Source: Desulfuromonas sp.
Lineage (GTDB): Bacteria > Desulfobacterota > Desulfuromonadia > Desulfuromonadales > UBA2294
Assembly (NCBI GenBank): GCA_002869615.1
Contig: PKUH01000091.1
Location: 1-64,000, forward strand
Direction: 5' to 3'
DNA length: 64,000 nt
How positions within the stretch are numbered: the first letter of the stretch is position 1; each line of letters opens with the position of its first letter. Under the pieces are notes generated by a model. It saw nothing but the letters and a program-made list of their open reading frames with translations. It did not search any database and was not told where the DNA came from. The position numbers were made by a program, and so were the translations under genes. Below are positions 1-64,000 of this stretch, one piece after another.

Positions 1-27
1 AGCCCCCGGCAAGGGAGCGGTTTCTTT

Positions 28-63
28 GGTTCGTTTCTTTATCGCTCAATAAAGAAATGAACC
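28..63. repeat. Imperfect inverted repeat, possible terminator or mobile-repeat remnant
   Basis: Two 15-base arms (28-42 and 49-63) pair with a single G/T wobble around a 6-base loop. A GC-rich run with further short hairpins follows (about 64-90). The segment lies downstream of the uvrD stop codon on the minus strand, so it could act as a terminator. The T-rich arm also resembles dispersed intergenic palindromes of proteobacteria. Copy number in the genome cannot be seen from one window. Confidence 0.5.
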
Positions 64-112
64 CGGCTGCCGGGCCGGGACCCGGCGGTTCTTCTTGTCT
101 TCTGTCTACAGG

Positions 113-144
113 GGGACACTTCCCTGAGATTCGGGTAGTGTCCC
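113..144. repeat. Short inverted repeat GGGACACT/AGTGTCCC
   Basis: An 8-base arm at 113-120 is perfectly complementary to 137-144, with a 16-base spacer. It sits in the non-coding 3' flank of uvrD, next to the larger palindrome at 28-63. It may be a REP-like unit or the terminal-repeat scar of a lost element. No transposase fragment is present in the 242 bases before uvrD. Confidence 0.35.
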
Positions 145-242
145 GACTTAACTTAAGTACAGGTAGTGCCCCTGGTTACCAGCACAGTGTGGGCGCATGC
201 ACACGAATTTGCCAGCAAAGGAGCAACGCTTCAACTTCTAAC

Positions 243-2435
243 CTAGGCCGGCTCAAGTCCGGCAAACTTGAGGAGGAGTTTTTTCGGACCGATGCGTTGA
301 AAATAGACGATCACCTTCTGGTTGTCCCCCTGCACCTCGATCCGCCGGACAACGCCGACACCGAACTTGACATGGCGAACGTTCATGCCGATCCGCAGCC
401 CCTCTTCTGCATCCGGAACAACCCGGACATCATCAACAAAATCGTCCGGCTCATCTATTGCCACTTGCTCGCCGATTGATTCGAATACCGAGGCGAGGTT
501 GTTGCTGGCCGCATGCTGCATCCCATCGGCCGCCGGCTTCTGCAGATGCGTGCGCGGAATGTCGGCAAGAAAAACCGACGGCGGATTATACTGGTAGGAT
601 CCGTAGATTCGACGGCGGCGGGCATGGGTCAGATAGAGCTTGTCCATCGCCCGGGTCATGCCGACGTAACAGAGTCGCCGTTCCTCTTCGAACTCATCAC
701 CGCCGTATCCGGCCCTTGAATGTGGAAAAATCCCCTCTTCCATTCCGGCCATGAATACGACCGGAAACTCGAGCCCTTTGGCGGCATGCAGGGTCATCAG
801 AGTCACCCGGTCAAGCGACGGATCATAGGAGTCGAGGTCGGTAATCAGCGATATCTGCTCCAGGTACCCGGAAAGCGAACCGGCGGTGGCCGCATGCTCC
901 TCCATTCCGGCCAGCAGCTGCTCGAGGTTGTCGAGCCGGTTGCGGGCCTCTTCCGTCTTCTCGGCCCGCAGCTGCGGGCCATAACCGGTCTCTTCAATCA
1001 GGTCGGCCGTCAGTTGCGGGAAATCCTGCGTTTCCAGCCGCGAAGCAAAATCTTCAATCAGCGCTACAAAAACAGCGACTTTTTTTGCCGCCGCAACCGG
1101 TAGCGCTTCTTTCTCGAGAGCAACTTTACAGGCGGAAAAAAAGCCGCCGGCTTCGGCCGTAAAGGCCGCAATTTTATCGACCGTTACGGCGCCGATACCA
1201 CGCCCCGGAACATTGATAACCCGTTGCGCCGAAACAGAATCAGCCGGATTGACCAGCAATCGAAGATAGGCGAGAACGTCCTTGACCTCGAGGCGGGAAT
1301 AAAACTTAACGCCGCCGAACATCACATACGGCAGATTGTGACTCCGTAATGACTCCTCGAGAACCCGCGACTGGGCGTTGGTTCGGTAAAAGATGGCGAT
1401 ATCGCGCAGATGCCGTCCGGACCGCTGCAGCCGCTTGATTTCCCGGGCGACAAAACGCCCCTCTTCGACATCATCGGGACAGGCCTCAATGGTCAGTTCC
1501 TCACCCTTCGGGTTCTCGGTCCAGAGCTCTTTTCCTTTGCGCCCTATATTTTTGTCGACCACCGCCTGAGCGGCGCCGAGAATGGTCTGCGACGAGCGGT
1601 AGTTCTGTTCAAGGCGGATAATCTTGCAGTCGGGAAAATCGGCCTCGAAACCAAGGATATTGCCGACCTCGGCACCCCGCCAGCTGTAAATCGACTGGTC
1701 GTCGTCACCGACCACGCAGAGGTTGCGGTGTTGCTCGGCCAGCAGCCGGACCAGGCGGTACTGGACCTTGTTGGTATCCTGGAATTCGTCAACCAGAACA
1801 TAGCGGAAACGATCCTGCCAGTACTGCAGCGCCTCGGGAACCTCCTCAAACAGGCGCAGGGTCAACAAAAGCAGGTCATTGAAATCGAGCGCATTCGATT
1901 CCTGCAGCCGCTGTTGATACTGTTCGTAAACCGAGGCGATCAGCTTTGCGTAGTGATCATTGCGCGGCATCGCATCGGGATAAAGCCCCTTGTTCTTGGC
2001 CGAGTCGATAGCTATGGCTGCGGCCCGCGGCTTCAGCGACTTTTCCGGAACATGCATATCCTTGAGTAAATTTTTGAGGAGGCGCTCCTGGTCCTGATCG
2101 TCGTAGATGGTGAAATGCGAATCGTAGCCGATACGCTGTATATCCTGGCGCAGGATGCGAACACAGGCCGAATGGAAGGTCGAGACCCAGAGCCCTTCAG
2201 CTGAACCGAGCAGTTCCGCAACCCGTTCGCGCATCTCGCCGGCCGCCTTATTGGTGAAGGTAACCGCCAGTATCTGACGCGGGGCAACACCGTTTTCGCG
2301 AATCAGCCAGGCAACCCTCCGGGTCAGGGCCCTGGTTTTGCCGGAGCCGGCGCCGGCGAGAATCAGCAGTGGGCCGTCACAGGATTGAACCGCCTCCTGC
2401 TGGGGAGGATTGAGCCCGGTCAACAGGTCATTCAT
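243..2435 (-). CDS. uvrD: UvrD/PcrA-type ATP-dependent DNA helicase
   Basis: Superfamily 1A 3'-5' DNA helicase of about 730 residues, the usual length for UvrD/PcrA. The Q-motif NPPQQEAV precedes Walker A GAGSGKT (residues 28-34). Walker B/motif II VDEFQDTN, motif III GDDDQSIYSWRGA, motif IV QNYRSS and motif VI VGMTRAMD are all present. The C-terminus ends in the Tudor-like tail typical of PcrA (IGPKKLLLKF). The family acts in nucleotide-excision and mismatch repair and removes protein blocks from DNA. The ATG at 2435 is preferred because a GGAAGAGG ribosome-binding site lies 6 bases upstream; an ATG two codons earlier (2441) has no room for one. The start overlaps the end of the upstream CLC gene by 8 bases, implying translational coupling. 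Confidence 0.96.
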   Translation of the reverse strand: MNDLLTGLNPPQQEAVQSCDGPLLILAGAGSGKTRALTRRVAWLIRENGVAPRQILAVTFTNKAAGEMRERVAELLGSAEGLWVSTFHSACVRILRQDIQRIGYDSHFTIYDDQDQERLLKNLLKDMHVPEKSLKPRAAAIAIDSAKNKGLYPDAMPRNDHYAKLIASVYEQYQQRLQESNALDFNDLLLLTLRLFEEVPEALQYWQDRFRYVLVDEFQDTNKVQYRLVRLLAEQHRNLCVVGDDDQSIYSWRGAEVGNILGFEADFPDCKIIRLEQNYRSSQTILGAAQAVVDKNIGRKGKELWTENPKGEELTIEACPDDVEEGRFVAREIKRLQRSGRHLRDIAIFYRTNAQSRVLEESLRSHNLPYVMFGGVKFYSRLEVKDVLAYLRLLVNPADSVSAQRVINVPGRGIGAVTVDKIAAFTAEAGGFFSACKVALEKEALPVAAAKKVAVFVALIEDFASRLETQDFPQLTADLIEETGYGPQLRAEKTEEARNRLDNLEQLLAGMEEHAATAGSLSGYLEQISLITDLDSYDPSLDRVTLMTLHAAKGLEFPVVFMAGMEEGIFPHSRAGYGGDEFEEERRLCYVGMTRAMDKLYLTHARRRRIYGSYQYNPPSVFLADIPRTHLQKPAADGMQHAASNNLASVFESIGEQVAIDEPDDFVDDVRVVPDAEEGLRIGMNVRHVKFGVGVVRRIEVQGDNQKVIVYFQRIGPKKLLLKFAGLEPA

Positions 2436-4197
2436 CGCCATCCTCTTCCAGGGTCCGGCTCATCAGCTCTTTATTGTACGCCGAGACCATGTCACGCCGG
2501 GAAACAATGCCGATCAATTTATTGCCATTCTCCTGCTTGACCACAGGCAGCTGTTCGATGTTGCGGTAACCGATCTTCTTCATCGCCGCATCAAGATCAT
2601 CCGCAGCCGTCACCGTAATGACATCCAGGGTCGCCAGCTCCTTGACGACGATCAGGTCCATCAGATCCTTTTCAAAAACCACCCCCATGAAATCCTGGAC
2701 CGAGATGATTCCGGTCATCTCCTTTTTGGCGTTAACCAGTGGAAAATTCGTGTGGCGGGTCGTGGCAATAAAATCAGCGAACTGGCCGAGGGTCATATGC
2801 TCGGGGATTGTTTCCGGTTTTGTATTCATTACATCGCCGACCCGGATCGATTTCATGATGTTGCGTTCCTTGCCCGACTCAAGATCGATCCCGGCCTTGG
2901 CCAGCTCAACCGTATCGAGACTCTCTTTTTTGAAGTGCCGGCAAACGGCAGTACCGATCACGCAACTGAGCATGATCGGTACAATCACCTCGTAAGAGTC
3001 GGTGATTTCAAACAACATGAAAATAGCGGTCATCGGAGCGTGGGTTGCTGCCGCCAGAAACGCCCCCATGCCGACAACCGCATAGGCGCCGGCTGAAAGC
3101 GACATCGCCGGGAAAATCATCTGCGCCAGCTTGCCGAAAGCCCCTCCAGTCACTGCGCCGAGATAAAGACAGGGGGCGAACAGCCCGCCCTGCAGACCGG
3201 ACCCGAGAGTCAACGACGTCGCAATCATCTTGACGACAATCAGGGCCAGCAGCATCCACCAGACCCCTTCGCCGAGCAGAACTGTCTGCATAAATTCATA
3301 ACCGTTGCCGAAGACCTGCGGAAAGAAGAGCCCGACCAGGCCGACCAGCAGGCCACCAATTACCGGCTTGGCCAGGCGCGGTATTTCGATGGCGGCGAAA
3401 GCATCCTTGATTTTGAAGTGGATATCGATAAAGAAGGCCGCGAGCGCCCCAATGATCAGGCCGAGGATGACATAAAGTGGCAGCTCCCAGAACGAGCTCA
3501 AAACATATTGCGGCGCATAGAGTTCAGAGATGTCGCCGAGCAGCGCCCGGGAGACGACCGTCGCCATGCCGCTGGCTACGACAATTGAAGTAAAGCTCGA
3601 CAGTTCAAAACTGGCGAGCAGAACAATCTCCTGGGCGAAGAAGACCCCGGCAATTGGCGCATTAAAAGTCGCAGCAACCCCGCCGGCGACACCACAGGCG
3701 ACGAGGATCTTGAGCCGGTCGCCGCCGATGCGACAAGCCTGGCCGAACTGGCTGCCAATCGCACCGCCGATCTGGGCGATCGGCCCCTCCTGCCCGGCCG
3801 AACCGCCGGTGCCAAGGGTAATCGCTGATGCCATGCCGCGGGTAAAGATGGTCCGTAACGGCAGCTTGGCACCACGCAGATTCACCTTTTCCAGGAACTT
3901 CGGAAAGCTGAAGCTCATATCCTTCTTGAACCAGATGCCGAATGGAATCAACAGCAGGCCACCGATCGCCGGAAAGAAGATCGTCCAGATGCGGGACAGG
4001 CTCCAGTGATCAAGCGAGATATGGAAAAAATCGAGGCCCTGTTCGAAGACCAGCCAGTGAAAGAACTCGATGGTCTGGCTAAAGGCATAATTGCCCAGCC
4101 CGGCGAGCAGTCCGATGACGACCGCCATGACAATCATGAAGGTGTTTTCGCTAAGGTGAAACCGGTTGAAAAATGCGTATTGCAGGCGGGCCAGCAT
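2428..4197 (-). CDS. CLC-family chloride channel/antiporter with C-terminal CBS pair
   Basis: Integral membrane protein of 589 residues. The CLC selectivity-filter signatures are visible: GQEGP at about 135-139, whose Glu137 matches the gating glutamate, and GLFAPCLYLG near 340. About ten hydrophobic segments cover residues 20-425. The last 140 residues form two CBS domains (starting VGDVMNTKPETIP and ELATLDVITV), which in this family bind adenine nucleotides and regulate gating. Gating Glu and adjacent residues suggest chloride or anion transport, but channel versus H+-coupled exchanger cannot be decided from this reading. Its 3' end overlaps uvrD, so the two are probably co-transcribed, although no functional link is known. 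Confidence 0.93.
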   Translation of the reverse strand: MLARLQYAFFNRFHLSENTFMIVMAVVIGLLAGLGNYAFSQTIEFFHWLVFEQGLDFFHISLDHWSLSRIWTIFFPAIGGLLLIPFGIWFKKDMSFSFPKFLEKVNLRGAKLPLRTIFTRGMASAITLGTGGSAGQEGPIAQIGGAIGSQFGQACRIGGDRLKILVACGVAGGVAATFNAPIAGVFFAQEIVLLASFELSSFTSIVVASGMATVVSRALLGDISELYAPQYVLSSFWELPLYVILGLIIGALAAFFIDIHFKIKDAFAAIEIPRLAKPVIGGLLVGLVGLFFPQVFGNGYEFMQTVLLGEGVWWMLLALIVVKMIATSLTLGSGLQGGLFAPCLYLGAVTGGAFGKLAQMIFPAMSLSAGAYAVVGMGAFLAAATHAPMTAIFMLFEITDSYEVIVPIMLSCVIGTAVCRHFKKESLDTVELAKAGIDLESGKERNIMKSIRVGDVMNTKPETIPEHMTLGQFADFIATTRHTNFPLVNAKKEMTGIISVQDFMGVVFEKDLMDLIVVKELATLDVITVTAADDLDAAMKKIGYRNIEQLPVVKQENGNKLIGIVSRRDMVSAYNKELMSRTLEEDGDE

Positions 4198-4383
4198 TGA
4201 ATTGAAGCTCCCGAAGAATCAGTGTTTATGCGCGACACCATGATCACGCCATCGGAGCCATACGTTAGCGCTAAACACCCCGAATGTAAACAGGTGAAAC
4301 CAGAAAAATCGGCCGGACTCGATCCGAACGCCGCCTATAGTGATAAAATCCAGAGGTACCTGATCCGAAGAGAGGCTGAAAAG

Positions 4384-4633
4384 ATGGAAATTGATATCGT
4401 CTGTACCATGGAGATTTACTGTGATCTGCTGAAAGCACATGTCGAACATGCGCTTGCTTACAGCAGATGGAGGCCGAAGTCGAATAGTGATGGACCGGTC
4501 AGTGCAGCACCAGCTGAAGGCCAACGCCAAAGCCGGCATGGTGATCGATGGCCAACCCATTGCCGTCGGCACCGGTCATACCATTGACAACATTCGTCGC
4601 CTGATTGGCCTGCGCTCACCGACCAGACATTGA
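4384..4633 (+). pseudogene. Frameshifted thioredoxin-fold small protein, paralogue of the gene at 5955
   Basis: Conceptual translation of three successive frames gives a full-length relative of the 83-residue protein at 5955-6206. The start MEIDIVCTMEIYCDLLKAHV aligns with the paralogue's MKIEILCQADEQCDLMRAKV and keeps the C-X5-C pair. A short piece MEAEVE follows in the second frame. The end IVMDRSVQHQLK...GMVIDGQPIAVGTGHTIDNIRRLIGL is in the third frame. Two single-base indels, near 4460 and 4485, therefore break it. It has no intact open frame over the whole length. An upstream AAAAG precedes ATG 4384. Sequencing error is an alternative explanation, but two nearby indels favour real decay. 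Confidence 0.75.
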
Positions 4634-4672
4634 AACAGATTGCTTGCAGCAGCTTTCACCCTGGTCATAATC

Positions 4673-5335
4673 TCATGCTTGAAGGGGGATGACGTACCAT
4701 AGGATACAGAGATAATGACAGAGACTGCCACCGATTACGAAAAGGTGCCAGATGCCGTGATGATGTGGAATTTTATTGATGGCATAAAAAACAATTCCGA
4801 CAGTGTACGTGACCCCGCCGGCGACCAGCCATTCGACACCCTTCCTCGGCATCCCTTCGAGAAGGCCCTCCAGATCAATAACGATTATCCAGCCGAGCGC
4901 AATATACAGAACCGGCGCCAGGAATGGTATCCGTTGAACCATAAAAGCCTTGAAAACTATCCCGGCCAGAGCCAGAGTCCAGACAATACCGAACAGCATC
5001 CAGCCCCGACCATCGCGTAATGTCACCAGGGTAATCGGCGTATAGGTGCCAGCGATTAACAGGTAGATACCGACATGGTCGAGCTTGCGGAAAAGCAGGC
5101 GCAATCGATCCGAACGAACTGAATGATACAGGGTCGAAACCGTGTAAAAGGAGACTAACGAAACACCGAAAACGACGCTGCCGACAATACGGTAGGGATC
5201 ACCGCTTTGGCTGGCAGCGACGATCAGCCATGCAGCCGCCAGCAGACCGATCAGTACGGCAAGAGCATGGCTGATGCGATTGAACCGCTCTTCGGCAAGA
5301 GAGTAGTCGATTAAGCTCTTATTCTTCTTCGCCAA
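4673..5335 (-). CDS. Hemolysin III family (PAQR-type) membrane protein
   Basis: Seven-transmembrane protein of 220 residues matching the YqfA/hemolysin III branch of the CREST/PAQR superfamily. Diagnostic features are ERFNRISHALAVLIG near the N-terminus, STLYHSV, RKLDHVGIYLLIAGTYTP in the middle and PHHHGIWHLFVIGGS near the C-terminus. These provide the Ser/His/Asp set thought to bind a metal ion in this superfamily. The molecular function in bacteria is unsettled (pore formation, membrane homeostasis or a hydrolase), so the historical name should not be read as proven haemolysis. The start is a TTG at 5335 with GGGATC upstream; no ATG in a good position exists. It is a single gene, separated from its neighbours by short gaps. 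Confidence 0.9.
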   Translation of the reverse strand: MAKKNKSLIDYSLAEERFNRISHALAVLIGLLAAAWLIVAASQSGDPYRIVGSVVFGVSLVSFYTVSTLYHSVRSDRLRLLFRKLDHVGIYLLIAGTYTPITLVTLRDGRGWMLFGIVWTLALAGIVFKAFMVQRIPFLAPVLYIALGWIIVIDLEGLLEGMPRKGVEWLVAGGVTYTVGIVFYAINKIPHHHGIWHLFVIGGSLCHYLCILWYVIPLQA

Positions 5336-5365
5336 GGCTGAGATCCCGGTTGTTTGGTTGTTTTA

Positions 5366-5773
5366 TTATTCCGGATTCCAGGTGAGTCCCGGTTCACCAT
5401 CGCCAACCAGGTTACGAGCCTGCTCGACTGCAAAAACAACCAGATGCTTTGGCCCGAGAGCAACATCTTCATCGCGACTGATCCAGCTCCGGGTCATCTC
5501 GGCCAACAATTGTTCATTGACCTCTTCGCCAACCTTCTGCAGACGCAGGCGAAGCCCTTTGTAACCGGCGCCGCTTTCGATAAACATGAAACTTGCTGCC
5601 GGATTGTTCCGGATATTGCTGTAACTTGTTCGTTCCCGCATCAGAAAAACCAGTTGCCCATTTTCCGTAACATGCGGCTTCGCATAGATCGCTGAATTGA
5701 CGATGCCATTGGCATCTGCGGTCGCCAAAACTCCAGTCCCATTCATCTGCTCAAAATAATCTTTTAGTAACAT
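5366..5773 (-). CDS. Pyridoxamine 5'-phosphate oxidase-like FMN-binding protein
   Basis: A 135-residue protein with the split-barrel flavin-binding pattern. It starts LLKDYFEQMNGTGVLATADA, continues with VNSAIYAKPHV, and has FLMRERTSYSNIRNNPAASFMFIE, typical of small PPOX-type domains that bind FMN or F420. Only the general fold can be assigned; the substrate is unknown. GGAAAG lies a few bases before ATG 5773. The upstream 180 bases are shared divergently with the thioredoxin-like gene at 5955. Confidence 0.85.
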   Translation of the reverse strand: MLLKDYFEQMNGTGVLATADANGIVNSAIYAKPHVTENGQLVFLMRERTSYSNIRNNPAASFMFIESGAGYKGLRLRLQKVGEEVNEQLLAEMTRSWISRDEDVALGPKHLVVFAVEQARNLVGDGEPGLTWNPE

Positions 5774-5874
5774 AGTTCTTTCCTTTCGATATTCACGACT
5801 GTCCAGCTAAGCTTTATCATATTTTGCGGAAGATTCAGCATCTCGACTCTTTTCAGCAAGAAGAACAGAATAAA

Positions 5875-5892
5875 AACGTGCCAATGCACGTT
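5875..5892. promoter_or_regulatory. Palindrome AACGTGC-N4-GCACGTT in a divergent intergenic region
   Basis: A perfect 7-base inverted repeat with a 4-base spacer lies between the divergent genes ending in starts at 5773 (minus) and 5955 (plus). Its size and position fit a dimeric repressor or activator operator. No regulator gene is adjacent and no matching consensus was recognised. Confidence 0.4.
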
Positions 5893-5954
5893 ACATCGGG
5901 CAAGAGCCGACAGGTAAGATAATTATACGCCGTCAGCCAGAATGGAGAAAAGAG

Positions 5955-6206
5955 ATGAAAATCGAAATCTTGTGCCAGGCTGATGAACAATGTGACCTGA
6001 TGCGGGCAAAAGTTTATCAAGCCCTCACAGATCTCAACCTGAACGCCGAAGTCGTTTCGGTTATGGATCCGAAAAAACTTGCGAAGCTTCAGTATCGCAA
6101 CCTGCCAAGCTTATTGATCGACGGACGGCTGGTCGCTGTCGGTAGCGAACACACGGTTCACCAACTTCGCAAGCTGATTGATCTCGGAACCGCAGTCTAT
6201 CATTAA
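5955..6206 (+). CDS. Small thioredoxin-fold protein with C-X5-C motif
   Basis: An 83-residue protein built like the glutaredoxin/thioredoxin-like fold: beta strand KIEILC, helix DLMRAKVYQALTDL, strand AEVVSVMD, then the cis-proline strand LPSLLIDGRLVAVG and a final helix. Cys7 and Cys13 (C-X5-C) replace the usual CXXC. The same fold occurs in a broken copy at 4384-4633 and in a third, C-X7-C member at 40723-40998. Function is unknown; a thiol, metal or persulfide role is possible. GGAGAAAAG precedes ATG 5955, and a strong hairpin terminator follows. Confidence 0.8.
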   Translation: MKIEILCQADEQCDLMRAKVYQALTDLNLNAEVVSVMDPKKLAKLQYRNLPSLLIDGRLVAVGSEHTVHQLRKLIDLGTAVYH

Positions 6207-6217
6207 CCCCATACCGC

Positions 6218-6246
6218 AAAAAGCCCGCCATCCAAGCGGGCTTTTT
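6218..6246. terminator. Bidirectional Rho-independent terminator
   Basis: AAAAAGCCCGC (6218-6228) pairs with GCGGGCTTTTT (6236-6246) around a 7-base loop. It lies between the convergent stops at 6206 (plus) and 6257 (minus) and has runs of U in both directions, so it can serve both genes. Confidence 0.9.
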
Positions 6247-6256
6247 GTTTGGCTCC

Positions 6257-6736
6257 TCAGTAGGATTTCAGATTTTCAAGAACCGAAATCAACCTGTCGT
6301 TGTCAGGCATCCCTTTTTGCACAAATTGAATTATCCCGGCCTGATCAATAATATAGGTGATGCGGCCGCCACCGTAGAATTTACGGATGCTGCCATCGTC
6401 GGAAAGCAGCGGAAACGACAAATCGAGAGACTTGGCAAATTCCTGATGTGTTTCCACCGAATCGGAACTGACACCCAGCACCTGGGCATTGAGCTTTTCA
6501 AAACGATCAATGTCATTTTGGAAAGCCTGCATTTCACTGGTTCAGCCGGAGGTAAAGTCGGCATAATAGAGCGCCAGAACGACCGGCCCTTTTTCGAGGA
6601 AACGGCTCAACGTGATCTCACCGTCCGTCGACTGTGCCGAGAACCCCGGTGCGGCATCACCAATCTGAAGTGCTCCGGCGTTCGATGCCAGTAAAGTTGC
6701 CGCGACAACGCCGACTGCGCGAATCATCTTTTTCAT
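6257..6736 (-). CDS. Selenocysteine peroxiredoxin (UGA decoded as Sec65), secreted or membrane-anchored
   Basis: Reading through an in-frame UGA (6542-6544) gives a 159-residue peroxiredoxin of the AhpC/TSA-BCP type. The sequence around it, ADFTSG-U-TSEMQAFQNDI, places the UGA where the peroxidatic cysteine lies in the family motif (DFTxxCTxE). Downstream, QVLGVSSDSVETHQEFAKSL, FPLLSDDG and ITYIIDQAGIIQFVQKG are normal peroxiredoxin sequence, so the frame is real and the gene is not broken. An N-terminal hydrophobic stretch ending in NAGA looks like a signal peptide, suggesting an envelope location. The family reduces peroxides with thiol donors. A hairpin after the UGA (6493-6526) is a candidate SECIS. 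Automated annotation would truncate or split this gene. GGAG lies upstream of ATG 6736. Confidence 0.9.
6493..6526 (-). promoter_or_regulatory. Candidate bacterial SECIS hairpin of the peroxiredoxin mRNA
   Basis: In the mRNA, GCUUUCCAAAA (6526-6516) pairs with UUUUGAAAAGC (6503-6493), with one mismatch and a 12-base loop. The loop begins about 26 bases after the UGA, inside the range expected for SelB-recognised SECIS elements. It was found by eye, without energy calculation. Confidence 0.55.
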
Positions 6737-6772
6737 TTTCCATCTCCTCTTGAGTTGGCAAAAACAAGATAT

Positions 6773-7387
6773 TCAGGATGAAGAAATACCGAGAACCTGA
6801 TCACGAAACCTTTTGTTCAACGGGCTTTCACCCAACCAGATCCCGAAATAGGCCTCAGCAAAGTCAGCCCCCGGAATAGTCCCGAGCGGTTCACCATTGA
6901 GCTTGAGAACAGTTCCAACATCCGGGGTGTAGGCCAAAATGTAGCGATCGCCCGGCCCGACATCTTTGAAGAGCTTGTACAAATCGTTCAGTCGCGCCTG
7001 GAGACCGCCAAGCCGATCAGCGGGAAGATTATCCTGCAGGTGATCCTGGGAAGCCTCGATAAAACCTTTTGCCGGAATTTCCCTGAAGTAACAAAGCTCG
7101 AGATGCTTGTCCACATCGCTGCCCCATTTGCTGGCATCAACCCCTGCCGGCAGGTAAAAAGCACCGGCGTAAAGATCGACAAGTCTTGCCCAACGCAGCA
7201 CAGCCGCACCCCGAAGCTCCAGCTTGACTTCACCCGACTGGTAAGAAACCGGAAACGCGACACCTTCGACCTCAATCGTCTCCGCCGTGGCATTTCTGGC
7301 CATTATCAGCCCTTGCAATAACAGGGAGCCAACAACCAACCAGCGGAAAACCAGAAGGACCTGATTCAGATAATTTATTCTATTCAT
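6773..7387 (-). CDS. Exported chalcone isomerase-like protein
   Basis: A 204-residue protein with a long N-terminal hydrophobic segment (VLLVFRWLVVGSLLLQGLI) serving as signal or anchor. The rest resembles the bacterial chalcone-isomerase-like fold: VEGVAFPVSYQS, LELRGAAVLRWARLVDLYAG and FYLP at the start of the domain, then PGDRYILAYTPDVGTVLKLNG and FAEAYFGIWLGESPLNKRFRDQVLG at the end. Bacterial members are not flavonoid enzymes; a lipid- or fatty-acid-binding role is suspected. It is divergent from the lipid cluster that starts at 7552, which makes a related job plausible. ATG 7387 has AAAGGAAAT upstream and is preferred over longer starts. Confidence 0.82.
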   Translation of the reverse strand: MNRINYLNQVLLVFRWLVVGSLLLQGLIMARNATAETIEVEGVAFPVSYQSGEVKLELRGAAVLRWARLVDLYAGAFYLPAGVDASKWGSDVDKHLELCYFREIPAKGFIEASQDHLQDNLPADRLGGLQARLNDLYKLFKDVGPGDRYILAYTPDVGTVLKLNGEPLGTIPGADFAEAYFGIWLGESPLNKRFRDQVLGISSS

Positions 7388-7551
7388 GATATTTCCTTTT
7401 CGCAAATATAACAAATACGGTTGCATTTGCCAGCGACTTTAAAACGAAGCCAGAACCTGGCGTTTTTTATGATTTGCACTGACGATGTTTCACGATATCA
7501 TTAAGTTTAATATTGTCAGCAGGTTAACACCTTTCGAACAGGTTGAAGTTT

Positions 7552-8340
7552 ATGGCAATTTTCAGCTTTACGACTTTACTCATTTTTGTAACCATGACCC
7601 TCATTTTCGTGATCGCCATGGCCATAAAAGACAACAGCATCGTCGATATCTTTTACGGTCTCGTTTTTCTTGTCGGTTGCTGGGGGGCTGCCATCCATTT
7701 TGGCTTATCCCATCAGAGACAATTGCTTATTCTTGCCGTCCTTACACTCTGGGGATGCCGCTTGGCCATACACCTTTTTCTGCGCAAGAAAGGCCACGGT
7801 GAAGACTTCCGTTACGCCAAGTGGCGCGAAGACTGGGGGAAGACATTCGTCTGGCGAAGTTATCTTCAGATCTTCATGCTTCAGGGTGCTGTCATTCTTT
7901 TAATATCGACTCCTGTATTGCTCGTCATCAGGGCACCGGGCGGCCCGTTGACCCTGCTCGATTTTCTCGGGATCACAATCTGGCTGCTCGGCTTCCTGTT
8001 CGAAGCCATCGGCGACTGGCAGCTTTTGATATTCAAACGCAAACCTGAAAACAAGGGACGGATTATGCGTTACGGCATCTGGCAGTATACAAGACACCCG
8101 AATTACTTTGGTGAAGCAACCTTATGGTGGGGTGTGTTCCTGATCGGCCTGTCAGCAGAAAATGGAGTTTATGGCATTATCAGCCCCCTGCTGATCGCAT
8201 TTTTACTGCTCAAGGTCTCCGGCATCCCGATGCTGGAAAAAAAATACGAGGGGGACCCGGAGTTCAAGGCATACCGCAAAAAAACCAATGCTTTTTTCCC
8301 GTGGTTTCCAAAACCCGAAATAACTATTCCGGAGGGGTGA
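7552..8340 (+). CDS. DUF1295 (steroid 5-alpha-reductase-like) membrane protein
   Basis: A 262-residue polytopic membrane protein. The C-terminal half has the DUF1295 signature: WLLGFLFEAIGDWQLLIFK, YGIWQYTRHPNYFGEATLWW and a final GIPMLEKKYEGDPEFKAYRK, shared with 5-alpha-reductases and isoprenylcysteine methyltransferases. Related enzymes reduce or methylate lipophilic substrates. It begins a plus-strand cluster with an FAD oxidoreductase and a DUF1365-cyclopropane synthase fusion, so action on membrane lipids is inferred. ATG 7552 has AGGTTGA upstream; an in-frame TTG at 7543 is less likely. The stop is immediately followed by the next gene. Confidence 0.88.
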   Translation: MAIFSFTTLLIFVTMTLIFVIAMAIKDNSIVDIFYGLVFLVGCWGAAIHFGLSHQRQLLILAVLTLWGCRLAIHLFLRKKGHGEDFRYAKWREDWGKTFVWRSYLQIFMLQGAVILLISTPVLLVIRAPGGPLTLLDFLGITIWLLGFLFEAIGDWQLLIFKRKPENKGRIMRYGIWQYTRHPNYFGEATLWWGVFLIGLSAENGVYGIISPLLIAFLLLKVSGIPMLEKKYEGDPEFKAYRKKTNAFFPWFPKPEITIPEG

Positions 8341-8341
8341 T

Positions 8342-9610
8342 ATGTCATCGAATCAGTCAGTGGCCGTGGTTGGCGGGGGGGTAGCCGGCATTGTTGCCGC
8401 ATATCTTTTACAAAAAGAATATAACGTTACCCTGTTTGAGAAGAATGACTATCTCGGCGGCCACACCAACACCATCGAAATCCCCGATGGCCCGGATGCT
8501 GGACTTCCGGTCGATACCGGCTTTATTGTCCTCAACGATCAGACCTACCCCAACTTTGAAACGTTTTTGTCACGACTCGGGGTCGAAACGCGCGTCTCGG
8601 AAATGTCTTTCAGCCTCGACTGCCGCAAAACCGGCCTGATCTACGGCGGTTCAAACCTCAACGGGCTGTTTGCCCAGCGTCGCAACGCGATCAATCCCCG
8701 GTTTTTGAAATTTCTGCTCGAAATTGCAAGATTTTGCCGCCAGGCGCAACTCGATCTTGAAAATTACTCGATCAGAGCTGAAACCCTCACAGACTATCTC
8801 AACCGACATCAATACTCCGACTACCTGACCGACAATTACCTGGCCCCGATGGCAGCGGCCATCTGGTCAACCCCGCTGACCCAGATTGGTGATTTTCCGG
8901 CCCGATCTTTTCTCGACTTCTTTCGCAACCATGGCCTGCTTTCACTGAAGAATCGACCGGTCTGGAAAACCGTGGTTGGCGGCAGTCAGGCGTATGTCAA
9001 GGAATTCAAAAACATATTCAAAGGAGATATTCGTCTCACCGCAGCCATCGAAAAAATATTCCGCGATGAGAATGGCATTCGAATCTGTTTCAAAAACGGA
9101 CCGGAAAAACACTTCGACAGGGTGGTTATCGCGACCCATGCGGACCAGGCCCTCCAGCTCCTTGCTGATCCGAGCCAGGAGGAAAAAGATCTCCTCGGGC
9201 CGTGGCAGTACCAACACAATCGGACCGTCCTGCATACAGACTCATCGATGCTGCCGCCACTAAAACGGGCCTGGTGCGCCTGGAACTTCAGACGGGATGT
9301 CACCGACGGTCAGGAACGGCCGGTGTATGTGACCTATTACATGAACCGGCTCCAGGGATTAAAATCAAACTCTCACTACTGCGTAACACTGAACCGACAG
9401 GATGAATTCAACCCGGGCACGGTCATTCGGGAAATCGACTATCATCACCCGCTATACAGTTTTTCCTCGGTCGACACCCAGGAGAAACTTCCGCTCCTCA
9501 ACGGCCAGAGAAACACCTGGTACTGTGGCAGTTATTTTGGTCACGGCTTTCATGAAGATGCTGTTTTGTCGTCTGTTCATGTCGGCAAATCGATGGGAAT
9601 CACTTTATGA
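8342..9610 (+). CDS. FAD-dependent amine-oxidase-like oxidoreductase (COG2907 type)
   Basis: A 422-residue flavoprotein. The N-terminal dinucleotide-binding motif VVGGGVAGIVAAYLL and the following LFEKNDYLGGHTNT identify an FAD-binding NAD(P)-binding Rossmann protein of the amine oxidase/desaturase superfamily. VDTGFIVLNDQTYPNFE, SFLDFFRNHGLLSL and WKTVVGGSQAYV are typical of the COG2907 group, usually encoded with DUF1365 and a cyclopropane-fatty-acid synthase. The last 25 residues (WYCGSYFGHGFHEDAVLSS) complete the FAD site. In this context it probably oxidises, desaturates or otherwise modifies an acyl chain. GGAGG lies just upstream, and the stop overlaps the next start as ATGA, so translation is coupled. 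Confidence 0.92.
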   Translation: MSSNQSVAVVGGGVAGIVAAYLLQKEYNVTLFEKNDYLGGHTNTIEIPDGPDAGLPVDTGFIVLNDQTYPNFETFLSRLGVETRVSEMSFSLDCRKTGLIYGGSNLNGLFAQRRNAINPRFLKFLLEIARFCRQAQLDLENYSIRAETLTDYLNRHQYSDYLTDNYLAPMAAAIWSTPLTQIGDFPARSFLDFFRNHGLLSLKNRPVWKTVVGGSQAYVKEFKNIFKGDIRLTAAIEKIFRDENGIRICFKNGPEKHFDRVVIATHADQALQLLADPSQEEKDLLGPWQYQHNRTVLHTDSSMLPPLKRAWCAWNFRRDVTDGQERPVYVTYYMNRLQGLKSNSHYCVTLNRQDEFNPGTVIREIDYHHPLYSFSSVDTQEKLPLLNGQRNTWYCGSYFGHGFHEDAVLSSVHVGKSMGITL

Positions 9611-11577
9611 ATTCGCGAATATACACCGGCGAAGTCACGCATGCCCGCATGGCACCGGTTGAACATCGCTTCCGCTACCCCTTTTACTTTTATGGTTTCG
9701 ACCTTGATGACCTGGCCGATCTTGATGCGGCGACACCCCTGTTCGGCTACAACCGTATCCGCCCTGTATCACTTCATGATCGCGACTACCTGACATCAGA
9801 CACCGGCAGTATCCGGGCCAAACTTGACCAACTCCTGGAGAATCAGGGAGTCACGACTCCGGTCCAACGGGTCGAATTAATTACCGCGGCCCGATACCTT
9901 AACTACATCTTTAATCCTGTCAGTTTTTTTTATTGCTATGACAAAAAAAATCAGCTCGTCTGCATCGTGACCCAGGTCAACAACACTTTTGGTGACAGCC
10001 ATATCTATCTGCTCAAGCAACCTGAAATGAGCACTTCGAATAACAACTACCATTTTCATGGCAATAAGGTCTTCCATGTTTCGCCGTTTTTCCCGCGAAC
10101 CGGGACCTATGAATTTATCTTTTCACCGGCCGGCGAGACAGTTGACATTACCTTTAAATACAGTATTGATGAAGAAGTAAAGCTCATCGCCAGGCTGACC
10201 GGAAAGGCCCGACCTTTTACCAGCTCGAACCTGTTGCGAAACCTGGTCAGCCATCCACTCTGTGCCGCCCTGACCATGCCACGTATCCTTTGGCAGGCGG
10301 CAAGACTCTACTGGCAAAGGAGACTACCCGTGTATAACCGACCAAGCCCGGCCGACCCGATGACGATCCGAACAGCACCTCCTACCATGATCGAAAAAAT
10401 CGGCAAACGCCTGGTCATGAACTTTTTCAGCAATCTGCAAAAAGGCGAACTGACGATGAATTTGCCGGATGGAACACAACGGCAATTTGGTAATGCCGAT
10501 AGCGGCAGAAATGCTCAGATCGACATACTTGACAATATCTTTTTCCGGAGAGCCATGGTCTCCGGAGATATCGGTTTCGGTGAAGCCTACATGTATGCCA
10601 ACTGGTCGACACCCGATCTGGCGGAACTTCTGACCCTGCTGGCCGAAAACGAGGACGCGCTCGACGACAAGAGCTTGACGACTGCCCTGGTTGGCCGAAC
10701 CATTAACTTCATCCGGCATCTGCAGCGCCCGAACACGGTGCGCGGAAGCTCGCGAAATATTCGCGAGCATTATGACCTGAGCAACGATTTTTTCGCCACT
10801 TTCCTTGATCCCACCATGACCTACTCTTGCGGTATCGCCGATACGGATGGTGACGATCTGGCTCAGATGCAGCTCAACAAGCTGCACCGGATCATTGAAA
10901 AGGCCAAGATATCAGCCGACGACCACGTTCTGGAGATCGGCTGCGGCTGGGGTGGGTTTGCCATTGAGGCAGTACGACAGACCGGCTGCCGGGTCACCGG
11001 CATCACCGTGTCTGAGGAGCAGCTAAAACTTGCGCGCGCGCGCGTCACCGAAGCAGGGCTTGAAGATAAAATCGAGATTAAAATCTGCGACTACCGCCAT
11101 ATCGAGGGAACATTTTCGAAAATTGTTTCAATCGAAATGCTCGAGGCGGTCGGTCACGCCGGCCTAAAACCTTATTTTGAAGCCTGCGAAAGAGCCCTTG
11201 AGCCGGGTGGGCGAGCGGTGATCCAGGTCATCACCATCGATGATGACAACTACGATGCCTACCGGCGAAGTTCCGACTGGATTCGCAAGCACATTTTCCC
11301 GGGCGGGCACCTTCCCTCGGTTGCGGTCATGCAGGAGATTACAAGCCGGGAAACTTCACTGAAATGGGTCGACCTCGAAAACTTCGCCCGACACTATGCC
11401 CGAACCCTGGCAATCTGGCGTGATGTCTTCATGAAGAAGCAATCGAAAATAAAAGCGCTGGGTTTTGACGACACCTTCATCCGGAAATGGGAGTACTACT
11501 TCGCCTACTGCGAGGGCGGGTTTAACAGCGGCAAAATAGATCTGGCCCAGATAATCCTCGAGAAACCGGAAGGTTGA
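9607..11577 (+). CDS. DUF1365 - cyclopropane-fatty-acyl-phospholipid synthase fusion
   Basis: One uninterrupted 656-residue frame joins two proteins that are normally separate. Residues 1 to about 240 are DUF1365: IYTGEVTHARMAPVEHRFRYPFY, RYLNYIFNPVSFFYCYD, VTQVNNTFGDSHIYLL and VFHVSPFFP. After a linker (about 240-265), the rest is a cyclopropane-fatty-acid synthase: NIREHYDLSNDFFATFLDPTMTYSCGI, SAM-binding EIGCGWGGFAIEA (about 441-453), VSIEMLEAVGH, and DYRHIEG. CfaS methylates or cyclopropanates unsaturated acyl chains of phospholipids with S-adenosylmethionine. The pairing suggests DUF1365 handles or delivers the lipid substrate. There is no internal stop or obvious assembly junction. In photosynthetic relatives a similar gene set is linked to furan fatty acids, so that product is one possibility. 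Confidence 0.92.
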   Translation: MNSRIYTGEVTHARMAPVEHRFRYPFYFYGFDLDDLADLDAATPLFGYNRIRPVSLHDRDYLTSDTGSIRAKLDQLLENQGVTTPVQRVELITAARYLNYIFNPVSFFYCYDKKNQLVCIVTQVNNTFGDSHIYLLKQPEMSTSNNNYHFHGNKVFHVSPFFPRTGTYEFIFSPAGETVDITFKYSIDEEVKLIARLTGKARPFTSSNLLRNLVSHPLCAALTMPRILWQAARLYWQRRLPVYNRPSPADPMTIRTAPPTMIEKIGKRLVMNFFSNLQKGELTMNLPDGTQRQFGNADSGRNAQIDILDNIFFRRAMVSGDIGFGEAYMYANWSTPDLAELLTLLAENEDALDDKSLTTALVGRTINFIRHLQRPNTVRGSSRNIREHYDLSNDFFATFLDPTMTYSCGIADTDGDDLAQMQLNKLHRIIEKAKISADDHVLEIGCGWGGFAIEAVRQTGCRVTGITVSEEQLKLARARVTEAGLEDKIEIKICDYRHIEGTFSKIVSIEMLEAVGHAGLKPYFEACERALEPGGRAVIQVITIDDDNYDAYRRSSDWIRKHIFPGGHLPSVAVMQEITSRETSLKWVDLENFARHYARTLAIWRDVFMKKQSKIKALGFDDTFIRKWEYYFAYCEGGFNSGKIDLAQIILEKPEG

Positions 11578-11581
11578 AAAG

Positions 11582-12124
11582 ATGGCGACTCTGGTCAACA
11601 TCACCCTCTACCAGGTCGGCTGGTTCTGTTGCGTCCTCGGCGCGGCCTGGGGATACCCGCTCAGTGGCGGTCTGGCGGCACTGGCGCTAAGTGTTTTGCA
11701 CGTCGCCCTGGTCGAGGACCGCAAACCGGAAATAAAGCTGATGCTGGCAGCAATGTTGATCGGTATCGTTGTCGATACGGGACAGCAGGCTTTCGGGATC
11801 TTCGCCTTTAAAACCGATCCGGCATGGCCGCTCTGGCTGCCGCTCTGGATCTTCGTCATCTGGGCCCAGTTTGCGACCTTGTTCCATTTCGCTCTCAACT
11901 GGCTACGAAAAAGCTACCTTCTGGCGGCCCTCTTCGGAGGAATCGGAGGACCGCTCGCCTATTACGCCGGAGTCCGCCTCGGCGCCGCAACATTTCCAGC
12001 GGAAATCACCATGAGCATCGTCAGCCTCGCTGTCTGCTGGGCCGTCGTCACCCCGTTCCTGGTTTTCCTCAGTGGCAAGTTTGCACCGTCCCGGTTGCCC
12101 GGACGATACCGTTTTCAGAAATAA
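11582..12124 (+). CDS. DUF2878 integral membrane protein
   Basis: A 180-residue protein with five or so transmembrane segments. VGWFCCVLGAAWGYPLSG, GIVVDTGQQAFGIF and the aromatic block PLWLPLWIFVIWAQFATLFHFALNWL are characteristic of DUF2878. It starts four bases after the DUF1365-CFA fusion stop and closes the plus-strand lipid cluster. The family is commonly found beside cyclopropane synthase and DUF1365 genes; its molecular role is unknown. The next gene faces it tail to tail with a 5-base gap. Confidence 0.85.
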   Translation: MATLVNITLYQVGWFCCVLGAAWGYPLSGGLAALALSVLHVALVEDRKPEIKLMLAAMLIGIVVDTGQQAFGIFAFKTDPAWPLWLPLWIFVIWAQFATLFHFALNWLRKSYLLAALFGGIGGPLAYYAGVRLGAATFPAEITMSIVSLAVCWAVVTPFLVFLSGKFAPSRLPGRYRFQK

Positions 12125-12129
12125 CACTG

Positions 12130-12531
12130 CTACTGCAGCCAGCGCCCGATCAGAAAGCTGCCGCTCGCGACCAGGGCGCAAAGAACGGTGCCCCAGGCAA
12201 TATCGACAATTACCACCGTCAGCGGCCAGTCCTTCAAAGTCGCAAGGTTGGTCAGATCATAGGTCGCATAGGTAATAAATCCAAAGAAGGCTCCGAGCAT
12301 CACCGCCCGACCCAGCGAGTCCATTTCCAGGGCCGGCCGCACCGCGAAAAAGATAATTCCGACAATATACATCAGGTAGAACGCGAACGCTGCCGTCCAG
12401 TTGACTTCAGGGCTGAGAATATAGCCGAGATGTTTTTTGTAGAAAGGGCGCGCGACAAAGCCGAGCCAGATCATATCGATCGCGAAAAAAACCGGAATAG
12501 TCAACAGGTAGAGTTTAATATAGTAGCCCAT
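12130..12531 (-). CDS. DUF2177 integral membrane protein
   Basis: A 133-residue protein with four hydrophobic segments. FFAIDMIWLGFVARPFYKKHLGYI, YLMYIVGIIFFAV, GFITYATYDLTNLATLKDWP and DIAWGTVLCALVAS match DUF2177. The family is often part of the same gene sets as DUF2878, COG2907 and CfaS, so it probably belongs functionally to the cluster on the opposite strand. GGAGAT lies upstream of ATG 12531. It follows the NHL lipoprotein gene by 17 bases and could be transcribed with it. Confidence 0.85.
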   Translation of the reverse strand: MGYYIKLYLLTIPVFFAIDMIWLGFVARPFYKKHLGYILSPEVNWTAAFAFYLMYIVGIIFFAVRPALEMDSLGRAVMLGAFFGFITYATYDLTNLATLKDWPLTVVIVDIAWGTVLCALVASGSFLIGRWLQ

Positions 12532-12548
12532 CAGTCATCTCCTTTTAA

Positions 12549-13670
12549 TCAATCAATCATCCTGACCCGGTGATTGCCGCCATCGGCGACAAACAAGCTG
12601 CCGCCATAGTTGACGCAGGCGCGTGGACTGCTGAAACGGGCGGTGGCGCCGGTGCCGTCGGTGCTGTCCTGGAAGGCCGCGGTTCCGTCGCCGGCCAGAG
12701 TTGTCGTGTTGCCGGTACCAAGATCGACCTTGCGAACCCGGTTGTTGCTGGCATCACCAACATAGAGGAAATATCCGTCACTACACAATCCGAGAATCAG
12801 ATTGAACCGGGCCGTCGCTCCGGTACCGTCGGTACTATCCTGAAACGCTGGTGTGCCGTTCCCGGCGAAAAAGGTGGCTGCACCGGTATTCTTGTTCACC
12901 TTGAAAATCCGTGAATAAGTCCCGACATAAAGGAAAGTTCCGATCGGCGGCCTTGCCTGGTAAACCTGAATCGGTGCATTAAATCCGGCTGTTGCGCCGG
13001 TGCCATCAGTGCTTTCCTGATCGCTACAGACACCATTACCAGACAAAGTTGTCGTTTCCCCGGTCAACGGCTGAACGCGCCGAATATAACAATTGTCCTG
13101 ATCCGCGACATAAAGGAATGATTCATCGTGGGTTATTCCGGTTGGTCGGTTGAATTGCGCGGTCGCGCCAGTGCCGTCTGTACTGTCTTGATAGCCGGCA
13201 ACACCAGTACCGGCAATAGTGGATGTCTCGCCAGTCGGAACATGAATCTTGCGGATATTATGCGCCGCGGAGTCGGCCAGGTAAAGATGGTTCCCTAGAT
13301 AAACAATCTGGCTGGGCTCTGCAAAACTGGCGGTCATGCCAGTGCCATCGGTGCTGTCCTGGCTACCGGCAGTGCCATCACCAGCAAAATTGACCGTTTC
13401 TCCGGTCATCGGATCGATGCGACGGACCCGCCGGCCAGTACTCTCGGCCAGGTAGAGATAATCTCCGTCGGTGGCCAAACCCCGCGGAAAATTGAACTGG
13501 GCAGTGGCGCCGGTACCGTCGATGCTGTCCTGGAAGGCCTGGGTCCCGTCACCGGCCAGGGTTCCGGTATCACCGGCCAGAACCACACCACTGGATCCCG
13601 AGTCACCACCGCACCCGAAGAGCAATAACAGAAAAAGAGCCGACAACAGCAGGGTATAATTTTTTTTCAT
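12549..13670 (-). CDS. NHL-repeat beta-propeller lipoprotein
   Basis: A 373-residue exported protein. The N-terminal signal ends in the lipobox LLLLFGC followed by GGDSGSSG, a typical lipoprotein tether. The mature part is a six-blade NHL propeller. Each blade ends in a nearly identical block (for example AFQDSTDGTGATARFN), seen six times, alternating with YLYLAES-, LYLADS- and LFVADG-type NHL strands followed by R(K/R)(I/V). NHL propellers bind proteins, glycans or other ligands; the partner is not known. The unusually uniform repeats suggest recent unit duplication. ATG 13670 has AAGGAG upstream. The same repeat unit makes the DNA internally repetitive and open to recombination. Confidence 0.88.
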   Translation of the reverse strand: MKKNYTLLLSALFLLLLFGCGGDSGSSGVVLAGDTGTLAGDGTQAFQDSIDGTGATAQFNFPRGLATDGDYLYLAESTGRRVRRIDPMTGETVNFAGDGTAGSQDSTDGTGMTASFAEPSQIVYLGNHLYLADSAAHNIRKIHVPTGETSTIAGTGVAGYQDSTDGTGATAQFNRPTGITHDESFLYVADQDNCYIRRVQPLTGETTTLSGNGVCSDQESTDGTGATAGFNAPIQVYQARPPIGTFLYVGTYSRIFKVNKNTGAATFFAGNGTPAFQDSTDGTGATARFNLILGLCSDGYFLYVGDASNNRVRKVDLGTGNTTTLAGDGTAAFQDSTDGTGATARFSSPRACVNYGGSLFVADGGNHRVRMID

Positions 13671-13733
13671 CACAACTCCTTGACCCGAACCATATTACAC
13701 AAATCTTACACAGTACGGGGCGATGTCAATCGA

Positions 13734-14144
13734 TCAAATCGAGACAAATATCCGGGCTGTCGATCGCCCCGGCGCCTGCAGGTCGAGGTCGAGAAAGTAG
13801 CCGAAAGGGGTCTGCGAGACCTCGTAACCGGCATTCACCAGGCGCTGAGCCGATCGGTCGAGCAGAGCCCCGGTAAAATCGGGGTTGGCCTTGGTTTCGG
13901 CAAGGTGCGAAAACGAATGCAGGACAATTTTCTGTGTATTGTTCTTGCGGGCGCCCCACTTGAGGTTCTTGATAAGTTTCTTCTCGACCCTGGCCGCATC
14001 TTCTTCATCTGCGGCCTCGGCATGAATAAAGCCGATAACCGCCTCGATAATTTCAGCAGGCTGATCAGAGTCGGGCTGGTCTTCGATCGCTTTTTGCGCC
14101 GGCGTGTAAGCAAAGTGCTCGGCATAAATCATCAGCAGCTTCAT
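13734..14144 (-). CDS. Free-standing archaeal-type threonyl-tRNA synthetase editing domain protein
   Basis: A 136-residue protein that reads like the N-terminal editing domain of archaeal ThrRS. It begins KLLMIYAEHFAYTPAQKAIE, has VIGFIHAEAADEEDAARVEK, KIVLHSFSHLAETKANPDF and finally VSQTPFGYFLDLDLQAPGR; PFGYF is the family hallmark. In archaea the domain hydrolyses Ser-tRNA(Thr) and is related in fold to D-aminoacyl-tRNA deacylase. The bacterial stand-alone form could edit in trans or act on other aminoacyl-tRNAs. Catalysis in this family depends largely on substrate hydroxyls and backbone, so intact residues cannot prove activity. It is followed by the LysE-type exporter with a 13-base gap in the order exporter, then this gene. 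Confidence 0.8.
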   Translation of the reverse strand: MKLLMIYAEHFAYTPAQKAIEDQPDSDQPAEIIEAVIGFIHAEAADEEDAARVEKKLIKNLKWGARKNNTQKIVLHSFSHLAETKANPDFTGALLDRSAQRLVNAGYEVSQTPFGYFLDLDLQAPGRSTARIFVSI

Positions 14145-14157
14145 TCTGGCCTCTCTT

Positions 14158-14790
14158 TTATATGCTCAAAAACATCCGACCACCCAGTGCCAGCAGCAGA
14201 ACACCAAGGACAAGCTCGATGCCGCGTTGGCCTTTCTGCAACAGCGGCCCGAACCGGTGACTCGATATCATGCCGACAACCAGAGCATACCAGGAAAACG
14301 ATATCAGAAACATCGACAGATTGAGCAACGCTTTGTGCAGGAGATTGAACCCCGGAGTGATGACAACGGTAAAAAGTGCCAGATAGAAAGCCCACGCCTT
14401 GGGATTGGTCAGATTAGTCAGAAGTCCGGTCTGCCACGACCTGTATGGTGCTTCGCTGACAATGGCCGGAGTTCCTTCCGCAACGACCCCGCCCTTTCTG
14501 AAGCTGTTTCGGACCATTTTCAATCCAAGCCAGATCAAATACCCCCCACCAAGCAGCCTGATCAGCATGGAAAAGTGCGGTAACGCATTGACAATAACGA
14601 GCAATCCGAGCAACCCGGCGAAACCGAACAGGCCGCTGCCGGTGGCAACACCGAGGGCGGTATAGAGGCCTCTTTTGCGGGAGCCGGCCAGGGTCGTGTT
14701 GACAACGAGAATAAAATTCGGGCCGGGGCTGACAATAGCCAAAGAATAAACGGCAAGGAAAGATATAAAATTAAGCCAAACCGGGTCCAT
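14158..14790 (-). CDS. LysE/RhtB-family amino-acid exporter
   Basis: A 210-residue inner-membrane protein with six hydrophobic segments. The diagnostic N-terminal block SPGPNFILVVNTTLAGSRKRG and the middle NLTNPKAWAFYLALFT are both typical of LysE/RhtB translocators that export threonine, homoserine, lysine or similar amino acids. Substrate is not predictable. Transcription appears to be preceded by a structured leader ending in a strong terminator (14829-14863), suggesting attenuation or riboswitch control. The downstream neighbour is a ThrRS-type editing protein, so a link to threonine or serine excess is an attractive but unproven reading. Confidence 0.92.
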   Translation of the reverse strand: MDPVWLNFISFLAVYSLAIVSPGPNFILVVNTTLAGSRKRGLYTALGVATGSGLFGFAGLLGLLVIVNALPHFSMLIRLLGGGYLIWLGLKMVRNSFRKGGVVAEGTPAIVSEAPYRSWQTGLLTNLTNPKAWAFYLALFTVVITPGFNLLHKALLNLSMFLISFSWYALVVGMISSHRFGPLLQKGQRGIELVLGVLLLALGGRMFLSI

Positions 14791-14828
14791 GCAACGATTC
14801 TATGGAGAAGCGGGGACGGGTGCAAATG

Positions 14829-14863
14829 AAAAACCCCGCACAGTTTACTCTGTCGGGGTTTTT
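14829..14863 (-). terminator. Intrinsic terminator in the LysE-gene leader
   Basis: AAAAACCCCG and CGGGGTTTTT arms, extended by ACAG/CTGT, form a hairpin with a 6-base loop. On the minus strand it ends in UUUUU, about 39 bases before the LysE-type start codon. This position suits an attenuator. It could also end a plus-strand transcript, as both flanks are A/T runs. Confidence 0.75.
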
Positions 14864-14883
14864 CGAAATGAGTTAAATCTTGT

Positions 14884-15000
14884 TAAGTATCCCCTTCGGG
14901 GGGATCACGTCAGGCCTTTCTTCAGCCTGTTCAAAAAAATCCTATGTCGGGCGAATGACCCGGCGGCTCAGAGACGTTCATACTGTCATCCTCCCTTGCC
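14884..15000 (-). ncRNA. Candidate structured leader RNA upstream of the LysE-type gene
   Basis: Minus-strand RNA from about 15000 to 14884 contains at least three hairpins. They are CGGG/CCCG (14962 to 14948), CAGGC/GCCUG (near 14929-14911) and AUCCCC/GGGGAU (near 14905-14889). The terminator at 14829-14863 follows. The layout, structured element then terminator then exporter start, resembles a riboswitch. It does not match the TPP, SAM, lysine, glycine, Mn, fluoride, guanidine-I or c-di-GMP consensus as I recall them. No protein gene covers 14864-15268. A sigma-70 promoter was not clearly identified. Confidence 0.35.
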
Positions 15001-15268
15001 TGTATATGAAGAAGTTAGCTAAATAATAGCAAATCATCCGCGAAAAGCGAGTCACAACAGCATTATTTTTCTCTCAGATTGGAAATAATCCTGGAAGTAG
15101 TCATATCGATTTCCCTTCTCTCCGCCAAAACCTGCGGCTTGCTATTACCGCTGCCTTCCTTTCTTTACTGCCGCGATGCCGGCGCCTCATCCCGCGAGGT
15201 CCAGCTTGCCTTTTATCCTGTTTTCTGTTAAATGAAGCGCACCTTAAATACTGAAAGGATGACCCGAT

Positions 15269-15754
15269 ATGCCGAGTTTCGATATCGCCTCCAAGGTCGA
15301 CATGCAGGAAGTCGACAACGCAATTAACCAGACCCGCAAGGAAGTCAGTCAACGCTACGATTTTAAAGGAACGCATAACGAAATAGAGTTTGCCAATGAA
15401 GCAATTACCATTCTTGCCGCCGACGACTACAAGCTTAAAGCCATTATCGACATCCTGATTGGTAAACTGGTCCAGCGCAAGGTTTCCTCCAAATGTCTCG
15501 ACTATGGCAAGAAGGAGAATGCTTCGCACAATGCCGTACGCCAGCAGATCGGGATTGTCCAGGGAGTCAGCAAGGAAAAGGGCAAAGAACTCGTCAAGGA
15601 GATCAAGAACAGCAAACTCAAGGTGCAGGCTCAGATCATGGATGACCAGGTCCGGGTGACCGGCAAAAAGGTTGATGATCTGCAGACGGTCATTCAGCTG
15701 CTCAAGGCGAAGGATTTCGGCCTCGACCTGCAATTTGTCAACATGAGAAGTTGA
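15269..15754 (+). CDS. yajQ: YajQ-family nucleotide/c-di-GMP-binding protein
   Basis: A 161-residue cytoplasmic protein, the standard length of the UPF0234/YajQ family. Start [20 protein letters not shown] and RYDFKG are diagnostic, as is [22 protein letters not shown] in the centre. In Xanthomonas and others, YajQ proteins bind cyclic di-GMP and modulate transcription; in other bacteria they bind RNA or nucleotides. GAAAGGATG lies upstream of ATG 15269. A second-messenger effector here fits the PilZ and GGDEF proteins elsewhere in the window. The gene converges with the phosphoesterase, with one base between the stops. Confidence 0.95.
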
Positions 15755-15755
15755 T

Positions 15756-16379
15756 CTAGCGTCGGTACTGCATTCCCCAGTTCCAGGCCGGCTCAGGCTT
15801 GCTGCCGCCGATCGGCAGAAACGTGACCTCCATCTCCGGCAGGGTGAGGATGGCGCAGGTGTGATTGAACAGGGTGCTCCCGGGATTGACGACCAGTATT
15901 CCGGCCATCTTTTCGCTGTAAACCTGGTGGGTGTGTCCAACCACGAGAACGTCGGCAGCAAAACCCTCAAGCTGGCCACGCCAGTGGTCACGCAGTTCAT
16001 CGACCATCTCGCCATCCTCGTCGAGTAGCTTGATCCCCTCCATCACCGAAGCGGGGGGTGATCCATGGACCATAACAATCCGACAGCCTTCTATCTCCAG
16101 TTCAGCGACCAGCGGCAATTGATCCATGTAATCGGCAACCGGGCCGCCCTTTTCACTCTGCTGATCTGCCAGCCACCAGAGATCGTGGTTTCCCAGAATC
16201 GAACGAACATCACTGCCGACCAGAAGTTCAACCGTAGATTCAAGGTCAGGGCCATACCCGGCAATATCACCGGCGCAGAGGATTGTCGCAACCTCTGCAT
16301 TGGCAAGAGCTCCGAGTGCTTCGCGCAGAGGTTCCGGCGTCGCGTGGATATCACTGATCAGTCCAATTCTGGTTGCCAT
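15756..16379 (-). CDS. Calcineurin-like metallophosphoesterase (YfcE/MJ0936 type)
   Basis: A 207-residue cytoplasmic enzyme with every metal-binding block of the family in order: DIHATPEPL (DXH), GDIAGYGPD, GNHD, VHGSPP and GHTH. Such small enzymes hydrolyse phosphodiesters or phosphomonoesters using two divalent cations. The natural substrate is unknown. GGAGCG lies upstream of ATG 16379. It is the most downstream gene of a minus-strand series, ending next to yajQ. Confidence 0.92.
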   Translation of the reverse strand: MATRIGLISDIHATPEPLREALGALANAEVATILCAGDIAGYGPDLESTVELLVGSDVRSILGNHDLWWLADQQSEKGGPVADYMDQLPLVAELEIEGCRIVMVHGSPPASVMEGIKLLDEDGEMVDELRDHWRGQLEGFAADVLVVGHTHQVYSEKMAGILVVNPGSTLFNHTCAILTLPEMEVTFLPIGGSKPEPAWNWGMQYRR

Positions 16380-16459
16380 AACGCGCTCCGGAACGGGGAC
16401 GTTTCTTCATAAGTATACTGTAACTTGCGGCCCGGGAAAGCCGAGACCAACCCTGGAAT

Positions 16460-16675
16460 TTACTGTTTTTTATGCGCCAGGAACTTTAATGCCAGAATAA
16501 GGAGCGGGCTTGCGTGGAAGAGCAGATCGAATATATCGATCGGACGGGTCAGTATTCCATTAAGCAACATGCGCAATTTTTCGACCAGATGCGGCTCCGG
16601 CTTGAAGGGTGCCAGACCAAGCAGGAGCGCCGCAAGGAAAAGTGGCGGGTAGGGAATTTTTCGAAGAAATGTCAT
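16460..16675 (-). CDS. Small conserved membrane protein (71 residues)
   Basis: Hydrophobic at both ends: PPLFLAALLLGLAPF near the N-terminus and HASPLLILALKFLAHKK at the C-terminus, with the polar block PEPHLVEKLRMLLNGILTRPIDIFDLL between. This suggests two membrane helices joined by a loop. Similar short proteins occur in related bacteria and are sometimes labelled as transporter parts without evidence. Its ATG overlaps the stop codon of the preceding gene by one base (TAATG), so the two are translationally coupled. Function unknown. Confidence 0.75.
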   Translation of the reverse strand: MTFLRKIPYPPLFLAALLLGLAPFKPEPHLVEKLRMLLNGILTRPIDIFDLLFHASPLLILALKFLAHKKQ

Positions 16676-17124
16676 TAATTGTCTTTCGGGGTTGTCGTCG
16701 TCAGCGTCACCGGCTTGTAGGCATTCGCCAGCTCCTGTAACAGCGGTGTGATATCGCCGCCATCATCGCATATCATCTCGACCATCCGGCCGACCCGGTT
16801 GTGAAAAAGATCGGCGTAGGCGATATCGTCTGCTCTCTCCAAACCGGAAAAAGTCGCCTCGACGATTCGGGTCACATCTGCACCAAGCTTGAATTTCCCG
16901 ACCTGCATCCGGGCCAGGTAGTGCCCGGTGCTGGGCTCCATTCCGACCGCAACGGCCACCTCATAGATGGTCGCGTAACTCAGAAGCCCGTAATAAACAA
17001 TTTTCTGCGGCGGGTCGTCCTCGACCACAGCGGGATAGATAATCTCGTCACCGATCCGCTGCCAGCACTTCTTGAACAGCGGCGTCAGCTTCTTTTTACG
17101 TTTGAAAATATCGAGCAGGATCAT
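16675..17124 (-). CDS. Uncharacterised 149-residue cytoplasmic protein
   Basis: No family recognised. The N-terminus is basic (FKRKKKLTPLFKKCWQRIG), followed by a mixed alpha/beta region with YYGLLSYATIYEVAVAVGME, FKLGADVTRIVEATFSGLERADDIAYADLF and MICDDGGDITPLLQELANAY. There is no signal peptide or membrane segment. The ATG at 17124 begins one base after the stop of a 57-residue membrane protein, and its own stop overlaps the start of the next small membrane protein. This sandwiching between two tiny membrane proteins points to a common complex or job. A longer frame upstream exists but would overlap the upstream gene and has no ribosome-binding site. Confidence 0.75.
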   Translation of the reverse strand: MILLDIFKRKKKLTPLFKKCWQRIGDEIIYPAVVEDDPPQKIVYYGLLSYATIYEVAVAVGMEPSTGHYLARMQVGKFKLGADVTRIVEATFSGLERADDIAYADLFHNRVGRMVEMICDDGGDITPLLQELANAYKPVTLTTTTPKDN

Positions 17125-17125
17125 T

Positions 17126-17299
17126 TCAGTCGTAATCGGTTTCCGGGCCGGGAGCAGACTTCTTGATACCGATGGCGAGCAGAGCAAAGGGGCCGATCAG
17201 CAGGCCGATAACAGCCCAGAGGTAAGGATTGAAGTTCTTGCTTTTGGCAAGCGAGAATGAAGCACAGCCGAACAGTATCCAGGCAATAAAAAATTCCAT
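17126..17299 (-). CDS. Small membrane protein of 57 residues
   Basis: Short gene with GGAGAT upstream of ATG 17299 and a stop one base before the next start. The protein opens with a membrane segment (FFIAWILFGCASFSLA), then KNFNPYLWAVIGLLIGPFALLAIG, another membrane segment, and ends in an acidic tail. Such PLWA-and-G/P-rich tiny membrane proteins are common and uncharacterised. Evidence for translation is tight coupling, the ribosome-binding site and codon usage like its neighbours. It is easily missed by minimum-length filters. Confidence 0.7.
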   Translation of the reverse strand: MEFFIAWILFGCASFSLAKSKNFNPYLWAVIGLLIGPFALLAIGIKKSAPGPETDYD

Positions 17300-17417
17300 T
17301 GGATCTCCGATCTGATTCCGGGAGCGTTAATGACAACTCCGCATGGCGAATAAACAAGAATAGAATACAGGGACGAGGGAAAATCTCAAAGATCTATTTT
17401 CAGACCGGGAGATCCGG

Positions 17418-18440
17418 TCAGACGCGGTTTATGAAATAATCTTCAAATGCCGAGATAACCGTTGCAACATCTGCAACCGTAATATTAATGTGGGTCACCA
17501 GCCGGAGCCGGTCGTAGCCACCGACCAGAATCCCCCGCTGCTTAAGAAATGTGGCCAGATCGGCCTGCATATCCTGACCACAGTCAATAAAGACCATGTT
17601 GCTCTGGCCGGAGGCCGGATCAATCCTGAGCTGATCAATCCGGCCGAGACCAGCGGCAAGGTGCTGCGCTTTTTCATGATCGTCGGCCAATCGAGCAAAC
17701 TGATTTTCAAGGGCGAACAGCCCGGCCGCCGCCAGGATTCCGGCCTGACGCATTCCACCCCCACAGACTTTGCGCCAGCGATGCGCCTCACAGATAAAAT
17801 CCCCGGAACCGACCAGGACCGAACCGACCGGCGCGCCAAGCCCCTTTGACAGGCAGATCGATACCGTATCGTAATGCCGACAAATATCCTCCAGAGAGGC
17901 CATCTGCGCCACCGCCGCATTGGCAACGCGGGCCCCGTCAAGATGCAGGGCAAGTTTATGCTCATTGCAAAAGGCTGCCGCCCGGGCCTGGTAATCGAGA
18001 GGCAGAACCTTACCGGCCTGGCTGTTCTCGAGGCAGAGCAGGGACGTTCTGGCAAAATGGCTGTCGTTCGGTTTGATTGCCGATTTTACCTGGTGCAGAT
18101 CAAGAGAACCATCCGCTTCGAAATCGAGCGGTTGCGGCTGAATACTGCCGAGAACGGCAGCACCACCGCCCTCGTATTTATAGGTATGCGCCTGCTGGCC
18201 AACGATATACTCATCCCCGCGCTGACAGTGACTGAGCAGGGCGATCAGGTTGCTCATTGTGCCGCTCGGCACAAACAGGCCGGCCGCTTTCCCCGCCATT
18301 TCCGCCGCTACCTTCTGCAGCCGGTTGACCGTCGGATCTTCGCCATAGACATCATCGCCGACATCGGCCTGCGCCATCACCGCGCGCATCGCCGCGGTTG
18401 GCCTGGTCACCGTATCACTGCGCAGGTCAATTATCTTCAT
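17418..18440 (-). CDS. ltaE: Low-specificity L-threonine aldolase
   Basis: PLP-dependent enzyme of 340 residues, normal for the family. Hallmarks: start IIDLRSDTVTRPTAAMR, DVGDDVYGEDPTVN, LFVPSGTMSNLIALL, LHLDGARVANAAV and SICLSKGLGAPVGS, where the Lys forms the PLP Schiff base. It cleaves L-threonine and L-allo-threonine to glycine and acetaldehyde. It is followed (upstream by 12 bases) by the DUF423 gene on the same strand, so an operon is likely. In this organism it provides a glycine source besides serine hydroxymethyltransferase. Confidence 0.95.
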   Translation of the reverse strand: MKIIDLRSDTVTRPTAAMRAVMAQADVGDDVYGEDPTVNRLQKVAAEMAGKAAGLFVPSGTMSNLIALLSHCQRGDEYIVGQQAHTYKYEGGGAAVLGSIQPQPLDFEADGSLDLHQVKSAIKPNDSHFARTSLLCLENSQAGKVLPLDYQARAAAFCNEHKLALHLDGARVANAAVAQMASLEDICRHYDTVSICLSKGLGAPVGSVLVGSGDFICEAHRWRKVCGGGMRQAGILAAAGLFALENQFARLADDHEKAQHLAAGLGRIDQLRIDPASGQSNMVFIDCGQDMQADLATFLKQRGILVGGYDRLRLVTHINITVADVATVISAFEDYFINRV

Positions 18441-18452
18441 CCAGCTAACATC

Positions 18453-18827
18453 CTAGGAGGCTTTCTGCCAGATAGCGGCAGCAAGCAGGGCCCAGCCGAC
18501 GAGAAAGGCAATTCCGCCGAGCGGTGTGATCATTCCGAGGGCGCGGACATTCGACAAGACGAGCAGGTAAAGAGAACCGGAAAAAAGTAGAGTGCCGACA
18601 ATGATGAACCATCCCGAGACCCGGATCAGGGCAACATCAGGCAGCATCTGGCAGAGAATGCCGATCAGCAGCAACCCGAGAGCATGAATCAAATGATAGT
18701 GGACACCGGTGTTCCAGGTTGCCAGCATTTCCGGTGACACCCGTGCTTTCAGGCCATGCGCGCCAAACGCTCCCAGCGCGACCCCGAAAAAAGCGCTGAG
18801 ACTACCGAATACGACAAAAAACTTCAT
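18453..18827 (-). CDS. DUF423 membrane protein
   Basis: A 124-residue protein with four transmembrane helices. The N-terminal SLSAFFGVALGAFGAHGLKARV and TWNTGVHYHLIHALGLLLIG, plus SGSLYLLVLSNVRALGMITPLGG, are diagnostic of DUF423 (YwdK/YgdD-like). Function unknown; found widely in bacteria. GGGAGGG lies before ATG 18827, and the stop is 12 bases ahead of ltaE. Confidence 0.9.
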   Translation of the reverse strand: MKFFVVFGSLSAFFGVALGAFGAHGLKARVSPEMLATWNTGVHYHLIHALGLLLIGILCQMLPDVALIRVSGWFIIVGTLLFSGSLYLLVLSNVRALGMITPLGGIAFLVGWALLAAAIWQKAS

Positions 18828-18855
18828 GATCCCTCCCGTTCAGTCGAGGCTGCAA

Positions 18856-19284
18856 TCAATCATTTGCATCGGCCAGCTTGCTTTTCTCGACAACCGACTT
18901 GAGCCAGGCAATCTCTTCCGGCACAAACTGCTTGGCATAATCGGTCCCGACATTAATCGCCAGGTGAAGATCCTTGGTTGCCATGGCAACCGCGACGTAA
19001 CCGGGAAGAGTGACACACTTGACACCCTCTTCCGCCCAGTCAACCACCCGATCCTCATGATCAAAAAGCATCATGAAATTATTGCCCTCCGCCTCCATGA
19101 TCAGGGGCAGCGCTTTTTCGGGGTCTTCAACTTCGCCCTCCCCCTTGTTGATATCTCCGCTCTCCTGATCAAAGGTCGGGACATAAAAACTTGTCTGGAG
19201 AAACAGGCTGTAAAAATGGTTTCGATTGTCAACATTTTCGGGGTCTTCGTGCAGCGTTTTGAGCGCCTTGTCCAACGGGGTCAT
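18856..19284 (-). CDS. SseB N-terminal domain protein
   Basis: A 142-residue cytoplasmic acidic protein. The core NFYSLFLQTSFYVPTF-like opening, the block LPLIMEAEGNNFMMLFDHEDRVVDWA and the TLPGYVAVAM strand are typical of the SseB/YaiE-like enhanced-serine-sensitivity domain. These small proteins are of unknown molecular function. GGAGG lies directly upstream of ATG 19284. It is not obviously linked to the DUF423-ltaE genes, with 28 bases in between, though the same strand allows co-transcription. Confidence 0.75.
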   Translation of the reverse strand: MTPLDKALKTLHEDPENVDNRNHFYSLFLQTSFYVPTFDQESGDINKGEGEVEDPEKALPLIMEAEGNNFMMLFDHEDRVVDWAEEGVKCVTLPGYVAVAMATKDLHLAINVGTDYAKQFVPEEIAWLKSVVEKSKLADAND

Positions 19285-19376
19285 GAATCCTCCTCTTGGT
19301 TCCTGAAAAATTTTCTCATCGTAACAGATTGCATCGATAAAGTTAACGTCCGGGAGGAATTTTCCGATTTCTTCGG

Positions 19377-19562
19377 TATAATACTAGTAAGCAACGTTGC
19401 CGTTTACGTTAACTCTCAACAAGGAGGTCATTTATCGAAACAGATTCTGATCAGTTGAGTAGTTGGATGACACGCCGGTGGTCATTGAGGACCGGCCAGA
19501 CCCCGTGACAGGGACAATACCTATAATAAAAGAAGGCCCGCGCAGTCTGTGGCGGGCCTTTC
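19377..19562 (+). ncRNA. Candidate small RNA (promoter-like -10 box to terminator)
   Basis: A consensus TATAAT at 19377-19382 is followed about 150 bases later by a strong terminator at 19533-19562. There is no convincing open reading frame between them. A purine run AAGGAGG at 19421-19427 is a free Shine-Dalgarno-like segment but is not followed by a normal start codon. The element CCGGT...ACCGG forms an internal hairpin. A TTGACA-like -35 box was not found, so transcription is uncertain. Confidence 0.3.
19533..19560. terminator. Rho-independent terminator AAGGCCCGC/GCGGGCCTT
   Basis: A 9-base stem (19533-19541 with 19552-19560) and 10-base loop, followed by TTTC on the plus strand. On the minus strand it lies downstream of the Cys-rich gene at 19576-19752. 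It may serve that gene, or the candidate plus-strand RNA that starts near 19390. Confidence 0.8.
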
Positions 19563-19575
19563 ACTGTGGATAGCA

Positions 19576-19752
19576 CTATTTCTTTTGCTCAGGCTTGCTG
19601 TTGATTGCCTCGTATAATTCGATCTGCTCACGGAATGACAACTTCTCATGACAGGCCGTCTTCAGACACAGGCGGCAACGAGTGTCAGCGCACCAGAGAC
19701 AATCAACACAATCCCTGCAGGGATGCTTCTTTTTCGGCAGGCACTTTTCCAT
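19576..19752 (-). CDS. 58-residue cysteine-rich protein, probable metal- or cluster-binding
   Basis: A short basic protein with eight cysteines at positions 4, 12, 15, 18, 21, 26, 29 and 34. The core is CRDCVDCLWCADTRCRLC, a run of four cysteines spaced C-X2-C-X2-C-X2-C followed by a second C-X2-C. The arrangement suggests zinc or iron-sulfur coordination; function is unknown. The remaining C-terminus (SFREQIELYEAI) is probably helical. ATG 19752 fits the frame, but only a weak AGGAT ribosome-binding site lies upstream. Terminators bound it on both sides, so it appears to be a monocistronic unit. It is too short for most gene-length cut-offs. Confidence 0.7.
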   Translation of the reverse strand: MEKCLPKKKHPCRDCVDCLWCADTRCRLCLKTACHEKLSFREQIELYEAINSKPEQKK

Positions 19753-19792
19753 GATCCTAGTATACAGGATACGTCAATCGCCCGGCGAAATA

Positions 19793-19826
19793 AAAAAGAG
19801 CCCGGCGTTTTGGCGCCGGGCTCTTT
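19793..19826 (-). terminator. Terminator of the cold shock gene
   Basis: AAAAAGAGCCCGGCG pairs with CGCCGGGCTCTTTT around a short loop. It lies about 30 bases past the stop of the Csp gene (19857) and ends in a U-run on the minus strand. The stem is long and GC-rich. Confidence 0.88.
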
Positions 19827-19856
19827 TCGTACTCATTTTATGGTTTCAGCAATAAA

Positions 19857-20057
19857 TTACTGCTTCACCACGTTGGCAGCCTGCGGACCTTTCGGACCGT
19901 CAGTCACGTCGAAAGTGACGCGCTCGCCTTCGGAGAGGGACTTGAATCCGTCACCCTGGATAGCGGAGAAGTTAACGAATACGTCCGGACCGCTGTCCTG
20001 CTCGATGAAACCGAAACCCTTGCTGTCATTGAACCACTTGATTGTACCTTCAGCCAT
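19857..20057 (-). CDS. Cold shock domain protein (CspA family)
   Basis: A 66-residue single OB-fold protein. [13 protein letters not shown] and [10 protein letters not shown] carry the RNP1 and RNP2 nucleic-acid-binding motifs (RNP2 here VFVNF). Residue 29 is Asn where His is usual in many homologues, a common variant. It binds single-stranded RNA/DNA as an RNA chaperone; a role in cold adaptation or general stress is typical. AAGGATT lies before ATG 20057. The leader is long and contains a 6-base hairpin next to the ribosome-binding site (20074-20089) and a terminator-like hairpin at 20123-20164. Confidence 0.95.
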
Positions 20058-20122
20058 TTTCTTAATCCTTTTTTGTCTCTACAGAGACATTTTCTTTTTG
20101 TGCAATCTTCAAATATTCAAAT

Positions 20123-20164
20123 AAAAAAGCTGTGCAAACTTCTTGTCTGCGCAGCCTGTTTTTT
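20123..20164 (-). promoter_or_regulatory. Terminator-like hairpin within the csp leader
   Basis: AAAAAAGCTGTGCA (20123-20136) pairs with TGCGCAGC (20148-20155) followed by TTTTTT, giving a GC-core hairpin with flanking A/U pairing. Read on the minus strand it ends in six U, 70-100 bases before the csp start, so it could attenuate csp transcription. It could instead terminate an RNA made from further upstream. Confidence 0.4.
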
Positions 20165-20290
20165 AATGACACATTGTCTAAAAACGAAACATTTGAACAC
20201 TGACACAAGTTGTTAAGTCAGCACTCTAACACGAAACACTCCATAGAAAGCAAGAAAAATATTGATTCTACGAAAGTTTTTCTAAACACC

Positions 20291-20314
20291 AGGCCGCTTC
20301 TTGATAAGCGGCCT
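20291..20314 (-). terminator. Hairpin after the rhodanese gene
   Basis: AGGCCGCTT (20291-20299) pairs with AAGCGGCCT (20306-20314) around CTTGAT. It lies just below the rhodanese stop (20323, minus), so it probably ends the ZIP-rhodanese operon. The U-run is weak. Confidence 0.6.
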
Positions 20315-20322
20315 TTGGAAGG

Positions 20323-20721
20323 CTACCTCTTTTCGACTTCTTCAACCGCCCCGCCGGCCCTGGTCCAGCTATCGAAGCCACCATCGATGTGACAGACATT
20401 CTTCAACCCCATCTGCCGTGAAACCTGGGCGGCCAGAGCCGAACGCCAGCCAAGGTTGCAGTAGAAAATGAATTTTTTATCTTCGGTGAAAAGGGGCTTA
20501 TGGTAGGGGCTCTCCGGATCGATCCAGAATTCGAGCATGCCGCGCGGCACATGCCTGGCCCCCGCTATCTTGCCATCGTGCCAGAGCTCGCGAACATCAC
20601 GCAGATCAATGAAGAGGACATCATCCGATCCGTGCAGAGCCAGAGCTTGCTCGATAGAGAGCGTTTCAACCTCCGCCTCGGCTGCCGCCACCAGATCCTT
20701 GTAACCCTTTTTCAGTTTCAT
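20323..20721 (-). CDS. Rhodanese-like domain protein
   Basis: A 132-residue single-domain rhodanese. Strand FIDLRDVRELWHDGKIAGARHVPRG, active-site loop YCNLGWRSALAA with the catalytic Cys, and HIDGGFDSW close the fold. Such proteins shuttle sulfane sulfur or act in phosphate or persulfide chemistry. It lies 10 bases after the ZIP-transporter stop, probably in one operon; a role in metal or sulfur stress is an inference. ATG 20721 has GGAGATAC upstream. A longer in-frame start exists at 20751 but would overlap the upstream gene. Confidence 0.88.
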   Translation of the reverse strand: MKLKKGYKDLVAAAEAEVETLSIEQALALHGSDDVLFIDLRDVRELWHDGKIAGARHVPRGMLEFWIDPESPYHKPLFTEDKKFIFYCNLGWRSALAAQVSRQMGLKNVCHIDGGFDSWTRAGGAVEEVEKR

Positions 20722-20731
20722 AGTATCTCCC

Positions 20732-21547
20732 CTATCCCAGGGCCACATCAAGCAGCATCATAACTGAGAAACCGACCATCGTCGACATCGTCACAAAATC
20801 AATATTTGCCTGTATCCGTTGCGACTCAGGAATCAACTCCTCAACGACAACAAAAATCATCGCTCCGGCGGCAAAACAGAGGGCATAGGGCAGGATCGGC
20901 TGCATAACGAGAACAAACATGGCGCCGATGACTCCGGCAATCGGCTCGACAATGCCGGAGGCCTGGCCGAGCATGAAACTTTTGCCGCGGCCCATACCTT
21001 CCCGCCGCAGCGGCATCGACACGGCTGATCCTTCCGGAAAGTTCTGAATACCGATGCCGATCGCCAGGGCAATAGCAGCACCGATTGTGGCTGAAGGGAG
21101 TCCGGCAGCAACTGCCCCGAAGGCGACACCGACGGCCAGACCTTCCGGAAAATTGTGCAGGGTGATCGCCAGAACCAAAAGAGTGCTCCGTTGCCAGGAG
21201 GTCTTGACCCCTTCCTTCTGATCAATTTTCAGGCCCGGATGCAGATGTGGCAGGAAGATATCAATGAGGCGCATAAAAATCCCCCCCGCCATAAACCCAA
21301 TCACAGCAGTTAACCATGGGATCTGCCCCATCTGTTCAGCCATCTCGATCCCGGGATTGAGCAAAGACCAGAAACTTGCAGCGATCATCACGCCGGCAGC
21401 AAAGCCAAGCGTTGCGTCGAGATACTTCGGCTTCAAATCTTTTTTCAGGAAAACCAGAGCAGCCCCGGCGGCGGTCATCCCCCAGGTGAACAGAGTTGCC
21501 AACAACGCCTGGACAACCGGATGTAATTCCAGAAAAGCATCCCACAT
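20732..21547 (-). CDS. ZIP-family divalent metal transporter
   Basis: A 271-residue inner-membrane protein with eight helices. The ZIP signature [15 protein letters not shown] in helix 4 and [13 protein letters not shown] in helix 5 supply the conserved metal-binding His, Asn, Pro and Glu residues. [14 protein letters not shown] is the variable histidine loop. It most likely imports zinc, manganese or iron; the exact metal is unknown. It precedes the rhodanese gene by 10 bases. GGAGG lies 10 bases before ATG 21547. Together with ZnuABC (51.8-54.4 kb) it suggests redundant zinc uptake. Confidence 0.93.
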
Positions 21548-21762
21548 TAGAAAGGTCCTCCACTGAGAATGGCCGGTTCAAAAAAGTCCGGGCCAGTATA
21601 GCAAAAACGGTCAGAATGACCCACAGGAAATGATTCTTGTCTCCGTCAAATATTGTTGGGCAATCGGATCCAGGCTTTCAATAAGTCGTCGGCAAGTCCA
21701 TGGATAACATAACAGCGCTTTTGTCAGTATAGTTGGCCCTCAACGAAACTCAAATATATCTT

Positions 21763-21772
21763 GGGGGGGGGG
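21763..21772. repeat. Run of ten G
   Basis: A homopolymer of ten G on the plus strand, 8 bases beyond the yheU stop. Homopolymers of this length are prone to slipped-strand changes, so the exact length may vary or be misread. It is not inside a coding region. In a rho-independent sense it is C-rich on the minus strand, in the 3' UTR of yheU. Confidence 0.6.
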
Positions 21773-21779
21773 CGACAGG

Positions 21780-22034
21780 TTAGAGGCAGGGTACAATATT
21801 CGCCGTCTCTGATTCCAGGTCAAAGACAACTTTAACCTGGTTGTTTTTAAGTTGCGTGAGAACCTGAGCAATCTTATCGTCGAGAGCGCCACCGGGATCC
21901 CCCCAATCCGCACCATCTCTGGTCACAAACTCCTTGATCATATTCCGCAGCGTTTCCGGAGCAATCTGATCGTAAGGGACATCGACCCCTTTTTCGAGAT
22001 GAATCAAAACGGTCCCGGAGGATTTGTTATTCAC
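21780..22034 (-). CDS. yheU: YheU-family (UPF0270) small protein
   Basis: An 84-residue protein. The block VPYDQIAPETLRNMIKEFVTRDGADWGD and the C-terminal LNNNQVKVVFDLESETANIVP-like strand are the hallmarks of YheU, which in Escherichia coli is about 72 residues and of unknown function. Start codon GTG 22034 follows AAGGGAAG. Nothing in the sequence shows a role. Monocistronic as far as can be seen. Confidence 0.85.
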   Translation of the reverse strand: MNNKSSGTVLIHLEKGVDVPYDQIAPETLRNMIKEFVTRDGADWGDPGGALDDKIAQVLTQLKNNQVKVVFDLESETANIVPCL

Positions 22035-22143
22035 AAGACACTTCCCTTAATCTTCGGATCGGGGGTGCTTCTTATCTCTCATGCAATTTCAAGAATGGCA
22101 AAAGCATCATGGCAGACATGAATGATTTCCAGGTTCAGAACTA

Positions 22144-23049
22144 TCACCAAAGCGTTGGCATAACACCAAGTTTATTGAAGGTAACAGCATTTGTGCGCAG
22201 TTCGTTTGCTTGCTCTTCGAGTCCACGAGCCTCAAGGCGTGTGGCCATGAGCTCAAGTGTGGCTGACCCTTTTTCGTTTTCTCCCGAATTCATCTCAACA
22301 AGATAAAGCCGCCGCAAGTAGTTCAACTCCTTTTTCCAGTTTTCGAGGGCTCGATGACTGTCGGCCAACAACTTCAGGTCAAGGGCAATTTTATCGGCCC
22401 GCTTTAGCTGCTGGTCCATCTTTAACGCTTTTTCGAGAAAAGACACGCCGGCATCATGAATTGCTTGCACCTGATCGATCTTGCCGCGCAACCGATAAGC
22501 GTTGGCACGCTCCTGCAGATCAGCATCAGGCAGAGTATTCAAAGCCTGATCGACATGCTTGCGTGCCACTTCATAGTCTTGAGAAATAAAGTGAATTCTG
22601 GCAATGAGATTGTGCGCTGCTCCCCTCAGTGATGGATCCGCATTCAGGACCTCCCGGGCGGAGCGCTCTGCGCTGGCAAGATCCGTTGACGCCAACGCAA
22701 GCAGGGCCTGTTCATAGGCTATTTGCCCCTGGTGCGTGGTTACGGCAAGGCTATCTGCTTGCGAAAGGTAGAGCGCTGATTCCCGATAATTCCCGGAACG
22801 TCTTTCCAGCGAAGCGAGATTGATCAGTGTTGCGCTACTTCCGACGCGATGTTCAACAGCAGCAAACAGTTTATACGCTGCAACAAGGTTCATTCGGGCA
22901 GCTTCGAGTTCTCCCGATTGCAGTTGACGGGTACCACGCAGATGGACATCGAGTGCGGCTTGTTCATGCGGTGGGGTTTTAATCGCCTGTCCGCCAGCAC
23001 AACCGGCAAGAAACAAAATCAGGATGATGGAAGATATGCGATTAATCAT
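22144..23049 (-). CDS. Lipoprotein with TPR repeats, last gene of the Mce operon
   Basis: A 301-residue protein with a signal peptide and lipobox LILFLAGC at residues 10-17, so a membrane-anchored lipoprotein. The rest is helical and repeats A-helix patterns of tetratricopeptide type (LVAAYKLFAAVEHRVGSSA, ESALYLSQADSLAVTTHQGQ, ALLALASTDLASAERSAREV). Such repeats bind proteins. Its start overlaps the end of the Mce-domain gene by 8 bases, a strong sign of co-translation with the transport system. It could be the periplasmic or outer-membrane partner. The longer reading in another frame upstream is not a gene. Confidence 0.82.
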   Translation of the reverse strand: MINRISSIILILFLAGCAGGQAIKTPPHEQAALDVHLRGTRQLQSGELEAARMNLVAAYKLFAAVEHRVGSSATLINLASLERRSGNYRESALYLSQADSLAVTTHQGQIAYEQALLALASTDLASAERSAREVLNADPSLRGAAHNLIARIHFISQDYEVARKHVDQALNTLPDADLQERANAYRLRGKIDQVQAIHDAGVSFLEKALKMDQQLKRADKIALDLKLLADSHRALENWKKELNYLRRLYLVEMNSGENEKGSATLELMATRLEARGLEEQANELRTNAVTFNKLGVMPTLW

Positions 23050-23992
23050 GACTGTCACTCTTGAAAATCTGAGGTTCAGGTGCCGGTGCATCGGAACTGA
23101 ACAACCACATATTGTTGGCTGAATCAACCAACGTCCCTGCCCCGTCGATGGCCTTGTCGGCCCTCTCGACGATACCCGGCAAGCGGGGCACCACCTTGTC
23201 CGAGGCCGAGCGCAGATCAGTCGATATTTTCTCGAGATTACCGAGTGTCGTGTTGACCTTTTCAAGAATTTGCGGCACATCACCTTCGGCAGAACCGAGA
23301 ATGGTGTCGACCCGCTTCAAGGTTTGATCAAGGGAGTTGAACGTATGGTCGGCCTGCCTGAGGAGTGCCGCAATATCGGTGGACGTTGCATCCAGAAGAT
23401 TATCGACACGTCCACGCGTACCCCGGAGCTCCCCCGTCAGATTGTTGATGTTCTGCAAAGACTGCTTGAAGTCGCCAGCCGGATCATCAATGTATCCGAT
23501 AATATCCCTGACTTCGAGCAAAACAGGTTGAATTTTTTCAGCAATATCGCTGACATGTTGCTCGAGTGATTTCGAAGGTTCAAAGTGAATACGATCGCCA
23601 TCAATTAACTCCGGCGAGTTTTTGCTGCCGGCGGTCACTTCGAGAATGGCATCGCCCACCAGGCCTTCCGTACCCAACCTGGCAACTGAATCCTGACGAA
23701 TCCAGCGACTATATTCACGATCAATATCCATGCTGATATCGACCCTCGCATCATCGTTGAGGCGGATATCGTCTATTCTGCCGATACGAAAGCCTGACAA
23801 TTTCACCGGCATTCCGACCGAAAACCCCGTACCCCGGTCTACCGTAAACACCAGTTTATACCGACTTGTAAAAACGTCATTTTCAAAACCCAGGTAGATC
23901 AGAACAACAATTAACCCGATTAGAGACAGGGCAAGGAATACACCAACCTTCATTTCCAGGTTTTGAAAACGGCGATCGGACTCAGCGTACAT
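23042..23992 (-). CDS. mlaD: Mce/MlaD-domain protein of a lipid ABC transporter
   Basis: A 316-residue protein. One N-terminal membrane anchor (VGVFLALSLIGLIVVLIYL), then an Mce domain: DRGTGFSVGMPVKLSGFRIGRID is the characteristic first block, with GLVGDAILEVTAG later. It is followed by a helical region. Mce proteins form hexameric rings that move phospholipids across the periplasm. It is third in the operon permease, ATPase, Mce, lipoprotein. GGAGGG lies before ATG 23992. The start overlaps the end of the ATPase-like gene by 11 bases. Usual MlaD is about 180 residues; this one has an extra C-terminal extension. Confidence 0.92.
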   Translation of the reverse strand: MYAESDRRFQNLEMKVGVFLALSLIGLIVVLIYLGFENDVFTSRYKLVFTVDRGTGFSVGMPVKLSGFRIGRIDDIRLNDDARVDISMDIDREYSRWIRQDSVARLGTEGLVGDAILEVTAGSKNSPELIDGDRIHFEPSKSLEQHVSDIAEKIQPVLLEVRDIIGYIDDPAGDFKQSLQNINNLTGELRGTRGRVDNLLDATSTDIAALLRQADHTFNSLDQTLKRVDTILGSAEGDVPQILEKVNTTLGNLEKISTDLRSASDKVVPRLPGIVERADKAIDGAGTLVDSANNMWLFSSDAPAPEPQIFKSDSHD

Positions 23993-24638
23993 AGTTTCCC
24001 TCCTGATTCTCTACAAAGGCATGCAAATGATCGAGTGCCGCTATACCTTCTGCGTCATCGACAAAATACAGGCAGGAGATGTCTGCGTTTTGTGTGACGT
24101 AATGATTCGCAGTACGAATGAGATCCTGCTTTTCGTTATACGAATGTCCGTTCAGATAATGATCATAAATCATCAGTACGGGGCGAATCGCAAAAGCTCT
24201 GGCCAGCAGCACCTGCTTCCGTTCAAAGCGAGATAAAGCACCTGCTGCAGCCAACGGGTCTCCGCCAAAACCGGACAAATCGAGGGCTTTTGCAACCACC
24301 TCTTTTTGCTCATCAATCGAGCTGATTCCCGAATGAAACGAGACCGGCAGCAAAACATTTTCCCATACCTTGAGGTTCGCCACCAGGCCGAAGCTTTCCG
24401 ATACAACTCCAACTGTTCCCCGAAACTGCCGCCACTGTTTTTGTGAAAACCGGGATGAGTCTTCACCGGTGACAAGAAGTTGCCCTGAAACGGGAAGAGA
24501 GAACCCGAGTATTGTATCGAGGACTTTTTGAGTGCCGACCTCCTCAACACCGGACAACGCAAGGCTCATTCCTTCTTCAAGCTTGAAGTTGAGAGTGATC
24601 GAGCCGAGGCCAATATTTTCGAAAGAAATTATTGCCAT
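23982..24638 (-). CDS. MlaF-like ABC nucleotide-binding subunit with degenerate motifs
   Basis: A 218-residue protein in the position of the ATPase subunit of an Mla-type operon. It keeps the overall length and fold but all diagnostic motifs have drifted. The Walker A region is GVEEVGTQK, without the normal GKS/T; the Q-loop region VVSESFGL lacks Gln. The signature is LSRFERKQ rather than LSGG, and Walker B is VLMIYDHYLNG, where His replaces the catalytic Glu. The switch His is not evident. Predicted ATP hydrolysis is therefore lost or altered. It may dimerise with another ATPase encoded elsewhere, or act as a pseudo-ATPase; decay of the operon is also possible, but the open frame is intact. 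No own ribosome-binding site is clear. Confidence 0.8.
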   Translation of the reverse strand: MAIISFENIGLGSITLNFKLEEGMSLALSGVEEVGTQKVLDTILGFSLPVSGQLLVTGEDSSRFSQKQWRQFRGTVGVVSESFGLVANLKVWENVLLPVSFHSGISSIDEQKEVVAKALDLSGFGGDPLAAAGALSRFERKQVLLARAFAIRPVLMIYDHYLNGHSYNEKQDLIRTANHYVTQNADISCLYFVDDAEGIAALDHLHAFVENQEGNYVR

Positions 24639-24644
24639 TTAAGT

Positions 24645-25487
24645 TTAATAAAATGCCGCCAGGCTGATGACCCCATTCAGAAAAAAAATTGCGAATAAAC
24701 TATAAATGACACCGCGCGAAGACGCTCGCGGTATCATGGTTGATACCCTCCCTACGGACATACCCTGCTGAATACAGATCAGACTCATCAATCCGCCAAA
24801 CAATAAACCCTTCATCAGGCTGACAGCAACATCTTGAAACCTCAACGCGGAATACAAACCTTGCGAGAAGGATTCAAACGGAACATTCATGAAAAGATTG
24901 GCGACAAAGAAGCCACCGAGAATAGCGACAATTTCAAAATAGATCGTCAACACCATGCAGGATAACGAAAAAGCAAGCAGTCGCGGCAGGAAAAGATATT
25001 CATGGGGATCAATCCCCATGACTTCAAGGGACTTGATTTCCCGATTCACTTCCATCGTTCCAAGTTCGGCAGTCACCGCAGCACCACTGCGCGCGACAAT
25101 AATAATGGCGGTCAATAAAGGTCCCAGTTCACGCAAGATCGTCCAGATAAGTATTTTGCCGATCATGGTAATGTTGGTACTACCGAGCAATCCCTTGACT
25201 TGAACGATAATCGCCGTTCCGAGAAATAATGCCGTGGGCACGATAATTTTCAGCGACTCGTAGCCCGTAAAATAGACTTGTTTCCAAACAATCCGGCGGG
25301 AGACGCTATGGTGCCTCCCCACAAGTAACGGCAGGGTTTTGAATGTTGAAAATGAAAGGACCATGAGGTCATTAAGCAGGGCTGCCTGCTGGAGGCCCCA
25401 TTGTCCAAGCAAAAAAATCAGGCGCTGCATAAGAAAACCAATCCGGGGAAAACTCTGGTCCAGAGAGAAAACTATGAGCACATCCAT
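24645..25487 (-). CDS. mlaE: MlaE-family permease
   Basis: A 280-residue membrane protein of the MlaE/YrbE family. The middle carries TAIIIVARSGAAVTAELGTMEVNREIKSLEVMGIDP, the classic MlaE block. A long N-terminal amphipathic extension precedes about five membrane helices. It is the first gene of the four-gene operon and ends 6 bases before the ATPase-like gene. The start is uncertain: ATG 25487 is chosen, while an upstream TTG (25511) would add eight residues. Inferred function is phospholipid or sterol transport across the inner membrane with the Mce protein. Confidence 0.9.
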   Translation of the reverse strand: MDVLIVFSLDQSFPRIGFLMQRLIFLLGQWGLQQAALLNDLMVLSFSTFKTLPLLVGRHHSVSRRIVWKQVYFTGYESLKIIVPTALFLGTAIIVQVKGLLGSTNITMIGKILIWTILRELGPLLTAIIIVARSGAAVTAELGTMEVNREIKSLEVMGIDPHEYLFLPRLLAFSLSCMVLTIYFEIVAILGGFFVANLFMNVPFESFSQGLYSALRFQDVAVSLMKGLLFGGLMSLICIQQGMSVGRVSTMIPRASSRGVIYSLFAIFFLNGVISLAAFY

Positions 25488-25729
25488 ACTCGATTTTCCC
25501 AGAGTAGCCAAAACAATACATCAATGAAAAGCAAAAAATGGTTCAGAGATCAGATCAGGAAAGAGATTCGACGCATGAGAACACCTTTTTTTTAACATAA
25601 ACATGACAAGCTTAATGCCTCTTATGACGATGGCGCTATTTAATTTTTCCAAAAGAAATAATAAGAAAAGAATCTCGACAGTCACAGCCTCATGTCAGCT
25701 ATAAACGAAAAGAAAAGGCGCCGTAGCCG

Positions 25730-26851
25730 TTAACCCATGGCCAAGGCGGCATAGACCCGTGCCGCCGCCTCTACCTCGGCCAGGCTGGTCTGTTCGTCGG
25801 CGGTATGGGCTGTTTCCAGTGAACCGGGGCCAAGAATAAGCGGTTTGCTCCCGGCTTCGTAAAACAGGTTCCCGTCCGAGTGAGAACGGAACGGTACGAA
25901 CTCCAACGGCAGATTGAGCCGCTGATAGACATCTTCAAAAATGGCGATGATTTTCTCATCCAGGTCGAGTTGATAACCGCCTGATTCGTAGGAAAAGTCA
26001 AGTTCCAGATCGAGCCCCTTGATTGATCGGCGCGCCTTGACCAGGTGTTTTTCGAGCTCCTGGCGGATCAGGCCCGGATCGACTTCGGGTGAGAGGTGCA
26101 GGTCAATCATTGCATCGCATCGATCAGGTACGACAAAACCGGCGCGCGACGAACTCATTTCGCGGATCGAGTAAACCAGCTTTGACGTCTCCCGATCAAA
26201 CATCGGAGCGTTCTGAAGCTGCAGGAGAACTCGCAGCATCGCTTCAATCGCATTGTGCCCCAGTTCGGGAAGCGACGAGTGGATGCGCCGGCCCTGGGTG
26301 GCCAGCGATATCTCCATGTAGCCGAAGTGGCTGAAGGCCGGAAGCATGGCGGTTGGTTCGCCGATGATGACCCGCCCGGGGCAGCACTCCTCAAGGAAGC
26401 GGATGCTGCCATCACCGTTCTCTTCCTCGCCGACAACCAGCAACAGGCCGAGCGAAGGGCGCTGCTCCTCGGGCAGAGTGGCCAGCGCGAGCCAGGTTTC
26501 CACCATTGCCGCACAGCCTCCCTTCATGTCGGCGCTGCCCAGGCCGCGGACCACACCCCACTCTTCTACCGCTGCATACTCATCGATATCCCAGGCGGCG
26601 ACCGTATCGACATGCCCGACCAGGTAGAGTTCCGGCGCCCCCTCACCCATGGTTGCGACCAGATTGAAGCGTTCATCTTCGACCACCTGGCGCCGAACCT
26701 CAATCCCGGCCGGAGCGAGACGCTGTTCGAAGTAAATCTGGATATCCTCCTCCTTTCCGGAAGGAGAGTAGATATCGATTGCCTCCATCAGAGTTTGCCG
26801 CAGGCGTTGTGGATCGATCGCTTGCCAGACAGCTTCCAGACGATTGCTCAT
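25730..26851 (-). CDS. M20-family metallopeptidase (ArgE/DapE type)
   Basis: A 373-residue di-zinc hydrolase. Metal ligands lie in the family blocks LVGHVDTV (first His and Asp), GLGSADMKGG (bridging Asp), GEEENGDG (catalytic Glu and ligand), EPT and SLETAHTADEQ (C-terminal His). The M20 family removes acyl groups or cleaves small peptides; members include ArgE, DapE, and carboxypeptidases. The substrate cannot be told from sequence. It is separated from the GNAT gene by two bases, so it is probably co-transcribed with it. Confidence 0.9.
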   Translation of the reverse strand: MSNRLEAVWQAIDPQRLRQTLMEAIDIYSPSGKEEDIQIYFEQRLAPAGIEVRRQVVEDERFNLVATMGEGAPELYLVGHVDTVAAWDIDEYAAVEEWGVVRGLGSADMKGGCAAMVETWLALATLPEEQRPSLGLLLVVGEEENGDGSIRFLEECCPGRVIIGEPTAMLPAFSHFGYMEISLATQGRRIHSSLPELGHNAIEAMLRVLLQLQNAPMFDRETSKLVYSIREMSSSRAGFVVPDRCDAMIDLHLSPEVDPGLIRQELEKHLVKARRSIKGLDLELDFSYESGGYQLDLDEKIIAIFEDVYQRLNLPLEFVPFRSHSDGNLFYEAGSKPLILGPGSLETAHTADEQTSLAEVEAAARVYAALAMG

Positions 26852-26853
26852 GC

Positions 26854-27363
26854 TCAGGCCTTTTTCTTTTTTTTGCGCGAGCGGGAAAGGTTGAGGGTCA
26901 TGTAGACATGTTTCTGGATATTATCAAAGCCCTGTTTCTTGAAAAAATTGATCCCGGCCTTGTTGTCGGCATCGGTATCGATGATCACCATGCGGACTCC
27001 CTGCTCGACCATCCGTTCCTTGATTTCCTTGAACAGCGCCTTGCCGACGCCGGCCTTCTGCAGCCCGGGTCGCGTCCCGATCCAGACGAGATAGCCATAT
27101 TTCCAGGAGGAGTGCTGTTTCTCAACGGTGGTTCCAAGCGCAAAACCGACGATTTCATCATTCAGTTCGGCAACGATGCAGAGTTCGCTGTCGGAGTTGA
27201 ACAGGGTGGTGATCTCGTATTCATCCCAGGTGCGATACATGCTGGGAGAATAGTCGGCGGTGAAAAGCAGCTCGCCGAGATGGAAGACAGCCGCCAAATC
27301 GTCAATGGTCATGTCACGAATTAATAGTTCATCTCTCGCTTTGCTTTTTGTCATAGCACCCAT
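26854..27363 (-). CDS. GNAT-family N-acetyltransferase
   Basis: A 169-residue enzyme. LIRDMTIDDLAAVFHLGELLF is the GNAT start, and GTRPGLQKAGVGKALFKEIKERM contains the acetyl-CoA-binding (R/Q)XXGX(G/A) motif (QKAGVG), followed by AGINFFKKQGF. It transfers an acetyl group to an amine of unknown substrate; it could modify a peptide or a small molecule together with the M20 peptidase downstream. The C-terminus ends in a basic stretch RSRKKKKKA. Start may be the internal ATG at 27354. Confidence 0.88.
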   Translation of the reverse strand: MGAMTKSKARDELLIRDMTIDDLAAVFHLGELLFTADYSPSMYRTWDEYEITTLFNSDSELCIVAELNDEIVGFALGTTVEKQHSSWKYGYLVWIGTRPGLQKAGVGKALFKEIKERMVEQGVRMVIIDTDADNKAGINFFKKQGFDNIQKHVYMTLNLSRSRKKKKKA

Positions 27364-27517
27364 CGTTTATGAAATGATGAACAGGATATTTTGCCGCCCT
27401 GGCAAAACCATCGTCTTCGGCATTTGCCAAAGGAACGGTCGCATTTATACGGAAACCATTCCTGCCTTTTCAGAAACCCGTCTTGTTCGATTCCGTGGCA
27501 TGGTTCCAGGCGTCTTC

Positions 27518-27562
27518 AGGTTACATCTAAAAAGGTTACATCTAAAAAGGTTACATCTAAAA
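27518..27562. repeat. Three perfect tandem copies of a 15-base unit
   Basis: The unit AGGTTACATCTAAAA is repeated exactly three times (27518-27532, 27533-27547, 27548-27562), between the GNAT gene and glmS. Copy number may vary between strains. No regulatory role is established. It does not resemble CRISPR. Confidence 0.9.
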
Positions 27563-27596
27563 GCAGTGCGCGTTCAGATTTAATGACAGAGGATAC

Positions 27597-29426
27597 TTAT
27601 TCCACGGTCACCGACTTTGCCAGGTTGCGTGGCTGATCAACGTCGGTCCCCTTGAATACGGCGATATGGTAAGCGAGCAGCTGTAACGGAATCGAAGCCA
27701 GAACCGGCATCAGTTCATCAGTAAGCTGCGGGATCTCGATGACGGCGTCGGCCTGATCAATCACCGCATTGAAACCGGAGGTCGTCACGGCAATAACCTT
27801 GCCGCCGCGCGCCCGGACCTCTTCCATGTTGGAGACAACCTTGCCGGCCGTTTCATTCTCCGGAACGACAACAACAACCGGAAGCTGTTCATCAATCAGG
27901 GCGATCGGGCCGTGTTTCATTTCACCGGCCGGATAACCCTCGGCATGGATGTAGGAAATTTCCTTGAGTTTGAGCGCCCCCTCGAGCGCCACCGGATACT
28001 GGTTGCCGCGACCGAGGTAGAGAAAATCAGCGGCATGGAAATAATCTTTGGCCATCTCCTCAATCGCCCCGTCAAGCGTGAGTACCTGTTCAATCAGGCG
28101 CGGCAGGGTCAGCAGCTCGTTGACAAGGTCCCGACAGTTGTCAACGGTGATAATGCCGCGGACGCGACCGAGGTGCAGCGTGAACAAAAACAGGGCGACG
28201 AGCTGGGTAGTAAAGGCCTTGGTCGAGGCTACACCGATTTCCGGGCCGGCGTGGGTATAGATGATGCCGTCACTTTCGCGAGCGATCGACGATTCGACGA
28301 CATTGCAGACACAGATGACCTTGCCCCCCTTGCCGCGGGCTTCGCGCAGGGCGGCGAGGGTGTCGGCGGTTTCGCCCGACTGGCTGACGACAATAGTCAG
28401 GGTTTTGTCATTGACGATCGGGTTGCGGTAGCGGAACTCGCTGGCGATATCGACCTCCACCGGAACCCGGCAGTGCTGTTCGATCATGAATTTGCCGACC
28501 AGGGCGGCGTGCCAGGAGGTGCCGCAGGCAACCAGGAATATTTTCTCAAACTTCTTGAGCGCATCATCTGCAAGATTCAAGTCCTCGAGATAGATCGCAC
28601 TTTCATCCTCCTGCACCCGCCCGGCAATGGTATCGGCAATTGCCCGCGGTTGCTCATGGATCTCCTTGAGCATGAAGTGCTTGTACCCCCCCTTCTCGGC
28701 CATCAGCGGCGACCAGGTAATGGTCTTGGCCGGACGCTCGACAAGATTCCCCTCCAGGGTGGTGATCTGCATGCCACTCCGGGAGAAAACGACCATTTCG
28801 CCATCTTCGAGGAAAATCATCTCGCGGGTATGGGAGAGCATCGCCGGAATATCGGAAGCGACAAAGTATTCCCCTTCGCCCTGGCCGACAACCAGCGGCG
28901 AGCCGAGCTTGGCGGCAACCATCTTGCCCGGTTCATCGGCGCAGACAACGGCAACCGCGTATGCACCGCGCACGTCCTGCAGGGCATTGCGCACCGCCGC
29001 CTCGAAATCACACCCCTCCTTGCCATACTGTTCGATCAGGTGAGCGATGATCTCGGTATCGGTATCGGAACTGAAATGGTGGCCGAGTCCTCTCAGCCGC
29101 TCTTTCAGGTCGAGATAGTTCTCGATAATGCCATTGTGAACGACAACATACTTGCTCGCCTTGTGCGGATGAGCGTTGGTCTCCGACGGCCGGCCGTGGG
29201 TTGCCCAGCGGGTATGGCCGATCCCGAGCGAGCCTGAAAGAGGCCGGTCGCGCAACACCGCATCGAGATTGACCAGCTTCCCCTCGGCCCGACGAATAGC
29301 GATTTCACCATTGTCCAGAGTCGCGATGCCGGCTGAATCGTAGCCGCGGTACTCAAGCCGCTGCAGACCGGCAAAAATGATCGGTGACGCTTCCTGCGAG
29401 CCAATATATCCGACAATTCCGCACAT
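27597..29426 (-). CDS. glmS: Glutamine-fructose-6-phosphate aminotransferase
   Basis: A 609-residue enzyme. The mature N-terminus is CGIVGYIG, with Cys as the glutaminase nucleophile, so ATG 29426 is the correct start; longer starts would bury the nucleophile. [19 protein letters not shown] and [13 protein letters not shown] belong to the glutaminase domain. [15 protein letters not shown] and [13 protein letters not shown] belong to the two SIS isomerase domains. It makes glucosamine-6-phosphate for peptidoglycan and lipopolysaccharide. glmU lies upstream on the same strand with a 112-base gap, forming the amino-sugar unit. No glmS ribozyme was identified in this gap. Confidence 0.97.
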
Positions 29427-29504
29427 AAACATTTTTCTCCGTAAAATAGAAGTCAGTATACAGTCGACAGTCATCAGAAGAAACGGAATACATTATTTTT
29501 CTAC

Positions 29505-29537
29505 CTACTGAATACTGACTACTGAATACTGCCTACT
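29505..29537. repeat. Short direct repeat (CTACTGAATACTG, about 2.4 copies)
   Basis: A 14-base near-perfect unit at 29505-29518 and 29519-29532, followed by a partial third copy, in the gap between glmU and glmS. Related GAATACTG and CAGTATAC segments occur nearby (about 29454-29463). No known function. Confidence 0.7.
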
Positions 29538-29538
29538 A

Positions 29539-30924
29539 TCATTTTTTCTTTTTATTCTTCTTCACCCAGCCCTCGATGTTCTTCTGCAGGCTGCGGGCAA
29601 TCGCCAGGGCACCATCCGGCACATCCTTGGTGATGGTTGAACCGGCGCCGATCAGGCTGTTGCTGCCGATCTTGACCGGGGCGATAAACTGGACGTCGCT
29701 GCCGACGAAAACGTCATCACCGATCTCGGTGATATGCTTGTTGACGCCATCGTAGTTGCAGGTAATGGTCCCGCAGCCGAAATTGACGTTTTTCCCGACC
29801 TCGGCATCGCCGATATAGGTCAGATGGCTCGCCTGCGAGCCGGTATCGAGGTTGGCCTTCTTGGTTTCGACAAAATTCCCGATCTTGTTGCCGCCGGCGA
29901 GAACGGTTCCGGGGCGCAGATGCGCCATCGGACCGATAGCCGACCCGTTGCCGATTTTTGATTCGGCGAGGACCGAGCCCGGCTTGATATGGACATTGTC
30001 GCCAACCTGGCAATCGGTCATCACCACGCCCGGCTCAATCGTACACCCGGACCCGATCACGGTCGTCCCGCGCAGGTGGACGTTGGGATAAACAATGCTG
30101 TCGGGGCCGATCTTCACATCGGCGTCGATGTAACTGTTGTCCGGATCAATAAGGGTCACGCCATCGTGCATCAGCTGCTCATTGATGCGCTGGCGCATCA
30201 CCGCCGCCGCCTCGGCCAGCTGGCTCCGGTCATTGATTCCCATCACTTCCTCTGCATCGACAATCATGGCGCCCACGGTTCGCCCCTGGTGGTTCGCGGC
30301 CTCGACAATATCGGTCAGATAATACTCGTTCTGGGCATTATTGTTGCCGACCGACAACAGCGCCTCGAAAACCCAGGGTGCTTCGAAGGCATAGATACCG
30401 GCATTGATTTCAGTGATCGAAAGCTGATCGGCCGTTGCATCTTTCTGCTCGACAATTGCCGTGACCCGACCGTCGTCGTCGCGGACAATCCGACCATAAC
30501 CGGTCGGGTCGTCGACAACCGCTGTCAACAGAGTCACCGAAGCTTTTGTGGCGGCGTGCATTTCAAGCATGGCTTCGAGAGTCTCTTGCTGCAGAAGCGG
30601 CACATCGCCGCACAACAGCAGCAGGGTCCCGGAAAAACCGACGAGGGCCTCGCGGGCACAGAGGAGTGCGTGTCCCGTGCCGAGTTGTTCAGACTGCAAT
30701 ACATAGCTATAGCGATGATCGCCAAGCGTCGACTGAACCTCTGCGGCGCCATGGCCGACGACAAGTAAGGTCGAATGACAACCGAGCGTTTCACTCAGTT
30801 CGGCCGGCCAGGCAACCAGAGGTTTGCCTGAAATTTGATGCAGGACCTTCGGGCAGGTCGATTTCATACGTGTCCCCTGCCCGGCGGCCAGGATAACGGC
30901 TGCGATTTGTCTGCTCTCTGTCAA
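29539..30924 (-). CDS. glmU: Bifunctional N-acetylglucosamine-1-phosphate uridyltransferase/glucosamine-1-phosphate acetyltransferase
   Basis: A 461-residue enzyme. The N-terminal half is a nucleotidyltransferase: AVILAAGQGTRMKSTCPKVL is the sugar-nucleotide-binding start, LLCGDVPLL follows. The C-terminal half is a left-handed beta-helix acetyltransferase with hexapeptide repeats (IGNGSAIGPMAHLRPGTVL, VNFGCGTITCNYDGVNKH, IGDDVFVGSDVQFIAPV). It makes UDP-GlcNAc. The start is a TTG at 30924 with GGAGG upstream. It lies directly upstream of glmS, so the amino-sugar pathway genes are together. Confidence 0.97.
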   Translation of the reverse strand: MTESRQIAAVILAAGQGTRMKSTCPKVLHQISGKPLVAWPAELSETLGCHSTLLVVGHGAAEVQSTLGDHRYSYVLQSEQLGTGHALLCAREALVGFSGTLLLLCGDVPLLQQETLEAMLEMHAATKASVTLLTAVVDDPTGYGRIVRDDDGRVTAIVEQKDATADQLSITEINAGIYAFEAPWVFEALLSVGNNNAQNEYYLTDIVEAANHQGRTVGAMIVDAEEVMGINDRSQLAEAAAVMRQRINEQLMHDGVTLIDPDNSYIDADVKIGPDSIVYPNVHLRGTTVIGSGCTIEPGVVMTDCQVGDNVHIKPGSVLAESKIGNGSAIGPMAHLRPGTVLAGGNKIGNFVETKKANLDTGSQASHLTYIGDAEVGKNVNFGCGTITCNYDGVNKHITEIGDDVFVGSDVQFIAPVKIGSNSLIGAGSTITKDVPDGALAIARSLQKNIEGWVKKNKKKK

Positions 30925-31023
30925 AAAAGCCTCCTCTTCCTTTTACGGCCGCCATTATTGCCAAAGGAGCCTGAACAGTCAAGAAATAAGCCTGTTTACA
31001 GCTACTTGACCCCGGAAATATTT

Positions 31024-31052
31024 TTGCAAAAAAATGTATTCTCAAGTAAAGT
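31024..31052 (+). promoter_or_regulatory. Sigma-70-like promoter upstream of the 31078 gene
   Basis: TTGCAA (31024-31029) and TAAAGT (31047-31052), with 17-base spacing, end 25 bases before ATG 31078. GGAGGAAG separates promoter and start. The expected start site is close to 31060. Confidence 0.5.
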
Positions 31053-31077
31053 ATAGTTCATCCACGGAGGAAGAAGA

Positions 31078-31653
31078 ATGCAAGACGACAGAAAACGGAT
31101 CAGCCGCGAGCTCGAGGATATTGAGCATCAGATGAAAATGCTCGAAATCGCCTATGAGCAGTATTTCTCTGGCATCGAGAAAAGAGAACCGATGAAGGAC
31201 CGGGAGGATCTGACCAAACGGATTCGGCAATTTGCCAACCGGCGAATCATGCAGACCGACCTCCGCTTCAAGTATCAGGGCCTGGCAACCCGATTCCATA
31301 GCTACAACAGCTACTGGGAGCGGATCCTCAAGCTCATGGATGAGGGGAAATATCACCGGAATGCCAGCCAGGTGATGAAACCTGTCGGCACCAAAAACCA
31401 GGTGAAACCTGAAAGCACCAACCCCGGCACAACTTCTTCAGACGGCAATCAGGTTGACTCGGTGTACAATGACCTGATGGCGGCCCGCAGAAGCTGCAAT
31501 ATCGGCGGCAAGGCTCCGGACAAACAACAGGTTGCGTCGATGCTCGAAAAACAAAAATCAAAGATCAGGGAAAAGTTCGGCGATCGGCCGGTCGCCTTCA
31601 AGGTTGAAACCCGGGACGGTAAACCCCGCATCGTGGTGAAAGCAAAAAAATAG
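31078..31653 (+). CDS. MXAN_5187-like protein
   Basis: A 191-residue soluble protein. The N-terminal half is a coiled coil (RISRELEDIEHQMKMLEIAYEQ), followed by RIMQTDLRFKYQGLATRFHSYNSYWERIL. The C-terminal part resembles the MXAN_5187 C-terminal domain, common in deltaproteobacteria: YNDLMAARRSCNIGGKAPDKQ and VETRDGKPRIVVKAKK. The function is not known. GGAGGAAG lies upstream of ATG 31078. It is 3 bases before the patatin gene, so the two are almost certainly an operon, with the radical SAM protein downstream. Confidence 0.75.
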   Translation: MQDDRKRISRELEDIEHQMKMLEIAYEQYFSGIEKREPMKDREDLTKRIRQFANRRIMQTDLRFKYQGLATRFHSYNSYWERILKLMDEGKYHRNASQVMKPVGTKNQVKPESTNPGTTSSDGNQVDSVYNDLMAARRSCNIGGKAPDKQQVASMLEKQKSKIREKFGDRPVAFKVETRDGKPRIVVKAKK

Positions 31654-31656
31654 ACA

Positions 31657-32784
31657 ATGACCCGCAAGCAGCGGAAAACAGCTCTTGTCCTCGCCGGCGG
31701 CGGTATTATGGGCGCGGCCTATGAAATCGGGACGCTCACAGCTCTCGATAAAATGTTTTCCGGCAGCTTCAGCATCAACCGTTTTAACACCTATCTCGGC
31801 ATCAGCGCCGGCTCGATCATAGCGACCCTGGTCGCCAACCGTATCCGCCCATCCGATCTGTACGAAACCATTGCCCGAAACGAACGCCGGGTTTTCAACT
31901 GGCGACGCCAGGATATCTATACGTTCGATTTCAAAAGCTCGGTCATGGCCAGCTTCGAACTGTTCGGCAATCTGTTTAAAATTATCCGGCACCACCGCAA
32001 ACAGAAATGGGGATTCAATCTGCACGATTTTATCTATATTTTGCAGGAGCAATTCCCGGCCGGCCTGTTTTCTCTCGATCCCCTGCAAAAATACCTCTGC
32101 GACGCTTTTCGTCAGGAAAATGTACGTGATCATTTTGACGATTTGAAATCCGAGCTGTTCATCCCTGCCTATGACCTTGATCGGGGTGAGCGGGTGATTT
32201 TCGGCAGCGAGGGGCACCGGGACATTCATGTCTGCCAGGCGATTACCGCATCCTGTGCAATCCCCTACTTCTTCCGGCCATACCAGATTGGCGACAGCTA
32301 CTATATCGATGGCTCAAGCGGTAAGGTTTTACATCTCGACATCGCCATCAGGCAGGGCGCCGAACTGATCATTGTCATCAATCCGCGTGTTCCGATTGAC
32401 AACGACCCGGAGAAAGCGTGCCTGCCTGACCTCTCGTACGGGCGCTGTTCAAGTATTTCAGACCTCGGCCTCAATTTCTCCTGGGAACAGTCCCGGCGCA
32501 TTGAAGCGAAAGAGAATATCGCCAGCGCCGTCGAAAACTACCGGGCCAAATACCCCAAGGTCGAAATAGTCCTGTTCGAACCGGGACGGGATGAAACGAT
32601 GCTTTTTTTCCAGAACCCGATGAGCATGGACGCCAGAAACCACATCATGGCCTACGGCTACACGACAACCCTGAGCCAGCTGCGCAGCCGTTTTGCCGAG
32701 TTGGAGCCGATTTTCCGGAAAAAGGGTGTAAAAATATCGACAGAAAGACTAGATAGTCCGCCACCGGTAGATATTGAGCTATAG
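31657..32784 (+). CDS. Patatin-like phospholipase
   Basis: A 375-residue cytoplasmic or peripheral membrane hydrolase. The oxyanion block LVLAGGGIMGAAYEIG, the nucleophile motif GISAGS and the catalytic Asp in YYIDGSSG are all present. It therefore has the Ser-Asp dyad of patatin lipases and acts on phospholipids or acyl esters. It follows the MXAN_5187-like gene by 3 bases. A weak ribosome-binding site precedes ATG 31657, consistent with coupling. Confidence 0.9.
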   Translation: MTRKQRKTALVLAGGGIMGAAYEIGTLTALDKMFSGSFSINRFNTYLGISAGSIIATLVANRIRPSDLYETIARNERRVFNWRRQDIYTFDFKSSVMASFELFGNLFKIIRHHRKQKWGFNLHDFIYILQEQFPAGLFSLDPLQKYLCDAFRQENVRDHFDDLKSELFIPAYDLDRGERVIFGSEGHRDIHVCQAITASCAIPYFFRPYQIGDSYYIDGSSGKVLHLDIAIRQGAELIIVINPRVPIDNDPEKACLPDLSYGRCSSISDLGLNFSWEQSRRIEAKENIASAVENYRAKYPKVEIVLFEPGRDETMLFFQNPMSMDARNHIMAYGYTTTLSQLRSRFAELEPIFRKKGVKISTERLDSPPPVDIEL

Positions 32785-32883
32785 TGTAGAAGTGTACGAA
32801 TTGGATGTGCGGCTGGCGCCAGCGCCGCCTGCAGATTCTGTTTTCAGGTTCAAACTACCTCGTAGCGGCAAGGCTGAGTGAAC

Positions 32884-34749
32884 ATGAAGATTGTTTTCCC
32901 GACATTGCACGTCCGAAAATCGCACCAGGCAACCCCGCTGGCCGCCGCCAGCCTGGCGGCGATGCTGCACAATCGCCGCAATTTCGAATGCATCCTGCTC
33001 GATTTTTTCCCTTCCGACCCGCCCGAACGGATGATCCGGGCTATCCTGAAATCGAAGCCGGATCTCGTCGTGATGCCTCTTTACACCTGGAACCGCTCCA
33101 TCATGCTCGGAGTCAGTCAGACGATAAAGCAACAGGCACCGTCTCTTCCTGTCATTGCCGGCGGACCGGAAGTGACCGCCGATCCGCATGGTGTCATCCG
33201 CGAGGGGAAGCTCGATGCAGCAATCCGCGGTGAAGGGGAAGCGACCTTTGTCGAACTGGTTGACCAGTTGGCCGAGAAAAAAACCATCGGCCTGATCCCC
33301 GGATTATCCCGCCCGCAGGGTCACGAGATCGTCGATGGTCCGGATCGGGCGCCATCTGATCCGGAATCTTTGCAATCACCATGGCTGACCGGAACCCTTA
33401 CACCACAAGCCGGCAGCGGGCTGCTCTGGGAAGTGGCTCGCGGCTGCCGGTTCGACTGCAGTTACTGTTTTGACAGCCGCGGCAGCAAAACGGTCGAGAA
33501 ACTACCGTACGCAAGGCTCGCCGCCGAACTCGAACTCTTCCACAAGGTCGGGGTTGCCCGGATCTGGGTTCTTGATTCAACTTTCAACTTCCCGCCAGAA
33601 CGGGGCAAGGAGCTGCTGCAGCTGCTAGCCGGAACCGTTCCCGATATCCATTTTCATCTCGAAGCCAAGGCCGACTATCTCGACGAAGAAATGATCCAGA
33701 TGCTGGCGTTACTCCCCTGTTCGATCCAGATCGGCTTGCAGTCTTTCCATCCGCAGGTGCTGCGGGCTATCCACCGCGCAATCAATATCGATCTCTGCCT
33801 CGAACGGCTGCAGATACTGTCTGAAGCCGGCGTCACATTCGGCGTCGACCTGATTTACGGCCTGCCGACCGATGACCTTTCGGGGTTCCGCAGCTCTCTT
33901 GAATCGGCCCTGTCACTGCAGCCGAACCAGGTCGATATTTTCCCGCTGTCGGTTCTGCCCGGGACCCCGCTCTATCAACACAAGAACGATTTCGACCTGC
34001 TTGCCGCCAGCACCCCGCCATACGAGATCAGCAGCAGCGAAACCTGGACGCCGGATATGCTGGAAAAAGCGACTCTTCTGGCCGCGGCGACCAACCTGTT
34101 CTACAATCTCGGCCGATCCGTCGGCTTCTTTAGTGCCATCCTTGACATCACCGGGAAGGAACCGGTTCCGTTCCTCGAGGGCTTTGCCGACTGGATGTTG
34201 TTGCACCAGGGGATATATCGCTCGGTCCTGACCGATATCGAAAGCTGGCTCCCGGAAGAGATCCTGCCGATGCAGGAAGGTTACGTCCAGTTTTTACTGA
34301 TGCGCAATCGGCGCGAAGCGTTGTTTCCGGCTGCACTCGACCTGATCCGCTACCATTTCCATTACGCTGAAACCCTGCTTGAGCATGAGTTGCTGCCGCC
34401 AGCGGAAGAACTTGCCAGCAGTGACTGCTGGCACCAGATCTGGGTGCGCTCGCCGCATCTTCGCCTGGTGCCCTTTACCTACGAAATAGTCGATTTGCTG
34501 GAAATGGAAGAGATCGATCTTGAGGAGTTTTCCGAACTGTTCCGGCCGGTCGGTTCGACCGCACTTTTTTATCGACGGGGTGACGATGTCTTCTGCGAGT
34601 CCCTTGAAGAGGATTTTCTGACCCTGCTCGAAAATTGTGATGGGGCCCGAACCCCCGAGGAGATTTTTTCCGGTGCCGTTTCGCAAAAGGCCGGCGAAGA
34701 GATCGTCAGTTTTGCAGTTGCCGAAGGATTACTCTTGCCGGTTGACTGA
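32884..34749 (+). CDS. B12-binding-domain radical SAM protein
   Basis: A 621-residue enzyme. Residues 1 to about 150 form a cobalamin-binding-like domain, starting VFPTLHVRKSHQATPLAAASLAAML and including VIAGGPEVTADPHGVI. The radical SAM core follows, with cluster motif CRFDCSYC (Cys188, 192, 195) and DSTFN, then LIYGLPTD. The C-terminal 150 residues carry a DUF4080-like region and a PqqD-like ending. The class performs methylations or rearrangements using SAM and B12; the substrate is unknown. About 100 bases separate it from the patatin gene. ATG 32884 is favoured over a GTG two codons upstream. Confidence 0.9.
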   Translation: MKIVFPTLHVRKSHQATPLAAASLAAMLHNRRNFECILLDFFPSDPPERMIRAILKSKPDLVVMPLYTWNRSIMLGVSQTIKQQAPSLPVIAGGPEVTADPHGVIREGKLDAAIRGEGEATFVELVDQLAEKKTIGLIPGLSRPQGHEIVDGPDRAPSDPESLQSPWLTGTLTPQAGSGLLWEVARGCRFDCSYCFDSRGSKTVEKLPYARLAAELELFHKVGVARIWVLDSTFNFPPERGKELLQLLAGTVPDIHFHLEAKADYLDEEMIQMLALLPCSIQIGLQSFHPQVLRAIHRAINIDLCLERLQILSEAGVTFGVDLIYGLPTDDLSGFRSSLESALSLQPNQVDIFPLSVLPGTPLYQHKNDFDLLAASTPPYEISSSETWTPDMLEKATLLAAATNLFYNLGRSVGFFSAILDITGKEPVPFLEGFADWMLLHQGIYRSVLTDIESWLPEEILPMQEGYVQFLLMRNRREALFPAALDLIRYHFHYAETLLEHELLPPAEELASSDCWHQIWVRSPHLRLVPFTYEIVDLLEMEEIDLEEFSELFRPVGSTALFYRRGDDVFCESLEEDFLTLLENCDGARTPEEIFSGAVSQKAGEEIVSFAVAEGLLLPVD

Positions 34750-34934
34750 ATAAAAATTGCCACAACACAGGGCTAGAGCCCCTGCGGTCTTTCAGCCTCA
34801 GGTTAGAATTAGCAGAAATCGAGTAAGGCAACCATTAACTTGACCGTCTTTTAAGATCAAAATACTGCGCTTTCTATTGTTTTTTATTTTATCCAGATGT
34901 AGCTATGAAATAGAGGGTATTCAGGAGATTCTCA

Positions 34935-35385
34935 ATGAAAGACAAACTCTCTTACGAAGAGCTTGAGCTCAAAGTAAAAGAATTGGCTGAAGAAAATGCC
35001 AAGCTGACAAGTACAGATATGGCACGCTCGGGAAGCTCAGAATTGTATCGAAACCTCTACTTTACCGAGCAGTGGGATAACCTTCTCCAGGGTAAAGTGC
35101 CTGAAATCTACGAGTACATGATCGTGACCAAAACCGGAGAATTTTGATCTGGTTATTACTGACCAGACGATGCCCGAGATGACTGGATCGGCTTTGGCCG
35201 AAGAACTGTTGAAAATCAGGCCGGATATCCCGGTTATTCTCTGCAGTGGCGACTCGAATAAGGTTTCAAAAGAAGAATTAAAAAGAATCGGTATCCGGGA
35301 ATTCTGCATGAAACCGATCGACATAAATCAACTCGCCGCTATAACCCGTAATGCCCTGGATGATAATAGCCCTGGAGTTGAATAA
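34935..35385 (+). pseudogene. Deletion/frameshift remnant: sensor kinase N-terminus fused to the end of a receiver domain
   Basis: A gene fragment with a good start (AGGAGATTC before ATG 34935) begins KDKLSYEELELKVKELAEEN, the coiled-coil opening usual in PAS histidine kinases. It continues to a stop at 35145-35147. One frame away, beginning DLVITDQTMPEMTGSALAEELL, is a receiver C-terminal half from the phosphoacceptor Asp region to CMKPIDINQLAAI, ending at 35385. An extra T at the junction (TTTTGATC) explains the frame change. The kinase core and most of the receiver are missing, so a large internal deletion plus a frameshift are inferred. Confidence 0.8.
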
Positions 35386-35473
35386 TTCAGGGAGGGCTCA
35401 GTTCTTACAAGTCACGACCAGCAGAAGCTCCAGCCCTTCCAGGTTGAAGGTTTATGGAAATAAAATCCCCTGT

Positions 35474-35502
35474 TTGACCGTTCTTTTTATTTCAAGTACA
35501 AT
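35474..35502 (+). promoter_or_regulatory. Sigma-70-like promoter, TTGACC-N17-TACAAT
   Basis: Near-consensus -35 (35474-35479) and -10 (35497-35502) boxes with ideal 17-base spacing. A terminator lies 60 bases downstream (35563-35595), so the promoter may make a short RNA of about 85 bases or a leader upstream of the kinase at 35739. The region 35386-35738 has no gene. Confidence 0.6.
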
Positions 35503-35562
35503 GCCACTACTTATTTATGTATGTTTGTAAGAATCTGGAGCCAGAGGGCTTGCACGATTGTT

Positions 35563-35595
35563 AAAACCACTCTGGAATCAGTGTGGTTTTTTATT
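35563..35595 (+). terminator. Intrinsic terminator between the receiver remnant and the PocR kinase
   Basis: AAAACCAC (35563-35570) pairs with GTGGTTTT (35583-35590); the interior also pairs (CTG/CAG), followed by TTTTATTTT. It terminates either the remnant or a short RNA from the promoter at 35474. Confidence 0.75.
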
Positions 35596-35738
35596 TTGAC
35601 GATTTGAACCAACCGTAAGGTGTGTCAATTTGTTGGCCCGTGGCAGGTTTTGGCGGGATTGGCAGATTCAATTTTTTTGAATATTCTGACAAATAAAATA
35701 CCTGCATATTAAGAACAGTTTTTGATGGGGGTCGGCAG

Positions 35739-38639
35739 ATGTCTTTTTCTCTTAAAGAAATACTTGATGTCTCCAGACTAAATGACATTCTTGCCAGCCT
35801 GGAGGAAATCCAGAAAGTTCCTTCTGCTATTATTGACAAACAAGGCAACATTCTCACCGCTACGTCCTGGCAGGACATTTGTACCCAATTCCATAGATTA
35901 AATCCCGCCATTGAAAAACAGTGCAAAGATAGTGATCGATATATTGAAAACAAGCTTAATGACGGTGATGCCCTAGCTGTCTACCGTTGCCCAATGGGGC
36001 TCATTGACGCGGCCATGCCGATTGTTATCGATCACGAACATCTGGGTAATGTTTTTGTCGGGCAACTTTTCACAGAGCCGGCCGATGAAGAATACTTTAT
36101 AAATCAAGCGCGAAAGTATGGCTTTGATGAAGAGTCGTATCTGTCCGCCATGCGTAAAGTCCCGATTATACCTGAAGAAAAAATCAGAACAGATTTGTAT
36201 TTTATCCATAGTATGACCCGGCTGATCGCCGAACAAGGATGGTCTCTCAAGCAGCGAGAGAAAACAGAAAAGCACTTACGTGAAGCAGAGTGGAAATTCA
36301 AAGCGTTATTCGAAAATGGTCCCATTGGCGTTGCCTATCATTCCATGATCTATGATGAGACCGGCAAAGCAGTTGATTATTACTTTATTGATGCAAACGA
36401 GCAATACCTGGAACTTACCGGTGTCGATCCACGCGGCAAAACGGTCACGGAGGCATTCCCCGGAATTGAAAAAGACCCGTTTGACTGGATCGGTACCTTC
36501 GGAGAGGTTGCCAGAGAAGGAAAGACTATCCGTTTTGAACAATACCTTCAACATAATGACCGTTGGTATGATTGTGTTGCTTACCAGTATCAACCAGATC
36601 ATTTTGTCGCCGCATTTCAGGAGATTACTGATCGCAAAAATGCCGAAAAAGAGTCACGGCTCAGTGAAGAGCGTTTCCGCCGTATTTTTAATGAGTTGTC
36701 AATCGGTATGGCCTTATGTGACGACAGTGGGAAATTCCTGAAAATCAATCAGTCTTTCACCGACATAATCGGCTATTCATCACAAGAAATGACTCAATTA
36801 ACATTCGCTGACTTAACATCACCGGAATTTCACGAGGAGGAAGCAAGGCTTTTCAAGGACTTGGCCGAAGGGGTCACGTCAAGCTATAAAATCGAGAAGC
36901 AATGCATCCACAGGGACGGACATCTGTTTTGGGCCAGTGTGAATGCGACCAAGCTTATTGGCACTGAAGAATCCACGCCTCTTTATATTGGTTCAATAGA
37001 AAAAATCGACAAAGAAAAACAACTGGAAATTGCATTGGAGCAAACCAGAAGTCGACTAGAGTCTTTGTGGAATATTTCAAAGCTGACCAGTGAAAGCTTT
37101 CAAAAAATTTGCAACAACGTGCTTCAAGAAATAGTCAAGATGACTTATAGCCCTTACGGTTTTTATGGTTTCCTGGATCAGGACGAAGAGGTGATGACCA
37201 TTTACAGTTGGTCGAATGAAGCCATGCAGGACTGTGAAATCCATAATCAACCGATTAAATTTCCTATTGATCAATCCGGAATATGGGGTAATGCGGTTCG
37301 TACAAAGAAGCCTTTTGTTTTAAATGATTATCAGCAAGAGTGTGAGTTTAAAACAGGAACGCCTGAGGGGCATGTTGCCCTGGAAAGAGTTTTGTCTATT
37401 CCAGTACTCAGTTCCGGAAAAGTTGTCGCCGTCGCTGCGACAGCGAACAAGGATGGTGACTATACCCAGGATGACATAGATCAGCTCAAGGCTTTTTTAG
37501 ATAATGTTCAAATCTTGATTGACCGCAAAAGAGTTCAGGATTCTTTAGAGGACCAAAGAGAATACTATCGCGTTTTATTTGAAGGTTCTCCTCATCCAAC
37601 TGCCGTTGCTGATGCAGAAAGCGGCGAGATTCTAGCGTGCAATAAACAATTTTCGGAACTTGTCGGCTTCTCTTATGAAGAGATCATAGGCCAACATCAA
37701 TCAAAATTCCATCATGCGAAACCCGGTGAGGGTGAACACTCTGAAAACTTTGAGGCACACAAGTCCGACATGGATGGGAAGGCCCTGGAAGATCAGTTGG
37801 CTACCAAAGATGGCCGGATTTTGGATGTTGAAATTGTTGCTTCAAAGCTGCATTTGAAAGATCAGGAAGTGTTGCTTGGTTTCTTTCATGATGTTACCGA
37901 GCATAAAAAGATGATGGAAGAGCAAAGACGTTCATCACAACTTGTCGCATTAGGAACGATCGTTGCGGGTGTGGCACACGAAATCAACAACCCGGTGAAC
38001 GGGGTGATTAACTGTGCCGCCCTGATTAAATCGAAGGCGGGCAATAACGATGACGTTATAGATCTGGCAAAAAGAATAGAAATCGAAGGTGCCCGTATAG
38101 CTAAAATCACAAAAAACTTACTGCATTATTCCAAGGATAGTCGTAAAGAAATGCAAGAGGTGCAAATCAAAGAAGTCATTGAAAGTGCCTTGACTCTGAG
38201 CTCTAGTAAAATCAAGAATCAAGACATTATCTTGGAAACCGAGATTCCCGACGGGTTGCCGGAAGTCAAGGCGAATTCTCAGAATCTCATCCAAATCATC
38301 ATTAATTTCCTGGAAAACGCTTGTTATGCACTTAAAGTTAAAGAGCACATCAAGGACGATAAAACTATCAAGATCATTTGTTCATCTGCAATAAAAGATG
38401 GCAAAGAGATTGTTTGCGTAGAAGTTTTTGATAACGGTATCGGAATGAATCAGGAGACCTTGTCCAAGGCAAAAGATGCTTTTTACACAACCAAACCGTC
38501 AGTCGATGGTTCCGGGTTGGGCCTGTCCATAGTCTCCGAAATCGTTAACATGCATCACGGTGTTTTCGATATAGAAAGTATTGAAGGTGAATTTACAAAA
38601 ATGAAGATATGCCTTCCTGCCAAAGAGCCTCTCTCATAA
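35739..38639 (+). CDS. PocR-PAS-PAS-GAF-PAS sensor histidine kinase
   Basis: A 966-residue soluble histidine kinase. Residues 1 to about 165 are a PocR ligand-binding domain (VPSAIIDKQGNILTATSWQDICTQFHR; CKDSDRYI; YRCPMGLIDAAMPI). PAS domains cover about 185-300, 310-430 and 615-720, with a GAF domain (about 455-600) between. The phosphoacceptor is His747 in GVAHEINNPVNGV, followed by HATPase blocks NFLENACYAL, DNGIGMN and GSGLGLSIVSEI. PocR domains sense small metabolites, originally linked to propanediol utilisation. There is no transmembrane segment. No intact response regulator lies beside it; only broken receiver fragments flank it on both sides. Confidence 0.93.
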   Translation: MSFSLKEILDVSRLNDILASLEEIQKVPSAIIDKQGNILTATSWQDICTQFHRLNPAIEKQCKDSDRYIENKLNDGDALAVYRCPMGLIDAAMPIVIDHEHLGNVFVGQLFTEPADEEYFINQARKYGFDEESYLSAMRKVPIIPEEKIRTDLYFIHSMTRLIAEQGWSLKQREKTEKHLREAEWKFKALFENGPIGVAYHSMIYDETGKAVDYYFIDANEQYLELTGVDPRGKTVTEAFPGIEKDPFDWIGTFGEVAREGKTIRFEQYLQHNDRWYDCVAYQYQPDHFVAAFQEITDRKNAEKESRLSEERFRRIFNELSIGMALCDDSGKFLKINQSFTDIIGYSSQEMTQLTFADLTSPEFHEEEARLFKDLAEGVTSSYKIEKQCIHRDGHLFWASVNATKLIGTEESTPLYIGSIEKIDKEKQLEIALEQTRSRLESLWNISKLTSESFQKICNNVLQEIVKMTYSPYGFYGFLDQDEEVMTIYSWSNEAMQDCEIHNQPIKFPIDQSGIWGNAVRTKKPFVLNDYQQECEFKTGTPEGHVALERVLSIPVLSSGKVVAVAATANKDGDYTQDDIDQLKAFLDNVQILIDRKRVQDSLEDQREYYRVLFEGSPHPTAVADAESGEILACNKQFSELVGFSYEEIIGQHQSKFHHAKPGEGEHSENFEAHKSDMDGKALEDQLATKDGRILDVEIVASKLHLKDQEVLLGFFHDVTEHKKMMEEQRRSSQLVALGTIVAGVAHEINNPVNGVINCAALIKSKAGNNDDVIDLAKRIEIEGARIAKITKNLLHYSKDSRKEMQEVQIKEVIESALTLSSSKIKNQDIILETEIPDGLPEVKANSQNLIQIIINFLENACYALKVKEHIKDDKTIKIICSSAIKDGKEIVCVEVFDNGIGMNQETLSKAKDAFYTTKPSVDGSGLGLSIVSEIVNMHHGVFDIESIEGEFTKMKICLPAKEPLS

Positions 38640-38782
38640 GCCACCACTGCCAGGATGTTTTTGACATTTTTAAATTGCAGAATTACATGAGAAACCCCTG
38701 CATATCGTCAGTTTTTCAGTTCAAAAATTCCTGAACGTAGAGTAGGGAAAAACCGGTGCAGCCAGACTTTGAACATCATGGA

Positions 38783-39037
38783 TCAAGCGCCTATTAACAG
38801 TCTGACCATCTTCGGCAATTTCTGCATATCAGAAACCTTATCCAGCCATCCGGCGACCCCCAGACCCTTCGCTTCTTTTTTATGTTTATCATCCTTATTT
38901 GATGAAAGCAGAAGGATCGGAAGAAAGTTCTTCCCCTTCATTTGGCGAACAGTTTTCACTAGCTCTATGCCATTCATTTTCGGCATATCATAATCAGTAA
39001 CAAGTAAATTAACATCCAGGTTTTGAAGAAGCTGAAA
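38783..39037 (-). pseudogene. 5'-truncated response regulator receiver domain
   Basis: Minus-strand remnant beginning near FQLLQNLDVNLLVTDYDMPKMNG and ending at 38783. It keeps the phosphoacceptor Asp and the latter half of a CheY fold (LPILLLSSNK, and KVSDMQKLPKMVRLLIGA). The first half of the domain is absent: a TAG (38038-equivalent position 39038-39040) precedes it and unrelated sequence follows upstream. It cannot be a functional receiver. Confidence 0.72.
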
Positions 39038-39195
39038 CTACAGAAGCCGCACAGATGCGACCAGGCGGCGTGCCGAATCAAACCTTTCGGCCATCTCGGA
39101 CGATGAGTTTCGCAAGTTGCCCGACAACTATACTGACCTAGGGGATATACCCTCTCGCAACTTTTTCTTAGATCAACTAAGGATTTTTAAGGCAG

Positions 39196-39238
39196 AAAAA
39201 CAACAGACGGGATCAGTCTCAACTGACTCCGTCTGTTG
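39196..39238 (-). terminator. Terminator of the REC-PilZ-GAF gene
   Basis: CAACAGACGG...CCGTCTGTTG hairpin, with inner ATCAGT/ACTGA pairing, ends in a U-run on the minus strand (39196-39200). It lies 17 bases after the stop at 39256. Confidence 0.88.
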
Positions 39239-39255
39239 CACAATGTCTGATAATT

Positions 39256-40614
39256 CTATTTAAGCAGCAGATCCATCACGCCGCGGTAGGTTTCACGTTT
39301 CCGCTCCGACTCCTCGTACAGGCTGGAAGAGAAAATGGCGGTCGCCGCATGCTCGGCCATCATCGAAAAAAGCTGGTAGTCAATCGCTTCGAATTTTTCT
39401 TTTTGCACCAGAAGCCGGTAGATGACCAGCAGGCCGGTCACTTCACCATGGATAACCAGGGGGATCGCGGCCAGCGGCTTGAGCGGATCATCCGACCCCT
39501 CGATCACCGACCCGGCAATCAGGTAAATATCCTTCTCCTCAATTACCTTCCTGAAGATTTCATTCTCTTCAATCGTTATATTCTGCGGGAACTCTTCTTC
39601 GTCGAACCCTTCGCCGGTCAAAAAATCGAGCCCGGCCGTATCTTTCGGCCGCATGAGTAATGCAAATTTTTCCGCGCCGACAAAGTTGATGATAATTTCC
39701 TTGATGATAGCGACCACCTGATCCTGGTTCAGAACCGAGTGCAGGCGGGACGAAGCAACATAGAGATTGGTCAGGTTGTTATTGACATCCTCTATCTTAA
39801 CCAGCTGGTTGGCAAATTCGAGGTTCTCCTCTTCGAGCTCTCGTATCCGGGTGCGCAGATGCTCGCCGTCGGACTCCAGGCGTTGCTTCTGATCCTGCAG
39901 CTTCTTTAACTCATCCCGCATTTCGACTGGTCCGCTGCCGGACGAACCGGTCACCGCATCGACAACTGTCGCAAAGGGCTCACCCTCGGGTTCATGATGA
40001 ACGATATAAATTCCGCAGCCCCCTTCATCCTCGGTCGCCAGCCGGGCAACCTTGCCGATCAGAAGCATCTGCCGGTCACCTGGAAGATCAAGGGTGACGT
40101 TGACGATATCATTAATTTTGAATTCGATGGTTGTTTCGAGGAAGATGCCGTTGCGGGAGATATCGCGGGCCCAGACGGTGCCCGACCAGGCTTCGCATTC
40201 AAGGTGAACCGGCAAGCCAACTGTCTCGCGCGGCGCTTTGCGGGCCTTGACCTTGCCGAGGAGGCGTTGAACCTTTTCAATCAGTTCCTGCTTGCTGACA
40301 GGTTTGGTGACATAATCATCGCAGCCGGACTGCAGGCATTTTTCAACTTCATTACGCCGTCCGGCGGCGGTAACCATAACAATCGGCAGAGCTTTCCACT
40401 TTGCAGTTTTACGCAGACGTCGACAGACTTCATCGCCGTCGATGCCGCTCATATAGAGATCAAGCAGAATCAGGTCCGGCGAAATCGAATCGATCCGCTC
40501 GAGAACTTCTTCCCCTGACATCGCCGTAAAAATCTCATGCCCGAGTTCAACAAGCAGTGATTTTTCAAGCTCGAGGAATAGTTCGACATCATCAACAAGG
40601 AGAATTTTCGACAT
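39256..40614 (-). CDS. REC-PilZ-coiled coil-GAF signalling protein
   Basis: A 452-residue cytoplasmic protein. Residues 1-120 form a receiver domain (KILLVDDVELFLELEKSL, phosphoacceptor in PDLILLDLYMSG, and VTKPVSKQELI). The next 90 residues are a PilZ domain with the c-di-GMP-binding residues: RKAPR (RXXXR) and DISRNG (DXSXXG). A coiled coil (MRDELKKLQDQKQRLES) follows, then a GAF-like domain to the end (about 300-430). There is no enzymatic output. The protein can be read as a c-di-GMP effector switched by phosphorylation. Its downstream neighbour is a broken receiver. Confidence 0.9.
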   Translation of the reverse strand: MSKILLVDDVELFLELEKSLLVELGHEIFTAMSGEEVLERIDSISPDLILLDLYMSGIDGDEVCRRLRKTAKWKALPIVMVTAAGRRNEVEKCLQSGCDDYVTKPVSKQELIEKVQRLLGKVKARKAPRETVGLPVHLECEAWSGTVWARDISRNGIFLETTIEFKINDIVNVTLDLPGDRQMLLIGKVARLATEDEGGCGIYIVHHEPEGEPFATVVDAVTGSSGSGPVEMRDELKKLQDQKQRLESDGEHLRTRIRELEEENLEFANQLVKIEDVNNNLTNLYVASSRLHSVLNQDQVVAIIKEIIINFVGAEKFALLMRPKDTAGLDFLTGEGFDEEEFPQNITIEENEIFRKVIEEKDIYLIAGSVIEGSDDPLKPLAAIPLVIHGEVTGLLVIYRLLVQKEKFEAIDYQLFSMMAEHAATAIFSSSLYEESERKRETYRGVMDLLLK

Positions 40615-40678
40615 AGTTCAATACGGTCTATCTGGCTTGGAGTGTACTAGGAAGTTAACCGACCCGAAGGAAAAAGTA

Positions 40679-40702
40679 AAGCCCCCTTGCAAGGGGGCTT
40701 AA
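40679..40702 (-). terminator. Hairpin AAGCCCCCTTGCAAGGGGGCTT
   Basis: An 11-base palindromic stem of GC pairs at 40679-40702. On the minus strand it lies 21 bases past the stop of the thioredoxin-fold gene (40723), and a short U-run follows. It could also block transcription into the receiver gene from upstream. Confidence 0.75.
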
Positions 40703-40722
40703 GTATCGATTTATGAATCGAT

Positions 40723-40998
40723 TCAGGCGACGTCTTTAAGGCGCTGCCGGTAATGCGGCCGGGCCCGGATCATTTCACAGATCTCTACGACTTCCGGCAC
40801 GCGGCCAGAAATTCGCAGATCGTCATCGATCAGCACAGCCGGGGTGACATAAACCCGGTTATCAATCATTTTTTTTCGATCCCGATAGAGATGAACTTCC
40901 GCTTCAATCGATAATGCTTCCAACGCTGTCCGAACATTGTTCAGAGCCAGATAGCATTTTTGATTGCTATCAGGTCGGCAAATAATATCAATACGCAT
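40723..40998 (-). CDS. Small thioredoxin-fold protein with C-X7-C motif
   Basis: A 91-residue relative of the protein at 5955: strand MRIDIIC, then Cys15, a helix, strand SIEAEVHLYRD, the cis-proline strand VTPAVLIDDDLRISGRV, and a helix VVEICEMIRARP. The cysteine spacing (Cys7, Cys15) is C-X7-C, not CXXC. A third, broken family member lies at 4384. GGAGAG lies before ATG 40998. Function is unknown. It sits alone between clpB and the REC-PilZ gene and has its own terminator. Confidence 0.78.
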   Translation of the reverse strand: MRIDIICRPDSNQKCYLALNNVRTALEALSIEAEVHLYRDRKKMIDNRVYVTPAVLIDDDLRISGRVPEVVEICEMIRARPHYRQRLKDVA

Positions 40999-41081
40999 GG
41001 TTCTCTCCTGTTCTGCCTCCAGAAGATTTATTACCTTTTCGGTAATATTTTACCTCATTTTCCTGATATTTGCACCTTTTT

Positions 41082-43709
<2,628 letters not shown>

Positions 43710-43739
43710 GTTAATCCTCTCTAATGTTAATTCTAATAG

Positions 43740-43775
43740 AAAAGGGCCGCTTGGCAATGACCGGCGGCCCTTTTT
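43740..43775 (-). terminator. Terminator between hsp20 and clpB
   Basis: AAAAGGGCCGC (43740-43750) pairs with GCGGCCCTTTT (43764-43774), followed by a U-run on the minus strand. It ends the hsp20 transcript 10 bases after its stop, so clpB needs its own promoter or read-through. Confidence 0.85.
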
Positions 43776-43783
43776 CTATTACT

Positions 43784-44176
43784 TTAATGAACCGATTTGA
43801 CCGCAATTTTTCTCGGTTTGGCCGCTTCCGCTTTTGGCAGGCGCAAGGTCAGCACGCCATTCTTCAGTTCGGCATCAGCCTTGCTCGCGTCAAAGTCTTC
43901 AAGCAGACGAAATTGACGATAGTATCCACTCGGGCGGAATTCACGGTAGAGGGCTTCTCCTTTTATGCCGTGATCAGCAGCAGCCTCGATACTTAAAATC
44001 CCCTGATCAATATCAATTTCAAGTTGATCTTTGGTTACCCCCGGCATATCGGCAATCAGGGTCAAGACATCTTCGGTTTCAAATATATCAACAGCCGGGT
44101 TGATATATTGCTGATCACGTGTCGATTCCTTGACAACATTATTTTCATTTTGAACGGTCATTGATTTCTCACTCAT
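43784..44176 (-). CDS. Hsp20/alpha-crystallin family chaperone (second copy)
   Basis: A 130-residue small heat shock protein. The alpha-crystallin domain is clear: VDIFETEDVLTLIADMPGV at the start, then LEIDIDQGILSIEA and DAELKNGVLTLRLPKAEAAKPRKI at the end, the latter including the family A-x-x-x-n-GVL-x-L-x-x-P motif. Small Hsps hold unfolding clients for the ClpB-DnaK system. AAAGGAG is upstream of ATG 44176. The stop is 33 bases downstream of the first Hsp20 gene, so they form one operon. Confidence 0.93.
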   Translation of the reverse strand: MSEKSMTVQNENNVVKESTRDQQYINPAVDIFETEDVLTLIADMPGVTKDQLEIDIDQGILSIEAAADHGIKGEALYREFRPSGYYRQFRLLEDFDASKADAELKNGVLTLRLPKAEAAKPRKIAVKSVH

Positions 44177-44209
44177 GATGTTTCTCCTTTCCTTTTTCCT
44201 TAATTCCAT

Positions 44210-44656
44210 TTAATGGCTGACAATCGATATCTTTTTTGGCTTGGCCGACTCAGCCTTGGCCATGGTGACGATCAGCAGACCGTTCCTGTATTCGGCAGAA
44301 ACCTTTTTGCCATTGATATCAGAGGGAAGCTCGATGGTCCGCAGGAACTTGCCGCTGCCCCGTTCACGTCGATGCCAGGTTCGGCCATCGCCGTTTTTTT
44401 CTTCAGTCCGCTCACCGGAAAGGGTCAGGGTATTGCCGGCAACACTCAGGTCGATATCTTTCTCTTCAACCCCGGGAAGCAACGCCTCAAGATAGTAGCT
44501 GTCGGCATCTTCACTCAGGTTGATTTTAGGATAACGTTGAGTTCCGACCCCCGGCAAAAAAGCAGTTTCCAAGGGGCTACTGCCAACGCCGCGGAACAAC
44601 TCATCCATTTCCTTGCGCAAAACGTCCATTTCTCTAAAAAGATTCCAGTTAGTCAT
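44210..44656 (-). CDS. Hsp20/alpha-crystallin family chaperone (first copy)
   Basis: A 148-residue small heat shock protein. WNLFREMDVLRKEMDELFRG is typical of the HspA N-terminus; PKINLSEDADSYYLEALLPGV, NTLTLSGERTEE, and YRNGLLIVTMAKAESAKPKKI make up the alpha-crystallin domain. GGAGG lies upstream of ATG 44656, about 7 bases away. It differs clearly from the downstream Hsp20, so they are old paralogues. No HrcA CIRCE element or clear sigma-32 promoter was recognised in the upstream 230 bases. Confidence 0.93.
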   Translation of the reverse strand: MTNWNLFREMDVLRKEMDELFRGVGSSPLETAFLPGVGTQRYPKINLSEDADSYYLEALLPGVEEKDIDLSVAGNTLTLSGERTEEKNGDGRTWHRRERGSGKFLRTIELPSDINGKKVSAEYRNGLLIVTMAKAESAKPKKISIVSH

Positions 44657-44887
44657 AACGTTACCTCCTTGATGTGATGGTTTGTTTAATTTCGCTTTTG
44701 TCTCTGTATACATCACAAGGCATGCCAACTGCTTCTCACAAGAATAATCCGTAAATTCAGGTAGATAGAGAATGAGTGCTGATTTTTCACAAAAACATGA
44801 GACGTCACAAGCGTCGCACACTTGCGACACTTAATTCACTTGCGACACTACGGCAAGGAAGGGAGGCTTGCAAAAAAAGTTTACTGT

Positions 44888-46315
44888 TTACAAATCTTCG
44901 CGAGACAGCTGCAGCTTACGCAGGTAGCGATAGAGGGTCGCCCGATGCACGCCGAGCAGGCGGGCGGTTGCGGCCAGGTTGCCATTGGCTTGACGATAGG
45001 CCGAATGGATAGCTTCGGCCGTCAGGTTGGCCGGCTGAGTGGTCTGCCGGGCGGCAGAAGAGAGTATCGTTCGTTCCTCAACATGGTCGTGCCGAGGATC
45101 ATAATCAGCTATAACCGGCGGCGGCGTTGTGCGGATTTCGGTCGCCACTCCCCAGTCACCGGGACTGAAGTCCTGGCGTTCCCGGACCCATTCGGCAAAG
45201 GCCCGGGCACCGATCACCTCGGCATCGGCTTCGACAAAAACCCGCTCAAGAACATTGCGCAGCTCACGCACATTGCCGGGCCAGAGATAAGACTGAAGCA
45301 AGGTCACCGCCTCGGGAGTCAGGCGCTTTATCTGTTTGTGATACTTCTGATTGAACAGGAACAGGAAATGCTCAATCAGCGGGACCAGATCATCCATGCG
45401 TTGACGCAATGGGGGCAGATGAATGCGCAAAACGGCGACCCGATGATAAAGATCGGAACGAAAGCGCCCTGCCCCGACTGCACTTTCAAGGGGAACATTG
45501 GTCGCGCAGATGATCCTGACATCGACCGGCAGCTCCTTTTCGGAACCGACTCTCTCTATCTTTCCGGTTTCGATAACCCGCAGCAACTTGACCTGGGTCG
45601 CAATCGGCATGTCGCCGATTTCGTCAAGAAAAATCGTCCCGCCATCGGCCCGCTCGAAACGGCCGCGATGCGCCTTCAGGGCACCGGTAAAGGCACCCTT
45701 TTCATGCCCGAACAGCTCCGACTCAAGAAGTTCATCCGAAATAGCAGAACAATTAACGGCAACAAACGGTCCGGCCCGCCGTTCACCCTGGTCGTGCAGA
45801 GCCCTGGCAACCAGCTCCTTGCCGGTTCCGGTTTCACCGGTGACCAGCACCGCGGCATCAGAAGCGGCATAAAGACCAATTTTGCGAAAAACTTCAAGAA
45901 TCCCCGGACTGCCGCCAACCAGGCCGAAACGCTGCGAGGGGACTTCATCGCGAACCCCGCCGGCCTGCCGGCGGTAAAACCGGAACGCCACCAGGGGGCT
46001 CTTATAATCATCGGAGAGTCCGCCGGGAGCGACCTCGAGCAACAGGTCGGTATCGGACACATCAAACCGAACCGGAACATCATCAAGGGTCTTCTCGGAG
46101 GCAACGACCTCGTCAGCAAGATCCCAAAGCGGCGGCGCAACCCGCCGGAAGGAATCCCGCAACGAGGCCCCGACCAGATCATCCCGGGTCTGCCCGAGGG
46201 CGGTCGCCAAAAGTTCAGACACCTGTCGAATCTTCCAGAGACCGCCCTGATGCCGGACCGCGACGAGGTCCGGCATCAGGGCCGGCAAACTTTGAGCATG
46301 ACCAGGTTGGTTCAT
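44888..46315 (-). CDS. Sigma-54-dependent transcriptional activator, Fis-type HTH
   Basis: A 475-residue regulator. The N-terminal 130 residues resemble a PAS-type sensory domain (VRHQGGLWKIRQVSELLATALG). The AAA+ domain has Walker A GETGTGKE (about 160-167), the sigma-54 loop GAFTGA (207-212) and Walker B GGTIFLDEIGD. The C-terminal Fis helix-turn-helix is ANLTAEAIHSAYRQANGNLAATARLLGVHRATLYRYLRKLQL. The target genes are unknown; closeness to the hsp20 pair suggests heat or stress control, but the gap of 230 bases has no clean -24/-12 element. ATG 46315 follows AAGGGGAT. Confidence 0.93.
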   Translation of the reverse strand: MNQPGHAQSLPALMPDLVAVRHQGGLWKIRQVSELLATALGQTRDDLVGASLRDSFRRVAPPLWDLADEVVASEKTLDDVPVRFDVSDTDLLLEVAPGGLSDDYKSPLVAFRFYRRQAGGVRDEVPSQRFGLVGGSPGILEVFRKIGLYAASDAAVLVTGETGTGKELVARALHDQGERRAGPFVAVNCSAISDELLESELFGHEKGAFTGALKAHRGRFERADGGTIFLDEIGDMPIATQVKLLRVIETGKIERVGSEKELPVDVRIICATNVPLESAVGAGRFRSDLYHRVAVLRIHLPPLRQRMDDLVPLIEHFLFLFNQKYHKQIKRLTPEAVTLLQSYLWPGNVRELRNVLERVFVEADAEVIGARAFAEWVRERQDFSPGDWGVATEIRTTPPPVIADYDPRHDHVEERTILSSAARQTTQPANLTAEAIHSAYRQANGNLAATARLLGVHRATLYRYLRKLQLSREDL

Positions 46316-46490
46316 AAAAAATCCCCTTACCGAAACTCCCTCCAATGTAACCTCTTAATATTACAAGTTCAAGAGCTTGCCATCCGATGTTTTCTTATTT
46401 TCGAGAAATCTGTTGACACTTTTATTTCCCTCTCTATTATTCGGTAGAGGCAAGGGTGGCAAAACTGGCTCCATCCAAAGTGAGGATTTC

Positions 46491-47903
46491 GTGAAAAAAA
46501 TCATTTTGATTCTGATTTTCATTGGCGCCGTGGTAACTGCTGGCAGCTTTCAGGTCGGACGGGTCATTGAAGCGGAGCTACCGAAGATCCTTGATCGTGT
46601 TGCCGACCTGGGACAGATGCAGATTTCGATCACTGATTACGATCGCCAGCTGTTCCGCTCAACCGTCAAAACAACTATCTCGCTTGCCAGCGTTGGTGGC
46701 ACCATTGAGCAAATCCACCTGCGTCACAATATATGGCACGGCCCTTTCCCGATCGGCAAGAGCAGCGATGGAGAGTTCCACTACGCGCCGATGTCGGCGC
46801 TGGTCGAAACGATGGTCGATCATGACAACCCGCCGAGCGGCCTGATCGGTAATCTGTTCGAAAATTGTCCCGAACTTTACGATTCGATTGAACTGGCCCG
46901 CTTCGATTTTGCCGGCAACGGAACATCAACCTACCACATCCCGGGATTTGCAAAAACATTCGGCAGCGGCAAAAACGAACTTGCATTCGAATGGCAGGGC
47001 CTGACCGGTCAGGCAACCATTGACAAATCAATCAAAAAAATCAACGGCGAAACAGTCATTCCAAAAATCAGGATTTCCAGCGAGACCGGCCGGGTCGAAA
47101 CTGAAAAAATCCATTCGACTTATCGAATTTTTGAGGATTTTGGCGGGCTGCTTCTCGGTAACATAACGTTGGATACCGAAGCCATCAGTATCAGCAGCGG
47201 CCGGAGCCGGACCGAACTCAGCGACTTTCAGTTTCGCAATTCCGCCAGCCTGAACAACGAAAACGTCTCATACTCCATCGCTATCGGTATTGAAAAGATC
47301 AATTCGACCGGTCAGATCTATGGCCCGCTCGGGCTCGAGCTTGACTTCGCCGGCCTCGATGCCGCAACGATCCTTGAAGTTCAAAAAAAGCTGCAAACAA
47401 TTCAAAGTCATGTCGCCAGCGTCTCGGAAGAGAAAATAGCCGCCGAGGTTTTTGCCATTTACACCGAAGCGTTGCCGGAGTTGATCAAAAAATCGCCCGA
47501 GATCAGACTCAACTATCTCAACATGAGCAGCCCGAACGGTGAATTCTGGAGCAAGGGGAAAGTGGTTTTTGAGAATCAGCCCGGAGCCAGGATCAACAGT
47601 ATAAACGACCTGCTCGGGGCGATTCTGGCCAATACCGATATTCAGATCAGCAAGCCGCTGCTGCTTAACCTCTTCTCTTCATCAATCAAAGGACAAATGC
47701 ATTCGGCTCGAGAAGCCGGGCAACTCGGGGATGTTGATGATGAAAAGTTTGAAAAAATGACAGCGGAGGCCGCAACCGAACAAATCGAGAAGCTGGTTCG
47801 CCAGGGAGCCCTGGTCGACGAAGGGAAAAGCTATCGCGCCCTGTTCGAATTCAAAAATCGTAAAATGACACTGAACGGTCAGCCTTTCTCCGTAACCAAA
47901 TAG
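46491..47903 (+). CDS. DUF945 (YdgA-like) membrane-anchored protein
   Basis: A 470-residue protein. The first 25 residues are one membrane anchor (IILILIFIGAVVTAG). The rest, largely beta, contains the YdgA-like blocks VIEAELPKILDRVADLG, TVKTTISLASVGGTIEQIHLRHNIWHGPFP and LTGQATIDKSIKKING. DUF945 proteins are periplasmic and uncharacterised in function. Start codon GTG 46491 has GAGGATTTC just upstream; upstream in-frame codons lack a ribosome-binding site. Transcribed divergently from the sigma-54 activator, with 175 bases between. Confidence 0.85.
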   Translation: MKKIILILIFIGAVVTAGSFQVGRVIEAELPKILDRVADLGQMQISITDYDRQLFRSTVKTTISLASVGGTIEQIHLRHNIWHGPFPIGKSSDGEFHYAPMSALVETMVDHDNPPSGLIGNLFENCPELYDSIELARFDFAGNGTSTYHIPGFAKTFGSGKNELAFEWQGLTGQATIDKSIKKINGETVIPKIRISSETGRVETEKIHSTYRIFEDFGGLLLGNITLDTEAISISSGRSRTELSDFQFRNSASLNNENVSYSIAIGIEKINSTGQIYGPLGLELDFAGLDAATILEVQKKLQTIQSHVASVSEEKIAAEVFAIYTEALPELIKKSPEIRLNYLNMSSPNGEFWSKGKVVFENQPGARINSINDLLGAILANTDIQISKPLLLNLFSSSIKGQMHSAREAGQLGDVDDEKFEKMTAEAATEQIEKLVRQGALVDEGKSYRALFEFKNRKMTLNGQPFSVTK

Positions 47904-47941
47904 CCGAAAAAAACTGGAGCGCATGACGGTCCCGCCTCAGA

Positions 47942-48379
47942 TCAATCATCCTTTTCATGCTTTTTTTTCTTCTTACCTTTCACCTTATGCTTCTTCTTTT
48001 TCCCCGGATATTTCTTCTTGTGCTCTTCAAACCTGAGATAAGGTCGATCGAGATCCATATCCAACGTCACCCTGGCGCCGAGATCAATTCGCAGCTGTGT
48101 CGGCAATGATGCCGACATTTCCCAGACACCGTTTCTGAGAAAGAAATAGGCCCCCCGGCCAGTATCAAAATAGACCCGGGCATCCGGGTAATAATGATAA
48201 GTAAACCGGCTGCGGTGACCATAAGCCTTGGCATGCGCAGGCGGCCCCGACTTGGCGGGCGTCGGTGGCGAAGCAACAACCCTGGCGCTCCGGTGCGGCC
48301 CGGGTGGCAGGAGACATCCGGAGACAACAAACGATGCCGCCACAACCAAAACGACCGGTTTCCACAATCCAACTCGCAT
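47942..48379 (-). CDS. Exported lipoprotein with lysine-rich tail, family with the gene at 48452
   Basis: A 145-residue protein with a signal peptide and lipobox VVSGC. The core FTYHYYPDARVYFDTGRGAYFFLRNGVWEMSASLP repeats the pattern of the neighbouring lipoprotein at 48452. The C-terminus is a run rich in Lys (GKKKKHKVKGKKKKKHEKDD). The function is unknown; a surface or envelope location with polyanion-binding tail is conceivable. Small exported proteins with the YYPxxxVYFD motif appear in other Geobacter-like genomes. Confidence 0.75.
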   Translation of the reverse strand: MRVGLWKPVVLVVAASFVVSGCLLPPGPHRSARVVASPPTPAKSGPPAHAKAYGHRSRFTYHYYPDARVYFDTGRGAYFFLRNGVWEMSASLPTQLRIDLGARVTLDMDLDRPYLRFEEHKKKYPGKKKKHKVKGKKKKKHEKDD

Positions 48380-48451
48380 AAGCGACCTCCTGTTTCCACT
48401 TTAAACAATCGGGCTTGAGAGCACCGAATTAAAGAACGATCCGCATCCTTG

Positions 48452-48937
48452 CTACGGATAGAGTTTACGATGTTCCCGGTGCAACGTATAGGGCTTACTG
48501 GTCTTCAATTTGAGGCGAACGCTTGTGCCTTCCGTCTGAAACGCAACCGGCAAGGCAACTGACATCATCCACCGTCCTTTATCCTGATAAAAATAGAGAT
48601 GCCGGATTGTATCAAAATAGACTTCGGTCGCCGGATAATAATCGTAGTGATACATCATTCGCCCGACTACAGCAGGGCCTTCCTCTATACTTGACACTGT
48701 CCCAGCCGCCGGCAGTTCCTCTTGGGATTTTTTCTTTTTCTCGGCCACTGCCGATTTGCGTTTTTTGCTGTTTGCAACTTTTTTCTTCGCAGCCTTTTTT
48801 TTATCAATTTTCTTTGCCTGTTCAACCGATTTTTCCGCACTGCCGGCCGGCGCAATTGACTTGGGTGCGGCACAGCCGCAAACGAAAAAAACCAGAAGGA
48901 CCAACGGCAGATATCTATAGAGTAAAACCCGGTGCAT
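48452..48937 (-). CDS. Exported lipoprotein, paralogue of the 47942 gene
   Basis: A 161-residue protein with signal peptide and lipobox VFFVCGC. A Lys/Ala-rich linker (KKIDKKKAAKKKVANSKKRK) precedes the core YHYDYYPATEVYFDTIRHLYFYQDKGRWMMSVALP, which aligns well with the core of the neighbour (YP-x3-VYFDT). The 72-base gap between the two genes suggests tandem duplication and co-transcription. Function unknown. The lysine-rich part sits N-terminal here and C-terminal in the paralogue, so the segment was moved or recruited twice. Confidence 0.75.
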   Translation of the reverse strand: MHRVLLYRYLPLVLLVFFVCGCAAPKSIAPAGSAEKSVEQAKKIDKKKAAKKKVANSKKRKSAVAEKKKKSQEELPAAGTVSSIEEGPAVVGRMMYHYDYYPATEVYFDTIRHLYFYQDKGRWMMSVALPVAFQTEGTSVRLKLKTSKPYTLHREHRKLYP

Positions 48938-49169
48938 AGTTGCCCAACCCGATTAAAGAATTCACTGGTTATTCAAAGCGAGAGATATCTTAACATTTTC
49001 CAAACTGAACTGTGAAGTGATTCCAAAGCGGTTGACGCTTACGATAAATCAGTTATCCTCATTTTAATGAATGCGCAAGCGTGCAAAAAATCTCTGCGCA
49101 GCTACGCGACTGTAAATATAATATCGATGAACGCTTGGTTCTTACAATCTCAACAAAAAGGTGATCAAC

Positions 49170-49811
49170 ATGTACCTGCAAGAGCATCTGACTGCAATCA
49201 AAGCAAAATCCAACCCGCCGGAAGAGATCGCAGAGGTCATGAAACGCTGCAAAGATGATCTGGCCGCATCCGGACTGGCTGACAAAATACCGCAAGCCGG
49301 CAGTCCGGCACCGGAGATCATACTGCCGAATATTTATGGCGACATGGTCGATGCAAAAAAAATCCTCAGCCGGGGGCCACTTGTTCTGCACTTTTATCGC
49401 GGCGGCTGGTGACCTTACTGCAAAGCGGAGCTGTCAGCTCTGCAGGACATTATTGAAGAGATTCGCAATCGCAACGCGACCCTGGTCGCAGCCTCACCCC
49501 AGAAGCCGGAATACCTGATGGAAATCGTTCAGAAGAACCATATCCGCTTCAACCTTCTGCACGACCAGGACAACAATGCAGCCCGGAAATTCAACCTGGC
49601 CTGGCAACTGCCGAAGGAGCTTCAGGATATTTATCGGGAATTCGGCATCGACCTTGAGAAATTCAACAGCAATTCGGCGTGGGAGTTGCCGCTGCCGGCC
49701 CGGTTCATTATCGATATGGACGGCATAATCCGTGATGCGAAGGCCTATCCCGATCACACCGACCGTCCCGAGCCGGAGTCAATACTGGAGATTCTCGACA
49801 GCATGCAATAG
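49170..49811 (+). CDS. Peroxiredoxin-like selenoprotein with U-X2-C active site (UGA decoded as Sec81)
   Basis: The frame contains one UGA at 49410-49412. Reading it as selenocysteine gives a 213-residue AhpC/TSA-type redox protein with active site RGGW-U-PYCKAEL, matching the cysteine motif RGGWCPYCNLEL of peroxiredoxin-like relatives. Sequence before (ASGLADKIPQAGSPAPEIIL) and after (IEEIRNRNATLVAASPQKPEY, IRFNLLHDQDNNAARKFNLA, PARFIIDMDGIIRDAKAYPD) is all one fold, so the UGA is not a true stop. It probably reduces peroxides or thiols in the cytoplasm; Sec81 and Cys84 form the redox pair. The SECIS hairpin at 49425-49443 supports this. ATG 49170 has AAGGTG upstream; a GTG at 49161 is also in frame. 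Confidence 0.9.
49425..49443 (+). promoter_or_regulatory. SECIS hairpin after the UGA of the U-X2-C protein
   Basis: GCGGAGCT (49425-49432) pairs with AGCTCTGC (49436-49443), with one G/U pair and a 3-base loop GUC. The loop starts 20 bases after the UGA. A small apical loop starting with GU is the typical feature of bacterial SECIS elements such as that of fdhF. Confidence 0.65.
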
Positions 49812-49940
49812 CGCAGAGTACCGACGGAATGATCCGGACAAAAAAAGACGCGCCGCAGAGGAGGGATCTGCAAAGCGCGCCAAATGAAAGGAGCGTTAAA
49901 AGGTTGGAAGAAGAAGTCTTGTTGATCGTAATATAACAAA

Positions 49941-49977
49941 ACGGGTCGCCCGTAACCACGTGGCGACCCGTATTTAT
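49941..49977 (+). terminator. Strong terminator downstream of the selenoprotein
   Basis: ACGGGTCGCC pairs with GGCGACCCGT around a short loop and is followed by TATTTATTT. It is 130 bases past the stop of the 49170 gene and also lies 45 bases below the stop of the flavodoxin-like gene on the other strand. It can end both transcripts. Confidence 0.82.
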
Positions 49978-50021
49978 TTGATGCCGAAATATTGATCGGC
50001 ACCTGTGCAAATGTACAGTCT

Positions 50022-50600
50022 TCACACCCCCTGCAACGCCTTGAGCAGCCATGCCATATTTCGCCCCAGCGCCTGCATGGTCTGAACCCCTTCCTCATCT
50101 TTTTCGACATCACCAATCTCACGACCGATGCCAATATTCCAATAGGTCGAGCCGGGTACAATCATCTCACCAATCAGGAAGAAATGATTCAGCGAGTCAA
50201 AAGCATTGATCGCTCCGCCCCGGCGAACGGCAACAATCGCGGCTCCGACCTTGCGTCGCAACATGTTGTCATTAGCCCGGGCAACCATGCCGGACCGATC
50301 AATGAGCGCCTTCATTTCCGGCGTCATATCAGCAAAGTAGGTCGGAGAGGCAAGAATAATCCCATCGGCCTCAACCATTTTATCGATACAGCTATTGGCA
50401 ATGTCGCCGCTGACCGCACACTGCTTGTCCTTGCTTGCAAAACAACGGTAGCAGGCGATGCAGCCTTGAATTTTGCTGCCGGCCAGTGACACCTCTTCAG
50501 TTTCGATCCCCTCTTTTTCGAGCTCCGTAAATGTCTTGCCCACTAGAATTGACGTGTTGCCCTTTTTGCGGGCAGAACCATTAAATGCAACGACTTTCAT
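50022..50600 (-). CDS. Flavodoxin-like FMN-dependent oxidoreductase
   Basis: A 192-residue protein. Start VVAFNGSARKKGNTSILV is the FMN phosphate-binding loop, and GCIACYRCFASKDKQCAVSGDI is a Cys-rich loop as in iron-sulfur flavoproteins (C-X2-C). LASPTYFADMTPEMKALIDRSGM is also typical. It is an NAD(P)H-dependent reductase or ISF-type electron carrier. GGGAGG is upstream of ATG 50600. Confidence 0.85.
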   Translation of the reverse strand: MKVVAFNGSARKKGNTSILVGKTFTELEKEGIETEEVSLAGSKIQGCIACYRCFASKDKQCAVSGDIANSCIDKMVEADGIILASPTYFADMTPEMKALIDRSGMVARANDNMLRRKVGAAIVAVRRGGAINAFDSLNHFFLIGEMIVPGSTYWNIGIGREIGDVEKDEEGVQTMQALGRNMAWLLKALQGV

Positions 50601-50729
50601 TTCAACCTCCCTGTATGTGCCTGTTAATTCAATACCAAATACGGTAACGCAACTTGCTTTTTTCTCGTAAATTGCTCAATTTTACTGTAATATTAGCCTA
50701 TTTGAATGCATTAGCCAATCATACCTTCA

Positions 50730-51800
50730 ATGAATAGTGACAAACAAAAGATGATGGCAGAAACAGACAGGGAGCTTCTCGGCACTCTCCAGCGCCGGAA
50801 TGAAGAATTATCGACCCTGGTCGAAATCGGCAAGGCGTTGACTTCGACCCTGAGTCGTGAGGATGTCCTCAACGTTGTCATGGAGAAGGTCAGTCTTCTG
50901 CTCCATTCGAAGCTCTGGTCACTGCTTCTTGTTGATGAAAAAACCGGCGAAATGACCTTTGAGATCGCGGTCTCACCGGCCGCCGAGAGGTTGAAGGGGC
51001 TACGCCTGAAGAAGGGCGAAGGGATTGCCGGCTGGGTCGCCGAACATGGCGAGCCGCTGCTGATTCCGAATGTCAATGAAGACAGCCGCTTTTCTTCCCA
51101 GGTCGACGAAGCGACCTCCTACAGCACCAAATCAATCATCTGCGTTCCCCTGAAAAGCAAAAACCGGATTCTCGGCGTCATCGAGCTGATCAATTCCGAA
51201 GAGGAAGGGACCTTTACCAAAAATGATCTGCCGATTCTGACAACGATTTCTGATTATGTTGCCATTGCCATCGAGAACGCTCTCTACTTTGAGAAGATCA
51301 ATGAACTGATTATCACCGATGATCTGACCGAGCTTTATAATTCACGCCATTTCAACGAACTGATCGATTACGAACTTGAACGGGCCCGACGTTACGGTAC
51401 CTTCCTCTCTATCGTTTTTTTCGATCTCGACTACTTCAAAACGGTCAACGATACCCACGGCCATCTTGTCGGCAGCCGTATTCTCAGTGAAATCGGAGCC
51501 CTGGTTAAAAAGTACACCCGTCGCGTCAATCTCGCAGCCCGTTACGGCGGCGATGAATTTGTCATGCTTCTCCCCAACACCGACAAGGAGGGAGCAATCA
51601 AGATGGCCGGCGATCTTCTCGATATCATCCGCGAGAACCCCTTCAAGGCCGACGATGAAACCCCGATCAACCTGACGGCCAGTTTTGGTGTAGCAACCTT
51701 CCCGGTTGACGCCGACGATAAAAACGAACTGGTCCGCCTCGCCGACAAGGCTATGTACGCGGTCAAGGAAAATGGTCGCAATGGCGTTGCCGGCGCCTGA
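50730..51800 (+). CDS. GAF-GGDEF nucleotidyl cyclase with Hypr (cyclic AMP-GMP) signature
   Basis: A 356-residue soluble protein. A coiled coil starts it, then a GAF domain (about 25-175: TLVEIGKALTSTLSRED through SDYVAIAIENALYFE). The catalytic domain has RYGGDEF (GGDEF at 273-277) and the substrate loop DLDYFKTVNDTHGHLVGS. In ordinary diguanylate cyclases the final residue of the GHxxGD motif is Asp; here it is Ser249. That change defines Hypr enzymes, such as GacA of Geobacter, that make 3',3'-cyclic GMP-AMP. The allosteric I-site RXXD is RRVN, so product inhibition by c-di-GMP is probably weakened. GacA has a receiver, not a GAF, so the input differs. Start context is weak; ATG 50730 is used. 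Confidence 0.9.
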   Translation: MNSDKQKMMAETDRELLGTLQRRNEELSTLVEIGKALTSTLSREDVLNVVMEKVSLLLHSKLWSLLLVDEKTGEMTFEIAVSPAAERLKGLRLKKGEGIAGWVAEHGEPLLIPNVNEDSRFSSQVDEATSYSTKSIICVPLKSKNRILGVIELINSEEEGTFTKNDLPILTTISDYVAIAIENALYFEKINELIITDDLTELYNSRHFNELIDYELERARRYGTFLSIVFFDLDYFKTVNDTHGHLVGSRILSEIGALVKKYTRRVNLAARYGGDEFVMLLPNTDKEGAIKMAGDLLDIIRENPFKADDETPINLTASFGVATFPVDADDKNELVRLADKAMYAVKENGRNGVAGA

Positions 51801-51811
51801 CCTGCGACCAT

Positions 51812-52606
51812 CTAGGCCTGCTCATTGCCCGGAACAATAAACACCAGAACGAATAGACCCGTCGCTGCCAGGACAATCGAGGGGCCAGCTGGCGTATCGA
51901 GCAGGTAGGAGCCGAAAAGACCGGCGACAACCCCCACGCTACCGAACAGAACGGCCAGCAGCGCCATCATCTCGGGTGTGCGCGACAACTTGCGCGCCGT
52001 CGCTGCCGGAATGATGAAGAGCGAGGTCACCAGAACCAGACCAACAATTTTCATCATGACGGCAACCAGCACGGCCAGCAGGCAGACATACGCCAGCTTG
52101 ACCAGGTCGACCCGGACACCCTCGACCCGGGCCAGATCTTCATGAATCGAAATCAGCAAAAGCGGCTTCCAGATTACGAAAAGTAGCACCAGGGCGATGC
52201 CGCCGCAGATAACAATCCAGATCAGATCACTTTTGCCGATCGCCAGAATATCACCAAACAGGTATCCCATCAGGTCAATCCGCACCGTTTCAAACAGCGC
52301 CAGCACAACCAGGCCCAGCGATAAACTGCTGTGCGACAGGATGCCGAGTACCGTATCCACGGCGAGCGTTTTTTGTTGCTGAAAGAGATAAAGCATGCAG
52401 GCGACCAGCAGACAAACCAGGATCACCCCAAAGTTCAGGTTGATATGCAGAAGATAGCCGAGAGCGACACCGAGCAGGGCCGAATGGGCGAGCGTATCAC
52501 CAAAATAGGCGAGACGGCGCCACACAACAAAGACGCCAAATGGTGCCGCAACAATTGCAATCAGTACTCCGCCGAGCAGTGCCCGGACAAAAAAATCTTC
52601 AAACAT
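51812..52606 (-). CDS. znuB: Zinc ABC transporter permease ZnuB
   Basis: A 264-residue membrane protein of the ABC-3 family. FGVFVVWRRLAYFGDTLAHSALLGVALGYLL at the N-terminus and LISIHEDLARVEGVRV, and FIIPAATARKLS at the C-terminus, are typical of ZnuB. It forms the inner-membrane channel for zinc or manganese. It is 15 bases after znuC on the same strand. GGAGAG lies upstream of ATG 52606. Confidence 0.92.
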   Translation of the reverse strand: MFEDFFVRALLGGVLIAIVAAPFGVFVVWRRLAYFGDTLAHSALLGVALGYLLHINLNFGVILVCLLVACMLYLFQQQKTLAVDTVLGILSHSSLSLGLVVLALFETVRIDLMGYLFGDILAIGKSDLIWIVICGGIALVLLFVIWKPLLLISIHEDLARVEGVRVDLVKLAYVCLLAVLVAVMMKIVGLVLVTSLFIIPAATARKLSRTPEMMALLAVLFGSVGVVAGLFGSYLLDTPAGPSIVLAATGLFVLVFIVPGNEQA

Positions 52607-52621
52607 GCGATCTCTCCGGGG

Positions 52622-53356
52622 TCACAACTCGTGCCGATGGCCCCGATCATGGGCATAAATAGCGAGATTCTTTGCTGCCTCCTCACCGAAAAGCTCAATG
52701 AAAGCCGGATTCCGGGTCACCATTTCCGGCGTCCCCTTGCAACAGACATGCGTATTAAGACAGATAACCCGATCGGTCGCGGCCATCACCAGGTGCAGAT
52801 CGTGTGACACCATCAACACCGAGCAACCCCGCTCAGAGCGAAGCTTTTCCAGGAGTGAAAAGAATTCGACCTGGCCATGCAGGTCAACCCCCTGGGCCGG
52901 CTCATCGAGGACCAGGAGATCCGGATTACGCAACAGGGCCCGGGCCAGCAGAACCCGCTGTTGCTCGCCGCCCGACAGGCTTTGCAAGGAAGTCTTCAGC
53001 AACCGACCGGCATTAACTTCTTCGAGCGCCTGCTGGATCCGCTGACCATCGCTAACACCGGTCAACTTGAGGAAACGGTCAACATTGATCGGCAAAGTCG
53101 GCTCAACCTCAAATCGTTGCGGCAGATAACCGACCCTGATCACGGGATCGAGATGAATGCTGCCTGATGTCGGCTTCAGAAGACCGAGAGCAACCCGAAC
53201 CAGGGTGGTCTTACCGGCGCCGTTCGGCCCGATAATTGTCACGACCTCACCTGATTCGATCTGCAGATCAACCTCGTGCAGAACCCGCCGCTGCTGAAAT
53301 ACAACCGAAATGCCTTCAGTCCGCAGCAGACTCTTTTTTTCAGCGGCAACTGTCAT
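52622..53356 (-). CDS. znuC: Zinc ABC transporter ATP-binding protein ZnuC
   Basis: A 244-residue ATPase with a normal set of motifs: Walker A GPNGAGKTT, signature LSGGEQQRVLLARAL, Walker B LLVLDEPAQG and the switch His in MVSHDLHLV. It powers uptake with znuB. znuC starts divergently from znuA, with a 62-base gap that should hold the two promoters. No classical Zur box was found by eye. The intact motifs contrast with the degenerate ATPase in the Mla-like operon. Confidence 0.95.
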   Translation of the reverse strand: MTVAAEKKSLLRTEGISVVFQQRRVLHEVDLQIESGEVVTIIGPNGAGKTTLVRVALGLLKPTSGSIHLDPVIRVGYLPQRFEVEPTLPINVDRFLKLTGVSDGQRIQQALEEVNAGRLLKTSLQSLSGGEQQRVLLARALLRNPDLLVLDEPAQGVDLHGQVEFFSLLEKLRSERGCSVLMVSHDLHLVMAATDRVICLNTHVCCKGTPEMVTRNPAFIELFGEEAAKNLAIYAHDRGHRHEL

Positions 53357-53418
53357 ATTGCAAAAATCCGTGGCATAATGCTGAATCCAAAAACTGGCTG
53401 ATCAGCGGGGTAAACATT

Positions 53419-54375
53419 TTGAAAATACGACGATTTTATCATAAGCGGCGGCTTCTGTTGCTGATTCTTTTCAGCAGCACTCTTCTGTTGCCGCGTCTCA
53501 CCCAAGCCGAGGCCCTGGTCGCCGTAAGCATCAAACCGGTACATTCTCTGGTCAGTAGCCTCATGAGAGGGGTCGGACAGCCGGAATTGATTGTTTCGGC
53601 CAGCGGGTCGCCGCATGGCTACAACATGCGTCCCTCCGAAATGCGAACGCTGCAAAACGCCGCATTGATTGTCTGGATCGGACCTGAACTCGAAACGTTT
53701 CTCGACAGGCCACTCAAAAGTCGCGCCCGCAGAGACTCGGTTCTGACTCTGCTCACCGATGTCGACCGTCTAAAAATCTTGCCGGCCCGAGAGGGTGGTG
53801 CCTGGGAAGAGCCGGAGAAAAACGAACATTCACACGCCCACGCCCAGAAGGATCCACACATCTGGCTGAGCCCCGATAATGCCAGAACAATTGCTGATGC
53901 GGTGCTTGCCCGGTTACTCAATCTTGACCCGAAAAACAGTCGCATCTATCGCGCTAACCATGCAGCCCTGATTGCCCGAATTGACGCACTTGCCAAAAGA
54001 TTGACAACCCTGCTCGAATCTTTATCAAATAGAAATTATATTGTGTTCCACGATGCCTACCAGTACTTTGAAGAGTCGTTCCGGCTCACGCCAATCGGTG
54101 CATTGGCTGTCGATCCTGATCGCCGCCCCGGAGCCCGGCGGCTGGCACAATTAAGGAACAGAATTATCAATTCATCGGTCAGCTGCATTTTCACCGAACC
54201 ACAATTCGAACCCCGACTGGTCGAGACCCTGACTGAGGGGACCCCGGTCAGGGTTGGTGTTCTTGATCCACTCGGCGCCGACCTTGAACCCGGCCCGGAA
54301 CTCTATTTTCAATTAATGGTCAGAATGGCTGACAGTCTTGTTAATTGTCTCTCTCCGGCAAAGGACAACAAGTGA
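53419..54375 (+). CDS. znuA: Zinc ABC transporter substrate-binding protein ZnuA
   Basis: A 318-residue periplasmic protein with an N-terminal signal peptide. Metal-ligand histidines are in KPVHSLVS and GSPHGYNMRPSEM, the His-rich loop HSHAHAQKDPHIWLSPDNAR and FHDAYQYF. This is the usual ZnuA/AdcA pattern. The start is assigned to TTG 53419 (KIRRFYHKRRLLLLILF follows) because no ATG lies nearby and GGGG precedes it. Its stop overlaps the GTG start of the MFS gene as GTGA. Confidence 0.9.
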   Translation: MKIRRFYHKRRLLLLILFSSTLLLPRLTQAEALVAVSIKPVHSLVSSLMRGVGQPELIVSASGSPHGYNMRPSEMRTLQNAALIVWIGPELETFLDRPLKSRARRDSVLTLLTDVDRLKILPAREGGAWEEPEKNEHSHAHAQKDPHIWLSPDNARTIADAVLARLLNLDPKNSRIYRANHAALIARIDALAKRLTTLLESLSNRNYIVFHDAYQYFEESFRLTPIGALAVDPDRRPGARRLAQLRNRIINSSVSCIFTEPQFEPRLVETLTEGTPVRVGVLDPLGADLEPGPELYFQLMVRMADSLVNCLSPAKDNK

Positions 54376-55604
54376 AGCCCGGCAACCTGAGCCATCTTCT
54401 ACGGGTGTTCCTCCCTTTCGCCCTCGGCTACTTCCTCTCTTACCTCTACCGGACCGTCAACGCTATTATTGCTCCGAACCTGGCAAGCGACATCGGCCTC
54501 GACCCGGCCAGTCTCGGCCTGCTGACCTCGGTCTACCTGCTCTCCTTTGGCCTATTTCAACTGCCCCTCGGCATGCTGCTCGATCGGTTCGGTCCACGAC
54601 GGGTCGAAGCCGCCCTGTTGCTGGTTGCGGCGGCCGGTGCTTTTATTTTCAGTCAGTCAAACTCACTCTCCGGACTGATGTTCGGTCGGGCCCTGATCGG
54701 CCTCGGTGTTTCGGCCTGCCTGATGGCGGCGTTCAAAGCCTTTGCAATCTGGTTCCCACCGGAACGACTGCCTCTCGCCAACGGCGTCCAGATGATCTCC
54801 GGCGGCCTTGGTGCCCTGGCCGCAACAACCCCGGTCGAAGCGGCCCTGACAATAACCGACTGGCGCGGCGTCTTTACCGTCGTTGCGATCATGACCGTGA
54901 TTGCGGCGGTGATAATTTTCCTGATTGTTCCGGAAAAAGAGGGGTCACAAAGTGGTGAAACACTCTCCGAACAGTTGCACGGAATCAGAAAGGTCCTGTC
55001 CAACCCGACCTTCTGGCGAATCGCACCGTGGGCATTTACTGCGCAGGGTGCCTATCTTTCGATCTACGGGCTCTGGTCCGGTCCCTGGCTGCATGATGTC
55101 GCCGGTTATGATCGTAGTAGCGTTGCCAGTATTCTGTCCACCGTCGCGATCGCGATGATTCTCGGCTACCTGTTGTCGGGAGCAATCGCTGATCGCCTGA
55201 TCAAGCGGGGCGTCAAACCGGAGATCGTCGCCGCAACCGGGATGCTCATCTTCCTCGGGGGACAGATCCTGATGCTTTTTCCACACCCCTCCCTGACGGT
55301 TGTCTACTGGCTCTGGTTCGGCTTTTTCGGGGCGGCCTGCATCCTTCCTTACGCTGTTTTGGCCCAGCATTTTCCAACCCGGCTGATCGGCCGGGTCAAC
55401 ACCACCCTCAACTTGATGGTTTTCATGGCTGCTTTCTCCGCACAGTGGGGCATCGGTGTCATCATTGACTTCTGGCCGGAACAGGCCGGTGGGGGGTATG
55501 CCATTGCCGGATATCAAGCCGGTTTCGGAGTGATGGTCGGCTTGCAGGTTTTGGCGGCAATCTGGTTCCTGGCCGGGAAAATCTTTAACAAGAAAATCTC
55601 ATAA
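54372..55604 (+). CDS. Major facilitator superfamily transporter
   Basis: A 410-residue protein with twelve predicted membrane helices. LGMLLDRFGPRRVEAALLL is the MFS loop 2-3 motif and ADRLIKRGVKPEIVAATGML the loop 8-9 motif. It belongs to the nitrate/nitrite or NarK/oxalate-like families in general shape, but no substrate is assigned. The GTG start overlaps the end of znuA, with AAGGAC upstream, so translation is coupled; this makes co-expression with zinc uptake likely and hints at metal or metallophore traffic. Confidence 0.85.
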   Translation: MKPGNLSHLLRVFLPFALGYFLSYLYRTVNAIIAPNLASDIGLDPASLGLLTSVYLLSFGLFQLPLGMLLDRFGPRRVEAALLLVAAAGAFIFSQSNSLSGLMFGRALIGLGVSACLMAAFKAFAIWFPPERLPLANGVQMISGGLGALAATTPVEAALTITDWRGVFTVVAIMTVIAAVIIFLIVPEKEGSQSGETLSEQLHGIRKVLSNPTFWRIAPWAFTAQGAYLSIYGLWSGPWLHDVAGYDRSSVASILSTVAIAMILGYLLSGAIADRLIKRGVKPEIVAATGMLIFLGGQILMLFPHPSLTVVYWLWFGFFGAACILPYAVLAQHFPTRLIGRVNTTLNLMVFMAAFSAQWGIGVIIDFWPEQAGGGYAIAGYQAGFGVMVGLQVLAAIWFLAGKIFNKKIS

Positions 55605-55697
55605 ATATTACAGATCGGGCCTTGCGCTGTCATTAGACGGTGCTAACATTGAATCAAAGCATCCGATTGCTGGTTTCTTACAACTGTGAGGTTTCAG

Positions 55698-56381
55698 GTG
55701 GAATTGAAGAATACCGGCAAATGTGCCAGTTGCCCCTACCGCGGGCGTCACATCTATGTCGTTGGTTCATTGCGTTTCGAAAGAGAACTCATGGCCCGCT
55801 TCATCGAAGCCAGTACGGCCGCGCAAGGGTTCCAGGCAGAAACCCTTGATGATGTTCCAGTCAGCAACCAGGGCATTCCGCTCGGGCAAAAAATTATCCT
55901 GATCGATACCCAGCACCTTGATCGAACCGATCTGGATTTCGTTTTCAATTCCCGTCCATGGAAAACGCTCGCGCACAACTACTTCGCCCTTTTCAACATG
56001 GTGCACGCGTATGAGCTTGAGAAAGAAGCCCTTCGTCACGGAGTACGCGGACTCCTATACCAGAACGATTCCGTAGAGGACCTGCTGAATGGAATCTGTG
56101 CCATCAACTCAGGCGAGTTATGGATATCACGGCGCATCATGTCTGAGTGCTTGCAGGAGAGTTACATAGGAAGAGATCTGCCGGAACCGGCAGAGAATCC
56201 ACTGTCAGCCCGTGAAATGGAGATTATCCAATTTCTGGCCACCGGGGCATCGAATGAACTTATTGCCGATAAATTATTTATCAGCCCACACACCGTCAAA
56301 ACCCATTTGCACAATATATTCAATAAAATCGATGTTAACAGCCGAGTCCAGGCTGTCCTCTGGGCCAAGAATAATCTCTAG
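55698..56381 (+). CDS. LuxR-type response regulator with non-canonical receiver (CsgD-like)
   Basis: A 227-residue DNA-binding protein. The C-terminus (about 165-225) is a LuxR helix-turn-helix: [39 protein letters not shown]. The N-terminal domain resembles a receiver ([34 protein letters not shown]), but lacks the acidic pair and Lys of a phosphorylatable receiver; two Cys (CASC) sit near the start. Two large lipoprotein genes lie downstream on the same strand, and it is the natural candidate to control them. GTG 55698 with GAGG upstream is preferred to 55686. Confidence 0.85.
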
Positions 56382-56714
56382 AAAAGCTTCATCTCATACT
56401 TTCTTACGACCCGTAACCGTCCTGATCTAATCATCTCATCCGATCGGGTTATCCCCGACCGCTGACAATTACACCAGAATTTAATCCGAACGACCGATTG
56501 TGGACGACTCCCGTTGGTTAATACTTGCTAATAATAGTTGCATGTTTCCAGATTGGCTGGAGGCAGGCATCAGGGATTTCTTACAGAGCATTGATATGGT
56601 GATTCATTGTTTATTTGAGAATTCGGGTATCTCATCGCACTGCTTGATCCAGCACACAACTTGCCCGTCAATCCAATTTTTCGAAAGATGCCATATCGAA
56701 GAAAGGAGGACAAC
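56382..56714 (+). promoter_or_regulatory. Intergenic region before the lipoprotein genes
   Basis: 333 bases without a gene. A hairpin (CGATCGGGGTT...CCCCGACCG-like, near 56439-56463) follows the LuxR gene and may terminate it. AACGACCGATTGTGGACGACTCC near 56489-56510 contains two related GACGACTCC-type repeats. A -10-like TAATAAT is near 56530. The final 15 bases are an AAGGAGG ribosome-binding site for 56715. The placement suits a LuxR-controlled promoter, but no verified site is known. Confidence 0.45.
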
Positions 56715-59096
56715 ATGTTGTCAAGATCATGGAGACTATTCAGATGGGTTTCGGCCGTACTGGCGCTTGCCTTTATGTCGGGGTGCGGTGGTAGCAGTAG
56801 CAGCGAACCGGAAGCGTCATTAAACCCGGAAACCCTCGACAGCGCAGCCTCGTTTCTCGCGGCCGCAACCGGCAAAGAGAACGAGATCGGCATCGACCAG
56901 GTGGTCTTTGTCAACTCGGTTCTCGGACTCAACCAACCAGAGCAGAATCCGGCCCTGGCGGCATCGACCAGCCACGATTCATCGATGGGCTGTCTGTATG
57001 GCGATCTCTGGGTCATGTTAAGGGATGAAAATGGGGTACCGATATTAGACGAGCAGGGCTGCGAACAGCCGATTGCCTCCCAACCGATCGAATTGCCGCT
57101 CCTCGATGTAAACGGTGAGCAGGTTCTGGATGAAGAAGGTAATGCTGTCACCTGGTTTAGCGATACCGTCCCGATGAGCCTCGAAGAGTACATGGACGGG
57201 GAATTCAAGTGCGAAGTCGTTCCCGACTATATCGACTACACCATCCCGGTTGAACTGGGGCGGCTCAACATGGTGCGCTCTTCGGTCAAGAACCCCGACA
57301 CCATGGCCCGGGCTTTCGAGGAGGCGATCAATAACATCAACGCCTCCGTTGAAATAAAAGCCGACCTCTCCGGACGGCTCATTCTCGTTTCCGAGAAGGA
57401 CGTCCTCGACGAAGCGGGCAACGTCATCGGTAGCGAACTGGTCGAGTCAACCATCGACTCACCGCGCGAGAACCTGGCGCTTTACCGGGCGTTAATGGTG
57501 CATGGCAAGCTGGTTGGCTATGGCGTCGAAAAAATCGGCGACGAAGGCCAGGTTATTCCAGCACCGTGGCTGGAGATCAGACCCGACCTGGAACTTGGTG
57601 AGCTGTCTTACCTGCGGGATGGCACCGAAGGCCGTGATCGCGGCGTTGGCATGGTCGACGGCTACGCCGATCTGTCGGTTGCCTTCCATGCGACCGAGCT
57701 CGATTACGCCGGACGTTTTACCGATTACGTCCAGTTTCACGCGCAAGAGGATCCGCTGCCGGTTGACTACTGCCCCTACACCGACGAGAACGATGAGGTC
57801 TGGTCCCGGGTCTTTGCCAGCGATGGCTACCGCGGCGAGAACATCCGCGGCTTCTCCCGTCACGCCGACGATGCCCGGCGCATGATCGTTTTTATCCACA
57901 ACATCATCCAGGATGTCCCCGATGATGGCAGCATATCCGAGCACGAAGCCTTCATCCAGACCGGCAATGATGGCCACGCCAACATGCCGGAGATCCTTTC
58001 CGGCAACGCCGCCCGGCACCTGATGTTCGAAACGACCGCCTCGGCACTCGGAGCCGCCGCCGGCAAGGAGGACCCTCTTTCGGTCGATGCCGTCGTATTT
58101 ATCAACACGGTTCTCGGCATCAACGAGTTGGGCGACGTTTCCCCCCAGGACCTGTACGGCGATCTCTGGGTCCTGAAACGGGATGAGAATGGTGTACCGC
58201 TCAAGGACGACCTCGGCTGTGTCATGCCGGTTGCCTCCGAACCGATCGTCATTACCGTGATTGATGAAAACGGCGAACCGCAGACGATCGAAATGGACAC
58301 GGTTCCGATGATGCTTGAAGAATACATGGACGGTCTGTTCAAGTGCGCCCCGGTGATCGGTTATGAAGACTATGTCATGGAGGTAGAAATGGGCCGGCTG
58401 AACTGTGTCCGTTCACACCTCAACAACCCCGGGAAGATGGACAAGCATCTCTATGAAGTCGTCAACCGGATCAACGCCGCTGTTGCCATCAAGCGTGACC
58501 TGTCCGGCCGTATCGTCCTGACCAGCGAGGAGAATGTCTATGATGAGTTCGGCACCATCATCGACACCAGGCTGGTCGATGCAGCGATTGATTCACCCAT
58601 GGAAAACATCGCTATCTACCGGGCGTTGATGAAGTCAGGAACGCTGGAGGTGCCGGTGACCGTCAACATCGACGGCGTCAAGCAGAAATTCACCCTGGCC
58701 ATCACCCAGCCCGACGCCGTCCTCGACGCCCACGGCATGGCCTATCTAAAGTACGGAGACGGGTCGATCGGCTCCCCCCGCGGGATCGGTCACCATGCCA
58801 ACGGCTATGCCGACTTCGCGGAAATTTCCCACTGTCCGTGGGCTGACTACGCCGGTTGGGCGGATCCCTTTATGGGTGTGAGCGTTGACTTTGTCGAGCG
58901 TCTCGACGAATTCTGTCCCTACGGTGACCAGAACGACCTGGTTTGGACAAGAGTCCTCGGCAGTGAAGTCGGTGCCGACGGCGATGACGACAATCCGGCC
59001 AGCAACATCGCCGCGTTCGTCCAGCATGCCGACAACTCGAGGCGAGTCATTGTGTTTATACACAATGTCATCCAGGATCCGGTAGCAAGCCTCTGA
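56715..59096 (+). CDS. Large lipoprotein of unknown function with two tandem copies of a ~345-residue module
   Basis: A 793-residue exported lipoprotein. Signal and lipobox LAFMSGC end at Cys24, followed by GGSSSSEPEA. Two modules repeat, about residues 53-402 and 450-793. Each begins GKE(N/D)... with VVF(V/I)N(S/T)VLG(L/I)N, then LYGDLWV, RDENGVP, VP M EEYMDG, VELGRLN or VEMGRLN, INNINA or VNRINA, KRDLSGR, DSP EN, YRALM, and ends IVFIHN(I/V)IQD. They are about 50-60% identical by eye. No known family was recognised. AAGGAGG precedes ATG 56715. Product is acidic and probably surface exposed. It is followed by a second lipoprotein gene. Tandem duplication and strong SD argue for a real, expressed gene. 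Confidence 0.8.
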   Translation: MLSRSWRLFRWVSAVLALAFMSGCGGSSSSEPEASLNPETLDSAASFLAAATGKENEIGIDQVVFVNSVLGLNQPEQNPALAASTSHDSSMGCLYGDLWVMLRDENGVPILDEQGCEQPIASQPIELPLLDVNGEQVLDEEGNAVTWFSDTVPMSLEEYMDGEFKCEVVPDYIDYTIPVELGRLNMVRSSVKNPDTMARAFEEAINNINASVEIKADLSGRLILVSEKDVLDEAGNVIGSELVESTIDSPRENLALYRALMVHGKLVGYGVEKIGDEGQVIPAPWLEIRPDLELGELSYLRDGTEGRDRGVGMVDGYADLSVAFHATELDYAGRFTDYVQFHAQEDPLPVDYCPYTDENDEVWSRVFASDGYRGENIRGFSRHADDARRMIVFIHNIIQDVPDDGSISEHEAFIQTGNDGHANMPEILSGNAARHLMFETTASALGAAAGKEDPLSVDAVVFINTVLGINELGDVSPQDLYGDLWVLKRDENGVPLKDDLGCVMPVASEPIVITVIDENGEPQTIEMDTVPMMLEEYMDGLFKCAPVIGYEDYVMEVEMGRLNCVRSHLNNPGKMDKHLYEVVNRINAAVAIKRDLSGRIVLTSEENVYDEFGTIIDTRLVDAAIDSPMENIAIYRALMKSGTLEVPVTVNIDGVKQKFTLAITQPDAVLDAHGMAYLKYGDGSIGSPRGIGHHANGYADFAEISHCPWADYAGWADPFMGVSVDFVERLDEFCPYGDQNDLVWTRVLGSEVGADGDDDNPASNIAAFVQHADNSRRVIVFIHNVIQDPVASL

Positions 59097-59180
59097 ATTG
59101 GTGTGAGCTGACCTTGAGGCTGCTGCCCGCCCATACTGCCATAACTTTTTTTCGGGCAATAAAGAGAAAGGGAAAAGCCA

Positions 59181-60710
59181 ATGAAAGCAAACAAAAAAAA
59201 GTGGAAATGGCACAAAAAAGTGTTCTTGATCTTGTTCTCTTCGTGTGCAGCTTGCTTGGTTCTGAATAACTGTGGGGGTTCTTCCTCACCCTCGGTAAGC
59301 GCACTACCTTCTCCGGCGATTCAAAGTTATACCGGTGACACCTACAACGTGCTGGACTGGGAAGGCGTCGCCGAGGCGACAGGTTATAATGTCTACGCCA
59401 CAAGCGATGGCAGCACGCCAACACCAGAGGCCGCATACCTGCTGGCAGCGGACGTCCAACCTCCATTCATCCACGGCGATTGGCAAAAAGATGGTCAATG
59501 GGTCACCGGTGATGGTCCCCTTGAGGGCGGTTTTACTTACCGTTATGTTGTCACTGCTCGCTTCGGTGACACGGAAGGCCCCTGTTCGAACTGCGTCACC
59601 TGCGTGCTGGAACTTCCCGGTAGCGGAATCTGGCGGGTCGAGGGCCTGGGCAACAACCTCTCCGTTCCGATATTGTTTTCAGAAGGTCGTGGACTCAGTG
59701 GTCTCGTGGTGACCGAAACCGATACGGAATACCCGATATTTGAAAATACCGGTTTGCGCACGCCAACTGTGGTCAAGATTGACGGAGAGGCGGTCTACAC
59801 CGATCCTGCCATGATTTTCGATGACGCCGTTGCAGGGGAGATCACAACTCAACCCTTGCTGTTTGAGGATGACCTGATCCCGGCCTTCGATATGACGACA
59901 ATGTCTTTTACCGGCGAGGAAGCCTATGCACAGGGGACCGATTCGATCTGGCAGGCTGACTGGCTCGATGGTGTTAATGAAACACAGTATGTCAATGCCA
60001 AGTGGGGTGACAACATCACCGGACACCAATGGACAGTTAACCAGGATGTCCTCCGGGTTGAAGTCAACCTGACCCAGGATATCACCCCGGACACCATGAC
60101 CGGTTTTGACATGATCAGTCTTTTCGGTGGCAAGTATGCCGAGTTCATGGGAGCAACCGGGGCAGCCAGCGAGGCCACAAGCCGGGTTGTCTACTCTCCG
60201 CACGCGCGCCTGCAAATTGAAAAAATGGATCATAACTCTGCCGATCCACCCGCAACATGGGACGGTATCGGGGTCGTCGGTGAGCCGCTGCATGATCATG
60301 CGGTCTGGGAGAATTATTTTACCGCCGACTCAGAGAGTACCTTCCGCTTCGGGGCCGAAATCAACGGAGCCGGCAGTCTGACCTACGGTTACGTCTGGAT
60401 GGTGAAGAACGATCAGGTCCAGCCCGGCTGGTATCGTCTCACCCTTCGTTTCGATCCGGTTGCTGACTGTACAACGAAGATCGCCCCGATTGTTGCAGCA
60501 GCCGTCGAAAGTGAACCGGAAGAAGAGCTTTTCACCGATCCGGACATTCCGGTAAACACCCGTCTCGACACCTCACCCGGACAACTGGCGGCGGAGCCGG
60601 ATGGCGAAGGGCCACTTTTTGAAACCCTGCTGGTACCAGACTCGCACCCTGATGCTCCTGCAGACGCCTACATGAGCGTCCTGCATATTTATCTGGCTCC
60701 CGGCAATTGA
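59181..60710 (+). CDS. Exported protein with fibronectin-like N-terminal domain, unknown function
   Basis: A 509-residue exported protein, with a basic N-terminus (KKKWKWHKKV) and a hydrophobic segment (LILFSSCAACLVLNNC), so a non-classical lipobox (LNNC), then GGSSSPSV. Residues about 40-145 look like a fibronectin type III-type domain (YTGDTYNVLDWEGVAEATGYNVYATS, FTYRYVVTARFGDT). The remainder, acidic and beta-rich, matches nothing recognised. It follows the 793-residue lipoprotein by 84 bases and ends in a terminator, so the two probably form one transcript under the LuxR-type regulator. An adhesive or matrix function is a guess. Confidence 0.75.
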   Translation: MKANKKKWKWHKKVFLILFSSCAACLVLNNCGGSSSPSVSALPSPAIQSYTGDTYNVLDWEGVAEATGYNVYATSDGSTPTPEAAYLLAADVQPPFIHGDWQKDGQWVTGDGPLEGGFTYRYVVTARFGDTEGPCSNCVTCVLELPGSGIWRVEGLGNNLSVPILFSEGRGLSGLVVTETDTEYPIFENTGLRTPTVVKIDGEAVYTDPAMIFDDAVAGEITTQPLLFEDDLIPAFDMTTMSFTGEEAYAQGTDSIWQADWLDGVNETQYVNAKWGDNITGHQWTVNQDVLRVEVNLTQDITPDTMTGFDMISLFGGKYAEFMGATGAASEATSRVVYSPHARLQIEKMDHNSADPPATWDGIGVVGEPLHDHAVWENYFTADSESTFRFGAEINGAGSLTYGYVWMVKNDQVQPGWYRLTLRFDPVADCTTKIAPIVAAAVESEPEEELFTDPDIPVNTRLDTSPGQLAAEPDGEGPLFETLLVPDSHPDAPADAYMSVLHIYLAPGN

Positions 60711-60722
60711 AAGAACGGCCTT

Positions 60723-60753
60723 AAAAAAGCAGGGGCCGAAAGGCCCCTGCTTT
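60723..60753 (+). terminator. Terminator of the lipoprotein operon
   Basis: AAAAAAGCAGGGGCC/GGCCCCTGCTTT hairpin with GAAA tetraloop 13 bases after the stop at 60710. It ends in a short U-run. A second G/C-rich hairpin near 60822-60841 serves the opposite strand. Confidence 0.85.
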
Positions 60754-60847
60754 AAGCTATTCAATAATTTTTCCCCGGTTCCCCTGTTGCCAGATTGACC
60801 CCTTTTTTCGGTGGAACCGTTGAGGGGGCCGTGAGGCCCCCATTCAG

Positions 60848-62143
60848 TTAATTCGGTGGAAACCCGAAAATTTGCGGCCAGACAACCAGTATTCCGAGGA
60901 CTATTACCTGCAGGATGATAAACGGAATAACCCCGTAATAAATGTCGGTCGTCTTGACGCCCTCCGGGGCCACCCCCTTGAGATAGAAGAGCGAAAAACC
61001 GAACGGCGGCGTTAAGAATGAGGTCTGCAGATTCATGGCGACGAGGATCGCATACCAGATCGGATCAATGCCGAGGGTGGCGGCAATCGGCGCCAGGATC
61101 GGTACGATAATGTAGGAGATCTCGACAAAGTCGATGAAGAAACCGAGGACCATGATCGCCACCATCGAGAGGATCAGGAAACCCCACTTCTCGCCCGGCA
61201 GTCCCAACATAAAGTCTTCGACCAGCCAATCACCGCCGGTGTAGGTAAAAACCATCGAGAAGGCGGTGGCGCCGATCAGGATAGCGAAAACCATGGCGGT
61301 TATCTTGACCGTCTCCAGAGAACTGTCCCATAGCATTTTAACATTGAGCTGTTTATACATCGCCGCCAAAACGATGGCACCGACACCACCGACAGCTGAC
61401 GATTCGGTCGGCGTCGCTACACCGGTGAGGATCGATCCGAGAACGAGGATGATCAGGATCAGCGGCGGGATGATTGCCATCAGGGCATGCAGGATCTGCT
61501 GTCTTTTGCTGCCCCGCGCCCCTTCGATCTTGATCGGTGGTGCCAGGTCTTTCTTGAGCCAGGTCAGAATCGTAATGTAAACCACGTAAAAAACAACCAG
61601 GGTCAGGCCGGGCCAGAAGGCGGCCTTGAACAGATCACCGACCGGTTCCTGGAAAACATCGCCGAGGATAATCAGGATAATCGAAGGCGGAATAATCTGT
61701 CCGAGGGTCCCGGCGGCACAGATCGCCCCGGTCGCCAGCTTCTTGTCGTAATTGTATTTGAGCATAACCGGCAGGGAGATGACCCCCATCGCAACGACAC
61801 TGGCGCCAACAACGCCGGTCGAGGCCGCTAAAAGAGCACCGACCAGAACGGTTGAGATCGCAATGCCGCCCCGGATTTCACCGAACAGAAAACCCATCTA
61901 TTCGAGCAGGCGTTCTGCCAGTTTCGACTTCTGCAGAACAATCCCCATGAAGATAAACAGCGGAATCGCCATCAGGATGGTATTGTTCATGATCGCCCAG
62001 ATCCGATGCGGCATCATGGCAAAGATAGAGGTCCCTTCGGCAAACAGCCCGAAGATAACCGCAACACCACCAAAGGTGAAGGCAACGGGGAACCCCAGCA
62101 GCAACAAGGCCAGGGCGGCGGCAAACATAACAAGACCTATCAT
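60848..62143 (-). pseudogene. dctM: TRAP transporter large permease DctM interrupted by an in-frame amber codon
   Basis: The sequence encodes a DctM-type 12-helix permease in one frame, but a TAG (61898-61900) replaces a codon at residue 83. Residues up to ERLLE (61898 onward to 62143) and MGFLFGEIRGGIAISTVLVG (60848-61897) are the normal family sequence on both sides. The next codon is ATG, so re-initiation could make two polypeptides. Nonsense mutation, assembly error or UAG read-through are all possible; no pyrrolysine evidence is present. The downstream part has the usual blocks (GAICAAGTLGQIIPPSIILII, TPPFGFSLFYLKGV). The gene belongs to the dctPQM operon for organic acid uptake. Confidence 0.72.
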
Positions 62144-62198
62144 CGCAATCTACTCTCTATAGGGCAAAGACACAAAGTCTGAATCGGCACAAAACTGA

Positions 62199-62738
62199 CT
62201 AAAGAACTTCATCTTCAAGTTTTCGTTCCTGAAGTGTTTTTTCTCCCCGGAAAACCCTGACGTTGCGGATCACAAATCCGGCCGCCGCGACGATCAGGAA
62301 AACAAACGCTACCGGAATCACCGATTTAATCAGGTAACGATGGGTCAAACCGCCCGGATCGCCGCTGATTTCTCCCTGGGTATAGGCTTCATGCACGAAC
62401 CAGGTCGAACCGTTGGCAATTAAAACTGCCAGAGGAATAAGAAAGATGAAGGTTCCGGCGATATTGACGATCGCCTTCCATTTCGGGCTGAAACGGTCGT
62501 AAAGGATATCGACCCGGACATGGCCATCGTCCTTCAGGGCGTAGGCAATTCCGAGAAGAAAGACCACGGAAAAGATGTGCCATTCCATCTCCTGCATGGC
62601 AATCGAGCCGGTACGAAAGAAATAGCGCATGATGGCATCGTAAAAAACATTGGCCAGCATGACAAACATCAGAAATCCGGCAATCCAGCCGAGAACATCG
62701 GAGAAACGGTCGATTGAGCGTTCAATTCGATCCAGCAT
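62199..62738 (-). CDS. dctQ: TRAP transporter small permease DctQ
   Basis: A 179-residue protein with four membrane helices. SDVLGWIAGFLMFVMLANVFYDAIMRYFF and AMQEMEWHIFSVVFLLGIAYALKDDGHVRVDI are characteristic of DctQ. It supports the large permease and receives substrate from DctP. It lies between dctP (upstream, 69-base gap with a hairpin) and dctM (55 bases downstream). Confidence 0.93.
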   Translation of the reverse strand: MLDRIERSIDRFSDVLGWIAGFLMFVMLANVFYDAIMRYFFRTGSIAMQEMEWHIFSVVFLLGIAYALKDDGHVRVDILYDRFSPKWKAIVNIAGTFIFLIPLAVLIANGSTWFVHEAYTQGEISGDPGGLTHRYLIKSVIPVAFVFLIVAAAGFVIRNVRVFRGEKTLQERKLEDEVL

Positions 62739-62769
62739 ATGGATTATCTCTTAAAGTAAAAATAGAAGA

Positions 62770-62797
62770 GGCTCCCGGCCGTTGACGGCCGGGAGCC
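62770..62797 (-). terminator. GC-rich hairpin between dctP and dctQ
   Basis: GGCTCCCGGCCG and CGGCCGGGAGCC form a 12-base perfect stem with a TTGA loop. It lies 10 bases after the dctP stop. Such hairpins usually stabilise the binding-protein mRNA and reduce read-through to the permease genes; the U-run after it is imperfect (CUAUUUUUAC). Confidence 0.75.
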
Positions 62798-62807
62798 GAT
62801 GAACATC

Positions 62808-63887
62808 TTACAGGTTGTCTTTCAGATAAGCATAATCAGAAATTTCGGTCCACTTGCGGACTTTCTTCATATACTCCTTTTGCGAGTCATAAATCTTTTT
62901 AAAGGTCGCGTCCTTGGCTGCGGTCGCTTCGAGCAGCTCGGTATTGGCCTTCTTCATCGCTGCAATAACCTCTTTCGGGAAGGTCCTAATCTTGACGTCC
63001 GGATACTCCTTCTCGATCTTGGCCCAGTTTACAGCGCTGTCGTTGTAAGAACGGGCATACATGTCATAAGCGGCGAACTTCATCGCTGTTTCAACGATTG
63101 CCTGAAGGTGCTCCTGCAGGGCGTCGAACTTCTTCTGGTTGACCAGGAATTGCAGTTCGGTTGCCGGCTCATGCCAGCCGGTGTAATAGAACGGCGCGAT
63201 CTTGTGGAAGCCCATGTTGAGATCGAGAGACGGGCCGACCCACTCGAGAGCATCGATCGTACCGCGATCAAGCGCGGTGTAAAGTTCACCGGCCGGAATG
63301 TTGGTGACGACGACGCCGAGCTTGGCCAGAACCTCACCGGCGAAACCGGGGATCCGCATCTTCAAACCTTTGAGATCCTTGAGCGACTTGATTTCCTTCT
63401 GGAACCAGCCACCCATCTGGTTGCTGGTATTACCTCCCGGGAAGGAGTAGACGCCGTGCTTGTCATAGACTTCCTTCATCAACTCCATGCCGCCGCCATA
63501 GTAGAACCAGGCGTACTGCTCGGGAGCAATCATCCCAAACGGCATGGTTGTAAAGAACATGGTATTGACATCCTTGCCCTTCCAGTAGTAGGACGCGGAA
63601 TGACCCATCTCGTACTGCCCGGCCTTGACCATGTCGAGGACGCCGAACGGTGCCTTGTGCTTGTTCTTCGAGTCGATGCGGATTTCCATTTCACCGCCCG
63701 ACATCTCCTTGACCAGATCGGCCATGGTTTGTACGGCATCACCAAAAATCGGGAAGTTGGTTGGCCAGGTCATGGCCAGCTTCCAGCGATACTTCGGTGC
63801 CGCATCGGCCGGGCTGACAAAACCGGCAAACGCGAAGGAAAATGCTACCAGCAAACATACGAGTAAACGACTGACTTTTTTCATCAT
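62808..63887 (-). CDS. dctP: TRAP transporter solute-binding protein DctP
   Basis: A 359-residue periplasmic protein with a Sec signal peptide (cleavage after PADA). The TRAP motifs are YRWKLAMTWPTNFPIFGDAV, GQYEMGHSASYYWKGK, the conserved MGGWFQKEIKSLKDLKGLKMRIPG and TALDRGTIDALEWVGPS, whose Arg normally salt-bridges a carboxylate of the substrate. The Trp in ALEWVGP and the start resemble 2-oxoacid or related-acid binding proteins. Substrate is not settled. GGAGG lies before ATG 63887. The gene is first in dctPQM. Confidence 0.93.
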   Translation of the reverse strand: MMKKVSRLLVCLLVAFSFAFAGFVSPADAAPKYRWKLAMTWPTNFPIFGDAVQTMADLVKEMSGGEMEIRIDSKNKHKAPFGVLDMVKAGQYEMGHSASYYWKGKDVNTMFFTTMPFGMIAPEQYAWFYYGGGMELMKEVYDKHGVYSFPGGNTSNQMGGWFQKEIKSLKDLKGLKMRIPGFAGEVLAKLGVVVTNIPAGELYTALDRGTIDALEWVGPSLDLNMGFHKIAPFYYTGWHEPATELQFLVNQKKFDALQEHLQAIVETAMKFAAYDMYARSYNDSAVNWAKIEKEYPDVKIRTFPKEVIAAMKKANTELLEATAAKDATFKKIYDSQKEYMKKVRKWTEISDYAYLKDNL

Positions 63888-64000
63888 TCCATTCCTCCTC
63901 TTCAGTTGCTACGTAGATTATCTTTCGACTCGGCACCTCTGGCCGAACCGCTTCCTGTTTAGTACAACAACAAGTTATAATGATTACCTTTTTAAGCGGT

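Follow-up and report, generated by a model that had tools for sequence, protein, structure and literature searches.

A GAF-linked GGDEF protein of Desulfuromonas sp. predicted to be a Hypr cyclic AMP-GMP synthase of a second type

One gene in the 64,000-nucleotide stretch of Desulfuromonas sp. DNA analysed here (the window) encodes a GGDEF protein with serine at the position that governs base selectivity, where canonical enzymes have aspartate. This raises the question of whether the protein belongs with the Hypr enzymes, and if so, whether it is simply the GacA of this organism or something distinct. Cyclic AMP-GMP (cGAMP) synthesis has already been described for GacA, GSU1937 and Bd0367 (PMC6456294, PMC8835794, PMC9140294), but few Hypr enzymes have been studied experimentally, and our literature search, whose scope did not extend to the 2016 Hypr survey, found no biochemical data on the window protein or its clade and no description of a GAF-only Hypr enzyme. 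Our contention is that the window protein is probably a soluble, dimeric GAF-GGDEF enzyme that would convert ATP and GTP mainly to 3',3'-cyclic AMP-GMP, with some c-di-GMP. Sequence comparison gives good support for placing it among the Hypr enzymes as a second type under GAF control, while its product, ligand and readout are predictions.

Hypr signatures of the GGDEF domain

The features of the gene are collected in Table 1. A domain search returned no receiver match in the protein. The start codon is uncertain, as Met codons at 50751 and 50754 match the N-termini of orthologues at least as well as M1 at 50730.

Table 1. Features of the GAF-GGDEF gene, in window coordinates
Feature	Position	Strand	Size, score or basis
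GAF-GGDEF protein, predicted Hypr (cyclic AMP-GMP synthase)	50730..51800	+	356 aa
GAF domain, residues 43-181	50856..51272	+	E 4e-19
GGDEF catalytic domain, residues 196-351	51315..51782	+	E 1e-41
Ser205, equivalent to cross-dimer Tyr304 of G. metallireducens GacA	51342..51344	+	6d9m alignment; S/A/G in aligned orthologues
Asn240, equivalent to nucleobase-contacting Asn339 of GacA	51447..51449	+	alignment and GacA paper
Ser249, equivalent to selectivity Ser348 of GacA; codon AGC	51474..51476	+	Asp in canonical enzymes
Degenerate allosteric I-site R264-R-V-N267 (expected RxxD)	51519..51530	+	sequence, orthologue alignment
GGDEF motif, residues 273-277	51546..51560	+	Asp form, as required with Ser348

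Among solved structures the GGDEF domain is best matched by that of Geobacter metallireducens GacA (PDB 6d9m, E 2e-42), and the alignment runs without gaps through both loops, so that Ser249, closing the catalytic loop N240-DTHGHLVG-S249, falls on Ser348 (GHLVGS) and Ser205 falls on Tyr304. The selectivity position corresponds to Asp344 in PleD and to Ser348 in GacA, and this serine touches the Watson-Crick face of the nucleobase (PMC6456294). In natural enzymes with Ser or Thr at 348, GGDE[F/Y] is the only form of the motif, its central residue being Asp and not Glu; cGAMP is the main product of Hypr enzymes that have Tyr, Ser, Ala or Gln at 304, whereas two with Arg304 make more c-di-GMP (PMC6456294). 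By alignment to 6d9m the window protein has all three Hypr features: Ser249, GGDEF and a residue other than Arg (Ser) at 205. The first-pass annotation had placed Ser249 at the base-selectivity position and had read the allosteric RXXD as RRVN; the gap-free alignment confirms the one and the sequence the other. It had not mentioned residue 205, a second Hypr signature that is Ser here and Arg in canonical cyclases. On the precedent of the GacA structure and mutants, Ser249 would accept either purine. Ser205, in replacing Arg, would lift the guanine bias exerted across the dimer; the GGDEF motif would hold Mg and Glu276 would act as general base.

There are 17 GGDEF matches in the genome, and GHxxGS combined with an intact GGDEF motif occurs only in the window protein and in the GacA orthologue (L010, G000:C1:8843-10222, 459 aa), which consists of a receiver (REC 6-115) and a GGDEF domain. 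A further GGDEF-like sequence (L016, G000:C80:20851-21156) has the selectivity serine, but its motif reads GGDYY and not GGDEF; the catalytic Glu is missing and the domain is probably inactive.

Orthologues with the GAF-GGDEF layout are present in 21 of the 58 genomes of the order, the window's own genome included. Ser249 and GGDEF do not vary among those that were aligned, and position 205 is occupied by Ser, Ala or Gly but in no case by Arg, the residue that most of the canonical paralogues compared have there. The one exception to Ser249 is L046b, the second copy of a tandem GAF-Hypr duplicate in genome G009 (L046 locus, G009:C94:6414-7406), which reads GHETGN and so has Asn, neither Ser nor Asp. 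A sequencing error or misalignment at Ser249 was considered and rejected, the AGC codon being two changes from an Asp codon; because the serine is kept in orthologues 49-81% identical to the window protein while Hypr proteins make up only 0.17% of GGDEF domains (PMC9140294), chance is excluded as well. The I-site is less uniform, with Asn in the two nearest relatives of the window protein, Cys in five f13 genomes and RxxD retained in most others. As the window protein's I-site has lost its Asp, feedback by c-di-GMP is probably weak, unlike in GacA. Gene neighbourhood is kept only within the genus (FMN reductase and zinc-type ABC genes in L035) and is gone in remoter relatives.

Two branches of serine-bearing domains

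A maximum-likelihood tree of GGDEF domains (81 rows) places all the serine-bearing domains sampled, together with L046b, in one clade apart from the canonical ones (support 96/87). This makes a single origin of the serine-bearing domains likely, given a limited sample of canonical domains, many of them on long branches. The clade splits into two groups, and the GAF-Hypr and GacA types therefore look like the products of an old duplication. One, a GAF-Hypr group of 26 (97/93), holds the window protein along with three f5 proteins whose GAF is poor and a single Acidobacteriota protein; G. metallireducens GacA and L010 lie in the other (97/91), sister to the GAF clade. It follows that the window gene is not GacA itself: L010 is the genome's orthologue, and the window protein, which has no receiver, belongs to the sister clade. 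It is better described as a receiver-less sister paralogue of GacA with a conserved GAF domain. The Hypr class proposed in the first-pass annotation is backed by Ser249, residue 205, the GGDEF motif, the serine clade shared with GacA and the presence of GEMM-Ib riboswitches in the genome, the product itself being read from sequence.

The same annotation had contrasted the GAF input of the window protein with the receiver-linked GacA, and this needs to be amended. In GacA-type proteins the middle region aligns over 63 columns with a GAF profile built from the GAF-Hypr proteins (hhalign probability 93), and the molecule name of 6d9m contains 'GAF domain-containing', so that GacA consists of a receiver, a divergent GAF and a GGDEF domain. 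The contrast comes down to the missing receiver and to a GAF that is intact where that of GacA is divergent. In sum, GacA (GSU1658 / Gmet_1914, 6d9m) and the window protein share Ser at 348, a residue other than Arg at 304, GGDEF, membership of the serine clade and a GAF-type domain ahead of the GGDEF domain; GacA differs in its N-terminal receiver, its divergent GAF-like middle and its intact RxxD, where the window protein has no receiver, a clear GAF, RRVN and a place in the separate sister clade.

Other known or related enzymes resemble the window protein in part. Two Corallococcus proteins (L066, L067) and one from an Acidobacteriota MAG (L064) have the same GAF-GGDEF layout, GHLVGS and GGDEF, with Ala at 205 and 48% identity, but the Corallococcus proteins, unlike the window protein, join the GacA side of the tree (96/86, on a long branch). 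They may correspond to MXAN2643 of M. xanthus, which we take to be one of the Gac proteins. The length of MXAN2643 is given as about 365 aa, printed with an apparent typing error (PMC4877007). GSU1937, the second Hypr enzyme of G. sulfurreducens, is likewise a second serine-bearing GGDEF protein beside GacA and contributes cyclic AMP-GMP, but it is membrane-bound, with HAMP and GGDDF, where the window protein looks soluble, is linked to GAF and has GGDEF (PMC8835794). Bd0367 of Bdellovibrio has the same selectivity Ser, and its S214D mutant becomes a c-di-GMP synthase; it differs in an I-site reported as conserved (R260) and in its input architecture (PMC9140294). The window protein represents a second branch, conserved alongside GacA within one order; its input differs, its feedback site is degenerate, and the genomes concerned contain predicted receptors of c-di-GMP as well as of cyclic AMP-GMP. 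Should it be no more than another Hypr enzyme, a known pathway gains one member.

Input, product and readout

The GAF domain may bind a small molecule, for which a cyclic mononucleotide is a candidate, and thereby set the geometry of the dimer. Its nearest solved structure is 5w10 (E 2e-36), which we identify with the GAF domain of Lcd1 from Leptospira, a protein with the same GAF-GGDEF order. The next matches are PDE5, CyaB2, PDE10 and PDE2, with some unrelated GAFs interspersed; these four bind cyclic nucleotides, although any ranking of solved GAFs is biased towards those that have been crystallised. Lcd1 is described, in the title of a reference, as a cAMP-dependent diguanylate cyclase, whereas the window protein has the Hypr serine. 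The genome also encodes four class III nucleotide cyclases. Against this, the NKFDE motif of cyclic-nucleotide-binding GAFs (PMC4411481) is reduced to N, F and D, which are all invariant in the clade; E is replaced by Leu, and K, which varies across the GAF-Hypr clade, is Ser (Arg in the 5w10 sequence). A cyclic-mononucleotide input is therefore possible, and the more specific proposal, that the enzyme starts to make cyclic AMP-GMP once its GAF is occupied by cAMP or cGMP, much as cAMP would act on Lcd1 to judge from that title, seems to us rather unlikely; it refines our preferred explanation and does not exclude it. A class III cyclase gene (L183, G000:C1:13547-14059) shares its contig with the GacA orthologue, some 3.3 kb away.

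With regard to readout, Rfam finds no RNA families in the 64-kb window, in agreement with the first-pass annotation, which had seen no cGAMP riboswitch there and had proposed a genome-wide search for GEMM-Ib. That search returns 16 GEMM-I elements. Position 20, read as the base two before CAAA in each element (which we take to be position 20 of Vc2), is A in seven, G in eight and C in one. Since seven A20 elements lie elsewhere in the genome, their absence from the window is uninformative. The genes that follow these elements (L019, L022, L026, L028, L029, L030, L032) include those for a multihaem c-type cytochrome, a response regulator, a pyridine-nucleotide/Fe-S oxidoreductase (Fe-S/flavin), a TPR protein, a spore-coat-U (pilin-like) protein and a DUF11 protein, a set that resembles known Geobacter regulons. 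A20 is the base of GEMM-Ib, the cyclic AMP-GMP type, and a change from A20 to G switches selectivity from cGAMP to c-di-GMP (PMC6456294). The product of the window enzyme would add to the pool made by the GacA orthologue, and the GEMM-Ib elements before the cytochrome, oxidoreductase, TPR, spore-coat-U and response regulator genes may read it, although GacA alone may account for them.

A survey of the order does not make GEMM-Ib a specific partner of the GAF-Hypr proteins. An exact pattern was run over the 58 genomes; it recovers six of the seven A20 elements of the window's genome and misses variant aptamers, and only matches with a P1b stem were counted. By these counts GEMM-Ib occurs in 12 of 21 genomes with a GAF-Hypr protein and in 20 of the 37 that lack one (Fisher p = 1, kinship among the genomes being ignored), which means that the riboswitches by themselves do not tie the window enzyme to cyclic AMP-GMP. 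This lack of association, together with the eight G20 (c-di-GMP type) elements in the genome, would suit an active but promiscuous GGDEF enzyme whose main cellular product is c-di-GMP or a mixture, and which feeds c-di-GMP rather than cyclic AMP-GMP signalling. In vitro, Hypr enzymes show promiscuity and also produce c-di-GMP, so that sequence does not tell with certainty which product dominates in the cell, and the two tested with Arg304 favour c-di-GMP (PMC6456294). Residue 205 of the window protein is Ser, however, and enzymes with Ser, Ala, Tyr or Gln there are reported as mostly cGAMP producers (PMC6456294); moreover, Ser249 and a residue other than Arg at 205 are conserved jointly across the clade, which is hard to explain under selection for GTP-only catalysis. 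We regard this alternative as unlikely. Far less credible still is a catalytically dead GGDEF domain acting as a nucleotide receptor. Degenerate GGDEF receptors are known and the I-site here is degenerate, but a receptor would be expected to retain the I-site instead, and the window protein retains the catalytic residues Asn240, Asp275 and Glu276, which are invariant across the aligned clade.

Returning to cyclic AMP-GMP synthesis as the preferred reading, a GAF-Hypr protein is the sole clear Hypr match in each of the four f18 genomes (one of these, G041, gave an additional weak hit to the pattern). Three of the four gave no GEMM-I match and the fourth has two, both G20; with no GEMM-Ib found, any product there must be read by other means. 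Genomes that have the GAF branch only and lack GEMM-Ib are a natural place to search for an undescribed cyclic AMP-GMP receptor. Extended to its limit, this suggests a widespread receiver-less GAF-Hypr subfamily, gated by cyclic mononucleotides, free of c-di-GMP feedback and making cyclic AMP-GMP that is read out by something other than GEMM-Ib, with one family of the order running cyclic AMP-GMP signalling without any GEMM-Ib at all; we offer this as speculation that is quite improbable as a whole.

Several GEMM-I elements depart from the usual arrangement. Two aptamers stand in tandem before one exported-protein gene (L025, 30194-30272, and L028, 30313-30391, both on the + strand of G000:C1), the first with G20 and the second with A20, and both with a swapped C21-G46 pair; they could possibly form a two-signal gate for c-di-GMP and cyclic AMP-GMP. 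The single C20 element (L024, G000:C81:12038-12115, - strand) carries neither the c-di-GMP nor the cyclic AMP-GMP base. Finally, three GEMM-I variants in other genomes of the survey (L152, L158 and L159, in G035 and G043) have the binding loop TACTAAACC or TACTCAACC, in which T replaces C22.
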